Assembly: GCF_016907675.1 (NCBI RefSeq)
Contig: NZ_JAFBCJ010000001.1
Location: 3,906,001 to 3,970,000 of the forward strand
Direction of reading: 5' to 3'
Source: Geodermatophilus bullaregiensis
GTDB lineage: Bacteria; Actinomycetota; Actinomycetes; Mycobacteriales; Geodermatophilaceae
DNA: 64,000 nucleotides
Shown here: positions 1-64,000 of the stretch, piece after piece
How positions within the stretch are numbered: position 1 is the stretch's first letter
How the letters are laid out: the number at the start of each line of letters is the position of its first letter
Position numbers and translations under genes: made by a program
Notes under the pieces: generated by a model
Seen by the model: the letters and a program-made list of their open reading frames with translations, nothing else
What the model was told of the DNA's origin: nothing
Databases searched by the model: none

Positions 1-740
1 GCGGGCAGCCGGACGAGAGCGGCCGCCGCGGCGGCCGCGGCCGGGCGCAGGTCCGCCGCGCGGGCCAGCCGCACCAGCACCGCGACCCCGTCCCCGCCGG
101 AACCGTCGGGTCCGGGCAGGACCGCGGCCGCCGGCGGGGGGCGCCACCCCTCCGGCGGCGCGCCGCCGGGCGGGTGCAGGGCGACCAGCGCCAGCGGTGC
201 GCCGTCCCCGAGCCGGTCGGACAGCGCACGCACGGCCCGGTCGCGGGCAGGGCCGGCAGCGGTCAGGACGGCGGCCAGCGCCGCACCGAGGTCGCGGTCG
301 TCGTCCCGGTCGGCCAGCAGCCGACCCGCCCGTGCCGCGAGGGCGACCGCCGCGGCCAGCGCCGGGTCGGCCGCGTCGGCCGGGTCGGTGCGGCCGCCGT
401 CGAGCAGCCAGAGGTAGCCGCGGGTGCGGCCGTCGGCGCGCGCGGGCAGCAGCAGCCGGGTGAGGACACCGGCCGCCGGGTCGGCCGGGGTGCGCAGCGG
501 TCCCTCGGCGCGGGCGATGCCGAGGCCCTCGAACCAGCGGCGGGTGGCCGGCGTGGAGCCGCGGCCGAGGATCGAGCGGGCCCGGACGGCGTCCATGGCG
601 GTGGCGGCGTCCCCCTCCTCGTCGCCGTCGGTGGGGTGGGCGCAGAAGGCCAGCAGCGTGAAGTCGACGTCCTCCAGCGTCGCCGGTGCCCCGAGCAGCC
701 GGGACACCTCGTCGACCACGTCCTGCAGGTCGTCGCGCAC
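1..740 (-). CDS. PucR-type transcriptional regulator, C-terminus beyond window
   Basis: About 246 N-terminal residues are visible; the C-terminal part, where the helix-turn-helix would lie, is cut by the window edge. The protein starts VRDDLQDVVDEVSRLLG and continues with a GAF/PucR-style sensory region (RARSILGRG, then LLLPARADGRTRGYLWLLD). I chose the GTG at 740 because no ATG lies upstream in frame. It is transcribed divergently from the proline dehydrogenase gene, and PucR-family regulators commonly sit beside proline catabolic genes in actinobacteria, so it probably activates the put genes in response to proline. Family assignment rests on the N-terminal style and context only. Confidence 0.7.
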   Translation of the reverse strand, partial: MRDDLQDVVDEVSRLLGAPATLEDVDFTLLAFCAHPTDGDEEGDAATAMDAVRARSILGRGSTPATRRWFEGLGIARAEGPLRTPADPAAGVLTRLLLPARADGRTRGYLWLLDGGRTDPADAADPALAAAVALAARAGRLLADRDDDRDLGAALAAVLTAAGPARDRAVRALSDRLGDGAPLALVALHPPGGAPPEGWRPPPAAAVLPGPDGSGGDGVAVLVRLARAADLRPAAAAAAAALVRLP

Positions 741-809
741 TCGTACGACTGTATGAGACCGGACGGGTGGAGTCCGTACGTCTGTCCCTGGTGGCCGGAC
801 TGCGGCGGA

Positions 810-822
810 CCTAGCGTTCTCC
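810..822 (+). promoter_or_regulatory. Candidate -10 region of the proline catabolic operon
   Basis: The 13-mer CCTAGCGTTCTCC contains TAGCGT (812-817), an actinobacterial TANNNT-type -10 box. No good -35 box lies 17-18 bases upstream, which fits an activator-dependent promoter. The identical 13-mer is found before the ornithine cyclodeaminase gene at 12240-12252. Confidence 0.45.
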
Positions 823-870
823 TCGAGCGTGCACCCCCGCGGAGGCGCACGACGACCCACGGAGGTGCCC

Positions 871-1803
871 GTGCTCTCGCAGAAGGCCCTGCTCCTCGGC
901 GCGTCCCGGCGGCCGGCCCTGCGCCGCGCGCTGGTCGGGACACCGGTCACCCGGCACGTCGTCGACCGGTTCGTCGCCGGCGAGACGCTGCCCGAGGCGC
1001 TCGACGTCGTCCGCCGGCTGACCGGGGAGGGTCTCGCGGTCACCCTCGACCACCTCGGCGAGGACGTCACCGACCGGGCCGAGGCCCGCCGCTCCCGTGA
1101 CGCCTACCTGGCCGCCCTCGACGGGCTGGCCCCGCTCGGGCTCGGCCGGGCCGCCGAGGTGTCGGTCAAGCTCTCCGCCTTCGGCCAGGCCCTGCCCGGC
1201 GGCGAGGACGTGGCGCTGGAGCTGGTCCGGCCGGTGGTCGAGGCGGCCGCGGCGATCGGCACGACGGTCACCCTCGACATGGAGGACTCCTCGACCGTCG
1301 ACGCCACCCTCGGCACCCTCGCCGAGCTGCGCCGCGCCCACCCCGAGACCGGCGCCGTCCTGCAGGCCGCGCTGCACCGCACCGAGGACGACGCCCGGGC
1401 GCTGGCGGTACCCGGCTCGCGGGTGCGGCTGGTCAAGGGCGCCTACGACGAGCCGCCGTCGGTCGCCCACCAGGGCCGCGACGACGTCGACGCCGCCTAC
1501 GCCCGCTGCCTCGGCGTGCTCATGCGCGGGCCGGGGTACCCCATGGTCGGCAGCCACGACCCGCGGCTGGTCTCGCTGGCCCAGCGGCTGGCGGCCGAGT
1601 ACGACCGTGCGGCGGACTCGTGGGAGGTGCAGATGCTCTACGGCATCCGCCCCGCCGAGCAGCACCGGCTGGCCGCCGAGGGCGTGACCGTGCGCGCCTA
1701 CGTCCCCTACGGCGTCGACTGGTACGGCTACTTCGTCCGCCGGCTGGCCGAGCGCCCCGCGAACCTGCGCTTCTTCCTGCGCTCCCTCGTCACCACGTCC
1801 TGA
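871..1803 (+). CDS. Proline dehydrogenase, monofunctional
   Basis: FAD-dependent oxidation of L-proline to pyrroline-5-carboxylate, the first step of proline catabolism. The 310-residue TIM-barrel protein has the family motifs in order: VKLSAFG, TLDMEDS, RLVKGAYDE, GSHDPRL, EVQMLYGI and the C-terminal YGYFVRRLAERPANL, whose arginines bind the proline carboxylate in characterised enzymes. The GTG at 871 is preferred to an ATG at 829 because GGAGG (861-865) lies 5 bases before it. The next gene, for the second enzyme, starts 13 bases downstream, giving the usual two-gene arrangement of Gram-positive bacteria instead of a fused PutA. Confidence 0.95.
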   Translation: MLSQKALLLGASRRPALRRALVGTPVTRHVVDRFVAGETLPEALDVVRRLTGEGLAVTLDHLGEDVTDRAEARRSRDAYLAALDGLAPLGLGRAAEVSVKLSAFGQALPGGEDVALELVRPVVEAAAAIGTTVTLDMEDSSTVDATLGTLAELRRAHPETGAVLQAALHRTEDDARALAVPGSRVRLVKGAYDEPPSVAHQGRDDVDAAYARCLGVLMRGPGYPMVGSHDPRLVSLAQRLAAEYDRAADSWEVQMLYGIRPAEQHRLAAEGVTVRAYVPYGVDWYGYFVRRLAERPANLRFFLRSLVTTS

Positions 1804-1816
1804 TCTGGAGGCCCCC

Positions 1817-3442
<1,626 letters not shown>

Positions 3443-3558
3443 GGACCGTCCGTCCACCGCGCGGGGACGCCTCGCAGGGGGCCGTGGGCGCAGCGTGACG
3501 ACGTGCACGCCGAGGACCTGACCGGCCGGGTCCGGCGCGCCCGGCGGCCGGGAAGCGG

Positions 3559-5937
3559 TTGACGGGACCGGGGTCGGCGGCGACGGTGCCGGGCGTGACG
3601 GCCGGACCGCGGGACGGCACGCTCCTCCAGCTCGTCGCCGGCGGCCGCGTGTGGACCTTCGACGGGTCCCGCCCGGTGGTGGTGGGACGGGACCCGCGGT
3701 GCGACGTCCAGCTGCCGGACGTCGAGGTCAGCCGCACGCACCTGTCCCTGCAGCTCGAGGAGCGGGGCTGGGTGCTGCGGGACCTCGGCAGCAGCAACGG
3801 CACCTCCGTCGACGGGTGGGCGCTGCCGGGCGGTACCGCGGACGGCCCGCCGCCCGGGGCGGGGCGGCCGCTCGAGCCCGGCCGGGAGCACCGGGTGCAG
3901 GTGGGCGGACGCGACGGCCCGACACTGGTGATCCGGTCCGGTCCCGGCGCGCACCTCGCGCCGGGACACGCCGTCCCGGCTCCGCCGCCGGGACACGCGG
4001 CGCCGTCGCGGGTCGTCGTCATCGGCCGCGACCCCGCCTGCGACGTCGTCGTGGCCGACGACCCGCTGGTGTCGCGCCGCCACGCCGCGATCGAGGTCGC
4101 CGGGCCGGGCACCGCCGTGGTCCGCGACCTGGGCAGCTCCAACGGGACCCACCTCAACGGGGCGCGGTTGTCCGGGGAGGCGGTCCTCACCGCCGGGGAC
4201 ACCATCGGGGTGGGCAGCACGACGGTCACCTGGGACGGCCGTGCGGCCGTCCTGCCCCGCGGCCACACGGCGACCCTCGACGCCCGCCACCTCGGGGTGG
4301 CCACCCGCGGCGGCAAGCGCCTGCTGGACGACGTCTCGCTCACGGTCCGGGCGGGGCAGCTCGTGGCGGTCATCGGTCCCTCCGGTGCCGGCAAGTCGAC
4401 CCTGCTCGGCGCGCTCACCGGCCTGCGCCCGGCCGGCATGGGACGGGTGACGTGGGACGGGAGGGACCTCTACCAGCAGTACGACCACCTGCGGCACCTG
4501 ATCGGACTCGTGCCCCAGGACGACGTGCTGCACCGCCAGCTCACCGTCCGGCGGGCGCTCGGGTTCGCCGCCCGCCTGCGGCTGCCGCAGGACACCACCG
4601 CCGCCGAGCGGGACGAGCGGGTGCGCCGGGTCCTCGCCGAGGTGGGGCTGTCCGACCAGGTCGACCAGCGGATCGACTCCCTCTCCGGCGGCCAGCGCAA
4701 GCGCACGTCCATCGCCCTGGAACTGCTCACCGCGCCGCAGCTGCTGTTCCTCGACGAGCCCACCTCCGGCCTGGACCCCGGACTCGACCGGCAGGTCATG
4801 GAGGGCCTGCGCGTGCTCGCCGACGCCGGCCGGGTGGTCATCGTGGTCACGCACAGCGTGCTCGCCCTGGACCAGTGCGACCGCGTGCTGCTGCTCGCGG
4901 CCGGCGGCCGGGTCGCCTTCTTCGGCCCTCCGGACCAGCTGCTGTCCTACTTCGGGGTCCGCGACCACCCCGCGGTCTTCCGGGCGCTCGACGACCCCGC
5001 CTGGGTCGGCCGGTTCGCCGAGTCACCGGTCCGCCGGGCCTACATCGGGGCGACGTCCGTGGTGACGCCGATGCCGCCGCCGGCCGGCGCGGCTCCTGCG
5101 CCCATGCGGCCGGCGCCGGTCCGCCAGCTGGGCACGCTGGTCCGGCGCAACCTCGCCGTCGTGGCCGCCGACCGGCTGTTCCTGGCGCTGCTGGTAGGGA
5201 TGCCGGTGGTGCTCGCGGTCATGGCCCACGCCTTCCCGGGGGAGGCGGGTCTGTCGGTGCGCGCGGCCGGCGGGGACCCCGCCGAGGCGCAGCAGCGGAT
5301 CATCGTGCTGGTGGTGGGCGCGGCCCTGATGGGCGCCGCGCTCGCGGTCCGGGAGTTCGTCGCCGAGCGCCCGATCTACCGCCGCGAGCACGCCGTGGGT
5401 CTGTCGCCGACCGCCTACCTGGCCAGCAAGGTCGTCGTCGTGGGCGGGGCCGTCGCGGTCCAGTCGGTGGCGTTCACCCTCCTGGCGCTCGTCGGCCTGC
5501 CGGGCCCCGACGACCCGCGGGTGCTGCCCTGGGGCCGGTGGGAGATCGCGGCCGCGGCGGCCGCGGTGGGCGTGACGATGTGCATCGCCGCGCTGGCCGT
5601 CTCGGCGCTGGCGCGGTCCACCGACCAGACCATGCCGGCTCTGGTCGCGCTGGTCATGGGGCAGCTCGTGCTGTGCGGCGGGCTGTTCCCGCTGGCCGAC
5701 CGGGCCGGCCTGGAGCAGGTCTCCTGGCTGCTGCCCGCCCGTGCCGGCTACGCGGCGATGGCCTCGACCTCCCAGCTGCAGCCCCTGTCCGGTCCCCAGC
5801 TGGACCCGTTGTTCACGCCCACCACGTCGCGCTGGGCGCTGGACCTGGGGGTGCTGGCCCTCCAGGCGGCGGTCTTCCTGGCCGTGACCGCGTGGGCGCT
5901 GGCGCGGTCGGTGGCGCGCTCGGGCACCCCGCGCTGA
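3559..5937 (+). CDS. FHA-FHA-ABC exporter, Rv1747-like
   Basis: A 792-residue half-transporter. Two forkhead-associated domains come first (about residues 40-85, VGRDPRCDVQLPDVEVSRTH, and 150-225, both with SSNGT), which in this family bind phosphothreonine. An ABCG-type ATPase follows: Walker A GPSGAGKS at about 273, signature LSGGQRKR at 375, Walker B LLFLDEP at 395. An ABC-2 membrane domain of about six helices spans roughly 530-785. Mycobacterial Rv1747 has the same order and is controlled by Ser/Thr kinases, but no such kinase is encoded nearby. The start is uncertain: TTG 3559 is used here, and GTG codons at 3586 and 3595 are in frame before the first FHA domain. Confidence 0.85.
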   Translation: MTGPGSAATVPGVTAGPRDGTLLQLVAGGRVWTFDGSRPVVVGRDPRCDVQLPDVEVSRTHLSLQLEERGWVLRDLGSSNGTSVDGWALPGGTADGPPPGAGRPLEPGREHRVQVGGRDGPTLVIRSGPGAHLAPGHAVPAPPPGHAAPSRVVVIGRDPACDVVVADDPLVSRRHAAIEVAGPGTAVVRDLGSSNGTHLNGARLSGEAVLTAGDTIGVGSTTVTWDGRAAVLPRGHTATLDARHLGVATRGGKRLLDDVSLTVRAGQLVAVIGPSGAGKSTLLGALTGLRPAGMGRVTWDGRDLYQQYDHLRHLIGLVPQDDVLHRQLTVRRALGFAARLRLPQDTTAAERDERVRRVLAEVGLSDQVDQRIDSLSGGQRKRTSIALELLTAPQLLFLDEPTSGLDPGLDRQVMEGLRVLADAGRVVIVVTHSVLALDQCDRVLLLAAGGRVAFFGPPDQLLSYFGVRDHPAVFRALDDPAWVGRFAESPVRRAYIGATSVVTPMPPPAGAAPAPMRPAPVRQLGTLVRRNLAVVAADRLFLALLVGMPVVLAVMAHAFPGEAGLSVRAAGGDPAEAQQRIIVLVVGAALMGAALAVREFVAERPIYRREHAVGLSPTAYLASKVVVVGGAVAVQSVAFTLLALVGLPGPDDPRVLPWGRWEIAAAAAAVGVTMCIAALAVSALARSTDQTMPALVALVMGQLVLCGGLFPLADRAGLEQVSWLLPARAGYAAMASTSQLQPLSGPQLDPLFTPTTSRWALDLGVLALQAAVFLAVTAWALARSVARSGTPR

Positions 5938-5956
5938 CCCGGCTCCCCGCCGGCGG

Positions 5957-6488
5957 TCACGGCGGTCCCGGCCAGCGGAGGAGGCCGTCGGCGCCCAGCA
6001 CCGCGCCGTCCGAGGGGCGGTGGTCGGACAGCCGGCCGTCGGGCACCAGGTGCCGCACCGGCACGCCGCGGGCGAGGACGGCGACGTCGGCGACCAGCCG
6101 CCGGTGGCAGCGCCACCACACGCTCTCGCTGCACATCACCGCCACGGTCGCCGTCGCCGCCTCGCCGAGCACCTCGTCGAGCGCCGCGGCGAACCCCGGC
6201 GTCCGGGTGTGCGCGGCGTAGGCGGGCGAACTGGGCGACGGTCCACCAGCCGTCGGCGACCGGCTCGCCCGGCGGCAGCCGGCGGCGGCCACCGAGCCGG
6301 GCCTCCCAGCGGTAGCCGACCCCCGCGGCCGGCAGCCACTGCTCCAGCGCCTCGCGCCGGACGTCGGGGTTGGCGCGGCTGCCCGGGAAGCGCCGGACGT
6401 CGACCACCAGCCCCACCCCCGCCCCGGTCAGCCGGGCGCCGAGGCGGGCGCGGTCGTCGGGCCCGTGGCCGACGGTCAGCAGCGCCAC
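5957..6488 (-). pseudogene. DUF488 family protein, interrupted by a frameshift
   Basis: The first part, from GTG 6488 (MALLTVGHGPDDRARLGARL, then VVDVRRFPGSRANPD), and the last part in the next frame (YAAHTRTPGFAAALDEVLGE, VAVMCSESVWWRCHRRLVAD) together form one complete DUF488 protein. The frames meet in a G/C run at 6221-6228, where one extra base separates VAQFA from YAAHTRTPGF. The MCSE..WRCHR motif typical of the family is intact in the second frame. DUF488 has no firmly established function. The gene is either a recent pseudogene or carries a sequencing error in the run. It converges on the FHA-ABC gene with 19 bases between the stops. Confidence 0.8.
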
Positions 6489-6562
6489 GGCCCCTGCCTA
6501 CCCGGCACGCAGGGGCTCCGCCGCCTCCCCGACCCATGGACGACGCTGCTCGCACCGCCGGA

Positions 6563-6610
6563 CACGGCGCCGGGACCGCAGCTCAGCAGCGGTGCGGTCC
6601 CGGCGCCGTG
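6563..6610 (-). terminator. Perfect 18-bp hairpin, terminator
   Basis: Arms at 6563-6580 and 6593-6610 are exact reverse complements, with a 12-base loop. It lies just beyond the stop of the leftward gene ending at 6633, so it probably ends that operon. A smaller 7-bp stem (6491-6497 with 6509-6515) lies between it and the DUF488 start. Confidence 0.75.
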
Positions 6611-6632
6611 CTGCCGAGGTGTCGCGGAGAGG

Positions 6633-7127
6633 TCAGCGGAGGCGGACCTCCAGGTCGACGGCGTCGGTGTCGGTGTCGGTCCGGAAGGTGCCGGTCACCT
6701 CTCCACCCGCTCCCGCCCAGCGGCCGGTGCCGCCCGTGACCGCCCAGGTGAAGCCGGTCGGCTCGACGCCGGGATCCTCCTCAGCGGCGCCCTGGACGGT
6801 GATCTGCCCCTCGGGGAGGGTCAGCGTGGCGGTGCAGTGCACGGCCAGCCGGGTCTCGGTGATGGTCGTGATCGTGCAGCTGCCGGCGTTGGTGCCGACG
6901 GTCCGGCCGTCCCGCTGCACGTCGTCGAGGAAGACCTGGGCGTCGCCCGCGCTCGGCCCCAGCTCCCCGAGGTCGAGGTCGGTGTTGCGTTCGGGGACGG
7001 CGACGCTGACCAGGTGCAGCGGCTGGTCGGCGGTCGCGGCGGGGACGACGGCCAGAGCCGTGCCGGCACCGGCGACGAGCACCACCGCCGCCAGGGCAGT
7101 GCGGCAAGTGGAACGAGACGTGGTCAC
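6633..7127 (-). CDS. Secreted allene-oxide-cyclase-like barrel protein
   Basis: A 164-residue protein with a clear Sec signal peptide (TALAAVVLVAGAGTALAVV, likely cleaved near residue 33). The mature part resembles the AOC-like/dirigent beta-barrel family of actinobacteria: LTLPEGQITVQGAA followed by FTWAVTGGTGRWAGAGGEV is its hallmark. Plant members cyclise or couple reactive intermediates; bacterial members are mostly uncharacterised, so no substrate is proposed. GTG 7127 is supported by AAGGAG seven bases upstream. It lies 27 bases after a small membrane-protein gene in the same direction, and an 18-bp hairpin follows it. Confidence 0.8.
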   Translation of the reverse strand: MTTSRSTCRTALAAVVLVAGAGTALAVVPAATADQPLHLVSVAVPERNTDLDLGELGPSAGDAQVFLDDVQRDGRTVGTNAGSCTITTITETRLAVHCTATLTLPEGQITVQGAAEEDPGVEPTGFTWAVTGGTGRWAGAGGEVTGTFRTDTDTDAVDLEVRLR

Positions 7128-7154
7128 GGGAGGGCTCCTTCGGGGACGGAGGGA

Positions 7155-7637
7155 TCAGCTGGCGAACGCCAGCCAGACGGCGGCGGCGGCGGTGAGGACA
7201 GCGACGACCAGCGCCACGAGGGCGGTGGCGGGCAACCGGCCCAAGCGGCGGTGGACGTCGAACGCCAGCCCCGCGGCTCCGCCGGCGAGGACGGCGGGCA
7301 CACCGGTCCAGAAGACGAGGACGGTTGCGGCGCCCAGCACCGCGAGGACGAGCGCCCGCCGGGCGGTGTGCTCGGGCGGGACGGCGCGGGCGCGGGCGGT
7401 GGCCAGGCCGACGAGGACGAGTGCCACCGCGACGAAGGCGATGAGCACCGCGAGACTCGTCCAGCCGCCATTGCCGGTGAAGTCGACCCCCCACTCCCCG
7501 GGGCCGGCCCTCGACGGGGTCTCGACGTAGGTGCCGACCAGCGTGCAGCCGAGCCCCACGGCCGCACCGGCGGTTGTCGAGGCGTCCGGTGACGAGCGAC
7601 GCGCGGTGGTCGGACGGATGGCGGGACTGGCGGTCAT
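7155..7637 (-). CDS. Small four-helix membrane protein of unknown function
   Basis: A 160-residue protein that I do not recognise. After a hydrophilic start it has about four hydrophobic segments (SLAVLIAFVAVALVLVGLA, LVLAVLGAATVLVFWTGVPA, AVLAGGAAGLAFDV, LVALVVAVLTAAAAVWLAF). ATG 7637 is chosen because GGGAGGA precedes it by about six bases; longer upstream starts lack this. It is first in a two-gene unit with the secreted barrel protein, and it diverges from the histidine kinase gene at 7810. Confidence 0.75.
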   Translation of the reverse strand: MTASPAIRPTTARRSSPDASTTAGAAVGLGCTLVGTYVETPSRAGPGEWGVDFTGNGGWTSLAVLIAFVAVALVLVGLATARARAVPPEHTARRALVLAVLGAATVLVFWTGVPAVLAGGAAGLAFDVHRRLGRLPATALVALVVAVLTAAAAVWLAFAS

Positions 7638-7809
7638 CGCGGGTCCTCCCGGATCGAGCCGGCCCCCGGTGAGCCGGACGCCGACCACCGTGGCCGTCCC
7701 GGGCGACCTACCGGATGGGCCGCACGGCCCGCCGACCCGGGACGACCTCCCGGGTCGGCCGGGACACCGCAGGCCCCACCCGGGACGCCGCCACCGCCAC
7801 ACTGACCCG

Positions 7810-9762
7810 GTGGGCTCCCGATGGATCCGCACCGGCGCCGCGGTCGCCGCCACCCTGCTCTGCGCCGCCGCGGCGGTGCTGTCGGCGTGGGTCGACGCCC
7901 GTGTCGCCGAACCCCCGGCCTCGACCATCGGCGGCGTCTACTCCCTCGTCTACGCGGCCACCGGCGCGCTGCTGGTCCACCTGCGGCCGCGGAACGCGAT
8001 CGGCTGGCTGTTCGTGCTCACCGGACTGCTGCAGGCGCTCAGCGTCGGCGGCGGCGCGTACGGCGGCTACGGCGTGGACGTCGCCGACCCGGTCTGGCCG
8101 CTGGCAGGGTGGGCGGCCCTGGTCGGCTCGATGCTGTGGCTGCCGTCCCTGGTGCTGCCGGCCACCGTGCTCGTCGCGCTGTACCCCTCGGGCGAGCTAC
8201 CGGCGCGCTGGTGGCGGTGGCCGGTCGGCGCGGTCTCGGTCGGGCTCGCCGTCCTCACGGTCGTGAGCAGCCTGACCCAGTCCGCGTACGACGACACTGC
8301 CTCCGGGCCCGCTCCGGTGGACCTGCCCCGGAGCTGGTGGATCCCCGTCGCCGTGTCCGCCGGGGGGGCCGTGCTCGGCGGCGCGGTCACCATCTGGGTC
8401 GCCACGGTGGTGCGGCTGGTGCGTGCCCGCCCCCCGGAGCGGCAACAGCTGGCCTGGCTGGTCTGCGTCGTCCTGCCACTCATGCTGGCTGTCTTCGTCC
8501 TCCCCGACTCGGTCGAGTGGCTCATCCTGCCGCTGGGCCTGATGGTCCCGGGCGCCGTCGTCGTCGGCGTCGTCCGCTACCGGCTCCTCGGCATCATGGT
8601 CAGCCGGGCGCTGGTCTACGCCGCCCTCACCGCCGCCGTCGTCGTCCTGTACCTGGCCGGAGCGGCGCTGGTCGCGGCCGCGCTCGGGCGCACCCTCTCG
8701 CCCGTGACCGGCGCGGTGGCCGCGGCGCTGCTCGCGGTCGCGCTGAACCCTGCACGTACGTGGCTGCAATCGGCGGCCGACCGGTTCGTCTACGGGTCAC
8801 GGCGCGACCCGGTGACCGCGGTGACCGAGCTCGGCGACCGAGTGGCCGATGCCGACGAGGCCGAGCTGCTTCCCGCCGTCCTCGACACGGTGACCACGGC
8901 GCTGCGCGTGCCGGCCGCCCAGGTCCTGCCACCGGGGGAGCCGGCGGACCGCGCCGGAGCGGTCGCCGTCCCCCTTCGGGTCGGTGGCCGGGACGTCGGC
9001 GCTCTCCGCGTGGCCGAACGGCACCCGGGCGAGCCGTTCACCGCCGGGGACCTGCGGCTGCTGGCGGCGCTGGCGCCCCAGGTGGCCGTCGTCGTCCGGG
9101 CGCTGGAGCTGACCGGGTCGCTCGAGCGAGAACGTGACCGCGTCCTCGCCGCCACCCATGCCGAGCGGGACCGCATCCGCCGTGACCTGCACGACGGCGT
9201 GGGGCCCTCGCTCGCCGGGATCGGTCTCGGTGTCCAGGCGGTGCAGGCCCACCTGCGTGAGCCGGTCGACCCACGGACCGGTGGGCTGCTCACGCGGCTG
9301 AGGGACGAGGTCGACGACGCCGTCGGCGAGGTGCGCCGGATCCTCGACGGGCTGCGGCCGGGCTCCCTGGACGACGCGGGGCTCGTGGCCGCGGTGGGCA
9401 GGCACGCGGACGCGCTGGCGCCGTCGGTGCCGGTGCGGGTGATCGCCGGGGAGCTGCCCCCGTTGCCGCCGGAGGTCGAGACGGCGGCCTACCGGATCGC
9501 GCAGGAGGCGCTGACCAACGTGGTCCGACACTCCGGCGCCCGGTCGGCCGAGGTGGGTCTGCGGACTCGGGACGGCCGCCTCGAGGTGGCCGTGGCCGAC
9601 GACGGCGCTGGGTTCGCGACCGGGGACGACCCGGGCTGCACCGGCGTGGGGCTGGAGTCCATGCGCGCCCGCGCACGGGCGGTGGGTGGCGACCTCACCG
9701 TGACCACCGGGCCGGACGGCACGCGGGTCGTCGCGGGGCTCCCCCTGGAGGCCAGCCGGTGA
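7810..9762 (+). CDS. Membrane sensor histidine kinase, NarL-type (HisKA_3)
   Basis: A 650-residue kinase. About eight hydrophobic segments fill residues 5-330, followed by a GAF-like region (about 360-450), a dimerisation/phosphoacceptor segment ERDRIRRDLHDGVGPSLAG with His461, and a C-terminal HATPase domain (N-box QEALTNVVRHS, DDGAGF, GVGLESMRARA). The large N-terminal membrane domain suggests it senses a membrane or lipid signal; the ligand is unknown. The start at GTG 7810 comes just before the first membrane helix, and the ribosome binding site is weak. Its stop overlaps the start of the response regulator (GTGA), so the two form a cognate pair. Confidence 0.92.
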   Translation: MGSRWIRTGAAVAATLLCAAAAVLSAWVDARVAEPPASTIGGVYSLVYAATGALLVHLRPRNAIGWLFVLTGLLQALSVGGGAYGGYGVDVADPVWPLAGWAALVGSMLWLPSLVLPATVLVALYPSGELPARWWRWPVGAVSVGLAVLTVVSSLTQSAYDDTASGPAPVDLPRSWWIPVAVSAGGAVLGGAVTIWVATVVRLVRARPPERQQLAWLVCVVLPLMLAVFVLPDSVEWLILPLGLMVPGAVVVGVVRYRLLGIMVSRALVYAALTAAVVVLYLAGAALVAAALGRTLSPVTGAVAAALLAVALNPARTWLQSAADRFVYGSRRDPVTAVTELGDRVADADEAELLPAVLDTVTTALRVPAAQVLPPGEPADRAGAVAVPLRVGGRDVGALRVAERHPGEPFTAGDLRLLAALAPQVAVVVRALELTGSLERERDRVLAATHAERDRIRRDLHDGVGPSLAGIGLGVQAVQAHLREPVDPRTGGLLTRLRDEVDDAVGEVRRILDGLRPGSLDDAGLVAAVGRHADALAPSVPVRVIAGELPPLPPEVETAAYRIAQEALTNVVRHSGARSAEVGLRTRDGRLEVAVADDGAGFATGDDPGCTGVGLESMRARARAVGGDLTVTTGPDGTRVVAGLPLEASR

Positions 9763-10412
9763 CCGTCCGCGTGGTGCTGGCCGACGACCACCCGATGTAT
9801 CGCTTCGGGCTGCGTGCGGTGCTGGACGCCTCGCCGGAGGTCGACGTGGTGGGCGAGGCCGCGAACGGTGCGGAGCTGCTGGCCCAGGTGGCCCGCTGCT
9901 CGCCGGACGTCGTCCTCACCGACCTGTCGATGCCGACGCTGTCCGGTACGGCGGCCATCGACGAGCTGACCCGTCGGCGACCCGGGCTCGGCATCCTCGT
10001 GCTCACCATGCACGAGGACGACGCGTCGCTGTTGGGTGCGCTGCGTGCCGGCGCGCGCGGTTACCTGCTGAAGGGGGCCGACCGGGACGAGATCGTGCGG
10101 GCGGTGCTCGCCGTCGCCGGCGGTGACGCCCTGTACGGCGGCGCGGTCGCCCGTCGGGTCGCGGACGCCCTGACCGGGACGGCCACCCGCACCCCGGCCT
10201 TCCCGGAGCTGACCGGTCGGGAGCGCGAGGTGCTCGAGTTGCTGGCCGCCGGGCTGCCGACCGGCCAGATCGCGCGCCGGCTGGGCCTGTCGGACAAGAC
10301 CGTGCGCAACCACGTGTCCGCCGTCCTCACGAAGTTGCAGGTCCCCGATCGAGCCGCCGCCGTCTCCCGCGCCCGGGAGGCCGGTATGGGCACTCCCGGC
10401 CACGGTCGATAA
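9759..10412 (+). CDS. NarL/FixJ-family response regulator
   Basis: A 217-residue DNA-binding partner of the preceding kinase. The receiver domain has the acidic pair (LADDH), phosphoacceptor Asp55 in VVLTDLSMP and Lys105 in YLLKGAD. The C-terminal LuxR-type helix-turn-helix begins at LTGREREVLELLAAGL and contains IARRLGLSDKTVRNHVS. It starts with a 4-base overlap with the kinase gene, so the two are translationally coupled. Targets cannot be told from the sequence; the divergent 7637-6633 operon and the following MFS gene are natural candidates. Confidence 0.94.
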   Translation: MTVRVVLADDHPMYRFGLRAVLDASPEVDVVGEAANGAELLAQVARCSPDVVLTDLSMPTLSGTAAIDELTRRRPGLGILVLTMHEDDASLLGALRAGARGYLLKGADRDEIVRAVLAVAGGDALYGGAVARRVADALTGTATRTPAFPELTGREREVLELLAAGLPTGQIARRLGLSDKTVRNHVSAVLTKLQVPDRAAAVSRAREAGMGTPGHGR

Positions 10413-10486
10413 CCCCCACCTCACCGGCCCGTGCGCGCACGGTCATGCTGGTCGGCCGGGCGACACCGCCCGCGGAGGGGAGCGGG

Positions 10487-11641
10487 ATGACCGGGGGGAC
10501 GACGCGGCCGCGGGCGTCGCTGTGGCGGCTGCCGGCGATGCGCGCCCTGGTCGGCGCGACCACGCTCGGCTTCGTCAGCTACTGCCTGACGCTGGCCTCG
10601 CTGCCGGCCTACGCGGTCGCCGGCGGCGCGTCGCCGGACACCGCCGGGGTCGTGACGGCGGTGTTCCTGCTGGTCACGGTGGCCGTGCAGTCGTCCGTCC
10701 CGGCGCTCACCGCGCGGTTCGGCCTCGGCCCGGTGTTCGCGGCCGGCCTGCTCGCCCTGGGCGCACCCGCGCCGCTGTACGTGCTCGGCGACGGGGTGCT
10801 GTGGCTCTCGGCGGTCTCGGCGGTGCGCGGGGCCGGGTTCGCCGTGCTCACCGTGCTCGGGGCGACGCTGGCCGCGCAGGTTGCCCCGCTCGAGCGCCGC
10901 GGCGAGTCGATCGGCCTCTACGGGCTGGCCATCGCGGTGCCCAACCTGGTCGCCGTCCCCGCCGGCGTGGCGCTGGTGCTCGACGGGCACGCCGCGGTGC
11001 TCTCCTGGCTGGCCGCCGCTCCCGTGCTCGCCCTGCCACTGCTGCCCGTGCTGACCCGCACGGTGCGCTGGGAGCCGGGCGCGTGGACGTCGTCGCGCGC
11101 CGCGGTGCGGGCTGCGCTGGCGCCGTCGGCGGTGCTGTTCGTCGTCACCCTGGCCGGGGGCGGGCTGGTGACGTTCCTCCCGATCGAGCGGCCCGACGGC
11201 CTCCTGGCGACGGCGGCGCTGCTCGTCTTCGGCGTCACCGGCGCGCTCAGCCGCTGGCGGGCGGGGCTGGTGGCCGACCGGCTCGGCACCGGGCGGCTGC
11301 TGCCGGTCACCCTGCTCACCGGTGCGGCGGGGCTGGCCGTCGTCGCGCTGGGACTGTCCACCGGGGACGCCGTCGTGCTCCTCGGCGCGGCGCTGTTCGG
11401 CGCCGGCTACGGCGCGGTGCAGAACCTGACGCTGGTCACCGCCTTCGCCCGCGCCGGCGAGGGCGGGGCGACCACGGCCAGCGCCCTGTGGAACGCCTCC
11501 TTCGACGCGGGCACCGCGGTCGGCGCCCTGGCCCTGGGCGTGGTCGCGGCCGGCGCCGGCCTGTCGTGGACCTACCTGCTCGTGGCCGCCGTGCTGGTTG
11601 CGGCCCTGCCGGTGGCGCGGGCGGCGACCCGGCCGGCCTGA
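10487..11641 (+). CDS. MFS transporter
   Basis: A 384-residue integral membrane protein with about twelve helices and a major-facilitator fold. It contains a motif-A-like loop after helix 2 (LTARFGLGP), an arginine-containing helix 4 region (SAVRGAGFAVLTVLGATLAA) and the second-half loop WRAGLVADRLGTGRLL. The substrate is unknown; the closest general style is drug or sugar efflux. ATG 10487 is preferred to ATG 10445 because GGAGGGGA lies close upstream and the extra 14 residues look non-native. It follows the response regulator by 74 bases and may be controlled by it. Confidence 0.85.
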   Translation: MTGGTTRPRASLWRLPAMRALVGATTLGFVSYCLTLASLPAYAVAGGASPDTAGVVTAVFLLVTVAVQSSVPALTARFGLGPVFAAGLLALGAPAPLYVLGDGVLWLSAVSAVRGAGFAVLTVLGATLAAQVAPLERRGESIGLYGLAIAVPNLVAVPAGVALVLDGHAAVLSWLAAAPVLALPLLPVLTRTVRWEPGAWTSSRAAVRAALAPSAVLFVVTLAGGGLVTFLPIERPDGLLATAALLVFGVTGALSRWRAGLVADRLGTGRLLPVTLLTGAAGLAVVALGLSTGDAVVLLGAALFGAGYGAVQNLTLVTAFARAGEGGATTASALWNASFDAGTAVGALALGVVAAGAGLSWTYLLVAAVLVAALPVARAATRPA

Positions 11642-11645
11642 GGAC

Positions 11646-11696
11646 CCCCCTCGCCCCCCACCGCTCGCAGGCTCGCAGCGGGCCCCTGCGAGGGGG
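11646..11696. terminator. Hairpin between convergent genes
   Basis: CCCCCTCGC at 11646-11654 pairs exactly with GCGAGGGGG at 11688-11696. The 33-base loop has further internal repeats. It lies between the converging MFS and Lrp genes and could terminate both. Confidence 0.5.
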
Positions 11697-11718
11697 CCGA
11701 CCACTGGACCACGTCACC

Positions 11719-12150
11719 TCAGCGCAGGACGGAGGTCAGCAGCAGGCTGGTCTGGCTGTTGATCACGCCGGGGACGGCCCGGATCCGGTTGAGCAGCCGG
11801 TCGAACTCGGCGAGGTCGGCGGTGCGGGTCTCGGCGACGAGGTCCCAGGCGCCGTTGGTCGAGTGCATCGACTCGATCTCGGGGAACCCGCGCAGCCGCC
11901 GGATGACGTCGTCGGTGGAGCGCCCCTCGACCTCGATGAGCGAGACCGCGCGCACGCCGCCGGCCAGGGTCTCGTCCCGCACCCGGACGGTGAACCCGAC
12001 GACCACGTCCTCGGCGACCAGCCGGTCGAGGTGGCTGGTGACGGTCGCCCGGGTGACCCCCAGCCGGCGGGCCAGCTCCGCCACCGGCGCCCGGCCGTCC
12101 TCGCGCAGGGCCGCCAGCAGCCGTCGGTCGAGGTCGCTCAGCTCTGCCAT
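11719..12150 (-). CDS. Lrp/AsnC-family transcriptional regulator
   Basis: A 143-residue regulator. The N-terminal winged helix-turn-helix (LSDLDRRLLAALREDGRAPV, then ELARRLGVTRATVTSHLDRL) is followed by an RAM ligand-binding domain (about residues 65-135, FPEIESMHSTNGAWDLVAE). Lrp-type proteins sense amino acids. It is divergent from the ornithine cyclodeaminase gene, so it probably responds to ornithine, arginine or a related amino acid and controls that gene. ATG 12150 starts the standard MAELSDLD N-terminus. TCTGC-N5-GCAGA straddles its start codon, which suggests self-repression. Confidence 0.93.
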   Translation of the reverse strand: MAELSDLDRRLLAALREDGRAPVAELARRLGVTRATVTSHLDRLVAEDVVVGFTVRVRDETLAGGVRAVSLIEVEGRSTDDVIRRLRGFPEIESMHSTNGAWDLVAETRTADLAEFDRLLNRIRAVPGVINSQTSLLLTSVLR

Positions 12151-12160
12151 GTGCAGACCG
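12143..12160. promoter_or_regulatory. Candidate Lrp operator at the regulator start
   Basis: An inverted repeat TCTGC-N5-GCAGA (12143-12157) overlaps the Lrp start codon. Its right half belongs to GTGCAGACCG (12151-12160), which recurs as GTGCAGATCG at 12224-12233 inside the ocd promoter. This two-site pattern fits an Lrp dimer pair but is not proof. Confidence 0.35.
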
Positions 12161-12217
12161 TACAGGTCAGCGCGGCGATGTGGTCGGTCCTTGCGCACGA
12201 TGCGCGCGCTCTGCTCA

Positions 12218-12252
12218 TTGACCGTGCAGATCGTCCATCCCTAGCGTTCTCC
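12218..12252 (+). promoter_or_regulatory. Promoter of ornithine cyclodeaminase gene
   Basis: TTGACC (12218-12223), an 18-base spacer and TAGCGT (12242-12247) form a good vegetative promoter. GTGCAGATCG, a likely Lrp half-site, lies in the spacer. The -10 block is identical over 13 bases to the one before the proline dehydrogenase gene. Confidence 0.6.
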
Positions 12253-12274
12253 CCATCGAGGGGAGGCGGCCGTC

Positions 12275-13312
12275 ATGACGCTGTTCGTCGACGTGCGCAA
12301 CATGGTCCGCTGGGTGGCCGAGACCGGGCCGGAACGGATCATCGCGGGGATGTCCCGCTACGTGGAGGACGACTTCCGCCGGTGGGAGTCCTTCGACAAG
12401 ATCGCCCGCGTCGGCAGCCACACGCCCTGGGGTGTCATCGAGCTGATGCCCACGAGCGACGGCGAGACCTACGCCTTCAAGTACGTCAACGGGCACCCGA
12501 GCAACCCCGCGCGCGGCTTCCAGACGGTGTCCGCCTTCGGCGCGCTGGCCGACGTCTCCAACGGCTACCCCGTCTTCCTCGCCGAGATGACCCTCCTCAC
12601 CGCGCTGCGGACGGCGGCGACGTCGGCGATGGTCGCCCGCCACCTGGCCCGGCCCGACTCCCGCCGGCTGGCGCTCATCGGCGCCGGCAGCCAGTCGGAG
12701 TTCCAGGCGCTCGGGATGCGCGGCGCCCTGGGGATCAGCGAACTGGCGGTGTGGGACACCGACCCGGCCGCCATGGCCAAGCTGGCCCGCAACCTCGAGC
12801 CGCTCGGTTTCGACGTCACCCTCGCGTCGTCCGGCCGGGAGGCGGTGCGGGGCGCCGACGTGGTCACCACGTGCACCGCGGACAAGGCCCGCGCGGTCGT
12901 GCTGCCCGCCGAGTGGATCGAGCCCGGGGTGCACGTCAACGCGATCGGCGGCGACTGCCCCGGCAAGACCGAGCTCGACCCCACGATCCTGGTGCGCGAC
13001 GACGTCGAGGTCTTCGTCGAGTTCCCGCCGCAGACCCGGATCGAGGGGGAGATCCAGGCGATGCCGGCCGACTTCCCGGTGACCGAGCTCTGGCAGGTCG
13101 TCACCGGCCGGGTCCCGGGCCGGACCTCGGCCACCCAGGTCACCGTGTTCGACTCGGTCGGCTTCGCCGTCGAGGACCTCTCCGCGCTGCGCTACGTGCG
13201 CGACGAGGTGCGCGGCACGCCGTGGGTCGACGACATCGACCTCGTCGCCGAGCCCGAGGACCCCAAGGACCTCTTCGGGATGGTCAGCGCGCTCACGCCG
13301 ATCGGCTCCTGA
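12275..13312 (+). CDS. Ornithine cyclodeaminase
   Basis: Converts L-ornithine to L-proline and ammonia using bound NAD. At 345 residues it has the family length. Lys69 in FKYVNGHPSNP and Asp227 in IGGDCPGKTEL match the catalytic lysine and aspartate of characterised enzymes almost to the residue, and LIGAGSQSEFQAL is the dinucleotide-binding loop. The ribosome site GGGGAGG precedes the ATG. It diverges from an Lrp-type regulator. Together with the proline dehydrogenase genes 9 kb away, it would feed ornithine into proline and then glutamate. Confidence 0.95.
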   Translation: MTLFVDVRNMVRWVAETGPERIIAGMSRYVEDDFRRWESFDKIARVGSHTPWGVIELMPTSDGETYAFKYVNGHPSNPARGFQTVSAFGALADVSNGYPVFLAEMTLLTALRTAATSAMVARHLARPDSRRLALIGAGSQSEFQALGMRGALGISELAVWDTDPAAMAKLARNLEPLGFDVTLASSGREAVRGADVVTTCTADKARAVVLPAEWIEPGVHVNAIGGDCPGKTELDPTILVRDDVEVFVEFPPQTRIEGEIQAMPADFPVTELWQVVTGRVPGRTSATQVTVFDSVGFAVEDLSALRYVRDEVRGTPWVDDIDLVAEPEDPKDLFGMVSALTPIGS

Positions 13313-13316
13313 GCGC

Positions 13317-13353
13317 CCGGCCGGGACCGGTGCCACCTCCCGGTCCCGGCCGG
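13317..13353. terminator. Perfect 14-bp hairpin after ornithine cyclodeaminase
   Basis: Arms 13317-13330 and 13340-13353 are exact reverse complements, with a 9-base loop and no T-run. It lies between converging genes and is probably bidirectional. Confidence 0.7.
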
Positions 13354-13361
13354 CCCGGGTG

Positions 13362-13385
13362 CGCCGGCGCCGGCCGGCGCCGGCG
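13362..13385. repeat. 24-bp perfect GC palindrome
   Basis: The 24 bases read identically on both strands, built from GCCGGC units. They lie 8 bases after the 14-bp hairpin and 3 bases beyond the stop of the leftward gene ending at 13389, so they may help terminate that gene. Confidence 0.6.
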
Positions 13386-13388
13386 GGC

Positions 13389-13736
13389 TCAGCCGGCGAT
13401 GGCGTCGGCGGCGGCCCGCTGCGAGCGGAGCAGCAGCAGCTCCTCGGCCGACCGGCGCAGCCACCGCCGCAGGCCGGCGGGGTCGGTGCGGGCGGCGTCG
13501 CGGACGGCGCCGAGGTCGCGCTGACGGGTGTTGGCCTGCGCCCGCTGCGCCGGCGGCAGCGCACGGGCCTCGGCGCGGGCCAGCGCGGTGAGCGCGGCGC
13601 CGACGTAGACGAGGTCGCGCACCTCGTCGACGTCGGCGAGCACGGCGTCGGCGCCGCCGGGGTCGCCGGCCTCGAGCCGGCGCAGGAGCTCGCCGGCACG
13701 CTCGCGGCCGAGGGCGGTGGGGTCGGGGGAGGTCAC
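13389..13736 (-). CDS. Small helical protein of unknown function
   Basis: About 115 residues that I do not recognise. It is almost entirely predicted helix, rich in Ala, Arg and Leu (GRERAGELLRRLEAGDPGGA, then RQRDLGAVRDAARTDPAGL), with no signal peptide or membrane segment. The pattern resembles small actinobacterial bundle proteins. GTG 13736 is used; another GTG seven codons upstream (VGRHSGG) is possible because GGAGGG sits too close to 13736. It is followed by a long palindrome. Confidence 0.55.
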   Translation of the reverse strand: MTSPDPTALGRERAGELLRRLEAGDPGGADAVLADVDEVRDLVYVGAALTALARAEARALPPAQRAQANTRQRDLGAVRDAARTDPAGLRRWLRRSAEELLLLRSQRAAADAIAG

Positions 13737-13850
13737 CCCTCCACTGTGCCTGCCCACTGCCGGGCCCGTCCCACCGTGTCCCCGGCGCGCTCGTGCTCTG
13801 CCCACGATCGGGGGCGGAGCACGACGCTGCCGGAGGACGAGGTCCCTCCC

Positions 13851-14669
13851 TCAGGCGTCGCGGCGGGAGAAGACGACCGCCGCGACGGCGAGCAGCACCG
13901 CGACCTCGGCGGCGAAGACGGCGAACCCGGGCCACGGGTCGAGCAGCAGCGGGTTGAACGACTCGGGCATCGCGATCCGCGACCCGGCGTTGCCCGGCAT
14001 CAGCTTGGTCAGCCACTCGCCCCACGCGCCGGGCAGGAGGATCACCAGGTTGCCGACCAGGAACACCAGCGCGAGCACGACCGACACCACCGCGGCGGTC
14101 GAGCGCAGCAGCAGCCCGGCGGCCATCGCCAGCAGGCCGAGCCCGGCCATGTAGAGGCCGCTGCCCAGCAGCGAGCGCAGCATCCCGTCGTCGCCGAGCG
14201 AGATGCCGATGCCCTCCGCCGACAGGAACGCGTTGCCACCCAGCCAGCCGAGCGTCGCCGTCACGACGCCGGCCACGAACAGCGTGCCGGTGAGCACCAG
14301 CGCCTTGGCCGCCAGCACGGTGCCGCGGCGGGGAGTGGCCGCCAGGGTCGCGCGGATCATCCCGGTGCCGTACTCGCCGGTGGCGACGAGGGCACCGAGC
14401 ACGACCGCGGTGACCTGGGCGAACAGCAGCCCCCAGGTGATGAACGCGCCCACCGGCTCGCCCTCCTGGCCGGCGGCGAGCTCGGGTGCGACCAGGGCAC
14501 AGACCAGCGTCGTCAGCCCGGCGCCGAGGGCCACCATCGCGACCAGCGACCAGCCGGTGGAGCGCACCGACCACAGCTTGATCCACTCGGCGTGCACGGC
14601 GCTGGGGAGCGTGGCGCCGCCCGCGGGGAGCGGTGCGGTGCCGGGGAGGGTCAGGGCGGGAGCGGTCAC
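13851..14669 (-). CDS. ABC-2 type exporter permease
   Basis: A 272-residue permease with about six membrane helices. It starts with a cytoplasmic AEWIKLWSVRSTGWSL segment typical of BcrB/NatB-like permeases and continues GALVATGEYGTGMIRATLAA, a conserved loop of this subfamily. It is translationally coupled to the ATPase gene (GTGA overlap at 14666-14669), giving a two-component exporter. Relatives export antimicrobial peptides or are uncharacterised. A close paralogue of the whole pair lies at 51597-53257. Confidence 0.9.
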   Translation of the reverse strand: MTAPALTLPGTAPLPAGGATLPSAVHAEWIKLWSVRSTGWSLVAMVALGAGLTTLVCALVAPELAAGQEGEPVGAFITWGLLFAQVTAVVLGALVATGEYGTGMIRATLAATPRRGTVLAAKALVLTGTLFVAGVVTATLGWLGGNAFLSAEGIGISLGDDGMLRSLLGSGLYMAGLGLLAMAAGLLLRSTAAVVSVVLALVFLVGNLVILLPGAWGEWLTKLMPGNAGSRIAMPESFNPLLLDPWPGFAVFAAEVAVLLAVAAVVFSRRDA

Positions 14670-15586
14670 CGGGTCACCTCGGCGGGGCGGGCGGCGGCGA
14701 ACTCGACGCTGCCGGCGGTCAGGGTCATGAACGCCTCCTCGAGCGAGGAGGTGACGAGGCCGAGCTCGTGCAGCACGAGGCCGGCGCCGGCGGCGAGCTC
14801 GCCGGTGGTCGCGGCGTCGACGCCCTGCACGTGCAGCTCGTCGCCGTCCCGGGCGACCTCGGCGCCGGAGCGGCGCAGGACGTCGGCCAGCGCCCCGGGC
14901 TGCGGGGTCCGCACCCGGACGAAGGAGGCGGCGTGCTCGGCGATGAAGGCGGCGGTCGAGCAGTCGGCGAGGACCCGGCCCCGGCCGATGACCACGAGGT
15001 GGTCGGCGGTCAGCGCCATCTCGGCCATGAGGTGGCTGGAGACCAGCACGGTGCGGCCCTCGGCGGCGAGGTCGCGGGCCAGGGTGCGCACCCAGCGGAT
15101 GCCCTCGGGGTCCAGGCCGTTGACCGGCTCGTCGAGGACGACCACCGGCGGGTCCCCGAGCAGTGCGGCGGCGATGCCGAGCCGCTGGCCCATGCCCAGG
15201 GAGAAGCGGCCCACCCGCTGGCCGGCGACCGCCTCGATGCCGACGAGACCGAGCACCTCGTCGACGCGACGGGCCGGGATGCCGTTGCTGGCGGCCATCC
15301 ACCGCAGGTGGGCGCGGGCGGAGCGGCCCGGGTGCACGGCGCGGGCCTCGAGCAGCGCCCCGACGGCGCGCAGCGGGGCGGGGACGTCGGCGTAGCGGGC
15401 GCCGTCGACGGTGACCGTGCCGGCGGTCGGCCGGTCCAGGCCGATGACCATGCGCATCGTCGTGGACTTGCCGGCGCCGTTGGGGCCGAGGAAGCCGGTG
15501 ACCCGGCCGGGCCGGACGGTGAAGGAGACGTCGTCGACGGCGACGCGGTCGCCGAAGCGCTTGGTGAGACCGGAGGCGACGATCAC
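14666..15586 (-). CDS. ABC exporter ATP-binding subunit
   Basis: A 306-residue ATPase of the BcrA/NatA-like class: Walker A GPNGAGKST, signature FSLGMGQRLGIA, Walker B VVVLDEP and the switch histidine in VSSHLMAEM. The C-terminal extension of about 90 residues is typical of this class. It drives the permease that follows with a 4-base overlap. The GTG at 15586 starts right before the first beta-strand. It is about 55% identical by eye to the ATPase at 51597, including the shared RYADVPAPLRAVG-type segment, so the two arose by duplication. Confidence 0.93.
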   Translation of the reverse strand: MIVASGLTKRFGDRVAVDDVSFTVRPGRVTGFLGPNGAGKSTTMRMVIGLDRPTAGTVTVDGARYADVPAPLRAVGALLEARAVHPGRSARAHLRWMAASNGIPARRVDEVLGLVGIEAVAGQRVGRFSLGMGQRLGIAAALLGDPPVVVLDEPVNGLDPEGIRWVRTLARDLAAEGRTVLVSSHLMAEMALTADHLVVIGRGRVLADCSTAAFIAEHAASFVRVRTPQPGALADVLRRSGAEVARDGDELHVQGVDAATTGELAAGAGLVLHELGLVTSSLEEAFMTLTAGSVEFAAARPAEVTR

Positions 15587-15725
15587 GGGGTCACCGCCGG
15601 GGAACGGGCAGGGTAGGTGGTCATGGCCCGGAAGGCTCCCGCCCGGCCGGCTGCCGCCACATCCGGGCGGGCCCCTGATCCGCCCCTGAGCCGACCCCGA
15701 CCCCGCGCTGGGGGAGGACCCCCGC

Positions 15726-16808
15726 TCAGGCGCTGCGGGCCAGCTCGGTGTCCTGGTCGAGCAGCCGGCGCAGCGTGCGGGCGGCGGTGCGGCCGGCCCG
15801 GTTGGCGCCGATCGTGCTGGCGCTCGGCCCGTAGCCGACCAGCTGCAGGCGCGGCTCGTCGACGGCGGAGGTGCCGTCGAGCCGGATGACGCCGTCCCGG
15901 GTGCGCAGCCGCAGCGGCGCGAGGTGGCCGACGGCGGCGCGGAAGCCGGTGGCCCACAGGATCACGTCGGCCCGCACGGTCCGGCCGTCGTCCCAGGCGA
16001 CGCCGTCGGGGGTGATGCGGTCGAACACCGGCAGGCGGGTGAGGACGCCGTCGTCGAGGGCGCGACGCACCCACGGTGTGACGACCAGCCCGGTGGCACC
16101 GACGACGCTGCCGGGCGTGCGGCCGGCGCGCACGGCCTCGGCGACCCGGGCCACCGCCTCGCGGCCCTGCTCCTCGCCGAAGGGGCCCTCGCGCCAGACC
16201 GGCGGCCGGCGGGTGACCCACGTCGTCCGGGCGACGGCGGCGAGCTCGCCCAGCAGCTGCACCGCCGAGGCGCCCCCGCCGACGACCACGACCGACTGCC
16301 CGGTGAACTCCGCCGCGCCGCGGTAACCGACGGTGTGCAGCTGCCGGCCGCGGAAGGTCTCCTGGCCCGGGTAGCGCGGCACGAACGGGCGGGTCCAGGT
16401 GCCGGTGGCGTTGACCACGCCGCGGGCCCGCCACTCGCCCTGGGGCGCCGAGACGAGGAAGCGGCCGTCGCCGGTGCGGCGCACGGCGGTCACCCGCACC
16501 GGCCGCTGCACCGGCAGCTCGAAGCGCCGCTCGTACTCGGCGAAGTAGGCCGGCACCGCCTCGGCGGCGGGCAGGTCCTCCGACGCCGGGGTGAACGGCA
16601 GGCCGGGCAGCTCGTGCACCCGGTGCGTCGTGGCGATCGTCAGCGACGGCCAGCGGTGCTGCCAGGCTCCGCCCGGCGCGGCGTCGCCGTCGAGGACGAC
16701 GAAGCCGCGGCCGGGCGGGAGGCCCAGCCGGGCCAGGTGGTACGCGGTGGACAGGCCGGCCTGGCCCGCACCGATCACCACGACGTCGACGTCCCGCGGA
16801 GTGCCCAC
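15726..16808 (-). CDS. FAD/NADPH-dependent monooxygenase, CzcO-like
   Basis: A 360-residue flavoprotein. The N-terminal FAD-binding motif is VVVIGAGQAGLSTAYHLARL, then PGGAWQHRWPSL. A second dinucleotide motif, VVVVGGGASAVQLLGELA, binds NADPH, and ILWATGFRA is the conserved ATG motif. The family includes flavin monooxygenases and the so-called CzcO proteins; the substrate cannot be deduced. The FxGxxxHxxxY/F region is replaced by ETFRGRQLHTVGYRG, which preserves its spacing. The gene stands alone between the ABC exporter and a small unknown gene. Confidence 0.85.
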   Translation of the reverse strand: MGTPRDVDVVVIGAGQAGLSTAYHLARLGLPPGRGFVVLDGDAAPGGAWQHRWPSLTIATTHRVHELPGLPFTPASEDLPAAEAVPAYFAEYERRFELPVQRPVRVTAVRRTGDGRFLVSAPQGEWRARGVVNATGTWTRPFVPRYPGQETFRGRQLHTVGYRGAAEFTGQSVVVVGGGASAVQLLGELAAVARTTWVTRRPPVWREGPFGEEQGREAVARVAEAVRAGRTPGSVVGATGLVVTPWVRRALDDGVLTRLPVFDRITPDGVAWDDGRTVRADVILWATGFRAAVGHLAPLRLRTRDGVIRLDGTSAVDEPRLQLVGYGPSASTIGANRAGRTAARTLRRLLDQDTELARSA

Positions 16809-16847
16809 GACCGCTGAACGCCGCCCGGCCCGCCGGGCTTCCGCGGG

Positions 16848-17195
16848 TCAGACCGGACGGGCGGGGGCGAGCCGGTCGAGGTCGGCGCCGGTCAGGGACA
16901 CCGACGCCGGGTCGTACCCGAAGCGCACCACGACCGCCCCGGGCCGGGCCTCGACCAGCCACGCCGTCCGGACCTCGTCGCCGTCGGCCGGCCGGTACTC
17001 CCACCGCTCGGCGAGCACGGCCAGCCCCCGGGAGCGCAGGAGGGTCACCGCCTCGTCGCGGGTCGTGCAGGTCCGCAACGGCGTCCCGGGGACGGCGCAC
17101 GCCACCCACCGGCCGTCGCGGGCGGCAGCCAGGTGGCCGACGAGCTCGCCGTCCTCCGGGCGGTGCACCGGCTCGAGCAGGAGGGGAGTGGTCAC
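16848..17195 (-). CDS. Conserved small protein of unknown function
   Basis: A 115-residue soluble protein that I do not recognise. It looks like an alpha/beta domain with strands around ELVGHLAAARDGRWVACAVP and AWLVEARPGAVVVRFGYDP. It has no signal peptide and no metal-binding pattern. It lies between the flavoprotein and a tiny membrane-protein gene, all in the same direction, with gaps of about 40 bases on both sides, so cotranscription is likely. Confidence 0.6.
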   Translation of the reverse strand: MTTPLLLEPVHRPEDGELVGHLAAARDGRWVACAVPGTPLRTCTTRDEAVTLLRSRGLAVLAERWEYRPADGDEVRTAWLVEARPGAVVVRFGYDPASVSLTGADLDRLAPARPV

Positions 17196-17235
17196 GTCCG
17201 CGACGCTACGGAGGCCGGCAACCCGTTTCCGCCGG

Positions 17236-17421
17236 TCAGCCGATGGCGATCACGAAGGTGAGGTAGATCAGCAGGAGCAGTGCCAGCAGCACCGAGCCGA
17301 GCCCCAGGGTCACCCAGCGGTGGATGGACGTGAGCAGCTCGGTCTGCCGGTCGAGGTGGCTCAGCTGCGCCTGGCGGAAGGCCTCGATGCGGTCCTGCTC
17401 GGTCAGCGGGCGCGGGTCCAT
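17236..17421 (-). CDS. 61-residue single-pass membrane protein
   Basis: It starts MDPRPLTEQDRIEAFRQAQL, has an amphipathic coil (DRQTELLTSIHRWVT) and ends with one long hydrophobic helix (LGSVLLALLLLIYLTFVIAI). The layout is that of a tail-anchored small protein with a cytoplasmic coiled region. Function is unknown. The ATG at 17421 begins the well-formed part; longer in-frame extensions upstream look non-coding. Confidence 0.6.
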   Translation of the reverse strand: MDPRPLTEQDRIEAFRQAQLSHLDRQTELLTSIHRWVTLGLGSVLLALLLLIYLTFVIAIG

Positions 17422-17624
17422 CTCGGCGGCTCCCCGTGGTCGGTGCGACGGCAGGCCGACGGTATGGCCCCGGGGGCCGGATGGAGGGCAACGCCGCCGG
17501 TGCGCTCCCGAGTGGCCACGTCCCGCCGGGCGGGGGAAGGTACGGAACCGTCGCCGAGCAGTGCCGGCGGACCTGACGGACGCCTCCGGCCGCACGGCCG
17601 GAGTCCCCGAGGAGGGCGAGATCG

Positions 17625-18773
17625 ATGCGCGCGATGGTGTACCGCGGCCCGTACAAGATCCGGGTCGAGGACAAGGACGTCCCGGCCGTCGAGCACCCGA
17701 ACGACGCGATCGTCCGGGTGACGCTGGCCGCGATCTGCGGCTCCGACCTGCACCTCTACCACGGGCTCATGCCGGACACCCGGATCGGGCACACGTTCGG
17801 CCACGAGTTCATCGGCGTCGTCGAGCGGGTCGGCCCGTCGGTGCAGAACCTGCAGGTCGGCGACCGGGTGATGGTGCCGTTCAACGTCTTCTGCGGGTCC
17901 TGCTGGTTCTGCGCCCGCGGCCTGTACTCGAACTGCCACAACGTCAACCCCAACGCGACGGCGGTCGGCGGGATCTACGGCTACTCACACACCACCGGCG
18001 GCTACGACGGCGGCCAGTCGCAGTACGTCCGCGTCCCGTTCGCCGACGTCGGCCCGGCGAAGATCCCCGACTGGATGCACGACGAGGACGCCGTCGTCCT
18101 CACCGACGCCGCCGCCACCGGCTACTTCGGCGCCCAGCTCGGCGAGATCGCCGAGGGGGACACCGTCGTGGTGCTCGGCGCCGGGCCGGTCGGCCTGGTC
18201 GCGGCGCAGTCCTCGTGGCTGATGGGCGCCGGCCGGGTGATCGTCGTCGACCACCTGCAGGAGCGGCTGGAGAAGGCGCGGACCATGGCCCACGCCGAGA
18301 CGCTGGACTACGACGAGTACGACGACATCGTGGTCGAGATGAAGAAGCAGACCGACCACCTGGGCGCCGACGTCGTCATCGAGGCGGTCGGCGCGGAGGC
18401 CGACGGCAACTTCCTGCAGCACGTGACCGGCACCAAGCTGAAACTGCAGGGCGGGTCGCCGGTCGCGCTCAACTGGGCCATCGACGGGGTGCGCAAGGGC
18501 GGCACCGTCTCGGTGGTCGGCGCCTACGGGCCGATCCCCAACGCGGTGAAGTTCGGCGACGCCCTGAACAAGGGCCTCACCCTGCGGATGAACCAGACGC
18601 CGGTGAAGCGGCAGTGGCCGCGGATGTTCGAGCACGTGCGCAACGGCCACCTGACCCCGCGCGAGGTGGTCACCCACCGCTTCCCGCTGGAGGACATCGC
18701 GGAGGCCTACCACGTGTTCTCCAGCAAGCTCGACGGCTGCATCAAGCCGCTGATCGTGCCCGACGCGGCCTGA
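17625..18773 (+). CDS. Zinc-dependent alcohol dehydrogenase
   Basis: A 382-residue medium-chain dehydrogenase of the FDH-like class. The catalytic zinc ligands are Cys38 in AAICGSDLHLY and the His of FGHEFIG. A structural-zinc Cys cluster follows (FCGSCWFCARGLYSNC). The Rossmann motif VVVLGAGPVGLVAAQ and the acidic IVVDHLQ point to NAD. It resembles the glutathione-independent formaldehyde dehydrogenase-like proteins of actinobacteria, but the substrate is not certain. The next gene starts 12 bases after it and is probably cotranscribed. Confidence 0.92.
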   Translation: MRAMVYRGPYKIRVEDKDVPAVEHPNDAIVRVTLAAICGSDLHLYHGLMPDTRIGHTFGHEFIGVVERVGPSVQNLQVGDRVMVPFNVFCGSCWFCARGLYSNCHNVNPNATAVGGIYGYSHTTGGYDGGQSQYVRVPFADVGPAKIPDWMHDEDAVVLTDAAATGYFGAQLGEIAEGDTVVVLGAGPVGLVAAQSSWLMGAGRVIVVDHLQERLEKARTMAHAETLDYDEYDDIVVEMKKQTDHLGADVVIEAVGAEADGNFLQHVTGTKLKLQGGSPVALNWAIDGVRKGGTVSVVGAYGPIPNAVKFGDALNKGLTLRMNQTPVKRQWPRMFEHVRNGHLTPREVVTHRFPLEDIAEAYHVFSSKLDGCIKPLIVPDAA

Positions 18774-18785
18774 GGGGGAGCGACG

Positions 18786-19367
18786 ATGACCGAGTCCGAC
18801 ATCCCGAGCGCGTACGTCCGGGACAAGCGCACGCCCCCGCCGAGCCGGGAGGAGCTGCGCGCCCGCATCCCCGGCTGGGGTGTCGACCTCGACCCCGCCG
18901 ACCGGCCGTCGCACCCGCGGCTGCAGTACCCGGCCGACACCGGCGCCCACTGGGACTTCCCGGAGCGGCAGCCGGGGAGTGAGGGCCGCGAGCGCTCGAT
19001 CGAGCACGCCTTCGTCACCCCGGTGTTCGGCACCGCGCAGCCGCTCAGGGGCCTGTCCGGGGCCATCCGGCGGTCCGCCTACGCCCGGTTCAGCGAGGGC
19101 CGGCTGGCGCACTGGGTGCTGCTGGTGGTCGGCGACCGCGTCGACGCCTGGGAGCACCACCTGCGGTCCTTCGTCTCCGGCCGGCCCGACGTGCCGGCCA
19201 CCGGGCTGAGGACGGAGCTCACCCGCGGCGGGCTGCGGTCGCGGCGCGGGCGCTCCGACGTCCGGCACCAGCTGCTCGACCCGGTGGTCGTCGCCGGGCC
19301 GTGGGTGGCCGGCGCCGGCGGGGTCGTGCTCGTCGTCCGGAGGGTGCTGCGCGCCGTCCGCGGCTGA
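18786..19367 (+). CDS. Uncharacterised protein linked to the alcohol dehydrogenase
   Basis: A 193-residue protein that I do not recognise. The first half is polar and proline-rich (RDKRTPPPSREELRARIPGW). The middle contains two short hydrophobic stretches (LAHWVLLVVGDRVDAWEHHL), and a C-terminal hydrophobic segment (VVVAGPWVAGAGGVVLVV) could anchor it in the membrane. GAGGGGGA precedes the ATG. It follows the zinc dehydrogenase by 12 bases, so the two products probably work together, perhaps at the membrane. Confidence 0.65.
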   Translation: MTESDIPSAYVRDKRTPPPSREELRARIPGWGVDLDPADRPSHPRLQYPADTGAHWDFPERQPGSEGRERSIEHAFVTPVFGTAQPLRGLSGAIRRSAYARFSEGRLAHWVLLVVGDRVDAWEHHLRSFVSGRPDVPATGLRTELTRGGLRSRRGRSDVRHQLLDPVVVAGPWVAGAGGVVLVVRRVLRAVRG

Positions 19368-19470
19368 GCCCGGGCGCACGGACCGCCGGCCGCGCGGGTG
19401 GTCGACGCGGACCCCCTCCCCGACGAGCCGTTCTGGGAGCATCGGGCGGCCGGGTCAGGAGGCCGTCGCC

Positions 19471-21741
19471 ATGGGACCACCGAGCTCGCCCCTGCTGTCC
19501 GTGAAGCACGCGGCGCCCCCGCCCCGACCGGGGGCGGTGGCCCGGCAGCGACTGCACGAGCGGCTGCGCGAGGCGCGGAGCACGCGGCTGTGCGTCGTGG
19601 TGGCCCCGGCCGGGTGGGGCAAGACGACGCTGCTCGCCCAGTGGGCGACGCAGCCCGAGGAACGGCCCCGCACGGCCTGGGTGTCGCTGGACCGGTCGGA
19701 CGACGAGCCGGTCCGGTTCTGGCGGTACGTGCTGACGTCGCTGTGCGCCCTCGACCCGGGAGTGGGCGGCGGGGCGCTGGCTGCGCTGTCCGCGCCCGGG
19801 GTCGACCCGGTGACCGTTCCCCTGCCCCTGCTGCTCAACGACCTGGCCGCGAGCACGGGCCGGCACGTCCTGGTCCTGGACGACGTCCACGTCCTGCACG
19901 ACCGCCGGGTCTGGGAGGGACTGGAGTTCCTCCTCGCCTACCTGCCGCCGTCGCTGCGCCTGGTGATGGCCGGACGAGCCGACCCCGCACTGCCGCTGGG
20001 CAGGATGCGGGCGCGAGGGGAGCTCACCGAGGTCCGGCAGGAGGACCTGCGGTTCACGGCCGCCGAGTCGTCGGCCGTGGTCGCCGCGGTCGCCGGGATC
20101 CGGCTGCCGCCCGCGTCGGTGACCCGGCTGTGGCAGCGCACCGAGGGCTGGGCGGCCGGGCTGCAGCTCGCCGCGCTCTCCGTCCGGGGCTCCGACGAGC
20201 CCGAGGCGACGGTCGCCCGGCTGCGTGGCGACGACCGTCACGTCCTGGACTTCCTCGTGACGGAGGTCCTGGACCCCCTGGACCCGGTGTGGCGCGACCT
20301 GCTGGTGCGGACGTCGGTCCTCGAGCGCCTGTCCGGCCCCCTGTGCGACGCGGTCCTCGGGCGCACGGGGTCGGCCGGGATCCTGCAGGACCTCGAGGAC
20401 GCGAACCTCTTCGTGGCCGCGCTGGACCCCGGTCGGCGTTGGTACCGGTGCCACGGCCTCCTGCGGGAGGTGCTGCGACGGGAGCTCGAGTCCACCGGTC
20501 CCGACGCCGCCTCGGCGCTGCTGGGTCGCGCCGCGGACTGGTACGCGCGGGAGGGCCGGATGGACGAGGCCGCCCGGCTCCTGATCGCCGCCGGGGACGT
20601 CGCCGGTGCGATGGACCTGCTCCGGTCGTCGCAGGCGTGGTTCTTCGAAACCGGTGCCGCAGCCGCCTACCTGCAGCTCGGTGAGGACGCGGCGTCGGCC
20701 GGAGGACCGGCCGACGCCGAGGTGTTCGTGATGCTGGCGTACGCCGCCGTCCTCAGCGGCCGGTTTGACCGGGTGCGCCACTGGTGTGACGCCGCCGAGC
20801 GCCTGGTCGACGACCGCACGCCGCCGATCGACGGGTGGCGCAGCGCCCGCGCGTGCCTGCTCACGATGCGGGCCGCCTACGGGCACGAGGAGCGCGAACC
20901 GGCGTCGGCCGCCGTCATCGAGGGACGCCGGGCCGTGCAGCTCGAGACCGACCCCGGGCGCCCCGGCTACGTGCTGGCGCGGGTCGCGCTGGCGGGCGCG
21001 CACACGCGCGCCGAGGAGCACGGGGCGGCGGTCGCCCTGCTCCAGGAGGCCTGGCGGTGCCCCTCCCGGGAGGCGCTGCCGACGCCCGCGCTGCTGCAGA
21101 CCGCCGGCCTGCTGGCCCTGGACCTCGTGCACGTGGGTGCGCCGGAGGCGGCGCGGGAGGTCTGCGACGAGGTCGCGGAGGCCGCCGACGCCGTGGAGGC
21201 CGTGTGGGGTGCTGCCGCCGCCGCGTCGGTCACCTGGCTCAGACTGGCGGCGGGCCGCCTCGCTCACCGGGACGGGCAGGTGTCCGTCGCCCGGCTCCGC
21301 CTGCGCCGCGCGGTCGAGCTCGCCGAGGTCTGGGGGAGGAACGTCGAGCTGGTGACGGCGCTGAGCAGCCTGGCGGAGGCGGAGCTCGCCGCCGGCGACC
21401 GGGTCGCCGCCCGTGCGGCGGTGACCCGGGCCCGCGAGGTCGCGGACGCGGCGCCGATCCGACGGCTGGCCGCCGAGGAGCTGCAGGCCGTCGAGACCCG
21501 GCTCGGCCGAGGCGCCGTGCGGGCCGCACGGCGCCTCGGTGGCCTCCACGAGGACCTCACCGACCGGGAGCTCGCGGTGCTCCGGGCCATGACCGGCCCG
21601 GCCACCCAGCGCGAGATCGGCGCCGCGCTGTTCCTGTCCGTGAACACCGTGAAGGGCTACACCAAGAGCCTGTACCGCAAGCTCGGCACGTCATCGCGCC
21701 GGGAGGCCGTCGACCGGGGCAGGGCGCTCGGCCTGGTCTGA
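19471..21741 (+). CDS. MalT-like LuxR-family transcriptional activator (LAL type)
   Basis: A 756-residue STAND-type regulator. An NTPase domain carries Walker A APAGWGKTTLL (Lys51) and Walker B-like VLVLDDVHVL. A winged-helix region and a long helical TPR-like sensor (about residues 330-680) follow. The C-terminal LuxR helix-turn-helix begins at LTDRELAVLRAMTGPATQRE and contains FLSVNTVKGYTKSLYRKLG. Such proteins activate transcription on ligand binding; the ligand is unknown. Its last 51 bases overlap the 3' end of the oppositely oriented nitrilase-type gene. Confidence 0.93.
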   Translation: MGPPSSPLLSVKHAAPPPRPGAVARQRLHERLREARSTRLCVVVAPAGWGKTTLLAQWATQPEERPRTAWVSLDRSDDEPVRFWRYVLTSLCALDPGVGGGALAALSAPGVDPVTVPLPLLLNDLAASTGRHVLVLDDVHVLHDRRVWEGLEFLLAYLPPSLRLVMAGRADPALPLGRMRARGELTEVRQEDLRFTAAESSAVVAAVAGIRLPPASVTRLWQRTEGWAAGLQLAALSVRGSDEPEATVARLRGDDRHVLDFLVTEVLDPLDPVWRDLLVRTSVLERLSGPLCDAVLGRTGSAGILQDLEDANLFVAALDPGRRWYRCHGLLREVLRRELESTGPDAASALLGRAADWYAREGRMDEAARLLIAAGDVAGAMDLLRSSQAWFFETGAAAAYLQLGEDAASAGGPADAEVFVMLAYAAVLSGRFDRVRHWCDAAERLVDDRTPPIDGWRSARACLLTMRAAYGHEEREPASAAVIEGRRAVQLETDPGRPGYVLARVALAGAHTRAEEHGAAVALLQEAWRCPSREALPTPALLQTAGLLALDLVHVGAPEAAREVCDEVAEAADAVEAVWGAAAAASVTWLRLAAGRLAHRDGQVSVARLRLRRAVELAEVWGRNVELVTALSSLAEAELAAGDRVAARAAVTRAREVADAAPIRRLAAEELQAVETRLGRGAVRAARRLGGLHEDLTDRELAVLRAMTGPATQREIGAALFLSVNTVKGYTKSLYRKLGTSSRREAVDRGRALGLV

Positions 21742-23349
21742 GCCGGTCCGTGCCGTTCCCGCGTCCCCGCCCGGACGACGGCGGGAGCGCCAGGCCGCCC
21801 CGGTCAGGGCGAGCAGGCCGAGCGCACTGGCGAAGGCGACGGTGTCCCCCATCCGGGCGTACCAGGTGTCGTTCCCCTGCGTCGGCACCGACACCACCAG
21901 GGTCTGGTCGGAGGCGAGGTCGTAGTCGGCCTTGTGGCCGAGGAGCCGTCCCTGCCCGTCGGTGGCCAACGAGATGCCCTGGCGGGTCGGGCGGACCAGG
22001 GCGACACCGTTCTCGACGGCCCGGAAGGGTGCCTGCTGGGCGTGCCACGCGGCGATGCCGCGCCAGTCGCTGGAGGGCACCAGCAGGATGTCGACCCCCG
22101 CCCTGCCCGCCTGCCGCACCAGGCCGGGGAAGAAGTCGTCCTGGCAGATGATCGTGGCCAGCCGGCCGTGGGGCGTGTCGACGGTCGGCACGACGCCGGG
22201 GCCGGGGTCGTGCCCGTCGCCGGGCACGGGCCGGGACTTCAGGTAGTCCCACACGACCGTGCCGTCCGGGTCCAGCAGGACGGCGTGGTTCTCGTTGACC
22301 GGCCCCCCGTCCGACCCGGTCCCGGAGGCGAGCTGCACGATCATCGAGACCTGCAGGTAGACCCCGTGGCGCCGGGCCACGTCGGCCGCGCGGGACACGA
22401 CGGCGGCCTGGTCCTCCTCGAGCGTGCGAGCCGCGGCCTCCGACCAGGCGATGACCTCGGCCCCGGCGACGGCCTCCCGCTCCGAGCGCGCGAACAGCTC
22501 GTCGAGCACCGGGCGGAAGTACTCGTCCCGGACCGCCGCGCGCCCGGCGGCGTCGCCGGGCGGCACCGCCGGCGCGGAGTAGGCGAGCTCGGACAGCCGC
22601 CGGTCGGGAGCGAGGGCGGCGACGCGCACCGTCTCGGCAGCCGGTGCGGCGAACGCCAGCTGGGCTCCGCCGAAGAGCAGTGCCGCGGCCAGAACCGCGG
22701 CGAAGAGCACGGTCGGGGTCCTCCCGCCCGGCGCCGACCACCCGCGCTCCCAGAGCTGGTTGACCACCGGCGCCAGCCAGCTCACCAGGAAGGTCAGCCC
22801 CCAGATGCCCGTGACGGACACCAGCTGCACCAGCGGGAGGCCGGCGTACTGCGAGTAGGCCGCGCTCCCGGCGGTGCCGTAGGCGCTCACGAACGTGCTC
22901 AGGAACTCCACCGTGGTGACGGCCGCCGGGAAGACCAGCGTGCGGGACAGGCCGGTCAACCGCGGTGCCAGCAGGCGGTCGACCGCGAACGGCAGCGCAC
23001 CGCCCAGGCCGAGGCCGGCGACGAAGACGTAGTACCCGATCCCGTCCTCGACCGGGAAGAACCCGCCCCGGAGGCCCACCAGCAGCGCGAGGGAGATCGC
23101 CACCACGAGGACGGGCAGGCCGACCACGGGCCGCCGGCTGCGCGTGAAGCGCATCAGGAAGACCGGCGCCACCCACGCCGTCAGGGGCACCAGCGTCTGC
23201 AGACCGGCGAACGGCAGCAGTGCCGCGCCCACGACCAGCCACAGCCAGGGCCACCGGGAGACCGGGTGGGGCGGGGGCACCCGGCGAGGCCGGCGCAGGT
23301 CCGCTTCACCGGTGCGCCTGGCGATCGGGTCACCGCTGATCGTGGCCAT
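21691..23349 (-). CDS. Lnt-like membrane carbon-nitrogen hydrolase
   Basis: A 552-residue protein in two parts. About seven membrane helices (residues 25-240) precede a nitrilase-superfamily domain with the Glu-Lys-Cys triad: Glu in IAWSEAAART, Lys in YLKSRPVPGD and Cys402 in TIICQDDFFPG. This is the plan of apolipoprotein N-acyltransferase, but length and loops differ from the usual Lnt, so another N-acyl transfer or amidase role is possible. ATG 23349 is chosen because AGAGGAG precedes it by 5 bases. It overlaps an 83-residue gene upstream. Confidence 0.82.
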   Translation of the reverse strand: MATISGDPIARRTGEADLRRPRRVPPPHPVSRWPWLWLVVGAALLPFAGLQTLVPLTAWVAPVFLMRFTRSRRPVVGLPVLVVAISLALLVGLRGGFFPVEDGIGYYVFVAGLGLGGALPFAVDRLLAPRLTGLSRTLVFPAAVTTVEFLSTFVSAYGTAGSAAYSQYAGLPLVQLVSVTGIWGLTFLVSWLAPVVNQLWERGWSAPGGRTPTVLFAAVLAAALLFGGAQLAFAAPAAETVRVAALAPDRRLSELAYSAPAVPPGDAAGRAAVRDEYFRPVLDELFARSEREAVAGAEVIAWSEAAARTLEEDQAAVVSRAADVARRHGVYLQVSMIVQLASGTGSDGGPVNENHAVLLDPDGTVVWDYLKSRPVPGDGHDPGPGVVPTVDTPHGRLATIICQDDFFPGLVRQAGRAGVDILLVPSSDWRGIAAWHAQQAPFRAVENGVALVRPTRQGISLATDGQGRLLGHKADYDLASDQTLVVSVPTQGNDTWYARMGDTVAFASALGLLALTGAAWRSRRRPGGDAGTARTGSDQAERPAPVDGLPAR

Positions 23350-23581
23350 GTCGACTCCTCTCACTCCTGCTGGACACCACGGCGACCAGGACGACCGCGC
23401 CCCCCACGTCCCAGACCTGGGTCAGGAGCGCCCTCAGGGCCGCCTGGTCGGGGATGGAGCACTCGATGACCACGCCGGCCGGTGCCGCGCAGACACGGAC
23501 GTCCTCGAACCGGTCCCGTACGGCACCGACGACCGCCGACGGCAGCGGGCCACTCAGGACCAGGCAGTACGTCGATCCCAC
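23330..23581 (-). CDS. 83-residue protein preceding the Lnt-like gene
   Basis: A small soluble protein starting MGSTYCLVLSGPLPSAVVGA. It has a beta-alpha-beta look: strand, helix (AVVGAVRDRF), strand (DVRVCAAPAGVVIECSI), helix (QAALRALLTQVWDVGG), strand (AVVLVAVV). It overlaps the start of the Lnt-like gene by 20 bases, so the two are coupled. I have the impression that similar small proteins accompany this type of gene in related bacteria, but I cannot check. It may bind or regulate the hydrolase. Confidence 0.65.
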   Translation of the reverse strand: MGSTYCLVLSGPLPSAVVGAVRDRFEDVRVCAAPAGVVIECSIPDQAALRALLTQVWDVGGAVVLVAVVSSRSERSRHGHDQR

Positions 23582-23659
23582 GGTGGCCTCCTGCGGTCAG
23601 GACCACCGTGCCGCCGCCCTCCCGCGCGCACACCACCCGCGCGGCAGGACCACCCCGGG

Positions 23660-24282
23660 TGGGCGGGGCACCGGACCTCCGACCACCGCCGCGGCCGCCG
23701 ACGAGGACCTGGGCCGGCAGGTGCTGGGCACACAGGACGGGTGGGCCGCCGCCGAGGGAGGGACCACGGGCGGCTCGGCGGCCGCGCCGGAACAGGTCCA
23801 CCACGTCGACACGTGGGACGAGTTCCGCGCGGCGCTGGGCGGGACCCGGGCCCGCGGGGACGTGACCCCGCGCATCGTCTACGTCCACGGCGTGCTCGAC
23901 GCCGACCGGCGGACCGCCGACGGCCGCGTCGACTGCGCCTCCTACGAGGTCCCCGGCGTCGACCTGCAGCAGTACGTCGACGCCTACGCCCCGGCGGTGT
24001 GGGGCACCGGGACCGAGCCCTCGGGGGGTGGACCCGGCGACCTTCGTCCGCGACCGGCGCGGTGCCGTGCTGACCGACGCCGGTCTGGACGAGTCGGGCA
24101 CGCTGCTGGACGGCCGGTCGGCGGCGTCGCGGACCAGCCTGGTGGACGCCTACCACGCCGCGCACGACCCCGACATCCCGACGACGGTGAGCTGGTCGCC
24201 CACCTTCCACGAGCGGATCGACCCGACCCAGGCGGTCCCCGCCCTGGTCCGGGCCGGGGCGGGTGCCGGCGGGCTCTCCTGA
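23660..24282 (+). pseudogene. Pectate lyase (PL1) remnant with internal deletion
   Basis: Two pieces of a PL1-like secreted pectate lyase remain in different frames. The N-terminal piece reads LGTQDGWAAAEGGTTGGSAA, then TWDEFRAALGG, PRIVYVHGVLDA and CASYEVPGVDLQQYVDAYAP. The C-terminal piece, from about 24028, reads RDRRGAVLTDAGLDESGTLL and ends WSPTFHERIDPTQAVPALVR. They meet in a G-run near 24019-24030. About 200 residues remain of a family that is usually 400 or more, so the central parallel helix with its catalytic residues is missing, as is any signal peptide. It is certainly inactive. Confidence 0.75.
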
Positions 24283-24287
24283 GGACC

Positions 24288-24319
24288 GGTCGGGGTGCCG
24301 GTGCGCCGGCACCCCGACC
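24288..24319. terminator. Perfect 14-bp hairpin, bidirectional terminator
   Basis: Arms 24288-24301 and 24306-24319 pair perfectly around a 4-base loop. It starts 5 bases after the pectate lyase remnant and ends 21 bases beyond the stop of the leftward M24-like gene, so it probably closes the leftward operon. Confidence 0.8.
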
Positions 24320-24340
24320 CGGCGTCGCGGGGAGGGTGGC

Positions 24341-25417
24341 TCAGCGGACGAGGACGTCCGGCCGGGGGAGCCCCAGGTCGTCGGGCGTCGTGGGCCACAC
24401 GCCGTCGGCGGTGAGCACCGCCGGCCCGTCGGGCTCGAGCAGGACCGTGTCCTCGGTCTTGGCTCCCGGAGCGGACGGGTTCCAGGCGAAGGCCTGCCAC
24501 GGCACGACCGGCACCGCGCTGTCCGGTGTCGCGACCGGGTCGCGCCCGGCGTAGCCGGTCGGCCCGCCCTGGTGGTGCCGGGTCCACTCGTCGGGCGCGA
24601 AGCCGTGCTCGCCGTAGGCGCGGACGCCGTCGGCGAAGACCTCACCGAGGGTCCGTCCGGGCCGCGTGGCCGACAGGAAGGCCGTCTCGACCGCGCGGAT
24701 CCGCGCCACGGCCTCGAGCCCGGCCGGGTCCAGCGGGACGAAGGACACCCACCGGGTCGCGTTGGCGATCAGCCCGTGCCGCCGGGCGCACACGACGAGC
24801 ACCGCCCGCCGGCCCAGGGGACCGGTGGTCGGCAGTGCGTGCCGGAAGCCCAGCCGCTCCTCGCCGGCGACGAGGACGACGACCGGGTCGATCCCGCGGG
24901 CCATCAGCTCGGCTCCCACGCGGGCGCCGGCCTGCCGCTCGCTCGTCGCCGGCTGCAGCGTGAGCGCCGTCGCGGTCAGGGCCTCGGCGGTGTCCCGGCC
25001 CAGGGAGCGGTAGCGCGCCCGTTCCCCCGGCAGCAGCGACGCCCGGGCGGCCCGCAGGCCCTCGGCGGCCGCCGCCTCGTCCTCGTGCAGCACGCCCGGG
25101 GTGCCCGGGGCCAGGTCCGGGCCGAGCAACGGCGCCCACCAGTCGGTGACCCGCACGGCGACGTCGCCGGGCAGCTCCTCGGCCCTCAGCCGGTCCACCT
25201 CGTTGGCCGGGACGACGACGGTGTCGCCGTCCCGGTCGACGACGACCGCGACGACACCGCGCTCCGCGGAGAGCCGGACCGCGGGGCGGGCGCCGTCGAG
25301 GTACCAGGCCAGGGTGCCCACGCCGGTCAGGACGAGGCGCTCGTGCCCGGAGCTGCGCAGCAGGTCGAGCACCCGCTCGCGCTTGGCCTCGCGGTCCGGT
25401 GCCGGGACCCGTGACAC
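24341..25417 (-). CDS. M24 (creatinase/aminopeptidase P) fold protein without metal ligands
   Basis: A 358-residue protein with the two-domain layout of the M24 family: a creatinase-like N-terminal domain (LTGVGTLAWYLDGARPAVRL) and a pita-bread C-terminal domain. The places where M24 enzymes carry their two metal-binding aspartates read VLVVCARRHGLIANATRW, so both are absent. A His remains in TRHHQGGPTGY and a Glu in AKTEDTVLL. It is therefore unlikely to be a metallopeptidase; creatinase itself uses the fold without metal. It is last in the LacI operon (17-base gap), so a small carbohydrate-linked substrate is possible. Confidence 0.7.
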   Translation of the reverse strand: MSRVPAPDREAKRERVLDLLRSSGHERLVLTGVGTLAWYLDGARPAVRLSAERGVVAVVVDRDGDTVVVPANEVDRLRAEELPGDVAVRVTDWWAPLLGPDLAPGTPGVLHEDEAAAAEGLRAARASLLPGERARYRSLGRDTAEALTATALTLQPATSERQAGARVGAELMARGIDPVVVLVAGEERLGFRHALPTTGPLGRRAVLVVCARRHGLIANATRWVSFVPLDPAGLEAVARIRAVETAFLSATRPGRTLGEVFADGVRAYGEHGFAPDEWTRHHQGGPTGYAGRDPVATPDSAVPVVPWQAFAWNPSAPGAKTEDTVLLEPDGPAVLTADGVWPTTPDDLGLPRPDVLVR

Positions 25418-25434
25418 GTGCTGCCCCCGCCGGC

Positions 25435-26535
25435 TCAGAGGGGACGGGTGCTGTCGCGCAGGACGACGTCGGCGTGCACCTTCACCGCACGGGGTGGGGA
25501 CGCCGGGTCGGAGTCCAGCGCCAGCTGCGCGGCCCGGGCGCCCATCTCCTCCAGGGGCAGGCGCACCGTCGTCAACGTCGGGACCACGTCCCGCAACGTG
25601 GTGATGTCGTCGAAGCCGGCCAGGGAGACGTCGTCGGGGACCCGGATCCCGGACCGGCGCAGCGCGGCGAGGGCGCCGAGGGCCATGACGTCGTTCACCG
25701 CGAAGACGCAGGTGGCCCGCAGGCCCCCGGTCACGAGCTCGGCGGCCAGCCGCTCGCCGCCCTCCCGGGTGAACCTCCCGTGCAGCACCTGGACGGCGTC
25801 GGGGTCGCAGCCCGCGTCGGCGAGGCCCTCGAGGAAGCCGGTGACCCGGTCCCGCGAGCTGAGCACGTTGGTCGGCCCGGCCAGCACGGCGAACCTCTCG
25901 TGCCCGAGCCGGCACAGCTCGCGGGCGAGCTTGCGGGCCCCGGCGCGGTTCTGCGGGACGACGGCGTGCGTGCCGAGCCGGTTCTGGCTGATCACCGCCA
26001 CCTGCCCGCCCGCGGCCCGGTACCCCTCCAGCTCCTTGACCAGCCGCTCGTTGTGCGCCCGGTCGGTGGTGCGGCTGCCGCAGAGGATGAGGCCGCGCGA
26101 GCGGTGCGAGCGCATGGTGGCGACGTACTCCAGCTCCCGGTCGAGGTCGCTGTGGGTGGAGGCGAGGAAGACGACGAGGTCGCGCTCCTCGACGTGCCGC
26201 ATGACCCCGCTGGCGATGCTGGAGAAGTACGGGTCCAGGACGTCGTGGATGAGCAGCCCGACGACGTTGCTGGCCCCGCGGGCGACGGCCTGCGCCTGCG
26301 CGTTCGGCGTGTACTCCAGCTCGCGCGCGGCGGCGAGCACGCGGCCGCGGTACGGCTCACCGACCGAGCGGCTGCCGCTGAGGACGCGGGAGGCCGTGGC
26401 CAGCGAGACGCCCGCCCTGGCCGCCACCTCCGAGAGCAGCACCGGGCCGTTGCGGCGGGCTCCGGTGCCGTCCTCGCCGGGCTCCCGGCTGTGCCGGCGC
26501 CGTCGCCGGGCAGGGCTCTGGGGCTCGGTCGTCAC
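25435..26535 (-). CDS. LacI-family repressor of the carbohydrate locus
   Basis: A 366-residue regulator with an N-terminal basic tail. The helix-turn-helix (LLSEVAARAGVSLATASRVL) and hinge helix (YTPNAQAQAVARG) are followed by a periplasmic-binding-protein-like sensor domain (VVGLLIHDVLDPYFSSIASG to LRDVVPTLTTVRLPLEEMG). It probably binds the GAAAGCGCTTGC-type palindromes at 28739, 28904, 28997 and 39081, and releases them when a sugar or sugar acid binds. It sits inside the leftward operon, overlapping the preceding gene by 4 bases (GTGA), so it would repress its own synthesis. Confidence 0.93.
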   Translation of the reverse strand: MTTEPQSPARRRRRHSREPGEDGTGARRNGPVLLSEVAARAGVSLATASRVLSGSRSVGEPYRGRVLAAARELEYTPNAQAQAVARGASNVVGLLIHDVLDPYFSSIASGVMRHVEERDLVVFLASTHSDLDRELEYVATMRSHRSRGLILCGSRTTDRAHNERLVKELEGYRAAGGQVAVISQNRLGTHAVVPQNRAGARKLARELCRLGHERFAVLAGPTNVLSSRDRVTGFLEGLADAGCDPDAVQVLHGRFTREGGERLAAELVTGGLRATCVFAVNDVMALGALAALRRSGIRVPDDVSLAGFDDITTLRDVVPTLTTVRLPLEEMGARAAQLALDSDPASPPRAVKVHADVVLRDSTRPL

Positions 26536-27458
26536 GGTCTGCTCCCGTTCCCGGCTGCCGAAGCGGTGAGTCCGCGGTCGATGTCGTCGGGGCCGAGGAC
26601 GCCGTCCGCGACCAGGGCCCGGAAGCTGCGGGTGAGCGAGTCCCCCGGTGGCAGGCCGACCGGCTGCTCCGGGGCCAGCTGCGCGCCGAGGCCCGGGTAG
26701 TCCGACACCCGCACGAACCAGGGGTCGCGGCGCGTGGCCGCGTCCCGCCCGGCCAGCACGACGGTGAAGGGGGAGGAGCCGCCGCAGCTGAGGGCCACCC
26801 ACGGGCTCAAGGAGCCGTGGACGGCGTCCTCGCCCTCGGCGTCCGGGGTGGACACGCGGGGCGCACGGACCGCGGGCAGCCGCCAGAACAGGCCGCCGTA
26901 GCCGGCGCCGGCGCGGCCGTTGGTGGCCGGGCTGCCCAGGGTCAGCGGCACCCCGGTGGCGTTGCGCAGGGAGGTGCGGAGGTCCAGCAGCCACGCGCCG
27001 GGCAGGTCCGCGCGGGAGGCGCGCACCTCCCGCTCCTCGACGAGCAGGGAGCGCCCGTCGGGGCCCTCCCACGTCAGCGTCTCGCGGAAGCCGGAGTCCG
27101 TCCGCTCCTGCCAGTCGGTGTGCACCTGCCGCCCGTGGTCGGCCAGCCAGGTGTAGCCCTCGTCGCGGACGTAGGTCCGGCCGCCCCAGACGTTGGCGCC
27201 GCCGACGTCCTGCAGGGTCACCGAGATCCCGAGGTGCCAGCGGTGGTCCTCGGGCTGGGCGTCGGTGACGGGGGTGCCGGCCAGGGTCGTGACCGGGTGG
27301 AGGAAGGGGCGGGGGGCGAGCACGGCCGGCAGCCCGGCGCCGTCGCAGTAGGAGGCCACCACCACGTCGTCCACGGCCAGGGTCGCGATCGTCGCGCCGG
27401 GTGCGACGGCCTGCTCGGGGACGTGTCCCCGGTGCTGCTCCTTCAGGGCCACCGTCAC
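26532..27458 (-). CDS. DUF6807 (PmoA-type) family protein
   Basis: A 308-residue soluble protein. Conserved-looking blocks include RPFLHPVTTLAGTPVTDAQP, EDHRWHLGISV, GANVWGGRTYV and SPATNGRAGAGYGGLFWRLP, which I recognise as the DUF6807/PmoA-like pattern often found in carbohydrate loci beside Gfo/Idh oxidoreductases. The likely fold is a large beta-sandwich, and the biochemical role is not established. Histidines in the second block could serve catalysis. It overlaps both neighbours by 4 bases, so it is tightly coupled to the oxidoreductase and the repressor. Confidence 0.75.
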   Translation of the reverse strand: MTVALKEQHRGHVPEQAVAPGATIATLAVDDVVVASYCDGAGLPAVLAPRPFLHPVTTLAGTPVTDAQPEDHRWHLGISVTLQDVGGANVWGGRTYVRDEGYTWLADHGRQVHTDWQERTDSGFRETLTWEGPDGRSLLVEEREVRASRADLPGAWLLDLRTSLRNATGVPLTLGSPATNGRAGAGYGGLFWRLPAVRAPRVSTPDAEGEDAVHGSLSPWVALSCGGSSPFTVVLAGRDAATRRDPWFVRVSDYPGLGAQLAPEQPVGLPPGDSLTRSFRALVADGVLGPDDIDRGLTASAAGNGSRP

Positions 27459-28648
27459 CTCCCTCGCGCGGCGTACGCGGCGTCCGGGCGCCGGATCGTG
27501 CCCGGCCGCGCCCACGGCGCGCCCAGCTCGGAGAACACCTGCAGCGTCTCGGCCGCATCGTCCACCAGGTCGTCGATCCCCGGCACGGCCTGGCGTGCGG
27601 TCCGGCCGCCGCCCTCGGGGCGACGGTGCTCCGGGGGGATCCCGACGGGCTCCGGGGCGCAGCGGACGGCCTCGACGACCTCCATGAACGAGGACGTCGC
27701 GCGCGGGGGCACGAGCAGCCGGACGCGGGGGTCGCGGACGTGGGCGAGCAGGTTCTCGAGCAGGTCGGTGCTCGGGTGGACGGTCGTCTCGTCGACGTCG
27801 CCGGCCTGCAGCCGGACCGTCCCGGTCTTGTAGTCCAGCGTGATGCGCCCGGTGCTGCCGTGGACCACGAGCCGGGGCGTGCGGGGCCGTTCGGCGGCCA
27901 GCGTGGCCGCGATCGTGACGACCAGGCCGTCCGCGGTGCGCACCCGCAGGCAGGAGGTGTCGTCGGCCTCGATGGGGTTGGCGTGGTAGAGCTCCACCTC
28001 CACCGTGCGCAGCGACTCCGGGCCGGTCGCGCCGGCGACCGCGAGCGCCGTGGCGACGGCGTGCGCGAACGGGTTGGTGAGGGCGCCGTCGACGACCGGC
28101 ACACCGTCGACCGTCCGCCGGCCGGCCCACGCGGCGCGCCCGTAGTAGCTGGCGTCCCGGATCCAGGCGCAGGCCCCGCCGATGCCGCGGACGTCGCCGA
28201 TCGCCCCGTCCTCCAGCAGGGACCGCACCCGTCCGATGGCCTCGGACCCGAGGCTCTGGAAGCCGATCTGACAGGCCTTCCCGGAGGCGTCGATCCCCGC
28301 GACGAGCCGGTGGAACTCGGCCAGCGTCGGGGTGGGGGGCTTCTCCAGCAGCACGTGGCTGCCGGCGTCCACGGCCGCGAGCGTCAGGTCGGTGTGGGTG
28401 TGGATCGGCGTGCAGACGATCGTGACGTCGGGGGCGGTGTCCGCGACCAGGCCGGGGAGCGAAGCCGAGACGGGCACGTCGCCGGCGAGCTCCCGCAGCT
28501 CGCCCTCCAGGGGGCGCTGGTCGCAGACGCCGACCAGGCGCACGCCGCTCGTGGCGGCCAGCCGGCGCAGGTTCTCCAGGTGCCAGCGACCGTGGCCGTG
28601 GGCACCCACCAGCACGACTCGGCCGCTCGGTTCCGGCGTGTCCGACAC
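27455..28648 (-). CDS. Gfo/Idh/MocA oxidoreductase, first of three
   Basis: A 397-residue NAD(P)-dependent oxidoreductase. The Rossmann loop VVLVGAHGHGRWHLENL is a variant of GxGxxG, and LLEKPPTPT is the EKP motif that supplies the catalytic lysine. The C-terminal alpha/beta domain forms the active site (VDGALTNPFAHAVATAL). Members oxidise or reduce sugars and glycosides at a ring hydroxyl. GAGGGGG lies 5 bases before GTG 28648. It is first in the leftward operon, next to a LacI-type operator. Confidence 0.88.
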   Translation of the reverse strand: MSDTPEPSGRVVLVGAHGHGRWHLENLRRLAATSGVRLVGVCDQRPLEGELRELAGDVPVSASLPGLVADTAPDVTIVCTPIHTHTDLTLAAVDAGSHVLLEKPPTPTLAEFHRLVAGIDASGKACQIGFQSLGSEAIGRVRSLLEDGAIGDVRGIGGACAWIRDASYYGRAAWAGRRTVDGVPVVDGALTNPFAHAVATALAVAGATGPESLRTVEVELYHANPIEADDTSCLRVRTADGLVVTIAATLAAERPRTPRLVVHGSTGRITLDYKTGTVRLQAGDVDETTVHPSTDLLENLLAHVRDPRVRLLVPPRATSSFMEVVEAVRCAPEPVGIPPEHRRPEGGGRTARQAVPGIDDLVDDAAETLQVFSELGAPWARPGTIRRPDAAYAARGR

Positions 28649-28712
28649 AGATCCCCCTCGACCCGGTCCACGTGGTCCGGCCGCACCGCCGGGGCGGTCT
28701 CGACCACGGCGG

Positions 28713-28750
28713 AGCGTAACCGGAGAGCGTCCTTCTTAGAAAGGGCTTGC
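28713..28750 (-). promoter_or_regulatory. Leftward promoter with LacI-type operator O1
   Basis: GAAAGGGCTTGC at 28739-28750 differs by one base from the operator before the rightward operon. On the minus strand, TACGCT (28718-28713) could be a -10 box with a weak -35 (TTCTAA, 28741-28736) 17 bases away. The operator would overlap that -35 box. Confidence 0.5.
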
Positions 28751-28877
28751 CGAGTATGGCGACGCCACGGGTCGGCCTCGAGCACCTGGGAGGCCGACCG
28801 GTCGGACGAAACCGCAGGCCAACCGGGTGCCGGACGGTGCGGCACGGCGACCGGCCGGCGAGCCTGCGGCGTGCCCG

Positions 28878-28915
28878 TTGACAGGACTCACCGTCGCCGC
28901 GTAGAAAGCGCTTGC
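28878..28915 (+). promoter_or_regulatory. Rightward promoter P1 with operator O2
   Basis: TTGACA (28878-28883), an 18-base spacer and TAGAAA (28902-28907). GAAAGCGCTTGC (28904-28915), with the perfect AAGCGCTT core, overlaps the -10 box, so a bound LacI-type repressor would block polymerase. Confidence 0.65.
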
Positions 28916-28971
28916 CCACTGTGGTGCAGCGCACAGGCCGCACCGGGAGGTCGGGAGCCCGCGACGCATCG

Positions 28972-29008
28972 TTGACAGGACCCCGGTAGAAGGTTAGAAA
29001 GCGCTTAC
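28972..29008 (+). promoter_or_regulatory. Rightward promoter P2 with operator O3
   Basis: TTGACA (28972-28977), a 17-base spacer and TAGAAA (28995-29000), overlapped by GAAAGCGCTTAC (28997-29008). P2 repeats the P1 design and shares GTTGACAGGAC with it. It lies 76 bases before the first permease gene. Confidence 0.7.
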
Positions 29009-29084
29009 CGGGATGTGACCGCTCGCACACCCGCCGATCCGGACGCACCCCAGTCCGACGAGCTCCTCAGAGAGGTGAGAGCCC

Positions 29085-30056
29085 GTGTCGTCAACGCTCG
29101 ACGTCTCGTCGCGCGAACACCCGCACGACGAGGCTCCACGGGAGGCCGGTCAGCCGGTGCCCCGCGCGAGACGCAAGAAGAAGGACCCGGGCCGTTTCGC
29201 GCCCTACCTGTTCCTGGCCCCCTGGTTCACCGGGCTGGCCCTGATCACCGCCGGTCCCATCCTGGCCTCGGCGTACCTGGCCTTCACCGACTACAGCCTC
29301 ATCGGCTCACCGGAGTGGACGGGGCTGGAGAACTTCCAGCGGATGCTCGACGACCCGCGCTTCTACCAGTCGCTCAAGGTCACGTTCATCTACGTCGGTG
29401 TCTCGGTCCCGCTGCAGCTGGCCTTCGCGCTGTTCCTGGCGATGATCCTCGACCGGGGGTTGCGCGGCCTGGCGCTGTACCGGTCGATCTACTACCTGCC
29501 CTCTCTGATCGGCGGCAGCGTCGCGATCGCCATCCTCTGGCGGCAGATCTTCGGTGCGCAGGGCCTGCTCAACGGCGTCCTGCGCTTCCTGGGCGCGGAG
29601 GACCCGCCGGGCTGGGTCTCCGACCCCAGCTACGCGCTGGGCACGCTGATCATCCTCAACGTCTGGACGTTCGGCGCCCCGATGGTGATCTTCCTGGCCG
29701 GCCTGCGGCAGATCCCGGCGATGTACTACGAGGCGGCGTCGCTGGACGGGGCGGGGAAGGTGCGCCAGTTCCTCAAGGTCACCCTGCCGCTGCTCTCGCC
29801 GATCATCTTCTTCAACCTGGTCCTGCAGGTCATCCACGCGTTCCAGTCGTTCACGCAGGCGTTCATCGTCAGTGGCGGAACGGGTGGTCCCGCGGACTCG
29901 ACGCTCTTCTACACGCTCTACCTCTACCAGCGCGGCTTCGGCAACTTCGACATGGGATACGCGTCGGCGCTCGCCTGGGTCCTCCTGCTCATCGTCGGTG
30001 GGTTGACCGCGGTCAACTTCATCGCAGCGAAGTACTGGGTGTTCTATGGCGACTGA
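29085..30056 (+). CDS. Sugar ABC transporter permease (UgpA/MalF-like)
   Basis: A 323-residue inner-membrane permease of a CUT1-type importer with six predicted helices after a basic cytoplasmic tail (RARRKKKDPGRF). The EAA loop that docks the ATPase reads EAASLDGAGKVRQFLKVTLP. It pairs with the next permease, with which it overlaps by 11 bases, and with the binding lipoprotein at 30966. CUT1 importers take up di- and oligosaccharides or glycerol-type substrates. AGAGGTGAGA precedes GTG 29085. Transcription starts from the tandem LacI-regulated promoters upstream. Confidence 0.92.
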   Translation: MSSTLDVSSREHPHDEAPREAGQPVPRARRKKKDPGRFAPYLFLAPWFTGLALITAGPILASAYLAFTDYSLIGSPEWTGLENFQRMLDDPRFYQSLKVTFIYVGVSVPLQLAFALFLAMILDRGLRGLALYRSIYYLPSLIGGSVAIAILWRQIFGAQGLLNGVLRFLGAEDPPGWVSDPSYALGTLIILNVWTFGAPMVIFLAGLRQIPAMYYEAASLDGAGKVRQFLKVTLPLLSPIIFFNLVLQVIHAFQSFTQAFIVSGGTGGPADSTLFYTLYLYQRGFGNFDMGYASALAWVLLLIVGGLTAVNFIAAKYWVFYGD

Positions 30057-30939
30057 CCTGACCGTGGCCGAGCCGCTGGCCGCCACGGAGAAGCTCCCCT
30101 CCCGCCGCGAGAAGAAGCAGCGGCCCCGGTGGCTGGCGCACACCGTGCTGATCCTGGGCGCGATCGCCATGCTCTACCCGCTGCTCTGGATGGTCTCGAG
30201 TTCCTTCAAGTTCACCGAGGACATCTTCAGTCAGACCGGGCTGCTCCCGGAGCGCGTCACCGGGCAGAACTACCCCGAGGGCTGGACGGCGCTGCCCCGC
30301 GACTTCGGCCACTACATCCTGAACTCGACGGTGATCGTCGCCGGCTCCATCATCGGCAACCTGCTGGCCTGCTCGCTGGCCGCGTACGCGTTCGCCCGGC
30401 TGGAGTTCAGGTTCAAGAAGTTCTGGTTCGCGGTGATGCTCGGCACGATGATGCTGCCGATCCACGTGGTGATCGTCCCGCAGTACATCCTGTTCTCGCA
30501 GCTGGACTGGATCAACACCTACTGGCCGTTGATCGTGCCGAAACTGCTCGCCACGGACGGCTTCTTCGTCTTCCTGATGGTGCAGTTCATCCGGGGCATC
30601 CCGCGGGAACTGGACGAGGCCGCGCGCATCGACGGCTGCGGTCACTGGTCCATCTTCTGGCGGATCGTCATCCCGCTGTCGGTGCCGGCTCTCGCCACCA
30701 CGGCGATCTTCACCTTCATCTGGACCTGGAACGACTTCTTCAGCCAGCTGATCTTCCTGACCGACCCCGACATGTACACCGTGCCGGTCGCCCTCCGGAC
30801 GTTCGTCGACGCGACCAGCCAGACGCCGTGGGGTCCGGTCTTCGCCATGTCGATCGTCGCCCTGGCGCCGGTCTTCGGCTTCTTCCTCGCGGGCCAGCGC
30901 TACCTGGTGCGCGGCATCGCCACCACGGGGCTCAAGTGA
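30046..30939 (+). CDS. Sugar ABC transporter permease (UgpE/MalG-like)
   Basis: A 297-residue second permease of the importer, with six helices and the EAA loop LDEAARIDGCGHWSIFWRIV. The start overlaps the end of the first permease gene by 11 bases, so the subunits are made in equal amounts. The extracellular loop after helix 1 (TGLLPERVTGQNYPEGW) is typical of carbohydrate permeases. A strong Shine-Dalgarno for the binding-protein gene follows its stop within 12 bases. Confidence 0.92.
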   Translation: MATDLTVAEPLAATEKLPSRREKKQRPRWLAHTVLILGAIAMLYPLLWMVSSSFKFTEDIFSQTGLLPERVTGQNYPEGWTALPRDFGHYILNSTVIVAGSIIGNLLACSLAAYAFARLEFRFKKFWFAVMLGTMMLPIHVVIVPQYILFSQLDWINTYWPLIVPKLLATDGFFVFLMVQFIRGIPRELDEAARIDGCGHWSIFWRIVIPLSVPALATTAIFTFIWTWNDFFSQLIFLTDPDMYTVPVALRTFVDATSQTPWGPVFAMSIVALAPVFGFFLAGQRYLVRGIATTGLK

Positions 30940-30965
30940 CCACCACCAACAAGGAGGTATGGAAC

Positions 30966-32327
30966 GTGCGAACGATCCGGAGGAGCGGGGTGCGCCGCAC
31001 GTGGCCCACCCGCCTGGGTGTGGCCGGCGGTGTCCTCGGACTCCTGCTGACCACCGCGTGCGGCGGCGGCGACGGCGGGGGCGGCGGGCAGGCCGCCGAG
31101 GAGGGGACCACCCGGGACGACGGGCCGGTCACCATGCGCATGTCCTGGTGGGGCAGCGACACGCGGCACGCGGCGACCCAGCAGCTGATCGACCTGTACC
31201 AGTCGCAGAACGAGGGCGTCACCATCGAGGGCGACTTCACCGGCTTCGCCGACTACTTCGACCGGCTCGCCACCAGCACCGCCGGCGGCGAGGCCCCCTG
31301 CGTCCAGCAGCAGGACACCCGCTACGTCCGGGAGTACGCCGACCGCAACGCCCTGCTCGACCTCACGCCGTACATCGAGGACGGCACCATCGACACCAGC
31401 AACCTCGACGAGGCGGTCGCCGACACGGGGAAGGTCGAGGACGCGACCTACGCGATCCCGACCGGGGTCAACGCGTTCTCCACCGTCATCGACCCGGCGG
31501 TCTACGCCCAGGCCGGCGTGCCGGTCCCCGACGACGCGTCGTGGACCTGGGAGGAGATGGTCGACACCGCCGCCCAGGTGACGCAGGCCACCGGTGGCCA
31601 GGCGTGGGGCATGCAGGCGATGGGCCTCAACGGCGGTGACACCAACTTCGAGATCTACGCCCGCGAGCACGGCGAGGCCCTGTTCGACGAGGACGGCCAG
31701 ATCGGCTTCACCGCCGAGACGCTCGCCGACTGGTGGACCATCGAGAAGCAGGCGTCGGAGTCCGGTGCCGAGCCGCCGCCGTCCACCACGGTCGAGGTCT
31801 TCAACGGCGGCGTCGACCAGGCGCTGGTCGCCACCGCCCGGGGCGCCTCCGGCTTCTGGTGGACCAACGAGCTCCCGGCGCTGACCGCGGGGGCCGGCCG
31901 GGAGCTGCAGCTCATGCGGTTCCCCACCGAGGAGGGCGACGGCCAGACCGGCATGTACCTCAAGCCGGCCATGTTCTGGGCGATCAGCAGCGACTGCGAG
32001 AGCCCGCAGGAGGCCGCGCTGCTCGTCAACTGGCTGATCAACTCCGAGGAGGCGGTCAACATCGTCAAGGCCGACCGCGGGCTGCCGGTGAACACCGAGC
32101 TGCGTGACCAGATCGCCCCGCAGCTCGACCCGGCCGGCCAGGCCGCCGTGGCCTTCGTCGAGGAGATCACCCCGGACCTGCAGGACCCGCCGGCCCTGCC
32201 GCCGCAGGGTGCCGGTGAGGTGCAGGCGATCATGCAGCGCTACACCGAGCAGATCCTGTTCGACCAGGTCTCGGTGGAGGACGCCGCCGAGCAGTTCATG
32301 ACCGAGGTCCAGTCGGCGATCGCCTGA
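30966..32327 (+). CDS. Sugar-binding lipoprotein of the ABC importer
   Basis: A 453-residue extracellular solute-binding protein, family 1. The signal peptide ends in a lipobox (LLLTTAC, Cys32), so the mature protein is lipid-anchored and captures substrate for the two permeases. Mature motifs include MRMSWWGSDTRHAATQQLID and the aromatic-rich MQAMGLNGGDTNFEIYAREH. AAGGAGGT, seven bases before GTG 30966, is a near-perfect ribosome site and rules out the out-of-frame ATG at 30959. A 12-bp hairpin after the gene may keep this transcript more abundant than the downstream genes. Confidence 0.93.
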   Translation: MRTIRRSGVRRTWPTRLGVAGGVLGLLLTTACGGGDGGGGGQAAEEGTTRDDGPVTMRMSWWGSDTRHAATQQLIDLYQSQNEGVTIEGDFTGFADYFDRLATSTAGGEAPCVQQQDTRYVREYADRNALLDLTPYIEDGTIDTSNLDEAVADTGKVEDATYAIPTGVNAFSTVIDPAVYAQAGVPVPDDASWTWEEMVDTAAQVTQATGGQAWGMQAMGLNGGDTNFEIYAREHGEALFDEDGQIGFTAETLADWWTIEKQASESGAEPPPSTTVEVFNGGVDQALVATARGASGFWWTNELPALTAGAGRELQLMRFPTEEGDGQTGMYLKPAMFWAISSDCESPQEAALLVNWLINSEEAVNIVKADRGLPVNTELRDQIAPQLDPAGQAAVAFVEEITPDLQDPPALPPQGAGEVQAIMQRYTEQILFDQVSVEDAAEQFMTEVQSAIA

Positions 32328-32333
32328 CCGCGG

Positions 32334-32369
32334 GCCAGGGGGCGGTGCGTCCGCCGGCCGCCCCCTGGC
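32334..32369 (+). terminator. 12-bp hairpin after binding-protein gene (partial terminator)
   Basis: Arms 32334-32345 and 32358-32369 are exact complements, with a 12-base loop and no T-run. It lies inside the operon, 6 bases after the binding-protein stop, a common place for a read-through terminator or RNA-stabilising stem. Confidence 0.6.
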
Positions 32370-32409
32370 ACTGCCTCCCCTGCCACCCGCCTTCCACGGA
32401 GAGGGAGAC

Positions 32410-33822
32410 GTGACCTCCACCGACCCGTCCGCGCCCCGCCGCCGCTACGCGGTCGTCGGCACCGGCCACCGCGCGGAGATGTACACCGCGGCGCTGCTGG
32501 GCACCCACGCCGACGCCGGCGAGCTGGTCGCACTGTGCGACCCCAACCGGACCCGCATGGCGTACTACCAGCGCCAGCACGCCGAGGCGCACCCCGGCGC
32601 CGCGCCGCTGCCGGCCTACGCGCCCGAGGACCTCGACACGATGCTCGACCGGGAGCAGCCCGACGTCGTCGTCGTCGCCAGCGTCGACGCCACGCACGCC
32701 GAGTACGTCTCCCGGGCGATGCGCGCCGGCCGCGACGTCATCACGGAGAAGCCGCTCACCGTCGACGCCGAGGGCTGCCGCACCATCGTCGACGCCGTCG
32801 AGGAGACCGGCCGCGACCTCGTCGTCACCTTCAACTACCGCTACTCGCCCCGGAACGCGGCCGTCCGGCAGCTCATCGCCGACGGCGCGATCGGCGAGGT
32901 GACCTCCGTGCACTTCGAGTGGGTGCTCGACTCGGTGCACGGCGCGGACTACTTCCGCCGGTGGCACCGGGACAAGTCGCGGTCCGGCGGCCTGTTCGTG
33001 CACAAGGCCACCCACCACTTCGACCTGGTCAACTGGTGGGTCGGCGACGTCCCCGAGACCGTGTTCGCGCTCGGCGAGCTGCGCTTCTACGGCGAGCAGA
33101 ACGCCAAGGCCCGCGGCCTGGGCGAGCGCCCGGCGCGCAGCCACGGCTCACCCGAGGTCGGACGCGACCCGTTCGCCCTGGACCTGGCCGGCAACGACCG
33201 GCTGCGGCAGCTGTACCTGGACGCCGAGGTCGAGGACGGCTACATCCGCGACCAGGACGTCTTCGCCCCCGGCATCACCATCGAGGACAACATGGCGCTG
33301 CTGCTGCGCTACGGCGGCGGCGCGATGCTCAGCTACTCGCTCAACGCCCACGGCCCGTGGGAGGGCTACCGCGTGAGCGTCAACGGCACCGAGGGCCGCC
33401 TCGAGCTGTCCGTCGTCGAGCGGGCGGCGGTGCTGGCCGCGGACGACGTCATCGGCGGCTTCGGCGTCGCGGTCGACCCGAGCGCCACGCCGGACGAGGT
33501 CACCCCGGCCACCGGCGCCCGGGTCGAGGGCACCGACCTGGTGCTCCAGCGCCGCTGGGAGCCCGCCCGCCGGATCGCCGTCCCCGAGGGCCCCGGCGCC
33601 CACGGCGGCGGCGACGCGCTCCTCCTCGACGACCTGTTCCGCCCCGGCTCCCGACCCGACCCGCTCGGTCAGGCGGCGGGCTGGCTCGACGGCGTCCGCA
33701 GCGTCCTCGTCGGCTCGGCCGCCAACCGCTCCCTGGCCACCGGCCGGATCGTCCACCTCGCCGACTTCGGCATCCCCCTGCGCCCCGCTCCCGCTCCCGC
33801 TCCCGCGGGGAGCGCCCGATGA
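32410..33822 (+). CDS. Gfo/Idh/MocA oxidoreductase, second of three
   Basis: A 470-residue enzyme, long for the family. The nucleotide-binding motif is VVGTGHRAEMYTAALLG and the catalytic-lysine motif is ITEKPLTVDAEG. FNYRYSPRNAAV and FVHKATHHFDLVNWWVG form the active-site region, the latter in the position of the H-x3-H residues that bind the sugar. The roughly 80-residue C-terminal extension ends in a proline/alanine tail (PAPAPAPAGSAR). It probably oxidises the imported sugar or glycoside. GGAGAGGGAGA precedes GTG 32410. The next gene overlaps its stop. Confidence 0.9.
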   Translation: MTSTDPSAPRRRYAVVGTGHRAEMYTAALLGTHADAGELVALCDPNRTRMAYYQRQHAEAHPGAAPLPAYAPEDLDTMLDREQPDVVVVASVDATHAEYVSRAMRAGRDVITEKPLTVDAEGCRTIVDAVEETGRDLVVTFNYRYSPRNAAVRQLIADGAIGEVTSVHFEWVLDSVHGADYFRRWHRDKSRSGGLFVHKATHHFDLVNWWVGDVPETVFALGELRFYGEQNAKARGLGERPARSHGSPEVGRDPFALDLAGNDRLRQLYLDAEVEDGYIRDQDVFAPGITIEDNMALLLRYGGGAMLSYSLNAHGPWEGYRVSVNGTEGRLELSVVERAAVLAADDVIGGFGVAVDPSATPDEVTPATGARVEGTDLVLQRRWEPARRIAVPEGPGAHGGGDALLLDDLFRPGSRPDPLGQAAGWLDGVRSVLVGSAANRSLATGRIVHLADFGIPLRPAPAPAPAGSAR

Positions 33823-34988
33823 CCCCCCTGGAGGGCACCGTGTCCACCCCGCTCGGCATCATCATGAACGGCGTCACCGGGAGGATGGGCTACCGCCAGC
33901 ACCTGGTGCGGTCGATCCTCGCCATCCGCGACTCCGGCGGCCTCGAGCTCGCCGACGGCCGCCGGGTCGTGCCCGAGCCGGTCCTGGTCGGCCGCAACGA
34001 GCGCAAGCTCGCCGAGATCGCGGCCCAGCACGGCATCGAGCGCTGGACGACCGACCTCGACGAGGCCCTGGCCGACGACTCGGCGCCGATCTACTTCGAC
34101 GCGCAGGTCACCCAGGCGCGCGAGGCGGCGATCAAGGCGGCCATCGCGGCGGGCAAGCACGTCTACACGGAGAAGCCGACGTCGGAGTCGCTGGCCGGCG
34201 CCCTCGACCTGGCGAAGCTGGCCAGGGAGGCCGGTGTGAAGAACGGCGTCGTCCACGACAAGCTGTACCTGCCGGGTCTGGTGAAGCTCAAGCGGCTGAT
34301 CGACGGCGGCTTCTTCGGCCGCATCCTGTCGGTGCGCGGCGAGTTCGGCTACTGGGTCTTCGAGGGCGACTGGCAGCCCGCCCAGCGGCCCAGCTGGAAC
34401 TACCGCAAGGAGGACGGCGGCGGGATCGTCGTCGACATGTTCTGCCACTGGGCGTACGTGCTGGAGAACCTCTTCGGCCGCCCGCAGGCGGTGACCGCGA
34501 AGGCGGTCACACACGTCCCCACCCGGCGCGACGAGCGCGGGGAGGCCTACGAGGCCACCGCCGACGACGCGGCGTACGGCATCTTCGAGCTCCCGGACGG
34601 CGTCGTCGCGCAGATCAACTCGTCCTGGGCGGTGCGGGTGTACCGCGACGAGCTGGTGGAGTTCCAGGTCGACGGGACCGAGGGCAGTGCCGTGGCGGGG
34701 CTCCGGGAGTGCCGGATCCAGCACCGGGCCACCACCCCCATGCCGGTGTGGAACCCCGACCTGCCGGTGACCGAGCGGTTCCGCGACCAGTGGCAGGTCG
34801 TCCCGGACAACGCCGACCTCGACAACGGGTTCCGCATCCAGTGGGAGCAGTTCCTCCGCCACGTCCTCGAGGACGCCCCGCACCCCTACGACTTCCTCGC
34901 CGGCGCCCGCGGGGTGCAGCTCGCCGAGCTGGGCCTGCAGTCCTCGGCCGAGGGCCGGCGCCTGGAGATCCCGGAGCTGACCGCGTGA
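33819..34988 (+). CDS. Gfo/Idh/MocA oxidoreductase, third of three
   Basis: A 389-residue oxidoreductase with an atypical Rossmann loop, IIMNGVTGRMGYRQHLV, that resembles the one in dihydrodipicolinate reductase more than the usual AVVGxGxxG. TEKPTSESLAG carries the family lysine, and GGGIVVDMFCHWAYVLENLF forms the active site. It overlaps the previous stop (ATGA); GTG 33840, close to GGAGGG, is an alternative start. It is coupled through GTGA to the DUF993 gene, suggesting consecutive steps. Confidence 0.87.
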   Translation: MTPLEGTVSTPLGIIMNGVTGRMGYRQHLVRSILAIRDSGGLELADGRRVVPEPVLVGRNERKLAEIAAQHGIERWTTDLDEALADDSAPIYFDAQVTQAREAAIKAAIAAGKHVYTEKPTSESLAGALDLAKLAREAGVKNGVVHDKLYLPGLVKLKRLIDGGFFGRILSVRGEFGYWVFEGDWQPAQRPSWNYRKEDGGGIVVDMFCHWAYVLENLFGRPQAVTAKAVTHVPTRRDERGEAYEATADDAAYGIFELPDGVVAQINSSWAVRVYRDELVEFQVDGTEGSAVAGLRECRIQHRATTPMPVWNPDLPVTERFRDQWQVVPDNADLDNGFRIQWEQFLRHVLEDAPHPYDFLAGARGVQLAELGLQSSAEGRRLEIPELTA

Positions 34989-36151
34989 GCGCGCCGGTCG
35001 TCCACCTGCCACGACCCGACGGGACGCTCGCCGAGCACCGGCTCGGCCAGCCGGGCGCCTTCACCCGCCCGGACGGCCCGCTGACCAGCCGCACCGCCTA
35101 CGCCGCGGCGCACGTGGTCGCCGACCCGTTCGGCGACAACACCCCCGGCGGCGCGGTGGACGTCGACTGGGAGGCCACCATGGCCTTCCGCCGCCACCTG
35201 TGGTCCTACGGGCTCGGCGTGGCCGACGCGATGGACACCGCGCAGCGCGGCATGGGGATGCCGTGGAGCACCACGGCGGAGCTCGTCCGCCGCTCGGCCG
35301 CCGAGGCGGCCGCCTGCGGCGGGCTGCTGGCCTGCGGTGCGGGCACCGACCAGGCGCCGGCCGACCTGGCCGGCATCGACGAGGTGCTGGCCGCCTACAC
35401 CGAGCAGATCGAGGTCATCGAGGGCGCCGGCGCGAACGTGATCATCATGGCCAGCCGCCAGCTGGCCCGGGTGGCGCGCAGCGCCGACGACTACGCCAAG
35501 GTCTACGGCCGGCTGCTCGAGCAGGTCTCGCGCCCGGTGGTCCTGCACTGGCTGGGCCCCATGTTCGACCCCGCGCTGGCCGGCTACTGGGGCTCGGCGC
35601 AGCTGGCCGAGGCCACCGACACGGTGCTCGCGGTGATCGCCGACCACAGCGACAAGGTCGACGGCATCAAGGTGTCGATGCTCGACGAGGAGCACGAGGT
35701 CGACATGCGCCGCCGGCTGCCGGCGGGCGTCCGGCTCTACACCGGGGACGACTTCAACTACCCGGCGCTCGTCCGCGGGGACGGCGAGTCGTACTCGCAC
35801 GCGCTGCTGGGCATCTTCGACGCGATCGCGCCGGCGGCCTCCACGGCGCTGCAGGCCCTCGACCGCGGCGACCTCGCCACCTACGACCGGTTGCTCGAGC
35901 CGACGGTGGCGCTGTCCCGGCACCTGTTCGGCACGCCCACCTACTACTACAAGACGGGGATCGTCTTCCTCGCCTGGCTGGCCGGCCACCAGCGCGGCTC
36001 CCGGATGGTGGGCGGCCTGGAGAGTGCCCGCGGCCCGCTGCACCTGGCGGAGGTCTTCCGCCTCGCCGACGCCGCGGGCCTCCTGCCCGACCCGGAGCTC
36101 GCGGCGACGCGGATGCGCACCTACCTGCAGACCGTGGGGGTGGACCGGTGA
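34985..36151 (+). CDS. DUF993 protein, dihydrodipicolinate-synthase/aldolase superfamily
   Basis: A 388-residue TIM-barrel protein of the DUF993 family, which belongs to the N-acetylneuraminate lyase/DHDPS superfamily. Visible blocks include GLGVADAMDTAQRGMGMPWS, GANVIIMASRQLARVARSAD and the strand VDGIKVSMLDEEHEVDMRRR, whose lysine is the natural candidate for Schiff-base formation. A retro-aldol cleavage or dehydration of a keto-sugar acid is likely from the fold. No member is known to me with a proven reaction. It is coupled by 4-base overlaps to both neighbours. Confidence 0.85.
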   Translation: MSAPVVHLPRPDGTLAEHRLGQPGAFTRPDGPLTSRTAYAAAHVVADPFGDNTPGGAVDVDWEATMAFRRHLWSYGLGVADAMDTAQRGMGMPWSTTAELVRRSAAEAAACGGLLACGAGTDQAPADLAGIDEVLAAYTEQIEVIEGAGANVIIMASRQLARVARSADDYAKVYGRLLEQVSRPVVLHWLGPMFDPALAGYWGSAQLAEATDTVLAVIADHSDKVDGIKVSMLDEEHEVDMRRRLPAGVRLYTGDDFNYPALVRGDGESYSHALLGIFDAIAPAASTALQALDRGDLATYDRLLEPTVALSRHLFGTPTYYYKTGIVFLAWLAGHQRGSRMVGGLESARGPLHLAEVFRLADAAGLLPDPELAATRMRTYLQTVGVDR

Positions 36152-36987
36152 GCGTCGACCCGCGGCTGGACCGGCTGTCGATCAACCACAAGACCGTCGA
36201 GGGCTGGGCGCTGCCGGACTTCGTCGACGGCGTCGCCGCGGCCGGCCTGCAGGCGATCGGCACCTGGCGCGAGCCGGTCGCCGAGTACGGCCTGGACCGC
36301 ACGGCGAAGCTGGTCCGCGACGCCGGGCTGCGGGTCTCCTCGCACTGCCGGGGCGGCTTCCTCACCGCCGTGGAGCCGGAGGCGCGGGCCGCGGCGGTCG
36401 GGGACAACCGGCGGGCGATCGACGAGGCCGCCACCCTGGGCGCCGAGAGCCTGGTGATGGTGGTCGGTGGGCTCCCGGCCGGGTCGCGGGACCTGGCCGG
36501 CGCCCGGGAGCGGGTGGCCGACGCGCTGGCCGAGCTCGCGCCCCACGCCGGGGAGCGCGGGGTGCGGCTGTCCCTGGAGGCGCTGCACCCGATGTACTGC
36601 GCCGACCGCGCGGTCCTCTCCACGCTGGCCCAGGCGCTCGACCTCGCCGCGCCGTTCCCGGTGGAGCAGGTGGGCGTGGTCGTCGACACCTTCCACGTCT
36701 GGTGGGACCCGGAGGTCTGGCGGTCGATCGAGCGGGCGGGGGAGCGGATCGCCTCCTTCCAGGTCTGCGACTTCCTCGTGCCGATCCCGGCCGACGTGCT
36801 CATGGCCCGCGGCTACATGGGTGACGGCGTCATCGACTTCCCGCCGTTCGTGGCGGCGGTCGAGGCCGCCGGCTGGACCGGCGACGTCGAGGTGGAGATC
36901 TTCAACACCGACGTCTGGGCGCAGCCCAAGGCCCAGGTCGTGGAGACGGTGAAGCAGCGCTACCTCGACGTGGTGGTGCCGGGATGA
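36148..36987 (+). CDS. Sugar phosphate isomerase/epimerase-like TIM barrel
   Basis: A 279-residue AP-endonuclease-2-fold protein. Metal-binding candidates include Glu in LSLEALHPMY, Asp and His in VVVDTFHVWWDP, and Glu in VEVEIFNTDVW. The family includes xylose isomerase-like enzymes, epimerases, and the beta-eliminases that split 3-keto-glycosides made by Gfo/Idh partners. With three Gfo/Idh enzymes in the locus, that last role is attractive. It overlaps both neighbours by 4 bases. Confidence 0.87.
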   Translation: MSVDPRLDRLSINHKTVEGWALPDFVDGVAAAGLQAIGTWREPVAEYGLDRTAKLVRDAGLRVSSHCRGGFLTAVEPEARAAAVGDNRRAIDEAATLGAESLVMVVGGLPAGSRDLAGARERVADALAELAPHAGERGVRLSLEALHPMYCADRAVLSTLAQALDLAAPFPVEQVGVVVDTFHVWWDPEVWRSIERAGERIASFQVCDFLVPIPADVLMARGYMGDGVIDFPPFVAAVEAAGWTGDVEVEIFNTDVWAQPKAQVVETVKQRYLDVVVPG

Positions 36988-37868
36988 GGGTCCTGGTCAC
37001 CGGCGGCGCCGGCCGCCTGGGCCGCAGCGTCGTCGACGGGCTCGCCGACGCCGGGCACGAGGTCGTCTCGGTGGACGTCGTGGCCGTGCCGCCGGGCAGG
37101 GCGGCGGCGACGTTCCCCGCCGACCTCACCGACCTCGGCCAGGCCTACGGCGTGGTGGCGCGGTACCGCCCCGAGGCCGTCGTCCACCTGGCCGCGATCG
37201 CCGTGCCGTTCAGCCGGCCCGAGTCGGTCATCCACGCCACGAACACCGCGCTGGCCTACAACGTGCTCACGTCCGCGGTCGACCTCGGCGTCGGCACGGT
37301 CGTGACCGCCAGCAGCCCCACGGTCATGGGCTACGGCAGCCCGGCGGGGTGGTCGCCGGCCTACCTGCCGCTGGACGAGGACCACCCGCCGCGGCCGTGG
37401 AACGCCTACGGCCTGTCCAAGCTGGCCGCCGAGCAGACCGTGCAGATGCTCGCCGCCCAGCACGGCGACCGGGTGCGGCTGGCCGCCTTCCGGCCGTGCT
37501 TCGTGATCGCGCCGGAGGAGTGGGACGGCGCGCCGACGCAGCAGGGCCACACCGTCCGGGAGCGCATCGCCGATCCCCGGCACGGCGCCGTCGCGCTGTT
37601 CAACTACGTCGACGCCCGGGACGCCGCGGACTTCCTCGACACCCTGCTGCGCCGGGCCGGGGAGATCCCCAACGGCGAGGTCTTCTTCGTCGGCGCCCAG
37701 GACGCGCTGGCCGAGGCGCCCCTGGCCGAGCTGCTGCCCCGGTACTCCGGCGTGGCGCCGGAGCTGGCCGCCGGGCTCACCGGGACGGCGCCGGCGTTCA
37801 GCACCGCCAAGGCGGAGAAGCTGCTCGGCTGGACGGCGTCGCGCAGCTGGCGGACGGAGCTGTCGTGA
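36984..37868 (+). CDS. NAD-dependent epimerase/dehydratase-family (extended SDR) enzyme
   Basis: A 294-residue extended short-chain dehydrogenase. The NAD motif is VLVTGGAGRLGRSVVDGL, and the catalytic Tyr-Lys pair is in NAYGLSKLAAEQ with a Ser in TASSPTVMGY. At this size it could be a nucleotide-sugar epimerase. In an operon with a dehydratase and an aldolase-like protein it could instead be a sugar or uronate dehydrogenase that oxidises the anomeric carbon; uronate dehydrogenases belong to this family. The choice is open. It overlaps the previous stop (ATGA). Confidence 0.82.
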   Translation: MRVLVTGGAGRLGRSVVDGLADAGHEVVSVDVVAVPPGRAAATFPADLTDLGQAYGVVARYRPEAVVHLAAIAVPFSRPESVIHATNTALAYNVLTSAVDLGVGTVVTASSPTVMGYGSPAGWSPAYLPLDEDHPPRPWNAYGLSKLAAEQTVQMLAAQHGDRVRLAAFRPCFVIAPEEWDGAPTQQGHTVRERIADPRHGAVALFNYVDARDAADFLDTLLRRAGEIPNGEVFFVGAQDALAEAPLAELLPRYSGVAPELAAGLTGTAPAFSTAKAEKLLGWTASRSWRTELS

Positions 37869-37941
37869 GCGAGCTCGCGAGCTCACGCACGGGCACGGCA
37901 GCACCGCGAACGCGGACGACGAGCGCCGGCGAGGAGGACGC
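37869..37941. repeat. Intergenic element with 14-bp palindrome, possible interspersed repeat
   Basis: This is the only sizeable gap in the tightly overlapped part of the operon. It begins with the perfect palindrome GAGCTCGCGAGCTC (37871-37884) and runs to the GGAGGA that serves as ribosome site for the next gene. The sequence is open in one frame but looks unlike its neighbours. No second copy occurs in this window. Confidence 0.35.
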
Positions 37942-39057
37942 GTGAGCGCGCTGACCGTGGGCACCCGGCCGCCCGTGGTCGAGCAGCTGACCAGCCGGCT
38001 GTTCCGGCTGCCGCTGTCGCGGCCGTGGGGCGAGGACGTCCCGGCGCTGCACCTGCTGGTCACCGAGCTGACCACCGACGACGGGCGCACCGGCACCGGG
38101 TTCAGCTGGACGCCGTCCATCGGCGCCCGCGCGGTGCAGGCGCTGGTCGAGCACGACGTGGCGCCGGTCGTCGTCGGCGGTCCGACGGACCCCGGCGTCG
38201 TCTGGGACCGGCTGTGGTGGCACCTGCACGAGGCGGGCGGCGGCGGGCTGACCACCATGGCGATCGCCGCGGTGGACATCGCGCTGTGGGACCTCGGGGC
38301 CAGGGCGGCCGGGCGCAGCCTGGTCGACCACCTGGGTCGCCGCCGGGAGTCGGTGCCCGCCTACGGCAGCGGGGTGAACCTGCACTACCCGCTCGACGAG
38401 CTGCGCGAGCAGGCCCGCCGCTGGGTCGCCCAGGGCTGCCGCGGGGTGAAGATCAAGGTGGGCCGGCCCGACCTCGCCGAGGACGTCGAGCGGGTCGCCG
38501 CCGTCCGCGAGGTGATCGGTCCGCACCGGCAGCTGATGGTCGACGCCAACCAGCGGTGGGACCTGCCGACCGCGCTGCGGGCGGTGCGCGCGCTGTCGCG
38601 GTTCGACCTGTACTGGGTCGAGGAGCCGCTGGTGGCCGACGACCTGCCCGCGCTCTCGCGGCTGCACGACGCCGGGTTCGGCGTGCCGATCGCGGTGGGG
38701 GAGAACGTCTACACCACCTACCAGTACCGCCACCTGCTCGCCTCCGGCGCCGCGGACGTCGTGCAGCCCAACGCGGTGCGGGTCGGCGGGATCACCCCGT
38801 TCCTCCGGATCGCGCAGCTCGCCCGCGCGGCCAGCGTGCCGGTGGCGCCGCACCTGCTGCCGGACCTCTCCGGGCAGCTGGCGCTGTGCCTGCCGGACAC
38901 GACGATGGTCGAGGACGTCGAGGACGCCTCGTTCGCCGCGCTGGGTGCGCTGGCGCAGCCGAGCGGGGTCACGGTCGCCGGCGGCGTGCTGCGTGCGGAG
39001 ACCGGTCCGGGCCACGGCCTGGTGTTCGCCACCGACCGGCTCGAGGAGATGGACTGA
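37942..39057 (+). CDS. Enolase-superfamily sugar-acid dehydratase (mandelate racemase subgroup)
   Basis: A 371-residue enzyme. The KxK motif (GVKIKVG, Lys170 and Lys172) is followed by metal-binding Asp201 in MVDANQRWD, Glu in VEEPLVADD and Glu in VGENVYTTYQY; a His lies in APHLLPDLSG. This set fits acid-sugar dehydratases and racemases that remove a proton next to a carboxylate. The product, a 2-keto-3-deoxy sugar acid, would suit the aldolase-like DUF993 protein. GGAGGA precedes GTG 37942. Substrate is unknown; galactarate-, glucarate- or aldonate-type acids are candidates. Confidence 0.88.
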   Translation: MSALTVGTRPPVVEQLTSRLFRLPLSRPWGEDVPALHLLVTELTTDDGRTGTGFSWTPSIGARAVQALVEHDVAPVVVGGPTDPGVVWDRLWWHLHEAGGGGLTTMAIAAVDIALWDLGARAAGRSLVDHLGRRRESVPAYGSGVNLHYPLDELREQARRWVAQGCRGVKIKVGRPDLAEDVERVAAVREVIGPHRQLMVDANQRWDLPTALRAVRALSRFDLYWVEEPLVADDLPALSRLHDAGFGVPIAVGENVYTTYQYRHLLASGAADVVQPNAVRVGGITPFLRIAQLARAASVPVAPHLLPDLSGQLALCLPDTTMVEDVEDASFAALGALAQPSGVTVAGGVLRAETGPGHGLVFATDRLEEMD

Positions 39058-39070
39058 TCCTGCTCGGGCA

Positions 39071-39100
39071 TTGACCCTGGGAAAGCGCTTGCCGTACTGT
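39071..39100 (+). promoter_or_regulatory. Promoter with LacI-type operator O4 before the ATPase gene
   Basis: GAAAGCGCTTGC (39081-39092) is identical to O2. It sits between TTGACC (39071-39076) and TACTGT (39095-39100), an 18-base spacer, so a bound repressor would block this promoter too. This places the ATPase, and perhaps the MFS gene, in the same regulon. Confidence 0.65.
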
Positions 39101-39149
39101 GGGGACAGTCACAGGGCCGGCGTGTACGGCACCGGAAGAGGGAGCTCTC

Positions 39150-40259
<1,110 letters not shown>

Positions 40260-40310
40260 GGGAGGACCCCTCCGCCCTGCCCCGACGTCCGGCCGCCCCG
40301 GCCCTGAGCC

Positions 40311-41606
40311 TTGCCACCTGACGACCGGCGCGCGCCGCGCGGTCGGCTTCCCCGGTGGTTGCTGCAGCTGCTCGCCGTCATGGCGCTCATCCAGGCCGGG
40401 ATCGCGGTGGCCCGGCCGGTCACCACCTACCGGGCCATCGACCTCGGGGCGGGGGCGCTCGCGGTCGGACTGCTGACCGGTGCCTTCGCGCTCCTGCCGA
40501 TGCTGGTGGCGCTGCCGCTGGGCCGGCTGGCCGACCGGCGCCGTCCCGAGCCGATCCTCGTGGGCGGGCTGGCCCTGCTGGTGGCCGGCTGCGTGCTGCT
40601 GGCGGTCAGCGACTCCCTGTCCGGCATCGCCGCGGGCAACGTCGTCCTGGGGCTGGGCAACCTCGGCTGCATCGTCGGCGGGGAGAACGTCGTCGCCCGG
40701 CTGCCACCGGCACAGCTGGACGGCGGGTTCGGGCTGTTCACCGCCGTCGTCTCCGGCGGGCAGCTGGTCGGGCCCGCGCTGGCCGGGTTCGTGCTCTCGA
40801 CCGCTCCGGGCGACCTGTCCTCCGGCACCTCCCGCGCGCTGCTGGTGAGCGCGGGCCTGTGTGCGCTCGGCCTGCCCGCAGCGGTCTGGCTGGCGATCCG
40901 GCGGCGGTTCCCCGCTCCGCAGGGGCGGCCGGGGGAGCAGTCGCTGCCCGCCTCCCGGATCCTGCGGCTGCCCGGCGTCCCCTCGGGGGTGTTCACCAGC
41001 CTGGTCCTCGCCGCGGCCGTGGACCTGCTGACCGCCTACCTCCCGCTGCTCGGGGAGAGCCGCGGCATCGCGCCGTCGACGGTGGGGGTCCTGCTGAGCG
41101 TCCGCGCGGGGGCCACGGTGGCCTCCCGGGTGCTGGTGCCGCGGATGCTGCGGTGGCTCGGCCGGCCCCGCCTGGTGGTGCTGAGCACCGTCGGGTCGGG
41201 TCTGGCGGTGGCGTGCCTGCCGGCGGCCGGCAACGTGGCGGTCCTGGCCGTGCTGCTCGCCGGCATCGGCTTCCTGCTGGGCGTGGGGCAGCCGCTGATG
41301 ATGACGGTCATCGTCCGCGCGGTCCCCGAGGACGCCCGGGGGGCCGCCCTCGCCCTCCGCCTGGTCGGCAACCGGATCGGGCTCGTGGGCACGCCGGCGG
41401 CGGCCGGGCTCCTGGCGGGGACCACCGGGCTGTCCGCCGCGTTCTGGCTGCTCGGTGCACTCCTGGGCGTCGCCATCGTCGGTGCCCGGCACGACGTGGA
41501 GGAGGACGACGACGTGACACCCCCTCCGGGCCGGGCCACCGGCGCGGGCGACACCGCCGCGGGACGCGGACCGGTCACCGGAGCCGGAGGGGAGCGCAGC
41601 AGATGA
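40311..41606 (+). CDS. MFS transporter of the carbohydrate locus
   Basis: A 431-residue major facilitator with about twelve helices (LLQLLAVMALIQAGIAVARP to FWLLGALLGVAIVGA) and a motif-A loop ALPLGRLADRRRPEP. A polar tail of about 40 residues follows the last helix. No upstream GTG or ATG exists before helix 1, so TTG 40311 is used. It follows the ATPase by 51 bases and overlaps the GH115 remnant (ATGA), so it was an operon partner of that enzyme. It might export or import an oligosaccharide or uronate; direction is unknown. Confidence 0.82.
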   Translation: MPPDDRRAPRGRLPRWLLQLLAVMALIQAGIAVARPVTTYRAIDLGAGALAVGLLTGAFALLPMLVALPLGRLADRRRPEPILVGGLALLVAGCVLLAVSDSLSGIAAGNVVLGLGNLGCIVGGENVVARLPPAQLDGGFGLFTAVVSGGQLVGPALAGFVLSTAPGDLSSGTSRALLVSAGLCALGLPAAVWLAIRRRFPAPQGRPGEQSLPASRILRLPGVPSGVFTSLVLAAAVDLLTAYLPLLGESRGIAPSTVGVLLSVRAGATVASRVLVPRMLRWLGRPRLVVLSTVGSGLAVACLPAAGNVAVLAVLLAGIGFLLGVGQPLMMTVIVRAVPEDARGAALALRLVGNRIGLVGTPAAAGLLAGTTGLSAAFWLLGALLGVAIVGARHDVEEDDDVTPPPGRATGAGDTAAGRGPVTGAGGERSR

Positions 41607-42679
41607 CCTACCTGGCCGACCCGGGGTCCGGCGGGACCCTCATCGCCGAGACCGGGGGGACGACGAGGGTCCACGTCGACCCGGCCGAGAGCCCGGCCGT
41701 CCGGCGCGCCGCCGGCGACCTGGGGAGGGTCTGCCGCTGCGACGCGCGCCTCGCCCCGGACGGCCGGCGGCCACCGGATCGCCGTCGGGACGGTCGGCGT
41801 CAGTCCGCACGTCGACGCGGTGATCGCCGCCGGGAGGCTCACCGGCTCGGAGCTGCGCGAGGCGGACGGCTCCTTGCGGGTGGGAGGGCTTCCTCGTCCA
41901 GGTCGTCGACGACTGCCTGTACGTCGTCGGCGCCGACCGGCGCGGGACCGTCGTCGGGATCTACGACGTCTGCGAGGCGATCGGCGTCTCGCCGTGGGGG
42001 TTCTCCGCCGACGTGCCGGTGAGGCGCCGCGAGAGCATCCGCGTCCGGGCCGACGGTCTCCTGGCCGACCACCCGTCGGTGAGGTACCGCGGCATCCTCC
42101 TCGACGACGAGGAACAGCTCGAGGCGTGGGCGGCGCACACCGCGGACGGCACCATCGGGCCGGAGACCCACGCGCGGGTCCTCGAGCTGGTCCTGCGGCT
42201 CAGGGCAACCTCGTCTGGCCGGCGATGCACGTCACCCACGTCAACGGGGACCCGGAGAACGGCCGCCCGGCCGAGGAGATGGGCATCGTCGTCGGCACCA
42301 GCCACTGCGACGTGCTGCTGCGCAGCAACCAGAACGAGTGGCGTCCCTGGCTGGAGAGCAAGGGGTGCTCCGACGTCGCCCACGACTGCTCGATACGAAG
42401 CACGACAGCGACGACGACTCGTGCTGGCTCGCCCTCGACGGGACCCCGCAGCCCCTGGACGCCCAGTTCTGGGGTGGGGACCTGTTCGGCGTCGCCACGA
42501 CGCAGGTGCGGTGCTGGACGCTCCTGACCGACCTCGAGGTGGGCCGGGGCGAGCACGTCCTGTCCGTCCTGGCCCGCAAGTCGCGTCTCCGGATCGACCG
42601 GATCCACCTGACCACGGGCGACGAGCGGCCCCCCGCGGACGCGTCCTGGCGGAGCAGTCCGCGGCTCGCCGAGCAGTGA
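41603..42679 (+). pseudogene. GH115 alpha-glucuronidase remnant, several frameshifts and a deletion
   Basis: Starting at ATG 41603, pieces of one GH115-like protein appear in changing frames: ADPGSGGTLIAETGGTTRVH, then HRIAVGTVGVSPHVDAVIAA, then WGFSADVPVRRRESIRVRAD followed by VRYRGILLDDEEQLEAWAAH, then LVWPAMHVTHVNGDPENGRP and MGIVVGTSHCDVLL. Single-base shifts lie between 41740 and 41775, near 41879 (extra G) and near 42202 (missing G). At about 42390 the text jumps to a C-terminal end (DRIHLTTGDERPPADASWRS). About 350 residues remain of roughly 800-1000. GH115 enzymes remove glucuronic acid from xylan; this copy cannot be active. Confidence 0.75.
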
Positions 42680-43046
42680 GGCGCCGGCGAGGTCGGCTCC
42701 GCGGCCGTCCGGGTCGAGCGGGTGCGCCCGCGCCGCACCCCGGGCCTCGGGATGCCGCACCGGCGCACACCCCCGGCACACGGACCGCCGAGACGACGGG
42801 AGCGGCTCCTGCTACACCTGGGTGCTGCTGCTGGCGGGATCCGGGCGCGGTCATCGCGTCACCCACGGCAGACGTGCGCAGAGGCCGGCGCGCCAGAGGA
42901 TCCGTGCTCGACTCCTGTTCCGGGGATGGCGTGATCGTGTCTGTCGGCCGGCCCGGCCTGCCACGTCGAGCCGGGGTGGCTCGGACGGCGAAGGGCGCCC
43001 CGGTCCGCTGAAACGGCCCGAGGCGCCCTTGGGGGTGCCGTGTCGG
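42680..43046. other. Gene-free stretch between GH115 remnant and collagen-like gene
   Basis: No credible gene on either strand; the open frames here have no recognisable protein. It contains the terminator hairpin at 42991-43030. The rest may be more degraded remnant sequence. Confidence 0.5.
42991..43030 (-). terminator. Hairpin after the collagen-like gene
   Basis: AAGGGCGCC (42991-42999) pairs with GGCGCCCTT (43022-43030). On the minus strand it follows the collagen-like stop by 16 bases. The loop contains a further CGG/CCG pairing. Confidence 0.6.
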
Positions 43047-44006
43047 TCAGGCGATGGAGCGCACGTTGGACAGGTCCGGGCCGGTCTGGTTGTTGGCCGC
43101 GGCGTCGGTGTCGACGATGGCGCGGAGGAACAGCCCACCCTGCAGCTTGATCAGCCGCGAGGTCAGCGTGGCCAGGTAGCGCACGCCCAGCCGCGGGTCG
43201 AAGACGGTGCGCGGCGTGACGTCCAGCGCCGCCTGCTTGACCTTGGACGCCAGCTCGGCGGTGCTGGGCTGGTAGAGCCAGGCCGGACCCGAGGGACCCT
43301 GCGGCCCCTGCACGCCAGGCAGGCCGACCGGGCCGACCGGACCGGCCGCGCCCTGCTCGCCCTGCGGCCCCTGCAGGCCACGGACACCAGCGGCACCCTG
43401 CTCGCCCTGCAGGCCGGGCAGGCCCTGCAGACCGGTCAGGCCCTTCTCGCCCTGCTCACCGGTCTCGCCGATCACACCGCGCGGGCCCTGGGCGCCGCGC
43501 AGGCCCTGCTCACCCTGCAGCCCCTGCTCACCGCGCTCACCGACCACACCCTGGGGGCCGGTCTCGCCGCGCAGGCCCTGCGGGCCCTGCTCGCCCTGCT
43601 CCCCGGGGCGGCCGGTGGAGCCGGGCAGACCCTGCTCGCCCTGCGGGCCGGTCGCTCCCTCCGGCCCCTGCTCGCCCCGCGGGCCGGTCTCGCCGCGCAG
43701 CCCGGGCGGGCCCTGCGGGCCGATCGGGCCCTTGTCGCCGCGCTCACCGACCGGGCCGATCGGACCGGTCTGGCCCTTCTCACCCTTGTCGCCCCGCTCG
43801 CCGGCGGGGCCGACCGGGCCCTTGTCGCCCTTGTCACCGGGCTCGCCGGCGGGACCGACCGGACCGGTCGGGCCCTTGTCACCGGGCTCGCCGGCGGGAC
43901 CGACCGGACCGGTCGGGCCCTTGCGACCGCGGTCGCCCTCCTCGACGGTGACGTCGACGGGAACCGCAACGGTCTCGCTGCGTGTCGTGCTCTTGGACTG
44001 CGCCAT
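43047..44006 (-). CDS. Collagen-like Gly-X-Y repeat protein
   Basis: A 319-residue protein in three parts. A short N-terminus ([20 protein letters not shown]) is followed by 73 unbroken Gly-X-Y triplets (residues 24-242) rich in Pro, Glu, Gln, Lys and Arg ([16 protein letters not shown]). A 77-residue C-terminal domain ([20 protein letters not shown] to [11 protein letters not shown]) may drive trimerisation. It should form a triple-helical rod. It has no signal peptide, lipobox or sortase motif, unlike most bacterial surface collagens, so export is unclear. ATG 44006 is the natural start. It is monocistronic. Confidence 0.88.
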
Positions 44007-44472
44007 GGTGGAAACGGCCTCTCGTGTAGGTGGTCGGGTGGCAGGCGGCGTCTGGATGGCAACCCGCGGATCGGCCCGCTCGGGCCCGCGTCGAGTCGTG
44101 CTGGTGTCGGCCCGGCCGGCATCGGACGGGTCTGGCCCGAAATCCGCTCAGCCTCACCATGCCCTGTGCCAGCGGCAGCAAGCGCCCGGCCCCTGTGAGA
44201 CGAACCACGACGACAGCTGGCGCAGGCCGTCCGACCACGGGCCGGTCACCCCGGATGATCACTGGCGTCACCGAGCGCTCAGGGGTGTCCTCGGTTCGAC
44301 GAGGACGAGCAACCCGCTGGCTGGAACGTGGAGCAGCAGCTGACGGCCGTGCCAGATCGCCGGAGTCGATGGGCTTCCACGGCCAGAACCGGAGATGAGT
44401 GGGGATCGGAGTCCCAGAGGCGACGAAGCGGCGACGTCGGTGGGCATCGCCGCTGGTCGGGATCTTGCGATG
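44007..44472. other. Gene-free stretch between collagen-like gene and tRNA-Lys
   Basis: About 466 bases with no credible gene. It should contain the leftward promoter of the collagen-like gene and the 3' flank of the tRNA. GAGAGG lies near the collagen-like start. No clear promoter boxes, repeats or attachment-site duplication of the tRNA end were found. Confidence 0.5.
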
Positions 44473-44545
<73 letters not shown>

Positions 44546-44716
44546 GTGTCTCCCGGCTGGCCGGGCCACGGGAGGGAACGATACCAGCGCCCGGCGGAGA
44601 GCCGACCGAGAGTCCCGTCACGGGACCGGACCGCCCGCCCCGCAGCAGCGAGGACACTGGACCGGGCACGGCCGCGCCGCCTCCCGGCGCGGCTCGCGAC
44701 GACGAGGAGACCCACG

Positions 44717-45904
44717 GTGCGACGGACAGCGGCACTGGTCACGGCAGGGGCGCTGGTCCTGCTCGGCGGGTGCGACGACGGGGGCGACGCGGCGCCGGCG
44801 GCGGCTCCGTCCTCCGCGTCCTCCGCGTCCTCCGCGTCCAGCGCCCCAGCGCAGGTGCAGCTGACCCCCGCCGACGGCTCGGTGGACGTCGCCCCGGCCA
44901 CCCCGGTGGAGATCTCCGTGACCGACGGCGAGCTGGCCGACGTCACCGTCGTGGACGGGGCCGGCGCTGCGGTACCGGGTGAGATGGCCGACGGGGAGGA
45001 CGAGGACACCGACGTCTGGACGCCGGAGGCCCCACTGGCCTACGGCACCACCTACACGCTGACCGCCACCGCCGAGGGGGCCGCCGAGCCGGTCGAGGCG
45101 ACCAGCACCTTCACCACTGCCATCCCCGAGACGCTGACCACCCCCTCGATCGGCCCGCTCGACGGCACGACGGTCGGCGTCGGCATGCCCATCCGCGTCT
45201 GGTTCGACGAGCCGGTGGCCGACAAGGCCGCCGCCGAGAGCCACCTGCTGGTCACCAGTTCCACCCCCACCGACGGCGTCTGGAGCTGGTTCAGCGACAC
45301 CGAGGTGCACTTCCGGCCGTCGGAGTACTGGCCGGCCGACACCGAGGTCACCCTCGAGGCCGACCTCGAGGGCGTCGGCCTGGGCGACGGCGTCTTCGGC
45401 GAGAAGGACCGCACGGTCTCCTTCTCCGTCGGTGACCGGCACGTCTCGATCGCCGACGCCGCCACGCACACCCTCGAGGTCCACGACGGCGACCGGCTCG
45501 TCCAGACCTTCCCGATGAGCGCCGGCAGCCCCGACACCCCGAGCTACAACGGACCGCACGTGGTCACCGAGATGAACACCGAACGGGTCATGGACTCCAG
45601 CACCTACGGCGTGCCGGTCGACAGCCCCGACGGCTACCGCACGCCGGTCCAGTGGGCCGTCCGGCTCTCCGACAGCGGCGAGTTCGTGCACGCCGCCCCG
45701 TGGTCGGTGGCGCAGCAGGGCCGGGAGAACGTCTCGCACGGCTGCATCAACCTCTCCACCGAGAACGCCCGCTGGTTCTTCGACTTCTCGCAGCCCGGCG
45801 ACGTCGTGGAGATCCGCAACTCCGACGCCGGGACGCTCACCTCGGACATCTCCGACTGGACGATCCCGTGGGACCGGTGGCAGGCCGGTAGCGCGCTGAG
45901 GTGA
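44717..45904 (+). CDS. L,D-transpeptidase lipoprotein with Ig-like domains
   Basis: A 395-residue envelope enzyme that makes 3-3 crosslinks in peptidoglycan, like mycobacterial LdtB. The signal peptide ends in lipobox LLGGC (Cys19). A Ser/Ala linker, two Ig-like domains (about 45-130 and 135-235) and a YkuD catalytic domain follow, with His and Cys343 in VSHGCINLSTENARWFF. The C-terminal tail ISDWTIPWDRWQAG packs on the catalytic domain in relatives. GAGGAGA lies 6 bases before GTG 44717. The next small gene follows at 65 bases. Confidence 0.94.
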   Translation: MRRTAALVTAGALVLLGGCDDGGDAAPAAAPSSASSASSASSAPAQVQLTPADGSVDVAPATPVEISVTDGELADVTVVDGAGAAVPGEMADGEDEDTDVWTPEAPLAYGTTYTLTATAEGAAEPVEATSTFTTAIPETLTTPSIGPLDGTTVGVGMPIRVWFDEPVADKAAAESHLLVTSSTPTDGVWSWFSDTEVHFRPSEYWPADTEVTLEADLEGVGLGDGVFGEKDRTVSFSVGDRHVSIADAATHTLEVHDGDRLVQTFPMSAGSPDTPSYNGPHVVTEMNTERVMDSSTYGVPVDSPDGYRTPVQWAVRLSDSGEFVHAAPWSVAQQGRENVSHGCINLSTENARWFFDFSQPGDVVEIRNSDAGTLTSDISDWTIPWDRWQAGSALR

Positions 45905-45969
45905 TCTCCGTTTCCCGAGGTCGGGCGGGGGGCACCCTCCCGGCGTTCTCTTCGGGAAGGGGAGCAGTC

Positions 45970-46401
45970 GTGGACACCTGGGTGATCGTCCTCATCGTCG
46001 TCGTCGCACTCGTCCTGCTGGCACTGCTCGGCCTCGCGCTGGCCAAGCGCAGCCGCGTGGCCGGTGCCCGCCGCCGCGAGCAGCAGCGGGCCCAGGCGCG
46101 CGAGCACCTCGAGGAGGCACGGCTGCGGGGGGCGCAGGCCGAGAAGGAGCAGGCGCTGGCCGAGGAGCAGGCCGCTCGCGCCCGCCGCGAGCGGGCCGAG
46201 GTCGAGGAGCGCACCCGCCTGGCCGAGCAGGAGGCCCGCCAGCGCGCGGCCTCCGCGCAGGAGCACGCCTCGGCCGCCGAGCGGCTGCGCGCCGAGGCCG
46301 AGAAGGTGGCTCCCGGCCTGGCCGACGGGCACGGCACCCGGAACGCCGACGGGCGCGCGCCGGTGGCCGACGACGGCCCCGGGGGTGCCACCCGCCGCTG
46401 A
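45970..46401 (+). CDS. Membrane-anchored coiled-coil protein
   Basis: A 143-residue protein of unknown function. One N-terminal helix (WVIVLIVVVALVLLALLGLA) anchors it, and a long charged coiled coil follows (about residues 28-115, repeats such as QQRAQAREHLEEARLRGAQA), ending in a polar tail. The layout resembles small actinobacterial proteins of the cell envelope. AAGGGGAG precedes GTG 45970. It follows the L,D-transpeptidase in the same direction and could be cotranscribed, though nothing shows that they act together. Confidence 0.7.
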   Translation: MDTWVIVLIVVVALVLLALLGLALAKRSRVAGARRREQQRAQAREHLEEARLRGAQAEKEQALAEEQAARARRERAEVEERTRLAEQEARQRAASAQEHASAAERLRAEAEKVAPGLADGHGTRNADGRAPVADDGPGGATRR

Positions 46402-46512
46402 CGGCGGTGCGCTCCCGCTGACGGCGGTCCCCTCCGCTCAGTTCCGCCGCCCAGCCCGGTCTGTCCTCGGAGGAGGGGGCCGCGCCGGTCCCCGGGACGA
46501 CCGGGAGGGACC

Positions 46513-47595
46513 GTGGCCGACCTGCTCGCCATCGGCACGCGCAAGGGGCTGTGGCTGGCCCGCAGCGGCGACGACCGCCGCACCTGGACGCTCGACGGCC
46601 CGCACCTGCTCGCCCAGGAGGTGGCCGCGGTCGGCGTCGACGTCCGCGGGCCGGTGCCGCGCGTGCTGGCCGGCGTCCAGTACGGCCACTGGGGACCGAC
46701 CGTCACCTGGTCCGACGACCTGGGCCGCACCTGGTCGGAGACCGACGAGGGCGCCATCCGGTTCCCCGCCGACACCGGGGCCGCGCTGGCCCGCGTCTGG
46801 CAGCTGCGGCCCGACACCGCGGAGCGGCCCGGCGTCGTCTGGGCCGGGTGCGAGCCGCACTCGCTGTGGCGCAGCGACGACGGCGGCCGCACGTTCGCGC
46901 TGGTTCGCGGCCTGTGGGACCACCCGCACCGGCCGACCTGGGCCCCGGGCGCCGGCGGCGGGGCCGTGCACACCGTGCTGCCGCACCCGACCGGGGAGCG
47001 GGTCACGGTCGCGATGAGCACCGGCGGCGTCTACGTCAGCGATGACGGCGGGGAGAAGTGGGAGCCGCGCAACTCCGGGATCAGCGCCGTCTTCCTGCCC
47101 GAGCCGGCGCCCGAGTACGGCCAGTGCGTGCACAAGGTGGCCGCCGACGCGGGCGACCCGGACCGCTTCTACGCGCAGAACCACTTCGGCGTCTTCCGCA
47201 CCGACGACGCCGGCGGCTCGTGGACGTCGATCGCCGGCGGGCTGCCCGCCGACTTCGGCTTCCCCGTCGTCGCCTCGCCCCGGACGCCGGGCACGGCCTG
47301 GGTGGTGCCCCTGGTCGCCGACGCCGAGCGGGTGCCACCCGGCGGGCGGCTGCGCGTGCAGCGCACCCGCGACGCCGGCGCGACGTGGACCGAGCTCGGC
47401 GCCGGCCTGCCCGACGCCTCGTGGACCGCCGTGCTGCGCGACGCCGCCTGCGTCGACGAGGCCGACCCGACCGGCGTCTACGTGGGCACCCGGGACGGGT
47501 GCGTGTACGCCAGCGCCGACGAGGGCGACACGTTCACGCTCGTGGCCGCCCACCTGCCCGACGTCCTGTGTGTGCGCGCGGCGCGGCTGCCGTGA
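46513..47595 (+). CDS. BNR-repeat (sialidase-like beta-propeller) protein
   Basis: A 360-residue soluble protein made of propeller blades with Asp-box motifs (SDDLGRTWSET, SDDGGRTFALV, SDDGGEKWEPR, TDDAGGSWTSI, TRDAGATWTEL, SADEGDTFTLV). The fold is that of sialidases and photosystem-II-assembly-like propellers, but sialidase catalytic arginines cannot be identified by eye and there is no signal peptide, so it is probably a cytoplasmic protein of unknown role. GGGAGG precedes GTG 46513. The next gene overlaps it by 4 bases (GTGA), so the two proteins are tightly linked. Confidence 0.82.
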   Translation: MADLLAIGTRKGLWLARSGDDRRTWTLDGPHLLAQEVAAVGVDVRGPVPRVLAGVQYGHWGPTVTWSDDLGRTWSETDEGAIRFPADTGAALARVWQLRPDTAERPGVVWAGCEPHSLWRSDDGGRTFALVRGLWDHPHRPTWAPGAGGGAVHTVLPHPTGERVTVAMSTGGVYVSDDGGEKWEPRNSGISAVFLPEPAPEYGQCVHKVAADAGDPDRFYAQNHFGVFRTDDAGGSWTSIAGGLPADFGFPVVASPRTPGTAWVVPLVADAERVPPGGRLRVQRTRDAGATWTELGAGLPDASWTAVLRDAACVDEADPTGVYVGTRDGCVYASADEGDTFTLVAAHLPDVLCVRAARLP

Positions 47596-47879
47596 CCGGC
47601 GGGGTGGAGGTGCTGCTGCCCGGCGTGCTGGCCGACCTGGCCGGTGGCCTCCGGCGGCTGGAGGTGCGCCCGGCCGAGGCGACGCTGGCCGGGCTGCTCG
47701 ATGCCCTGGGCGCCGAGCACCCGGTCCTCGAGCGCCGGATCCGGGACGAGGCCGGGGCGCTGCGCCGGTTCGTCAACGTCTACGTCGACGGCGAGGACGT
47801 CCGCTTCACCGGGGGCCTGGCGGCCGCGGTGCCCGGCGGCGCGGTGGTGCAGGTGCTGCCCTCGGTCGCCGGCGGCTGA
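47592..47879 (+). CDS. MoaD/ThiS-family ubiquitin-like protein
   Basis: A 95-residue beta-grasp protein ending in Gly-Gly (PSVAGG), the terminus that is adenylated and thiocarboxylated in sulfur carriers MoaD and ThiS. FVNVYVDGEDVRFTGGLAAA and GAVVQVLP are the conserved strands. No molybdopterin or thiamin genes are nearby; instead it overlaps the BNR-repeat gene. It may be a carrier for another sulfur-transfer reaction or a protein tag. I have the impression this pairing recurs in actinobacteria, but could not check. Confidence 0.85.
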   Translation: MTGGVEVLLPGVLADLAGGLRRLEVRPAEATLAGLLDALGAEHPVLERRIRDEAGALRRFVNVYVDGEDVRFTGGLAAAVPGGAVVQVLPSVAGG

Positions 47880-47891
47880 CCCGGGGCGGCG

Positions 47892-48137
47892 TCAGAGGAG
47901 CGCGAGCGTGGTGCACTCCGGGCAGAGCTGGTCGGCCTCGTGGTCCTCCGGCGGCCACTGGGTCTGCTCGTCGACCGCGACGTAGGCGCCGCACAGCGAC
48001 TTGCGGCTGCGGCCGTTGACCCGGCCGATCGTGGCGTGCGCCGGGCCGATCTGGCGGGGCTGGAGGCCGTCGGGGCTACCGACCGAGCCGACCATCACGA
48101 CCGCGTGCGCGGTCCCGTAGGAGTAGGCAGTGGTCAT
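47892..48137 (-). CDS. Small protein with paired cysteines
   Basis: An 81-residue protein that I do not recognise (MTTAYSYGTAHAVVMVGSVG). The C-terminal half has Cys in KSLCGAYVAV and a CPEC near the end (DQLCPECTTLALL), which could bind a metal as a partial zinc ribbon or form a redox pair. ATG 48137 gives the compact form. It converges on the MoaD-like gene with 12 bases between the stops. Confidence 0.6.
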   Translation of the reverse strand: MTTAYSYGTAHAVVMVGSVGSPDGLQPRQIGPAHATIGRVNGRSRKSLCGAYVAVDEQTQWPPEDHEADQLCPECTTLALL

Positions 48138-48444
48138 GGCGCCAGGGTCCGAGCCCGCGCGGGGCCCGGCCAGCACCTGCCGGCGCGTGTCCGGCGCACC
48201 CGACCCAACCGTCCCACCCGGCACGGGGGCACGGCTGCGGGTGGTCACCAGGCGGGCCGCGGACCCGTGCTGACCCGCGCCGAGTGGGCGTCGATCCCCG
48301 GGACGGAGCCGGACGGCGTGTCGGCGGGCCCGGGCGTGCACGAGCCCGCGGCGGTACGCCCTCGGCGGACGGGTGGGGGACGGCCGCCGGACCCCGGGCA
48401 CGATGGCGGGACGAGGGCCGGGACGGCGGCGGGGAGGGGGCACG

Positions 48445-49740
48445 GTGGCGCGGATGCCGACGGCTCTGGCGCCGCTGCGCTCCCCGGCCTACCGCCGCCT
48501 CGCACTGTCCCTGGGCCTGTCCCTGGTGGCCAACGGCGCGTGGGCGGTCACCGCCGTCTGGCAGGTGGTGGCGCTCGGTGGCGGCCCGGCGGAGCTCTCG
48601 CTGGTCAGCGGCCTGTCCGCGGCCGGGACGCTGGCGGTGGCCCTGCCCGGCGGGGTGCTGGCCGACCGGGTGCCCCAGCGGCACCTGCTGCTCGCGGTCA
48701 CGCTGCTGTCGGCGGTGCCGGTGGCCGCGGCCGGCGTCCTGTCGCTGGCCGGAGCGCTGCCGCTGCCGCTGCTCGCCGTCGTCGGGCTGCTCGGGGGCGT
48801 CGCCCTGGGGCTGCACTACCCGGCCTACTCCGCGCTGGTGCCGGCGCTGCTGCCGGAGGGGGAGCTGCTGGCGGCCAACGGGCTCGAGGGGGCGCTGCGC
48901 CCGGCGCTGTACCAGGTGGCCGGCCCGACCGCGGCCGGGCTGCTGGTCGCCGCGGCGTCCCCGGGCGCCGCCCTGCTGGCCACCGCGACCGCCTCCTTCG
49001 GCGCCACGCTCTGCGTCCTCGGGCTGCCCGTGCTGCCGGTGCGGCGGGAAGCGGGGCACGGGCACCCCGCCCGGGCGCTGCTGGCCGACCTGCGCGAGGG
49101 GTGCGGCTACCTGCTGCGCACCCGCTGGCTGCTGGCCACGCTGCTGTTCGGCTCCCTGATGCTGCTGCTGACCACCGGGCCGCTGCAGGTGCTCGCGCCC
49201 TTCGCGATCCGCGACCGCGCCGGGGGAGGGCCGGTCGAGCACGCGCTGGTGCTGGCCGCCTTCGGCGTCGGGGGAGCGCTCAGCTCGCTGGCCGTCGCCT
49301 CTCGGCCGCTGCCCCGGCGCTACCTGTCGGTGATGACGCTGCTGTGGGCGCTCGGGTGCCTGCCGCTGGCGGTGTTCGGCACGGCCACCCGGGTGGAGGT
49401 CATGGTCGCCGCCGGACTGGTCGCCGGCGCCGGCATCCACGGCGGCATGGTCATCTGGGGCACGCTGCTGCAGCGCCGGGTGCCGGGCGCCCTGCTCGGG
49501 CGGGTGTCCAGCCTCGACTTCGTCCTCTCGGGCGCGCTCGTGCCGGTGTCGGTGGCCGTCGCCGGGCTGCTCAGCGAGGGACTCGGGCTGACCGCGACCT
49601 TCCTCGTCGCCGGTCTCGCCCCGCCGGTGCTGGCTGTCGTCCTGCTGCTGGCCGCCCGGCTGCCGGCCGACGAGCGCGCGCACCCGCTGGACCGGCCGGC
49701 CGTGCCCGCTCAGGCCAGCGGCACCAGCCCCGACTCGTAG
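48445..49740 (+). CDS. MFS exporter, EntS-like
   Basis: A 431-residue major facilitator of the MFS_3/EntS style: about twelve helices, motif-A loop LPGGVLADRVPQRHLLLAVT, then GLHYPAYSALVPALLPEGEL, which is characteristic of this group. Relatives export siderophores or drugs. GTG 48445 follows GGAGGGGG at proper spacing; ATG 48454 is possible. Its 3' end overlaps the convergent response-regulator gene by 31 bases. Confidence 0.85.
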   Translation: MARMPTALAPLRSPAYRRLALSLGLSLVANGAWAVTAVWQVVALGGGPAELSLVSGLSAAGTLAVALPGGVLADRVPQRHLLLAVTLLSAVPVAAAGVLSLAGALPLPLLAVVGLLGGVALGLHYPAYSALVPALLPEGELLAANGLEGALRPALYQVAGPTAAGLLVAAASPGAALLATATASFGATLCVLGLPVLPVRREAGHGHPARALLADLREGCGYLLRTRWLLATLLFGSLMLLLTTGPLQVLAPFAIRDRAGGGPVEHALVLAAFGVGGALSSLAVASRPLPRRYLSVMTLLWALGCLPLAVFGTATRVEVMVAAGLVAGAGIHGGMVIWGTLLQRRVPGALLGRVSSLDFVLSGALVPVSVAVAGLLSEGLGLTATFLVAGLAPPVLAVVLLLAARLPADERAHPLDRPAVPAQASGTSPDS

Positions 49741-50360
49741 GCGGTGATGACCGCCTGCGTGCGGTCCCGGGCGCCGAGCTTGCGCAGCAGGCTGCTCACG
49801 TGGGTCTTCACCGTCTGCAGGCCCAGGTACAGCTCGCCGGCGATCTCGCCGTTGGACAGCCCCCGCGCCATGAGCGTGAGGATCTCCCGCTCCCGCGCGG
49901 TCAGGACGGCCGGCGCGCGGCCGCCGCGGGCGCGCACCGGCGCGTGGCGGGCGGCGAGGGCCCGGATGGCGGCCGGGAAGAGCAGGCTGTCGCCGCGGGC
50001 GACGACGCGGACGGCGTCGACGATCTCGGCCGGGCGCGCCCGCTTGGGCAGGAAGCCGTCGGCGCCGGCGTGCAGCGCCGGGTAGACGTTCTCGTCGTCG
50101 CCGAAGGTGGTGACCACGAGCACCCGCGGCGGCTCGTCGAGCCGGCGCCGCAGGTCGCGGGTGGCCTGGATGCCGTCGACCAGCGGTATGCGGATGTCCA
50201 TGACGACGACGTCCGGGCGCAGCGAGGCGGTCAGCGGGACCACGACCGCCCCGTCGGCCGCCTCGCCGACGACCTCGATGTCGTCGCGGGCGTCGAGGAT
50301 GGCCCGCAGCCCGCCGCGGACCAGCTCCTCGTCGTCGACGAGCAGCACCCGGATCGTCAC
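49710..50360 (-). CDS. NarL/FixJ-family response regulator
   Basis: A 216-residue regulator. The receiver has the acidic pair in LLVDDEELVRGG, phosphoacceptor Asp55 in VVMDIRIPLVDG and a Lys in FLPKRARP. The C-terminal LuxR-type helix-turn-helix contains LTAREREILTLMARGLSNGE and LGLQTVKTHVSSLLRKLG. It overlaps the kinase gene by 4 bases. The ABC exporter at 51597 is divergent from the pair, the usual layout for a two-component system controlling an exporter. Confidence 0.94.
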   Translation of the reverse strand: MTIRVLLVDDEELVRGGLRAILDARDDIEVVGEAADGAVVVPLTASLRPDVVVMDIRIPLVDGIQATRDLRRRLDEPPRVLVVTTFGDDENVYPALHAGADGFLPKRARPAEIVDAVRVVARGDSLLFPAAIRALAARHAPVRARGGRAPAVLTAREREILTLMARGLSNGEIAGELYLGLQTVKTHVSSLLRKLGARDRTQAVITAYESGLVPLA

Positions 50361-51487
50361 GCCGGCCCGGCCAGGGGCAGCCGGACGGCGACCCGCCAGC
50401 CGCCGTCCACGGGGCCGGCCGAGGCGGTCCCGCCGAGCACGGCGGCCCGTGCGCGCAGGCCGGCCACCCCGCTGCCGCTCCCGGCCGAGGCCGGCGCGGG
50501 CACGGGCACGGGGTTGCGGACGTCGAGTTCCAGCGCGTCGGGGTGCACCTCGACCCGCAGCGCGACGGGCACCGGGCCGGCCTGCCGCAGCGCGTTGGTG
50601 AGGGCCTCCTGGGCGATGCGGTAGGCCTCGCGGGAGACCAGCGGCGGCAGACCGGCCACCGGCCCCTCGACCCGGAGGTCGACGTCGGCGCCGGCGGCCC
50701 GCGCGGCGCCCACGAGCCGGTCGACGTCGGCCAGCGTCGGTGCGTCCGGGGGCGGGGCGCCGTCCCGGAGCAGCGCGAGCACGCGGTCGAGGTCGGCGGC
50801 GGCCTGCCGGGCGCGGTCCTCGACGGCGGCGAGGGCGGCGTCGACGAACGCCGGGTCGCGGCCGGCCACCTCCCGGGCGGCGCCGGCCTGCAGCAGCGTG
50901 ACGGTGAGCGCGTGGCCGATCGAGTCGTGCAGCTCGGCGGCCAGGCGGGTGCGCTCCAGCAGCCGCCCGGTGCGCGCCTCCTGTGCCCGCAGCCGCTCGG
51001 CGAGCGACGGGTGCAGCAGCCGCCGGGCCGCCGCCGCCGCGAGCGCGCCGAGGCCGGCGAGGACGAGGACCAGGCACGGCAGGACGGCGGCGGCCGCGGG
51101 CGCCCACGCCCAGGACGGCAGCCGGCCCGGCAGCAGGGACACCGCCCCGGCGACGGCGAGGGAGGCGAGCACGCCCAGCTCCACGCGGACGCACAGCCAC
51201 AGCAGCAGCCGGCCGCGGTCGGACCACGTGCACGACGGCTCGACGGTCACCTCGTCGTCGCCCGGCAGCAGCAGCGCCCGCGCCTGCACGCCCTCGCTGC
51301 GGCGCACCACCGGCACGCAGGCCAGCACCGCCAGCGCCGGCAGGGGCGCGAGGAACAGGCCGGCCAGCGTCCGGGGCGACGCATCGGGCAGCCCCGGCCA
51401 CACCATCGCGCAGGCCACGGCGAACCACGCGCCGAGGGCCAGGTGCAGCACCCGCGACCAGGTTCCCCGCCGGAGCACGCTGCGCAC
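50357..51487 (-). CDS. Sensor histidine kinase, DesK/NarL-type
   Basis: A 376-residue kinase with about four membrane helices (residues 12-165), a phosphoacceptor segment LERTRLAAELHDSIGHALTV with His187, and a HATPase domain (QEALTNALRQAGPV). In the ATP lid the usual DxGxG is replaced by VRNPVPVPAP followed by GSGSGVAGLRARA, a variant common in this actinobacterial subgroup. GTG 51487 is supported by GAGAGGA 8 bases upstream. Because it is divergent from an ABC exporter, it may sense a toxic compound such as a cell-wall antibiotic. Confidence 0.9.
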   Translation of the reverse strand: MRSVLRRGTWSRVLHLALGAWFAVACAMVWPGLPDASPRTLAGLFLAPLPALAVLACVPVVRRSEGVQARALLLPGDDEVTVEPSCTWSDRGRLLLWLCVRVELGVLASLAVAGAVSLLPGRLPSWAWAPAAAAVLPCLVLVLAGLGALAAAAARRLLHPSLAERLRAQEARTGRLLERTRLAAELHDSIGHALTVTLLQAGAAREVAGRDPAFVDAALAAVEDRARQAAADLDRVLALLRDGAPPPDAPTLADVDRLVGAARAAGADVDLRVEGPVAGLPPLVSREAYRIAQEALTNALRQAGPVPVALRVEVHPDALELDVRNPVPVPAPASAGSGSGVAGLRARAAVLGGTASAGPVDGGWRVAVRLPLAGPA

Positions 51488-51596
51488 GGTCCGATCCTCT
51501 CGTGCCCCGGTCGCCGCGGACCTCCCGCTGGAGAGGGAGACGGCCGGACCCCGCGGGGGAGGCGCGCGGGCGGCGCCGCCCGCGAGCGTGGGCGCC

Positions 51597-52511
51597 ATGA
51601 GATCCCGGAACGAGCCCGTGGTCCAGGTCCGCGGACTGGGCAAGCGGTACGGCGACGCGGTGGCCGTGGACGACCTGACCTTCGACGTGCACCCGGGCTT
51701 GGTGACCGCCTTCCTCGGCCGCAACGGCGCCGGCAAGTCGACCACGCTGCGGATGGTGCTCGGCCTGGACCGGCCCACCAGCGGCAGCGCGCACGTCGGC
51801 GGGCGCCCGTACGCCGACCTCCCCGCGCCGCTGCGCACGGTGGGCTCCCTGCTCGACAGCGCCGCGGCCCACCCCGGCCGGACCGCCCGCGACCACCTGC
51901 GCTGGCTGGCCGCCAGCAACCGCATCCCCGCCCGCCGGGTCGCCGAGGTGCTCGACCTGGTCGACCTCGCCGCGGTGGCCGGCCGCCGGGTCCGGGGCCT
52001 CTCCCTCGGCATGCGCCAGCGGCTGGGCATCGCCGCCGCGCTCCTGGGCGACCCGCCGGTGCTGCTGCTCGACGAGCCGACGAACGGCCTGGACGCCGAG
52101 GGCATCCGCTGGCTGCGCACGTCCCTGCGCGACCTGGCCCGGGAGGGGCGCACCGTCCTGGTCTCCAGCCACCTCATGGGCGAGGTGGCGCTCACCGCCG
52201 ACCACCTGCTCGTCATCGACCGCGGCCGGCTGCTCGCCGACACGCCGCTGCGCGAGCTCCTCGCCGGCTCCGCCGGGCACCTCCTGCGCGTCCGCAGTCC
52301 CCGGGCCGGGCGGCTGCACGACCTGCTGGCCGCCGACGGCGCGACCGTCACCACCGGGGACGACGGGGTACTGCTCGTCTCCGGCCTGCCCGCGGAGCGC
52401 GTCAGCGCGGTCGCCGCCGGATCCGGCCTGCCGCTGCTGGAGCTCACCGCCGTCGAGCGGTCCCTGGAGGACGCCTTCCTCGCCCTGACCGCCGCGGGGG
52501 GTACCGCGTGA
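51597..52511 (+). CDS. ABC exporter ATP-binding subunit (paralogue)
   Basis: A 304-residue BcrA-like ATPase: Walker A GRNGAGKST (Arg in place of the Pro usual in relatives), signature LSLGMRQRLGIA, Walker B VLLLDEPTNGLD, switch His in VSSHLMGEV. The C-terminal extension ends ELTAVERSLEDAFLALTAAG. It is a clear paralogue of the ATPase at 14666. It works with the permease that overlaps it by 4 bases. The divergent two-component system probably controls it. Confidence 0.93.
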   Translation: MRSRNEPVVQVRGLGKRYGDAVAVDDLTFDVHPGLVTAFLGRNGAGKSTTLRMVLGLDRPTSGSAHVGGRPYADLPAPLRTVGSLLDSAAAHPGRTARDHLRWLAASNRIPARRVAEVLDLVDLAAVAGRRVRGLSLGMRQRLGIAAALLGDPPVLLLDEPTNGLDAEGIRWLRTSLRDLAREGRTVLVSSHLMGEVALTADHLLVIDRGRLLADTPLRELLAGSAGHLLRVRSPRAGRLHDLLAADGATVTTGDDGVLLVSGLPAERVSAVAAGSGLPLLELTAVERSLEDAFLALTAAGGTA

Positions 52512-53257
52512 CCACCGTCGTCCCGGCCCTGCGCGCCGAGTGGCTCAAGGCCACCACCCTCCGGTCGACGTGGGCCTGCCTGCTGGCCTACGCGGTCACC
52601 GTCTTCGGCGTGAGCGTCGGCGCCGTGGCCGCGATCGGCCGGTCGCAGGCGGCCCAGGCCGACTACGACCCCGCGGTGCTCGCCTACTACGGCCTGAACT
52701 TCGGGCACGTCGCGGTGATCGTGTTCGCCGTGCTGCTGACCGCGGGCGAGTACGGGCAGCACACCGTGCACACCTCGCTCACCGCCGTCCCGCGCCGTGG
52801 CGTCTTCCTCGCCGCCCAGTTCGGCGTCGGCGCCGGGCTGGTGCTGCTCACCGCGGCGGGGACCGCGGTCGCCACCTTCCTGACCACCCAGGCGCTGCTG
52901 GGGCCGGCGGGGATCACGCTGGCCGCGCCGGGGGCGGTCCGCTCGCTGGTCGCGGCCGTCGTCCAGCCGACGATCCTGGCCGTGTCCTGCATGGCCGTCG
53001 GGGTGCTCATGCGCGACCAGTCCGGGGCGCTGAGCCTGTTGGTGCCCTTCTTCCTCGTCTCGCCGGTCATCGAACTGGTCCCCGTGCTGCAGGACGCCGT
53101 CCAGTTCCTGCCCGACCGTGCCGGCGCCGTCGCCATCCGGACGTACGGGCGTCCGGTCGACCTCTTCGGCCCGGTGACCGGGCTGGGGATCTGCGTGCTC
53201 TGGGCGGGCGCCGCCGTGCTCGTCGCGCGGTGGGCCCTGCAGCGCCGGGACGCCTGA
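52508..53257 (+). CDS. ABC-2 type exporter permease (paralogue)
   Basis: A 249-residue permease with six predicted helices. It starts with the AEWLKATTLRSTWACLLAY segment seen in its paralogue at 13851, and keeps the GEYGQHTVHTSLTAVPRRGV loop. It shares a GTGA overlap with the ATPase gene. Transport substrate is unknown; the linked two-component system suggests export of a harmful compound. Confidence 0.9.
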   Translation: MTTVVPALRAEWLKATTLRSTWACLLAYAVTVFGVSVGAVAAIGRSQAAQADYDPAVLAYYGLNFGHVAVIVFAVLLTAGEYGQHTVHTSLTAVPRRGVFLAAQFGVGAGLVLLTAAGTAVATFLTTQALLGPAGITLAAPGAVRSLVAAVVQPTILAVSCMAVGVLMRDQSGALSLLVPFFLVSPVIELVPVLQDAVQFLPDRAGAVAIRTYGRPVDLFGPVTGLGICVLWAGAAVLVARWALQRRDA

Positions 53258-53354
53258 CCGCCGGCAGGACGAGGGGCGAACTCCTTGCCCGCTCCCGGCT
53301 CGGCGAGCAGGCTGTGACCAGGACACGGGCCGGGGACTGCGCCGGGAGGCCGCC

Positions 53355-53555
53355 GTGGAAGCTCACGTCGGGGACAGGATCGTCATCCGTTCCACCCACC
53401 AGGGGGAGCCGGAGCGCACCGGGGTGGTCCTCGAGTGCCACGAACCCGACGGGGGGCCGCCGTACCGGGTGCGGTGGGAGCCCGACGGGCACACCGGGCT
53501 CTTCTACCCGGCCGGGACGGCGGTCGTCGTGGAGCCGGACCCGTCCCGGAGCTGA
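53355..53555 (+). CDS. DUF1918 protein
   Basis: A 66-residue protein with the DUF1918 pattern: VGDRIVIRSTHQGEPERTG followed by VRWEPDGHTGLFYPAGTAVV. The likely fold is a small SH3-like beta-barrel. Its function is unknown, and copies are frequent in actinobacteria. GGGAGG lies upstream of GTG 53355. It stands alone between the ABC permease and the acetyltransferase gene. Confidence 0.88.
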   Translation: MEAHVGDRIVIRSTHQGEPERTGVVLECHEPDGGPPYRVRWEPDGHTGLFYPAGTAVVVEPDPSRS

Positions 53556-53624
53556 GGGACCCCCGAGGGGGTGGCGTTGCCCACGGGGCGGATCGTCCGG
53601 CCGCGGCGGGGCGTTGCACCGGAC

Positions 53625-54218
53625 ATGAGCACCCCGGGGACCGTCGCGCGTGTCCGTACCGCGCCCAGCCCCCTCACCGAGGGAACGCTGCGGGACGGGA
53701 CGGCAGCGCTCATCTGGCCCCTGCTCGACAACGACCACGACCTGCTGCGCGCGGGGTACGCGGAGCTCTCCCCGGCCTCGCGGCAGCGGCGCTTCCTCGC
53801 GCCCGTGCCCGAGCTCTCCGACTCGATGCTGCGGCTGCTGGTCGACGGCGTGGACGGCGTGGACCACCTGGCGCTGCTGCTGACGGTGCTGCCCGAGGGG
53901 GAGCCGGCGCGGCCGGTGGGCGTGGCCCGCCTGGTGCGCTACCCCGACGAGCCCTCGGTGGCCGACGTCGCGGTGACGGTGACCGACGCCTGGCACGGCC
54001 GCGGGGTCGCCACCGCCCTCATGACCGCCCTGCTGGCCCGCCGGCCGGCGGACGTGACCCGGCTCCGGACGACGGTGGCCGCGGACAACCGCGCCTCGCT
54101 GGCGATGCTCGCCCGGCACGGCACGACGACGACGCACCGCGACGGCCCCGGCGTGCTCGTCGTGGAGGTCGGCGACCTGGCTCCGCCGGTCGCGCAGCAG
54201 GAGACCGCGCGGGGCTAG
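53625..54218 (+). CDS. GNAT-family N-acetyltransferase
   Basis: A 197-residue acetyl-CoA-dependent acetyltransferase. VGVARLVRYPDEPSVADVAV is the central strand pair, and DAWHGRGVATALMTALL contains the R-x-x-G-x-A pyrophosphate loop. The N-terminal segment RRFLAPVPELSDSML is typical of GNAT domains that act on protein lysines. ATG 53625 is used; GTG 53571 would add 18 residues and has GAGGGG just upstream. Its stop and the stop of the convergent CoA-transferase overlap in CTAG. Confidence 0.8.
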   Translation: MSTPGTVARVRTAPSPLTEGTLRDGTAALIWPLLDNDHDLLRAGYAELSPASRQRRFLAPVPELSDSMLRLLVDGVDGVDHLALLLTVLPEGEPARPVGVARLVRYPDEPSVADVAVTVTDAWHGRGVATALMTALLARRPADVTRLRTTVAADNRASLAMLARHGTTTTHRDGPGVLVVEVGDLAPPVAQQETARG

Positions 54219-55426
54219 GCGATCACGCCGTCGCGGGTCAGCGCCGCCAGGTCGTCCCCGGTGACGCCGAGCTCGGTGAGGACGGCGGCGGTGTGCTCGC
54301 CCACCCCGGGCGCGGGCCCGCGCGGGCCGACGTCGCCGCCGCGCAGGCGCAGCGGTGCGCGCACGGTGCGGAACCGCCGTCCGGACGGCTCCTCGATCGT
54401 CGGGAACAGCCCGTCGGCGGCGGCCTGCTCGTCGGCGGCGAACTCCGAGACCGTGGACGCCGGTCCCCAGATGAAGCCCCGCTCGTCGAACAGCGCGCTC
54501 CACTCCGACAGCGGCCGGGTGGCGAAGGCGTCGTCCATCAGCCGGGTCAGCTCCGGCATGTTCGCGGCCCGGGCACCCACGGTGGCGAACCGCTCGTCGT
54601 CGACCCACTCGGGGTGACCGACGGTCTCGCAGAACGGCGGCCACCAGCGGGGCTCGGGCATGAACAACAGGATCCAGCGGCGGTCGGCGCAGCGGAACCC
54701 GCCGTGCAGGGCGTGCGGCCGGGCGATGCGGCCCTGCGGCGTGGGGGTGACCCCGTCCACCAGCGTGGCCGACAGGTCGCTGGACATGGTCCACGCGGCG
54801 GCGGCGAGCAGGCTGACGTCCACGACCTGCCCCTCGCCGGTGGCCTCGACCAGGCGCAGCGCGGCGAGCACGCCGCCGAAGAGGGCCAGCGCGGCGGTGT
54901 GGTCGCCCTGGGCGGGGCGCAGCCGGGGCGGCGCGGAGTTGGCCGGCTCGCTCATCGCGTCGAGGACGGCGCCGCGCCCGAAGAAGGCGGTGAGGTCGTA
55001 GCCGGGGCGGGCCGCGTCGGGTCCGGAGGGGCCGTAGCCGGTGAGCGTGGCGTGCACCAGGCGCGGGTTGAGGGCGTGCAGGGCGGGGGCGTCCAGCCCG
55101 AAGCGGGCCTGCCGGGTGGGCAGCAGGTTGCACAGGAAGACGTCGGCGCGGGCCGCCAGCCGCCGCACGAGGTCGGCACCCTGCGCCTCGTCGAGCGCGA
55201 CGGCGATGCTGCGCTTGCCGCGGTTGTCCATCTGGAACGCGGCGTCGACCGGCGCCTCCCCCTCGGGGACCCGCGGCTGCCGGGTGGCCCCGCGCATGGG
55301 GTCCCCGCGGAGGGGCTCGACCTTGACGACGTCGGCCCCCATGTCGGCCATCAGCGCGGCGGCTCCCGGGGCGGCCATCCAGGTGGCCACCTCGACCACG
55401 CGCACGCCCTCCAGCGGTGCGGCCAT
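54215..55426 (-). CDS. CaiB/BaiF-family (class III) CoA-transferase
   Basis: A 403-residue CoA-transferase: VVEVATWMAAPGAAALMADM, then DVVKVEPLRGDPMRG, NRGKRSIAV and PGYDLTAFFGRGAVL, where the Asp is the catalytic residue that forms an acyl anhydride in relatives. It moves CoA between carboxylic acids without hydrolysis. It is last in a leftward operon with a decarboxylase-like and a hydroxyacyl-dehydrogenase gene (22-base gap), so it may activate an acid for that pathway. The N-terminal ATG 55426 gives the standard start. Confidence 0.92.
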   Translation of the reverse strand: MAAPLEGVRVVEVATWMAAPGAAALMADMGADVVKVEPLRGDPMRGATRQPRVPEGEAPVDAAFQMDNRGKRSIAVALDEAQGADLVRRLAARADVFLCNLLPTRQARFGLDAPALHALNPRLVHATLTGYGPSGPDAARPGYDLTAFFGRGAVLDAMSEPANSAPPRLRPAQGDHTAALALFGGVLAALRLVEATGEGQVVDVSLLAAAAWTMSSDLSATLVDGVTPTPQGRIARPHALHGGFRCADRRWILLFMPEPRWWPPFCETVGHPEWVDDERFATVGARAANMPELTRLMDDAFATRPLSEWSALFDERGFIWGPASTVSEFAADEQAAADGLFPTIEEPSGRRFRTVRAPLRLRGGDVGPRGPAPGVGEHTAAVLTELGVTGDDLAALTRDGVIA

Positions 55427-55448
55427 CGCCGGTCCTCCGTTCGCACGG

Positions 55449-56186
55449 TCAGTCCTGCAGGTAGTCGAAGACCAGGCTCGCCCGGCCCAGCGTGAGGTCG
55501 GTGAGGACGTGGCTGGCCGAGACGATCTCCCGCACCGGCAGGTCGGCGAGCGGCGCGAGCGCGTGCTCGAACAGCTGCAGCCGGGCGGGGCCGGTCCAGG
55601 CGCCGCGGATGGTGATGTCGGTGATCTGGCTGCGGACGAGCTCGAGGATCCGCGGGCGCCGGTCGTAGCCGGGCAGCACCTTCAGCCCGAAGGTGGGCCG
55701 GCCGATCTCCGCGACGGCGTCCTCGTCGCTCATCGGCGCGTGCTTGTAGCCCATCGTCGCGGTGGCCACCCGCAGCGTCCCGTAGTCCAGGGTGCCGACG
55801 AGGGTGTCGGAGTCGACGTAGAGGCTCGGCGTGCCCGCCTTCTTCGGGAAGGCGCTGATCTCCCGGCCGCTGGCGATCGAGGCCAGGCTGTCGACGTACA
55901 TGGCGTGCAGGTAGTCGGCGCTCTCGCCCTCGTACTGGACCTGCAGCACCTGCCCGGACTCGGTGAACGACCCCAGGCCGGTGACGTCGGGCATCCGCAT
56001 CACCTCGAACTTGACCAGCGGGTCGGCGACCGTCAGGGGCTCGGGCACCACGCGCCGCATCGCCTCGGCGTCGGTCCGGTACAGGATGTTGAGGTACTCG
56101 CGCCCGGTGAACCGGTAGCGCCCCGACGGGTAGGCGGGCGCGCCGAGGGGCGTCGTCGACTGCCGGCGGACCTCCTCGACGTCCAT
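55449..56186 (-). CDS. Acetoacetate decarboxylase family protein
   Basis: A 245-residue enzyme. FPKKAGTPSLYVDSDTLVG holds the adjacent lysines 115 and 116, the same numbers as the Schiff-base lysine and its pKa-lowering neighbour in clostridial acetoacetate decarboxylase. SGREISAFP and an earlier Glu complete the active site. It probably decarboxylates a beta-keto acid or cleaves a related compound. Its ATG overlaps the stop of the dehydrogenase gene (TGATG), which would make beta-keto acids from beta-hydroxy acids, so the two steps fit. Confidence 0.9.
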   Translation of the reverse strand: MDVEEVRRQSTTPLGAPAYPSGRYRFTGREYLNILYRTDAEAMRRVVPEPLTVADPLVKFEVMRMPDVTGLGSFTESGQVLQVQYEGESADYLHAMYVDSLASIASGREISAFPKKAGTPSLYVDSDTLVGTLDYGTLRVATATMGYKHAPMSDEDAVAEIGRPTFGLKVLPGYDRRPRILELVRSQITDITIRGAWTGPARLQLFEHALAPLADLPVREIVSASHVLTDLTLGRASLVFDYLQD

Positions 56187-57139
56187 CAGCCGCGCCCGCC
56201 CCGGGCGGCGTCCCGGGCGGCGTCCCGGGCCTGGATGACCGCGAGCTGGGCCCGGTCGCGGGCCTCGGTCAGCTCCTCGTAGCCGCGCCCGGCGAAGCGC
56301 TCCTCCACCTGGCCGCTGATCAGCTCGACGGTCGCCTCGTCGAGCTCGGGCTGCTCGACCACCTTCCAGCGCCGCGCCATGCCGGGGCCGAGGTGCTCGA
56401 GGAAGTGCCGCATGCCGCCCGGTCCGCCGCCGAGGTGGAAGCTCTCGAACGGGCCGGCCGTGGCCCACCGGGGGCCGATCGACTCGGTGACGATCTCGTC
56501 GAGCTCCGCGGCGCTGACGACGCCCTGGGTCACCAGCCACACGCACTCGCGGAACAGCGTCGACTGCAGCCGGTTGGCCACGAACCCGCCGATCTCCCGG
56601 TGCAGGACGACGGGCTTCTTGCCGACCGACCGGTAGAAGTCGACCGCCGCCTCGACCGCCCAGGGCGCGGTCCGCTCACCGGGCACCACCTCGACCAGCG
56701 GCAGCACCTCCGGCGGGTTGAACGGGTGGCCGACCACGAGCCGCTCGGGCGTGCGCATCCCCCGCGCGAGGTCGCTGGGCATGAGCGCCGAGGTCGAGGA
56801 GGCGATCAGCGTCCGCTCGCCGACCGCGGCCTCGATGCGGGCGAGGAGCTCCTGCTTGAGCGGCAGCCGCTCGGGGGCGTTCTCCTGGACGACGTCGGCA
56901 CCCGCGACGGCGGTCCCGACGTCGTCGACCACCTCGATGCGGGCCAGCAGGTCCGCGGCGTCCCCGGTGCCCGGCTGCAGCCGGGTGAGGTGGCGGACGG
57001 CCGCCTCGACCTGGGGGCCGACGTCGGGCCGCGGGTCCTGCACGCGGACGGGGTGGCCGTGCGCGGCGAACAGCGCCGCCCACGACACCCCGATGGTCCC
57101 GGCTCCGATGACCGCGACGGTGCCCCTGCTCCGGTCCAC
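56186..57139 (-). CDS. 3-hydroxyacyl-CoA dehydrogenase family (carnitine dehydrogenase/CryL1-like)
   Basis: A 317-residue NAD-dependent dehydrogenase: VAVIGAGTIGVSWAALFAAH for NAD, the catalytic His in VVGHPFNPPEVLPLVEVVPG, then HREIGGFVANRLQSTLFREC. A single short C-terminal domain points to the L-carnitine dehydrogenase/lambda-crystallin branch, which acts on free beta-hydroxy acids, and not to fatty-acid beta-oxidation. GTG 57139 is used; an ATG at 57187 would add 16 residues. It heads the operon with the decarboxylase-like and CoA-transferase genes. Confidence 0.88.
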   Translation of the reverse strand: MDRSRGTVAVIGAGTIGVSWAALFAAHGHPVRVQDPRPDVGPQVEAAVRHLTRLQPGTGDAADLLARIEVVDDVGTAVAGADVVQENAPERLPLKQELLARIEAAVGERTLIASSTSALMPSDLARGMRTPERLVVGHPFNPPEVLPLVEVVPGERTAPWAVEAAVDFYRSVGKKPVVLHREIGGFVANRLQSTLFRECVWLVTQGVVSAAELDEIVTESIGPRWATAGPFESFHLGGGPGGMRHFLEHLGPGMARRWKVVEQPELDEATVELISGQVEERFAGRGYEELTEARDRAQLAVIQARDAARDAARGGRG

Positions 57140-57232
57140 GTGCGCCCCCGGTGCGCTCGTCCGCTCCCCGCCTGCATCGGAACACATCCGCCCGCCGGAC
57201 GCGACCTCCGTCCCACCCGCGTCGGTGCGGCG

Positions 57233-58858
57233 TCAGCCGAGCTGGGCGGCGACCAGGGGCTCGAGGGTCAGCTGCGGCTTGCCGTTGCGCACCACGCCCA
57301 TGACCCACTTGTTGGTGAACAGCGCGAGGAGCTCGCCGTCGCTGCGCTGCACCACCTCGGTGCCGGTGGTGGCGGTGATGCCCGCGACCGAGGCCTCGTC
57401 GGTGCGCATCGCGAGGGTGTAGGGGAGCGGCTCGAGCCGCACCGGGGCGGAGAACTCGTGCTCCATCCGGTGGGTGGCCACCTCGAACTGCATCGGGCCC
57501 ACGACGGCGAAGACCGGTGCCTGCTCCCCGCGCCGGTCCGAGCGCAGCACCTGGACGACGCCCTCGGACTCCAGCTGCTCGATCCCGCGGCGGAACTGCT
57601 TGTGCTTGGCCGTCTCGAGGCTCCGGACGACGGCGAAGTGCTCGGGCGCGAACGTCGTCAGCGGCGGGAAGGCGACCGGGCGCCCGGCGTACAGCGTGTC
57701 GCCGACGTGCAGCGCCGAGGCGTTGACCAGCCCGACGACGTCACCGGGGTAGGCGACGTCGATGCTCTCGCGCTCGCGGCCGAAGACGTGCTGGGCGTAC
57801 TTCGTCGCGAACGGGCGGCCGGTGGGCCCGTGGGTGACCACCATGCCGCGCTCGAACACCCCGGAGCAGATCCGGACGTAGGCCAGCCGGTCGCGGTGGG
57901 CGGCGTCCATGCCCGACTGCACCTTGAAGACGAACGCGCTGAACGGCGCGTCGACCGGACGGGGGACCCCGTCGGTGTCGGGCCGGCCGGCCGGTGCGGG
58001 GGCCAGGTCGACGAGGACGTCGAGCAGCGCGCCGACGCCGAAGTTGGAGATCGCCGAGGCGAAGAGCACCGGGGTGGTCACGCCGGAGAGGAACAGGTCC
58101 TGGTCGTGCTCCCCGGCGGTCGCGGCCAGCAGGTCGGCCTCCTCGCACGCCCGGGCCCAGGCGTCGGGCTCCCGGGCGGCGGCCTCGGCGGGGGAGAGCA
58201 GCTCCTCGGGGGCGACCGTGGCACCCCCGGCCGTCCGGGTGTAGCGCCGGTAGCCGCCGTCGCGCCGGTCGAGCACGCCGCGGAAGTCGCCCGCGATCCC
58301 CACCGGCCAGGTCAGCGGCGTCGGCGTGAGCCCGGTCCGCTCGGCGACCTCGTCCATCAGCTCCAGGGCGTCCTTGCCGGGGCGGTCCCACTTGTTGACC
58401 ACGGTGACCACCGGGATGCCGCGGTGCCGGCAGACGGCGAACAGCTTCATCGTCTGCGCCTCGAGGCCCTTCGCGGCGTCGACGAGCATCACCGCGGCGT
58501 CGACGGCGGTGAGCACCCGGTAGGTGTCCTCGGAGAAGTCGGCGTGCCCGGGGGTGTCGAGGAGGTTCACCACGGTGTCGCGGTAGGAGAACTGCAGCGC
58601 GGCCGAGGTGATCGAGATCCCGCGGGCCTTCTCCATGTCCATCCAGTCCGACACCGTGCCGCGCCGACCGGCCTTGCCGTGCACCGCGCCGGCCTGCCCG
58701 ATCACCCGGGCGTGCAGCGCCAGCGCCTCGGTCAGCGTCGACTTGCCGGCGTCGGGGTGGCTGATGACGGCGAACGTCCGCCGGCGGGCGGCCTCGGCGA
58801 CCACGTCGGACGGCGTCGGGCCGGCGCCGTCCGGGCGGGTCGGGGCGGTCGTGGTCAT
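57233..58858 (-). CDS. prfC: Peptide chain release factor 3
   Basis: A 541-residue translational GTPase that recycles RF1 and RF2 after termination. The GTPase motifs are visible: ISHPDAGKST (G1, residues 33-42), RGISITSA (G2), LLDTPGHADFSEDTYR (G3) and VVNKWDRPGKD (G4). RF3-specific C-terminal blocks include VVGPMQFEVATHRMEHEF. ATG 58858 is preceded by GGAGAGG. The tRNA-His gene lies 71 bases upstream in the same direction, so the two may share transcription. Confidence 0.96.
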   Translation of the reverse strand: MTTTAPTRPDGAGPTPSDVVAEAARRRTFAVISHPDAGKSTLTEALALHARVIGQAGAVHGKAGRRGTVSDWMDMEKARGISITSAALQFSYRDTVVNLLDTPGHADFSEDTYRVLTAVDAAVMLVDAAKGLEAQTMKLFAVCRHRGIPVVTVVNKWDRPGKDALELMDEVAERTGLTPTPLTWPVGIAGDFRGVLDRRDGGYRRYTRTAGGATVAPEELLSPAEAAAREPDAWARACEEADLLAATAGEHDQDLFLSGVTTPVLFASAISNFGVGALLDVLVDLAPAPAGRPDTDGVPRPVDAPFSAFVFKVQSGMDAAHRDRLAYVRICSGVFERGMVVTHGPTGRPFATKYAQHVFGRERESIDVAYPGDVVGLVNASALHVGDTLYAGRPVAFPPLTTFAPEHFAVVRSLETAKHKQFRRGIEQLESEGVVQVLRSDRRGEQAPVFAVVGPMQFEVATHRMEHEFSAPVRLEPLPYTLAMRTDEASVAGITATTGTEVVQRSDGELLALFTNKWVMGVVRNGKPQLTLEPLVAAQLG

Positions 58859-58929
58859 CGGTGCCTCTCCCTGGTGGTGCGTGGAACGCAGAGGCCCCGG
58901 TCGGCGAACCGACCGGGGCCTCTCCGAGG

Positions 58930-59003
58930 GGTGAGTGACGGGGCTCGAACCCGCGACACCCAGGATCACAACCTGGTGCTCTACCAGCTGAGCTACACCC
59001 ACC
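58930..59003 (-). tRNA. tRNA-His (anticodon GUG)
   Basis: A minus-strand cloverleaf: acceptor GTGGGTG/CACTCAC preceded by the extra G(-1) opposite C73, D-arm TAGCTCAGCTGGTAGAGC, anticodon stem CCAGG/CCTGG with loop TTGTGAT (GTG, His), and T-arm CGGGTTCGAGCCCCG. CCA is not encoded. Confidence 0.96.
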
Positions 59004-59060
59004 GCGTGCACTCCCGGGGCCTGCGGCGCCGGGGAGCACGCAGAACGATACCGGAGCCGG

Positions 59061-59750
59061 TCAGCTCCCCGACGCCGCCGGGGGTGTGCCGTCCACCGCC
59101 TCGACCGGGACGCTCGCGTCGGCGGCGGCGAGGACGTCGGCGAAGGTCGTCGAGACCTCCCCGGCCGCGCGCTGGGCCTGCGACGTCGAGGGCCCGGGTG
59201 CGTCGACGAACAGCGTCCGCCGGTAGTAGGCCAGCTCGCGGATGCTCTCCACGATGTCGGCCAGCGCCCGGTGCGCCAGGCCCTTGGGCGGCTGGGCGAA
59301 GTACACCCGCGGGAACCAGCGGCGGGCCAGCTCCTTCACCGAGCTGACGTCGACCATCCGGTAGTGCAGGTGGTCGTCGAGCTCGGGCATGTCGCGGGCG
59401 AGGAAGCCCCGGTCGGTGGCGATCGAGTTGCCGCACAGGGGGGCGGTGCGCCGCTCGGGCACCCACCGCTTGACGTAGGCGAGCACCTGCTGCTCGGCCT
59501 CGGCGAGGGTGAGCGTCGAGGCGCGCACCGCCTCGGTCAGCCCGGACTTCGCGTGCATCTCGGTGACGACGTCGGCCATGCCGTCGAGGTCGGCGTCCTC
59601 CGCGGAGATCACCAGGTCCAGCCCCGGGTCGAGCACCCGCAGCTCGGAGTCGGTCACGACCACGGCGACCTCGATCAGCTTGTCCCTCGTGAGGTCCAGC
59701 CCGGTCATCTCGCAGTCGATCCAGACCAGGTGCCCGCCGGTGTCCGCCAC
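59061..59750 (-). CDS. orn: Oligoribonuclease
   Basis: A 229-residue DEDD-type 3'-5' exonuclease that degrades RNA dinucleotides and other short oligoribonucleotides. Acidic motifs are [11 protein letters not shown] (DxE), [16 protein letters not shown] (second Asp), and HRALADI with the final Asp and catalytic His. The 40-residue tail beyond the domain ([17 protein letters not shown]) is typical of actinobacterial homologues. GTG 59750 starts the protein just before the first catalytic strand. It faces the membrane-protein gene at 59919. Confidence 0.96.
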
Positions 59751-59918
59751 GACGCCCGACCCTACGTCGCGCCCGTCGCGCAGTCCCGTCCGTCCCGGCC
59801 GCCACGCGTGTCCGCTCCGTGACGCAGCCGCCACACCGGCGTTCCGCGGGGGGTCGGAATCGGCCGGTCCCGCCGATAGGCTCGGCCCTTCCCGTCCCGC
59901 ACCCCTGGGAGTCCCTCC

Positions 59919-61136
59919 GTGCCCCACCCTGCCGCGCGTGCCCGAGCGGTGCCCCCCGCGCCGGGCTCGCTGGCCGCCGGGCTCCGGCACCCCGTCGCGC
60001 TGCTCCGCTGGCTCTGGTCGGCCCACACGACGCCGGGCCAGCCCGGCCGGCCGACCGGCCAGACCGAGCTGCGCTGGATCTACACCGCCTGGCTCGGGGC
60101 CTTCCTGCTCAAGATGCTGGGCTCCTCGTGGGACGTCTCCTGGCACTTCCGGTGGCTGCGCGACGACCTCGCGCCCCCGCACCTGCTCAACTCGGCGGGC
60201 ACGGCCGTCGTCGTCGCGCTCGTGGTGTTCCACAGCTACACCGGCCACGGCGTCGACCGGCGGGCGCTGCACCTCCTGCAGTGGGGGATCGGCACCTTCC
60301 TGATCGCCGTCCCGATCGACATCGTCAACCACCGGATCAACGGGCTGGACATCACCAGCTGGAGCCCCAGCCACGCGCTGCTCTACCTCGGGACGGCGAT
60401 CATGCTGGCCGGGGCGATCCGCGGCTGGTGGCTGTACGCCGCGCCGGGCCGCACCCGCGACCTGGTCTCGCTCGGGCTGTGGCTGTTCTTCGTCGAGAAC
60501 GCGGTCTTCCCCAACCAGCACCAGGAGTACGGCGTGCTGTCGCTGCGCGCCTACGAGGCCGGGGCGACGACGGCCGAGCCGCAGCTGCTCGACTTCGCCG
60601 CCGCGCAGGGCCAGACGCCCACGATGTTCATGCTCCCGGTGCCCCCCTGGGTGCACCCGGCCTGGCTCGTCTGTGCCGGCCTGCTGTCGCTCGTCGTCGC
60701 GCGGAAGGTCGTCGGCCTGCGGTGGACGGCGTCGGTCGTCGTCGGCACCTACCTCGCCTACCGGGCCGTGGTGTGGCTCGGCCTGGTCGCGCTGGACTTC
60801 CCGCCGTCGGTGCTGCCGTTCGTGCTGCTGGTCGGCGCGGTGTGCGTCGACCTGGCGGTCACCCACCGGCTGCCCGGCTGGTCGGCCGCGCCCGCCACCG
60901 TGGCCGCGGTCTACGCCGCCGCCTGGGTGCAGGACGCCGCCGGCCTGCTGCCGCCCTGGGACTTCTCCTGGTGGTCCGTCGCGCTCGTCCTCGTCGGCTT
61001 CACCGCCCTCTGGACGGCGGTGGACCTGGTCACCCGCAGCTCCTCCTTCGCCGCCTGGCGGCGCCCCGTCGAGCCGGGCCGCGCCGCCGACGTCCTCGCC
61101 GCCGTGCCCGACGCCGGCGGCGCGTCGTCGCGTTGA
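59919..61136 (+). CDS. Polytopic membrane protein of unknown function
   Basis: A 405-residue protein with about nine to ten helices that I do not recognise by name. Conserved-looking histidine/tryptophan motifs sit in the membrane: [40 protein letters not shown] and [11 protein letters not shown]. Clusters of WxxxWH and PPH could bind a metal or heme. GGAGT precedes GTG 59919. A second uncharacterised gene follows 127 bases downstream in the same direction. Confidence 0.7.
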
Positions 61137-61263
61137 GGAGCCGGACCGCCCCGTCACATGACGTAACGTCGGGCGCGGCCGCTCCGGCGTGCCCGGCGGG
61201 TCCGACGACCGCCCCCGTGCGCCTCCGGCGACTGCGCACCGCACCCGACCTCCGGAGGACGAC

Positions 61264-63078
61264 GTGCTGCCCCTGACCGCGGCGCCGCTGCAGACGGCGG
61301 GGGAGCGCGCGCTCTTCGCCGAGCTGACCCGATGGGACCGCGGCGGCAGCGTCCGCGGCGCCGTCGTCGCGTCGATCCCCGTCGTGGACGGGCCGATGGA
61401 GCGGCGGGTCGCCGACGCCGTCCTCTTCGTGCCCGAGGGCCTGGCGGTCGTGCGCATCGTCGAGGTGGTGCGCCAGAGCGGCGTGGTCACCGCCGCCCCC
61501 GAGGGCTCCTGGACCATCGGCCCCGGCGCCGGCCCCGGCGAGGTGCTCCAGCTGGCCGGGGGCGGGTCCTCGCCGCTGGACGGGCTGATGCGCGCCGGCA
61601 TGGACGCCGCCGTCCGGCTGCGCGGCGCCGGCCTCGAGCCCGGCCGGATCGCCCGGCTCACCGTCCTCGTCGGCGACCTCACCGGCCTGGTGCCCGCCGA
61701 CGGCGACCTCGGCGAGGGCGACCAGGTGGCGCTGCTGGAACCCCGCTCGCTGCTGCTGGGCATCGCCCGGTCGGCCCGCTACGCCGGCGTGGACAACCCG
61801 CGGCTGTGGACCACCGCCGACGTCCGCGCCGCGCTGACCGCACTCGGTCTGCCGGGCCGCGGCCCCTCGGTCGAGGAGCTCAACGGCGAGGGCTTCCCCT
61901 ACTCGCCCTACGTCCTGCGCAAGCGCGAGCTGCTGGCACCGGCGGCCATGGCCGCGAGCCCCGCGCTGGGTGCTCCCGCTCCCGTGCCCGCCGCCGTGCC
62001 GTCCGCGTTCGCGCCCGCCGCCGCGCCGGCCGGGCCGCTGGTCGACCCGGTCGCGGCCGCCGCGGTGGCCGTGGCCGCGATCCGCGCCGACGAGGAGGCC
62101 GCGGCGCGCGCCGCGGCGGGGATCGCCGCCCTGCCCGCCCCGGTCGGCGCCGTGTCGGCCGCGGCGCCGCCGTCCGCCCCGCCCGTGCCGCGGGGGTGGG
62201 CGCCCACCGCCCGCCTCGCCACGCCGGAGCCCGCGGTGCTCCCGCCGGCGGGCGCCCCGGAGGTCCCCGCCGACGAGACCGGCGGCATCGGCGGGCTCTT
62301 CGGCGGCGGCGAGCACGACCCCGCGCCGGCCGCGACCGGGTGGGCCCCCGCGGCGGCGCCCCCGGAGCCGGCCGTCCCCTCCGCCGCCGGGCCCGCGGAC
62401 CCGCCGCTCCCGCTGGTCGGCCCGCGCCGCCGGTCCCCGGCCGCCCGGCGACGGCTCGCACTGCTCGTCGCCGCGGCGCTGGCCCTGCTCGCCGTCGTGG
62501 TCGGCACGGTGGTCGGCCTGACCGGCGACGACGACACCGCCTCGGCCGCCCCGGAGCAGCCCGCCGCGGTCAGCGCGTCCCCCGCCGCCCAGGTGCCGGC
62601 CGGGCCGCAGCCGGGTCAGCGCACGGTGCTCGACGGCACCACGTTCGTCCTCCAGCAGGTGCGCACCGAGGACACCTGCACCGGCAACGCCTACGGCGCG
62701 GTGGCCGACTTCTTCGAGCAGCGCGACTGCGCCGGCCTGGCGCGGGCGCTGTACTCCACGGACGTCGCCGGCCGCCCCGCGGTGGTCTCGGTGGTGGCGG
62801 TGGACACGGGCGACGCCGCCGGGGCCGGCGCGCTGCGGGCTCTGACCGACCGCGACGGCAGCGGCAACGTCAGCGACCTGCTGCGCGAAGGCGTCCGCTA
62901 CGCCGGCGGCCCCGCCGAGCTCTCCGGCGCCGAGTACGCCAGCGCGGTGGAGGGGTCCGTGGTCACCGTCGTCGAGACCGCCTGGGCCGCCCCCGGCGGG
63001 ACCGGCACCTCGGCCGACCTCGACCTCGTCGCCGGCACCGCCCTCGCCCTCCCGATGCCCGCCCCCACCACGGACTGA
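61264..63078 (+). CDS. Large single-pass protein with Ala/Pro linker, unknown function
   Basis: A 604-residue protein in three parts. The N-terminal cytoplasmic domain of about 220 residues ([20 protein letters not shown], then [20 protein letters not shown]) has a nuclease-related look (NERD-like spacing), but I cannot confirm it. A long Ala/Pro/Val linker (about 225-390) leads to one membrane helix ([20 protein letters not shown], about 400-420), and an extracellular domain of about 160 residues follows with two cysteines ([31 protein letters not shown]). GGAGG precedes GTG 61264. Confidence 0.65.
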
Positions 63079-63114
63079 CGCCCAACCCGCTTCCCCGCGC
63101 GGGAGGCGCCCCGG

Positions 63115-63738
63115 TCAGGCGGTGGCGGCGGCCTCGGCCATCGCGGCGAGCAGGCCGGCCATCGCCGGCCGCGGCAGCCGCCCGGCGCTGTGCGGCGTGG
63201 AGTTGACCAGCCCGAAGACGGCGTGCGCGCGGGCCCGGCTGGCGTCGGTGCCCTCCTCGGGGTGCAGCCGCTCCAGGACGCCGACCCACACCTCGACGTA
63301 GCGGCGCTGCAGCCGGCGCACGGTCGCCGCGTCGGCGGGCGGCAGCGAGCCCAGGTCGCGGTCCTGCACGGTGATCAGCGCCGGGTTGTCGAGGGCGAAG
63401 TCGACCTGGAAGGCGACCAGCGCCCGCAGCTGCGCGGCCGGGTCCGGGCCGGCGGCGGCCACGCGGTCGGTCGCGCCGGCCAGCAGCCGCTCGCTGATCC
63501 GCAGCAGCATCTCGGCCAGCATCGCGTCCTTGCTGGCGAAGTGGCGGTAGATGGCCGGTCCGGTCACGCCGACGGCGGCGCCGACGTCGTCGACCCCCAC
63601 GGCCCGGGACCCGCGCTCGGCGAACAGCTGCGCGGCCGCCCGCAGGATCTGCTCGCGCCGGGAGGGCCGGGCGGCGTCGGCCGACAGCGCCGTGTCGGTC
63701 GCGGTGCCGGTCCCGGCGTCGGGCGCGCTGGCGATCAC
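63115..63738 (-). CDS. TetR-family regulator
   Basis: A 207-residue repressor. The helix-turn-helix reads REQILRAAAQLFAERGSRAV, then VDDVGAAVGVTGPAIYRHFA, followed by a helical ligand-binding domain. It is divergent from an acyl-CoA dehydrogenase gene, and TetR proteins in that position usually respond to acyl-CoAs. An inverted repeat TGAACG-GT-CGTTAA lies between the two genes. GTG 63738 starts the N-terminal tail; the domain begins near residue 27. Confidence 0.92.
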   Translation of the reverse strand: MIASAPDAGTGTATDTALSADAARPSRREQILRAAAQLFAERGSRAVGVDDVGAAVGVTGPAIYRHFASKDAMLAEMLLRISERLLAGATDRVAAAGPDPAAQLRALVAFQVDFALDNPALITVQDRDLGSLPPADAATVRRLQRRYVEVWVGVLERLHPEEGTDASRARAHAVFGLVNSTPHSAGRLPRPAMAGLLAAMAEAAATA

Positions 63739-63782
63739 GCCGCGGATGCTAGCCGCCGTCCCGCCGGCCCTGGACCCCGATG

Positions 63783-63796
63783 TGAACGGTCGTTAA
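63783..63796. promoter_or_regulatory. Candidate TetR operator
   Basis: TGAACG-GT-CGTTAA is an inverted repeat with one mismatch (CGTTCA would be perfect), of the type bound by fatty-acid-related TetR repressors. It lies 45 bases from the regulator start and 90 bases before the acyl-CoA dehydrogenase start. Confidence 0.55.
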
Positions 63797-63885
63797 CATG
63801 GCGTCGAGCGGCCGACCGACCGGGACGGCTGCACGGGCGGCCCCGCGGTGACCCCGCCGGCGCCCGCGACCACCAGGGAGCACAC

Positions 63886-64000
63886 GTGCTGGACTACCGG
63901 CTCGACGAGGAGACCGAGGCCCTGCGGCGGACCGTCCGCGACTTCGCGCAGGAGGTGGTGGCACCGCAGATCGGGGACTTCTACGAGCGCGAGGAGTTCC
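63886..64000 (+). CDS. Acyl-CoA dehydrogenase, N-terminal part only
   Basis: Thirty-eight codons are visible before the window ends. LDYRLDEETEALRRTVRDFA followed by QEVVAPQIGDFYEREEF is the standard first two helices of the acyl-CoA dehydrogenase fold. These FAD enzymes carry out the first oxidation of beta-oxidation or amino-acid breakdown. CAGGGAG precedes GTG 63886. It is presumably repressed by the divergent TetR protein. Confidence 0.88.
   Translation, partial: MLDYRLDEETEALRRTVRDFAQEVVAPQIGDFYEREEF

Follow-up and report, generated by a model that had tools for sequence, protein, structure and literature searches.

A predicted signal-less collagen whose C-terminal domain and tail are new and conserved, spread horizontally among Geodermatophilus and its relatives

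The window, a 64,000-nucleotide stretch of the Geodermatophilus bullaregiensis genome, encodes a protein that its sequence marks as a signal-less bacterial collagen. Its C-terminal domain and tail are new and conserved, and the gene has apparently spread by horizontal transfer. The favoured reading, with a probability of about 0.4, is that a trimeric collagen rod is made in the cytoplasm and has its place of action within the cell or on the inner envelope, encoded by a self-contained, probably cAMP-Crp-controlled and horizontally spread unit. The gene and its parts are laid out as follows:

43047..44006, minus strand: collagen-like coding sequence, 319 aa, ATG start, stop codon at 43047-43049
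43938..44006, minus strand: polar Ser/Thr-rich N-terminal segment, residues 1-23, no signal peptide seen
43281..43937, minus strand: 73 Gly-X-Y triplets without interruption, residues 24-242
43050..43280, minus strand: 77-residue C-terminal domain, family unassigned, last residues SNVRSIA

The first-pass annotation had described 73 perfect, unbroken Gly-X-Y triplets and a 77-residue C-terminal domain, and counting bears out both figures. Shuffling the same residues 20,000 times gives runs of at most 10 triplets, and the Pfam Collagen model PF01391 scores the protein at 130.6 bits against a gathering score of 27.2 (E=1.7e-38). The layout was compared in 19 full-length members picked by the tail motif, namely the window copy, L008, L012, L013, L015, L017-L026 and L031-L034, with L027 (masked bases), L028 and L030 (cut by contig ends) and L029 (decayed) excluded. 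All 19 have an N-terminus of 21-41 residues, a repeat of 51-86 triplets without a break, and a C-terminal domain of 76-77 residues. Across the family, repeat length is free and the C-terminal end is fixed.

The C-terminal domain had been called unrecognised, and database searches agree. Searched alone, it finds no family at E<=10 in Pfam, PHROGs or NCBIfam and none at E<=1 in PADLOC, while comparison with PDB sequences, both by sequence and by profile, returns only noise (E>=0.5). With no PADLOC match, a role as a defence gene was set aside. An alignment of 23 rows, one of them a decayed copy, contains 19 invariant columns. The terminal SNVRSIA is kept in 18 of these rows and carries one to three changes in the other five (L018, L022, L028, L029 and L033), and the linker before it varies in sequence and slightly in length. 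Such a motif on a variable linker follows the pattern of a docking peptide and may be one. An AlphaFold model built from the 23 rows predicts two helices, H13-33 and H35-71, at pLDDT 62 and pTM 0.27; the predicted structure is poor, leaving a trimerisation role unproven, and it could not be used to seek remote homology through structure.

Genome searches show that the protein belongs to a genuine, patchily distributed family. Nine of 61 genomes searched with the C-terminal domain match, comprising eight of 26 Geodermatophilus genomes (the window's included) and one from another Geodermatophilaceae genus, and two of the 61 carry two copies. Among 112 Geodermatophilaceae genomes, 16 match and 96 do not; inspection leaves 14 intact-looking copies and one decayed one. 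The decayed copy, in Modestobacter caceresii (G113, L029:9739-9975), has its C-terminal domain behind a stop and has lost the repeat, and the match in G088 was rejected as false because it sits in an open reading frame with several hydrophobic segments, unlike the family. Wider samples, in which 13 candidates were scored per genome so that weak relatives may escape, give 14 matches in 397 genomes of the order, 13 of them Geodermatophilaceae, and the window's own genome as the sole match among 396 of the phylum. Two peptide patterns of the C-terminal domain, which diverged members may escape, found 18 named loci: these come from Geodermatophilus, Blastococcus, Modestobacter, another Geodermatophilaceae bacterium and Pseudonocardia oceani, and from metagenome-assembled genomes (MAGs) labelled Frankiales, Frankiaceae, Pseudonocardia and Pseudonocardiales. 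A literature search returned no report on this collagen family and none combining 'collagen-like protein' with Geodermatophilus, and the papers that pair Geodermatophilaceae with collagen are unrelated by their titles and the opening of their abstracts.

Recognised export signals are absent across the members examined, a conclusion supported by hydropathy and motif tests on the 19 full-length proteins. In the window protein the most hydrophobic 19-mer reaches a Kyte-Doolittle (KD) value of 0.92, and 19-mers starting at residues 1-69 do not exceed -0.11. None of the 19 members has a transmembrane-like stretch (top 19-mer 0.88-1.25), Arg-Arg within the first 45 residues, a cysteine anywhere, LPXTG, or YxxxD/E within the last 80 residues, which supports the earlier statement that signal peptide, lipobox and wall anchor are all missing. 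An overlooked upstream start for a signal peptide, which the first-pass annotation had named as a refutation, was not found either. The frame upstream of the window ATG stays open for 47 codons back to a stop, contains no ATG, GTG or TTG, and is not hydrophobic (hydropathy -0.41), so a signal peptide on an earlier start is ruled out. Hydrophobic stretches do occur farther upstream in frame in L013 and L017 (KD 1.71 and 1.88); since they lie before the conserved ATG and ribosome-binding-site-like sequence, and since a stop 4-16 codons before the ATG closes the frame in nine of the 19 members, they are not a shared signal peptide.

Other collagens of the genome and the phylum place this absence in context. 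The only other PF01391 match reported in the window's genome, at G000:C1:986482-986613 (L005), scores 26 bits against the 27.2-bit cut-off; its frame is a small lipoprotein-like open reading frame in which a 15-triplet Gly-rich stretch follows a hydrophobic segment and LLTAC, so that it looks exported. PF01391 exceeds its cut-off in 70 of 198 sampled genomes of the phylum. Among 29 other best-scoring phylum loci (L150-L178), 15 have at least 20 triplets and their 5' end inside the fetched piece, and nine of these 15 carry, at some point ahead of the repeat, a hydrophobic stretch with KD>=1.6; several of the six without one look non-coding to us. Collagens with an export signal thus seem to be in the majority in this sample, and a family without a signal in any examined member is notable, though perhaps not alone. 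Because most of the clear collagen frames in the phylum sample have such a hydrophobic stretch, the signal-less protein may still get to the surface by some other route.

Divergence comparisons point to a gene that is both maintained and mobile. In every gene pair computed dN is below dS (for the C-terminal parts of the window copy and L034, 0.018 against 0.116), a substitution pattern that shows purifying selection on the collagen-like gene. Against the G. obscurus DSM 43162 copy (G009, L034), collagen dS is 0.170 and that of the neighbouring L,D-transpeptidase, the one core gene serving as yardstick, is 0.456, a large difference that argues for horizontal movement; DNA identity is 95.8% in the C-terminal part and 81.4% in the core gene. 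The window and G024 give 0.26 for collagen and 0.46 for the core gene. For G024 and G009, which are closely related, dS is 0.104 in the core gene and 0.20-0.22 in the collagen genes. Comparisons with G003, G008, G013 and G014 give collagen and core-gene dS values that are alike, without a sign of transfer. Judged by these rates, the data show horizontal transfer at least for the window copy.

Alignments of the loci show the gene as a single-gene unit at several unrelated chromosomal sites. The units of one G003 copy and one copy from G024 match at 90% across about 1.43 kb, beyond which the alignment ends, and at many loci the gene unit can be aligned while the flanks share nothing above thresholds of 300 and 400 bases. 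Some copies do share a site: G008, G013, G014 and partly G015 form one group, and Modestobacter excelsi and M. altitudinis another, with B. endophyticus sharing part of the right-hand neighbourhood of the latter; G009 and one G024 copy share the left side of theirs. No transposase or integrase lies inside the shared unit, and precise single-gene transposition with target-site duplication is not proposed, as a clean empty site was not obtained.

The window copy adjoins a tRNA gene that serves the genus as an integration hot spot, and on its other side lies a gene remnant:

44472..44545, minus strand: tRNA-Lys(CTT), its 3' end forming the edge of conserved chromosome
41824..42679, plus strand: decayed glycosyl hydrolase family 115 gene, a PF15979 fragment with a broken frame and most of the model missing

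In 23 of 25 other Geodermatophilus genomes (the exceptions are G005 and G021), the right-flank match starts within 3 bases of the tRNA-Lys 3' end (44469-44472). In at least six of the 25 (G006, G008, G011, G012, G016 and G024 among the matches listed), a short stretch of that 3' end is repeated on the same contig at a distance of 5-34 kb, and these att-like copies resemble the traces that integrated islands leave. A search of the window itself found no second copy of the 3' end. Its left flank (41400-42700) is matched by the other 25 genomes in short pieces only, of which 112 bases at 88% in G020 rank first by significance. A 57-base piece beside the L104 copy in G024 recurs at G016:C12:201941-201996, in the interval from tRNA-Lys to the att-like copy, which may point to an exchange among islands.

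Elsewhere a tRNA gene lies within 700 bases of the collagen gene at L017 (Thr), L034 (Arg) and L027 (Tyr), which with the window makes four of 19 sources. Genes around the other loci were called with a codon model, and 40 neighbour proteins were scanned. They include DNA polymerase III delta', PhaC, MFS, M48, DUF520, glutathione peroxidase, enoyl-CoA hydratase and glutaminase proteins, along with a piece of an integrase core at L017 and a piece of a transposase at L023; the loci have no partner gene in common. SpoIIE-domain phosphatase genes occur within 10 kb of the collagen gene at three of 22 loci:

L033:7098-8306: SpoIIE-domain gene in a Pseudonocardiales MAG
L034:5899-7170: SpoIIE-domain gene
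L104:7926-8600: SpoIIE-domain gene

L034 and L104 represent one Geodermatophilus site, and identity between the proteins of L033 and L034 is 62%. The whole 64-kb window and the other 19 loci have no such gene. Because the window's genome contains 19 SpoIIE-domain genes (20 matches, two in one frame), chance alone would be expected to put one or two in such proximity, and no link to the collagen gene is claimed.

The conserved features around the coding sequence mark out the moving unit as a single gene flanked by an operator-like site on one side and a terminator-like hairpin on the other:

44194..44209, minus strand: candidate Crp/GlxR-like site CGTGG-N6-TCACA, position conserved in 15 of 19 homologues
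44159..44183, minus strand: promoter-like pair GCTTG-N14-GGGCAT, conserved in the alignment, sigma factor assignment inferred
44004-44165, minus strand: leader with two small hairpins, modest covariation
44018..44024, minus strand: ribosome-binding-site-like CGAGAGG
42990..43030, strand unassigned: conserved terminator-like hairpin

The window's genome encodes a Crp-type protein with the helix SRETVNKALADF. In 15 of the 19 members TGTGA-N6-TCACA, a consensus picked after the alignment had been seen, finds its best match, with 7-9 of 10 bases, between positions -195 and -218 relative to the ATG; in L021, L031, L032 and L033 the best match falls elsewhere. Shuffling of single sequences gives P values of 0.00-0.12 in 14 of the 15 and 0.59 in L025, mostly not significant alone, so the case for the site rests on its conserved position. 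The same motif is given as the GlxR consensus in PMC7999487. Compensatory changes affect 10 of the 18 predicted pairs of the terminator-like hairpin across 16 sequences. In the leader hairpins 90.2% of cells are paired, and three of 500 shuffles reach the covariation score; the nine double-change cells, six of them in three related Modestobacter rows (L023, L025 and L026), and a whole-leader fold no better than that of shuffles (z 0.63) led us to make no claim of an RNA regulator.

Set against known systems, the protein is partly familiar. It shares a long uninterrupted Gly-X-Y core with streptococcal Scl1/Scl2 and Legionella Lcl, and its repeat scores 144.7 bits against NCBIfam SclA, 136.6 against SclB and 123 against Lcl, far short of the cut-offs of 400, 325 and 500. 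Unlike those proteins, it has no visible signal peptide, no LPXTG and a different C-terminus. Bacillus BclA likewise combines a collagen core, no classical signal peptide and a C-terminal domain. The BclA domain is a jelly roll, whereas Pfam finds no TNF-like C-terminus in the window protein, its low-confidence model (pLDDT 62) is helical, and its gene family has spread by horizontal transfer. The prophage collagen-like proteins of E. coli O157:H7 (PMC3368898) have the Gly-X-Y repeat and horizontal spread in common with it, but no phage genes were found around the window gene, and its domain has no match in PHROGs or viral contigs.

Other explanations of the protein differ chiefly in where it acts and whether it serves the cell. 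The bacterial collagens known to us act outside the cell or on virions, and the strongest competing account, a little less probable than the favoured one, is a collagen of the cell surface or of a spore/bud coat. It would exit with no classical signal, through developmental coat assembly or lysis, and work much as BclA does. Its general layout of polar N-terminus, long uninterrupted repeat and C-terminal domain is that of surface collagens, the life of Geodermatophilus includes a budding/zoospore cycle, exosporium collagens of the BclA type also do without classical signals, and three of the 22 loci have the SpoIIE-domain genes near by. That proximity is within chance expectation, the remaining loci lack it, and the hosts of the family are, to our knowledge, not endospore formers. 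The gene also occurs in Modestobacter and Blastococcus, which we do not know as noted spore formers, it has no match in the great majority of family genomes, and the domain is predicted, at low confidence, to be helical rather than a BclA-like jelly roll. Export through type VII or another specialised system, for which the C-terminal domain would be the helical secretion module, is improbable: an actinobacterial host and the two helices of the low-confidence model would suit it, but the YxxxD/E motif is missing from every full-length member and the 40 scanned neighbours include no type VII family.

Equally hard to credit is a mobile unit, selfish or neutral, that makes a product of no use to the cell. 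The patchy and mobile distribution, the paired copies in two genomes and the decayed Modestobacter caceresii copy would fit it, while dN below dS, the conserved operator-like site, leader and hairpin, and a shared unit free of transposase or integrase speak against it. Least probable of all is a phage source, with the gene as what remains of a tail fibre or of some other phage cargo. The repeat itself matches PHROGs tail-fibre families (best 9e-59), as Gly-X-Y proteins would, and the tRNA site is a hot spot of integration, yet the C-terminal domain, for which homology to phage tail fibres had been named as a refutation by the first-pass annotation, has no relative in PHROGs or viral contigs, and 50,697 phage records give matches only at E about 9. 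Phage families are missing from the window neighbours, as the first-pass annotation had stated, and equally from the 40 neighbour proteins of other loci, so a phage origin was rejected; plasmid relatives were dismissed as well, with matches only at E 4-9.

An intracellular function is thus plausible from the sequence evidence and slightly favoured over non-classical export, a close rival. In the favoured reading, the collagen-like chains would be made and trimerised in the cytoplasm, where three of them may be brought into register by the conserved C-terminal domain. Zipping together, they would form a triple helix whose 73 triplets span about 63 nm, given the collagen triple-helix rise of 0.286 nm per residue. 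In PMC4066190, each of the eight bacterial collagens produced in E. coli assembled into a triple helix. The resulting rod might be a spacer or scaffold that serves within the cell or on the inner envelope, which is the least certain step, with the near-invariant SNVRSIA on its variable linker possibly docking to a partner. The self-contained unit, probably under cAMP-Crp control as its promoter region suggests, would have been passed horizontally among Geodermatophilaceae and their relatives, entering intergenic sites near tRNA genes and elsewhere. The fuller proposal of a dedicated intracellular collagen, combining a cytoplasmic rod, a new C-terminal registration domain and a docking tail, and spread as a minimal operator-to-terminator unit, is more tentative still.

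With examined members that lack a recognised export signal, a fixed C-terminal domain and tail, and spread between species, the family offers a concrete way to test whether bacteria employ triple-helical rods in their interior. Its C-terminal domain is also a new candidate trimerisation domain for recombinant collagen.
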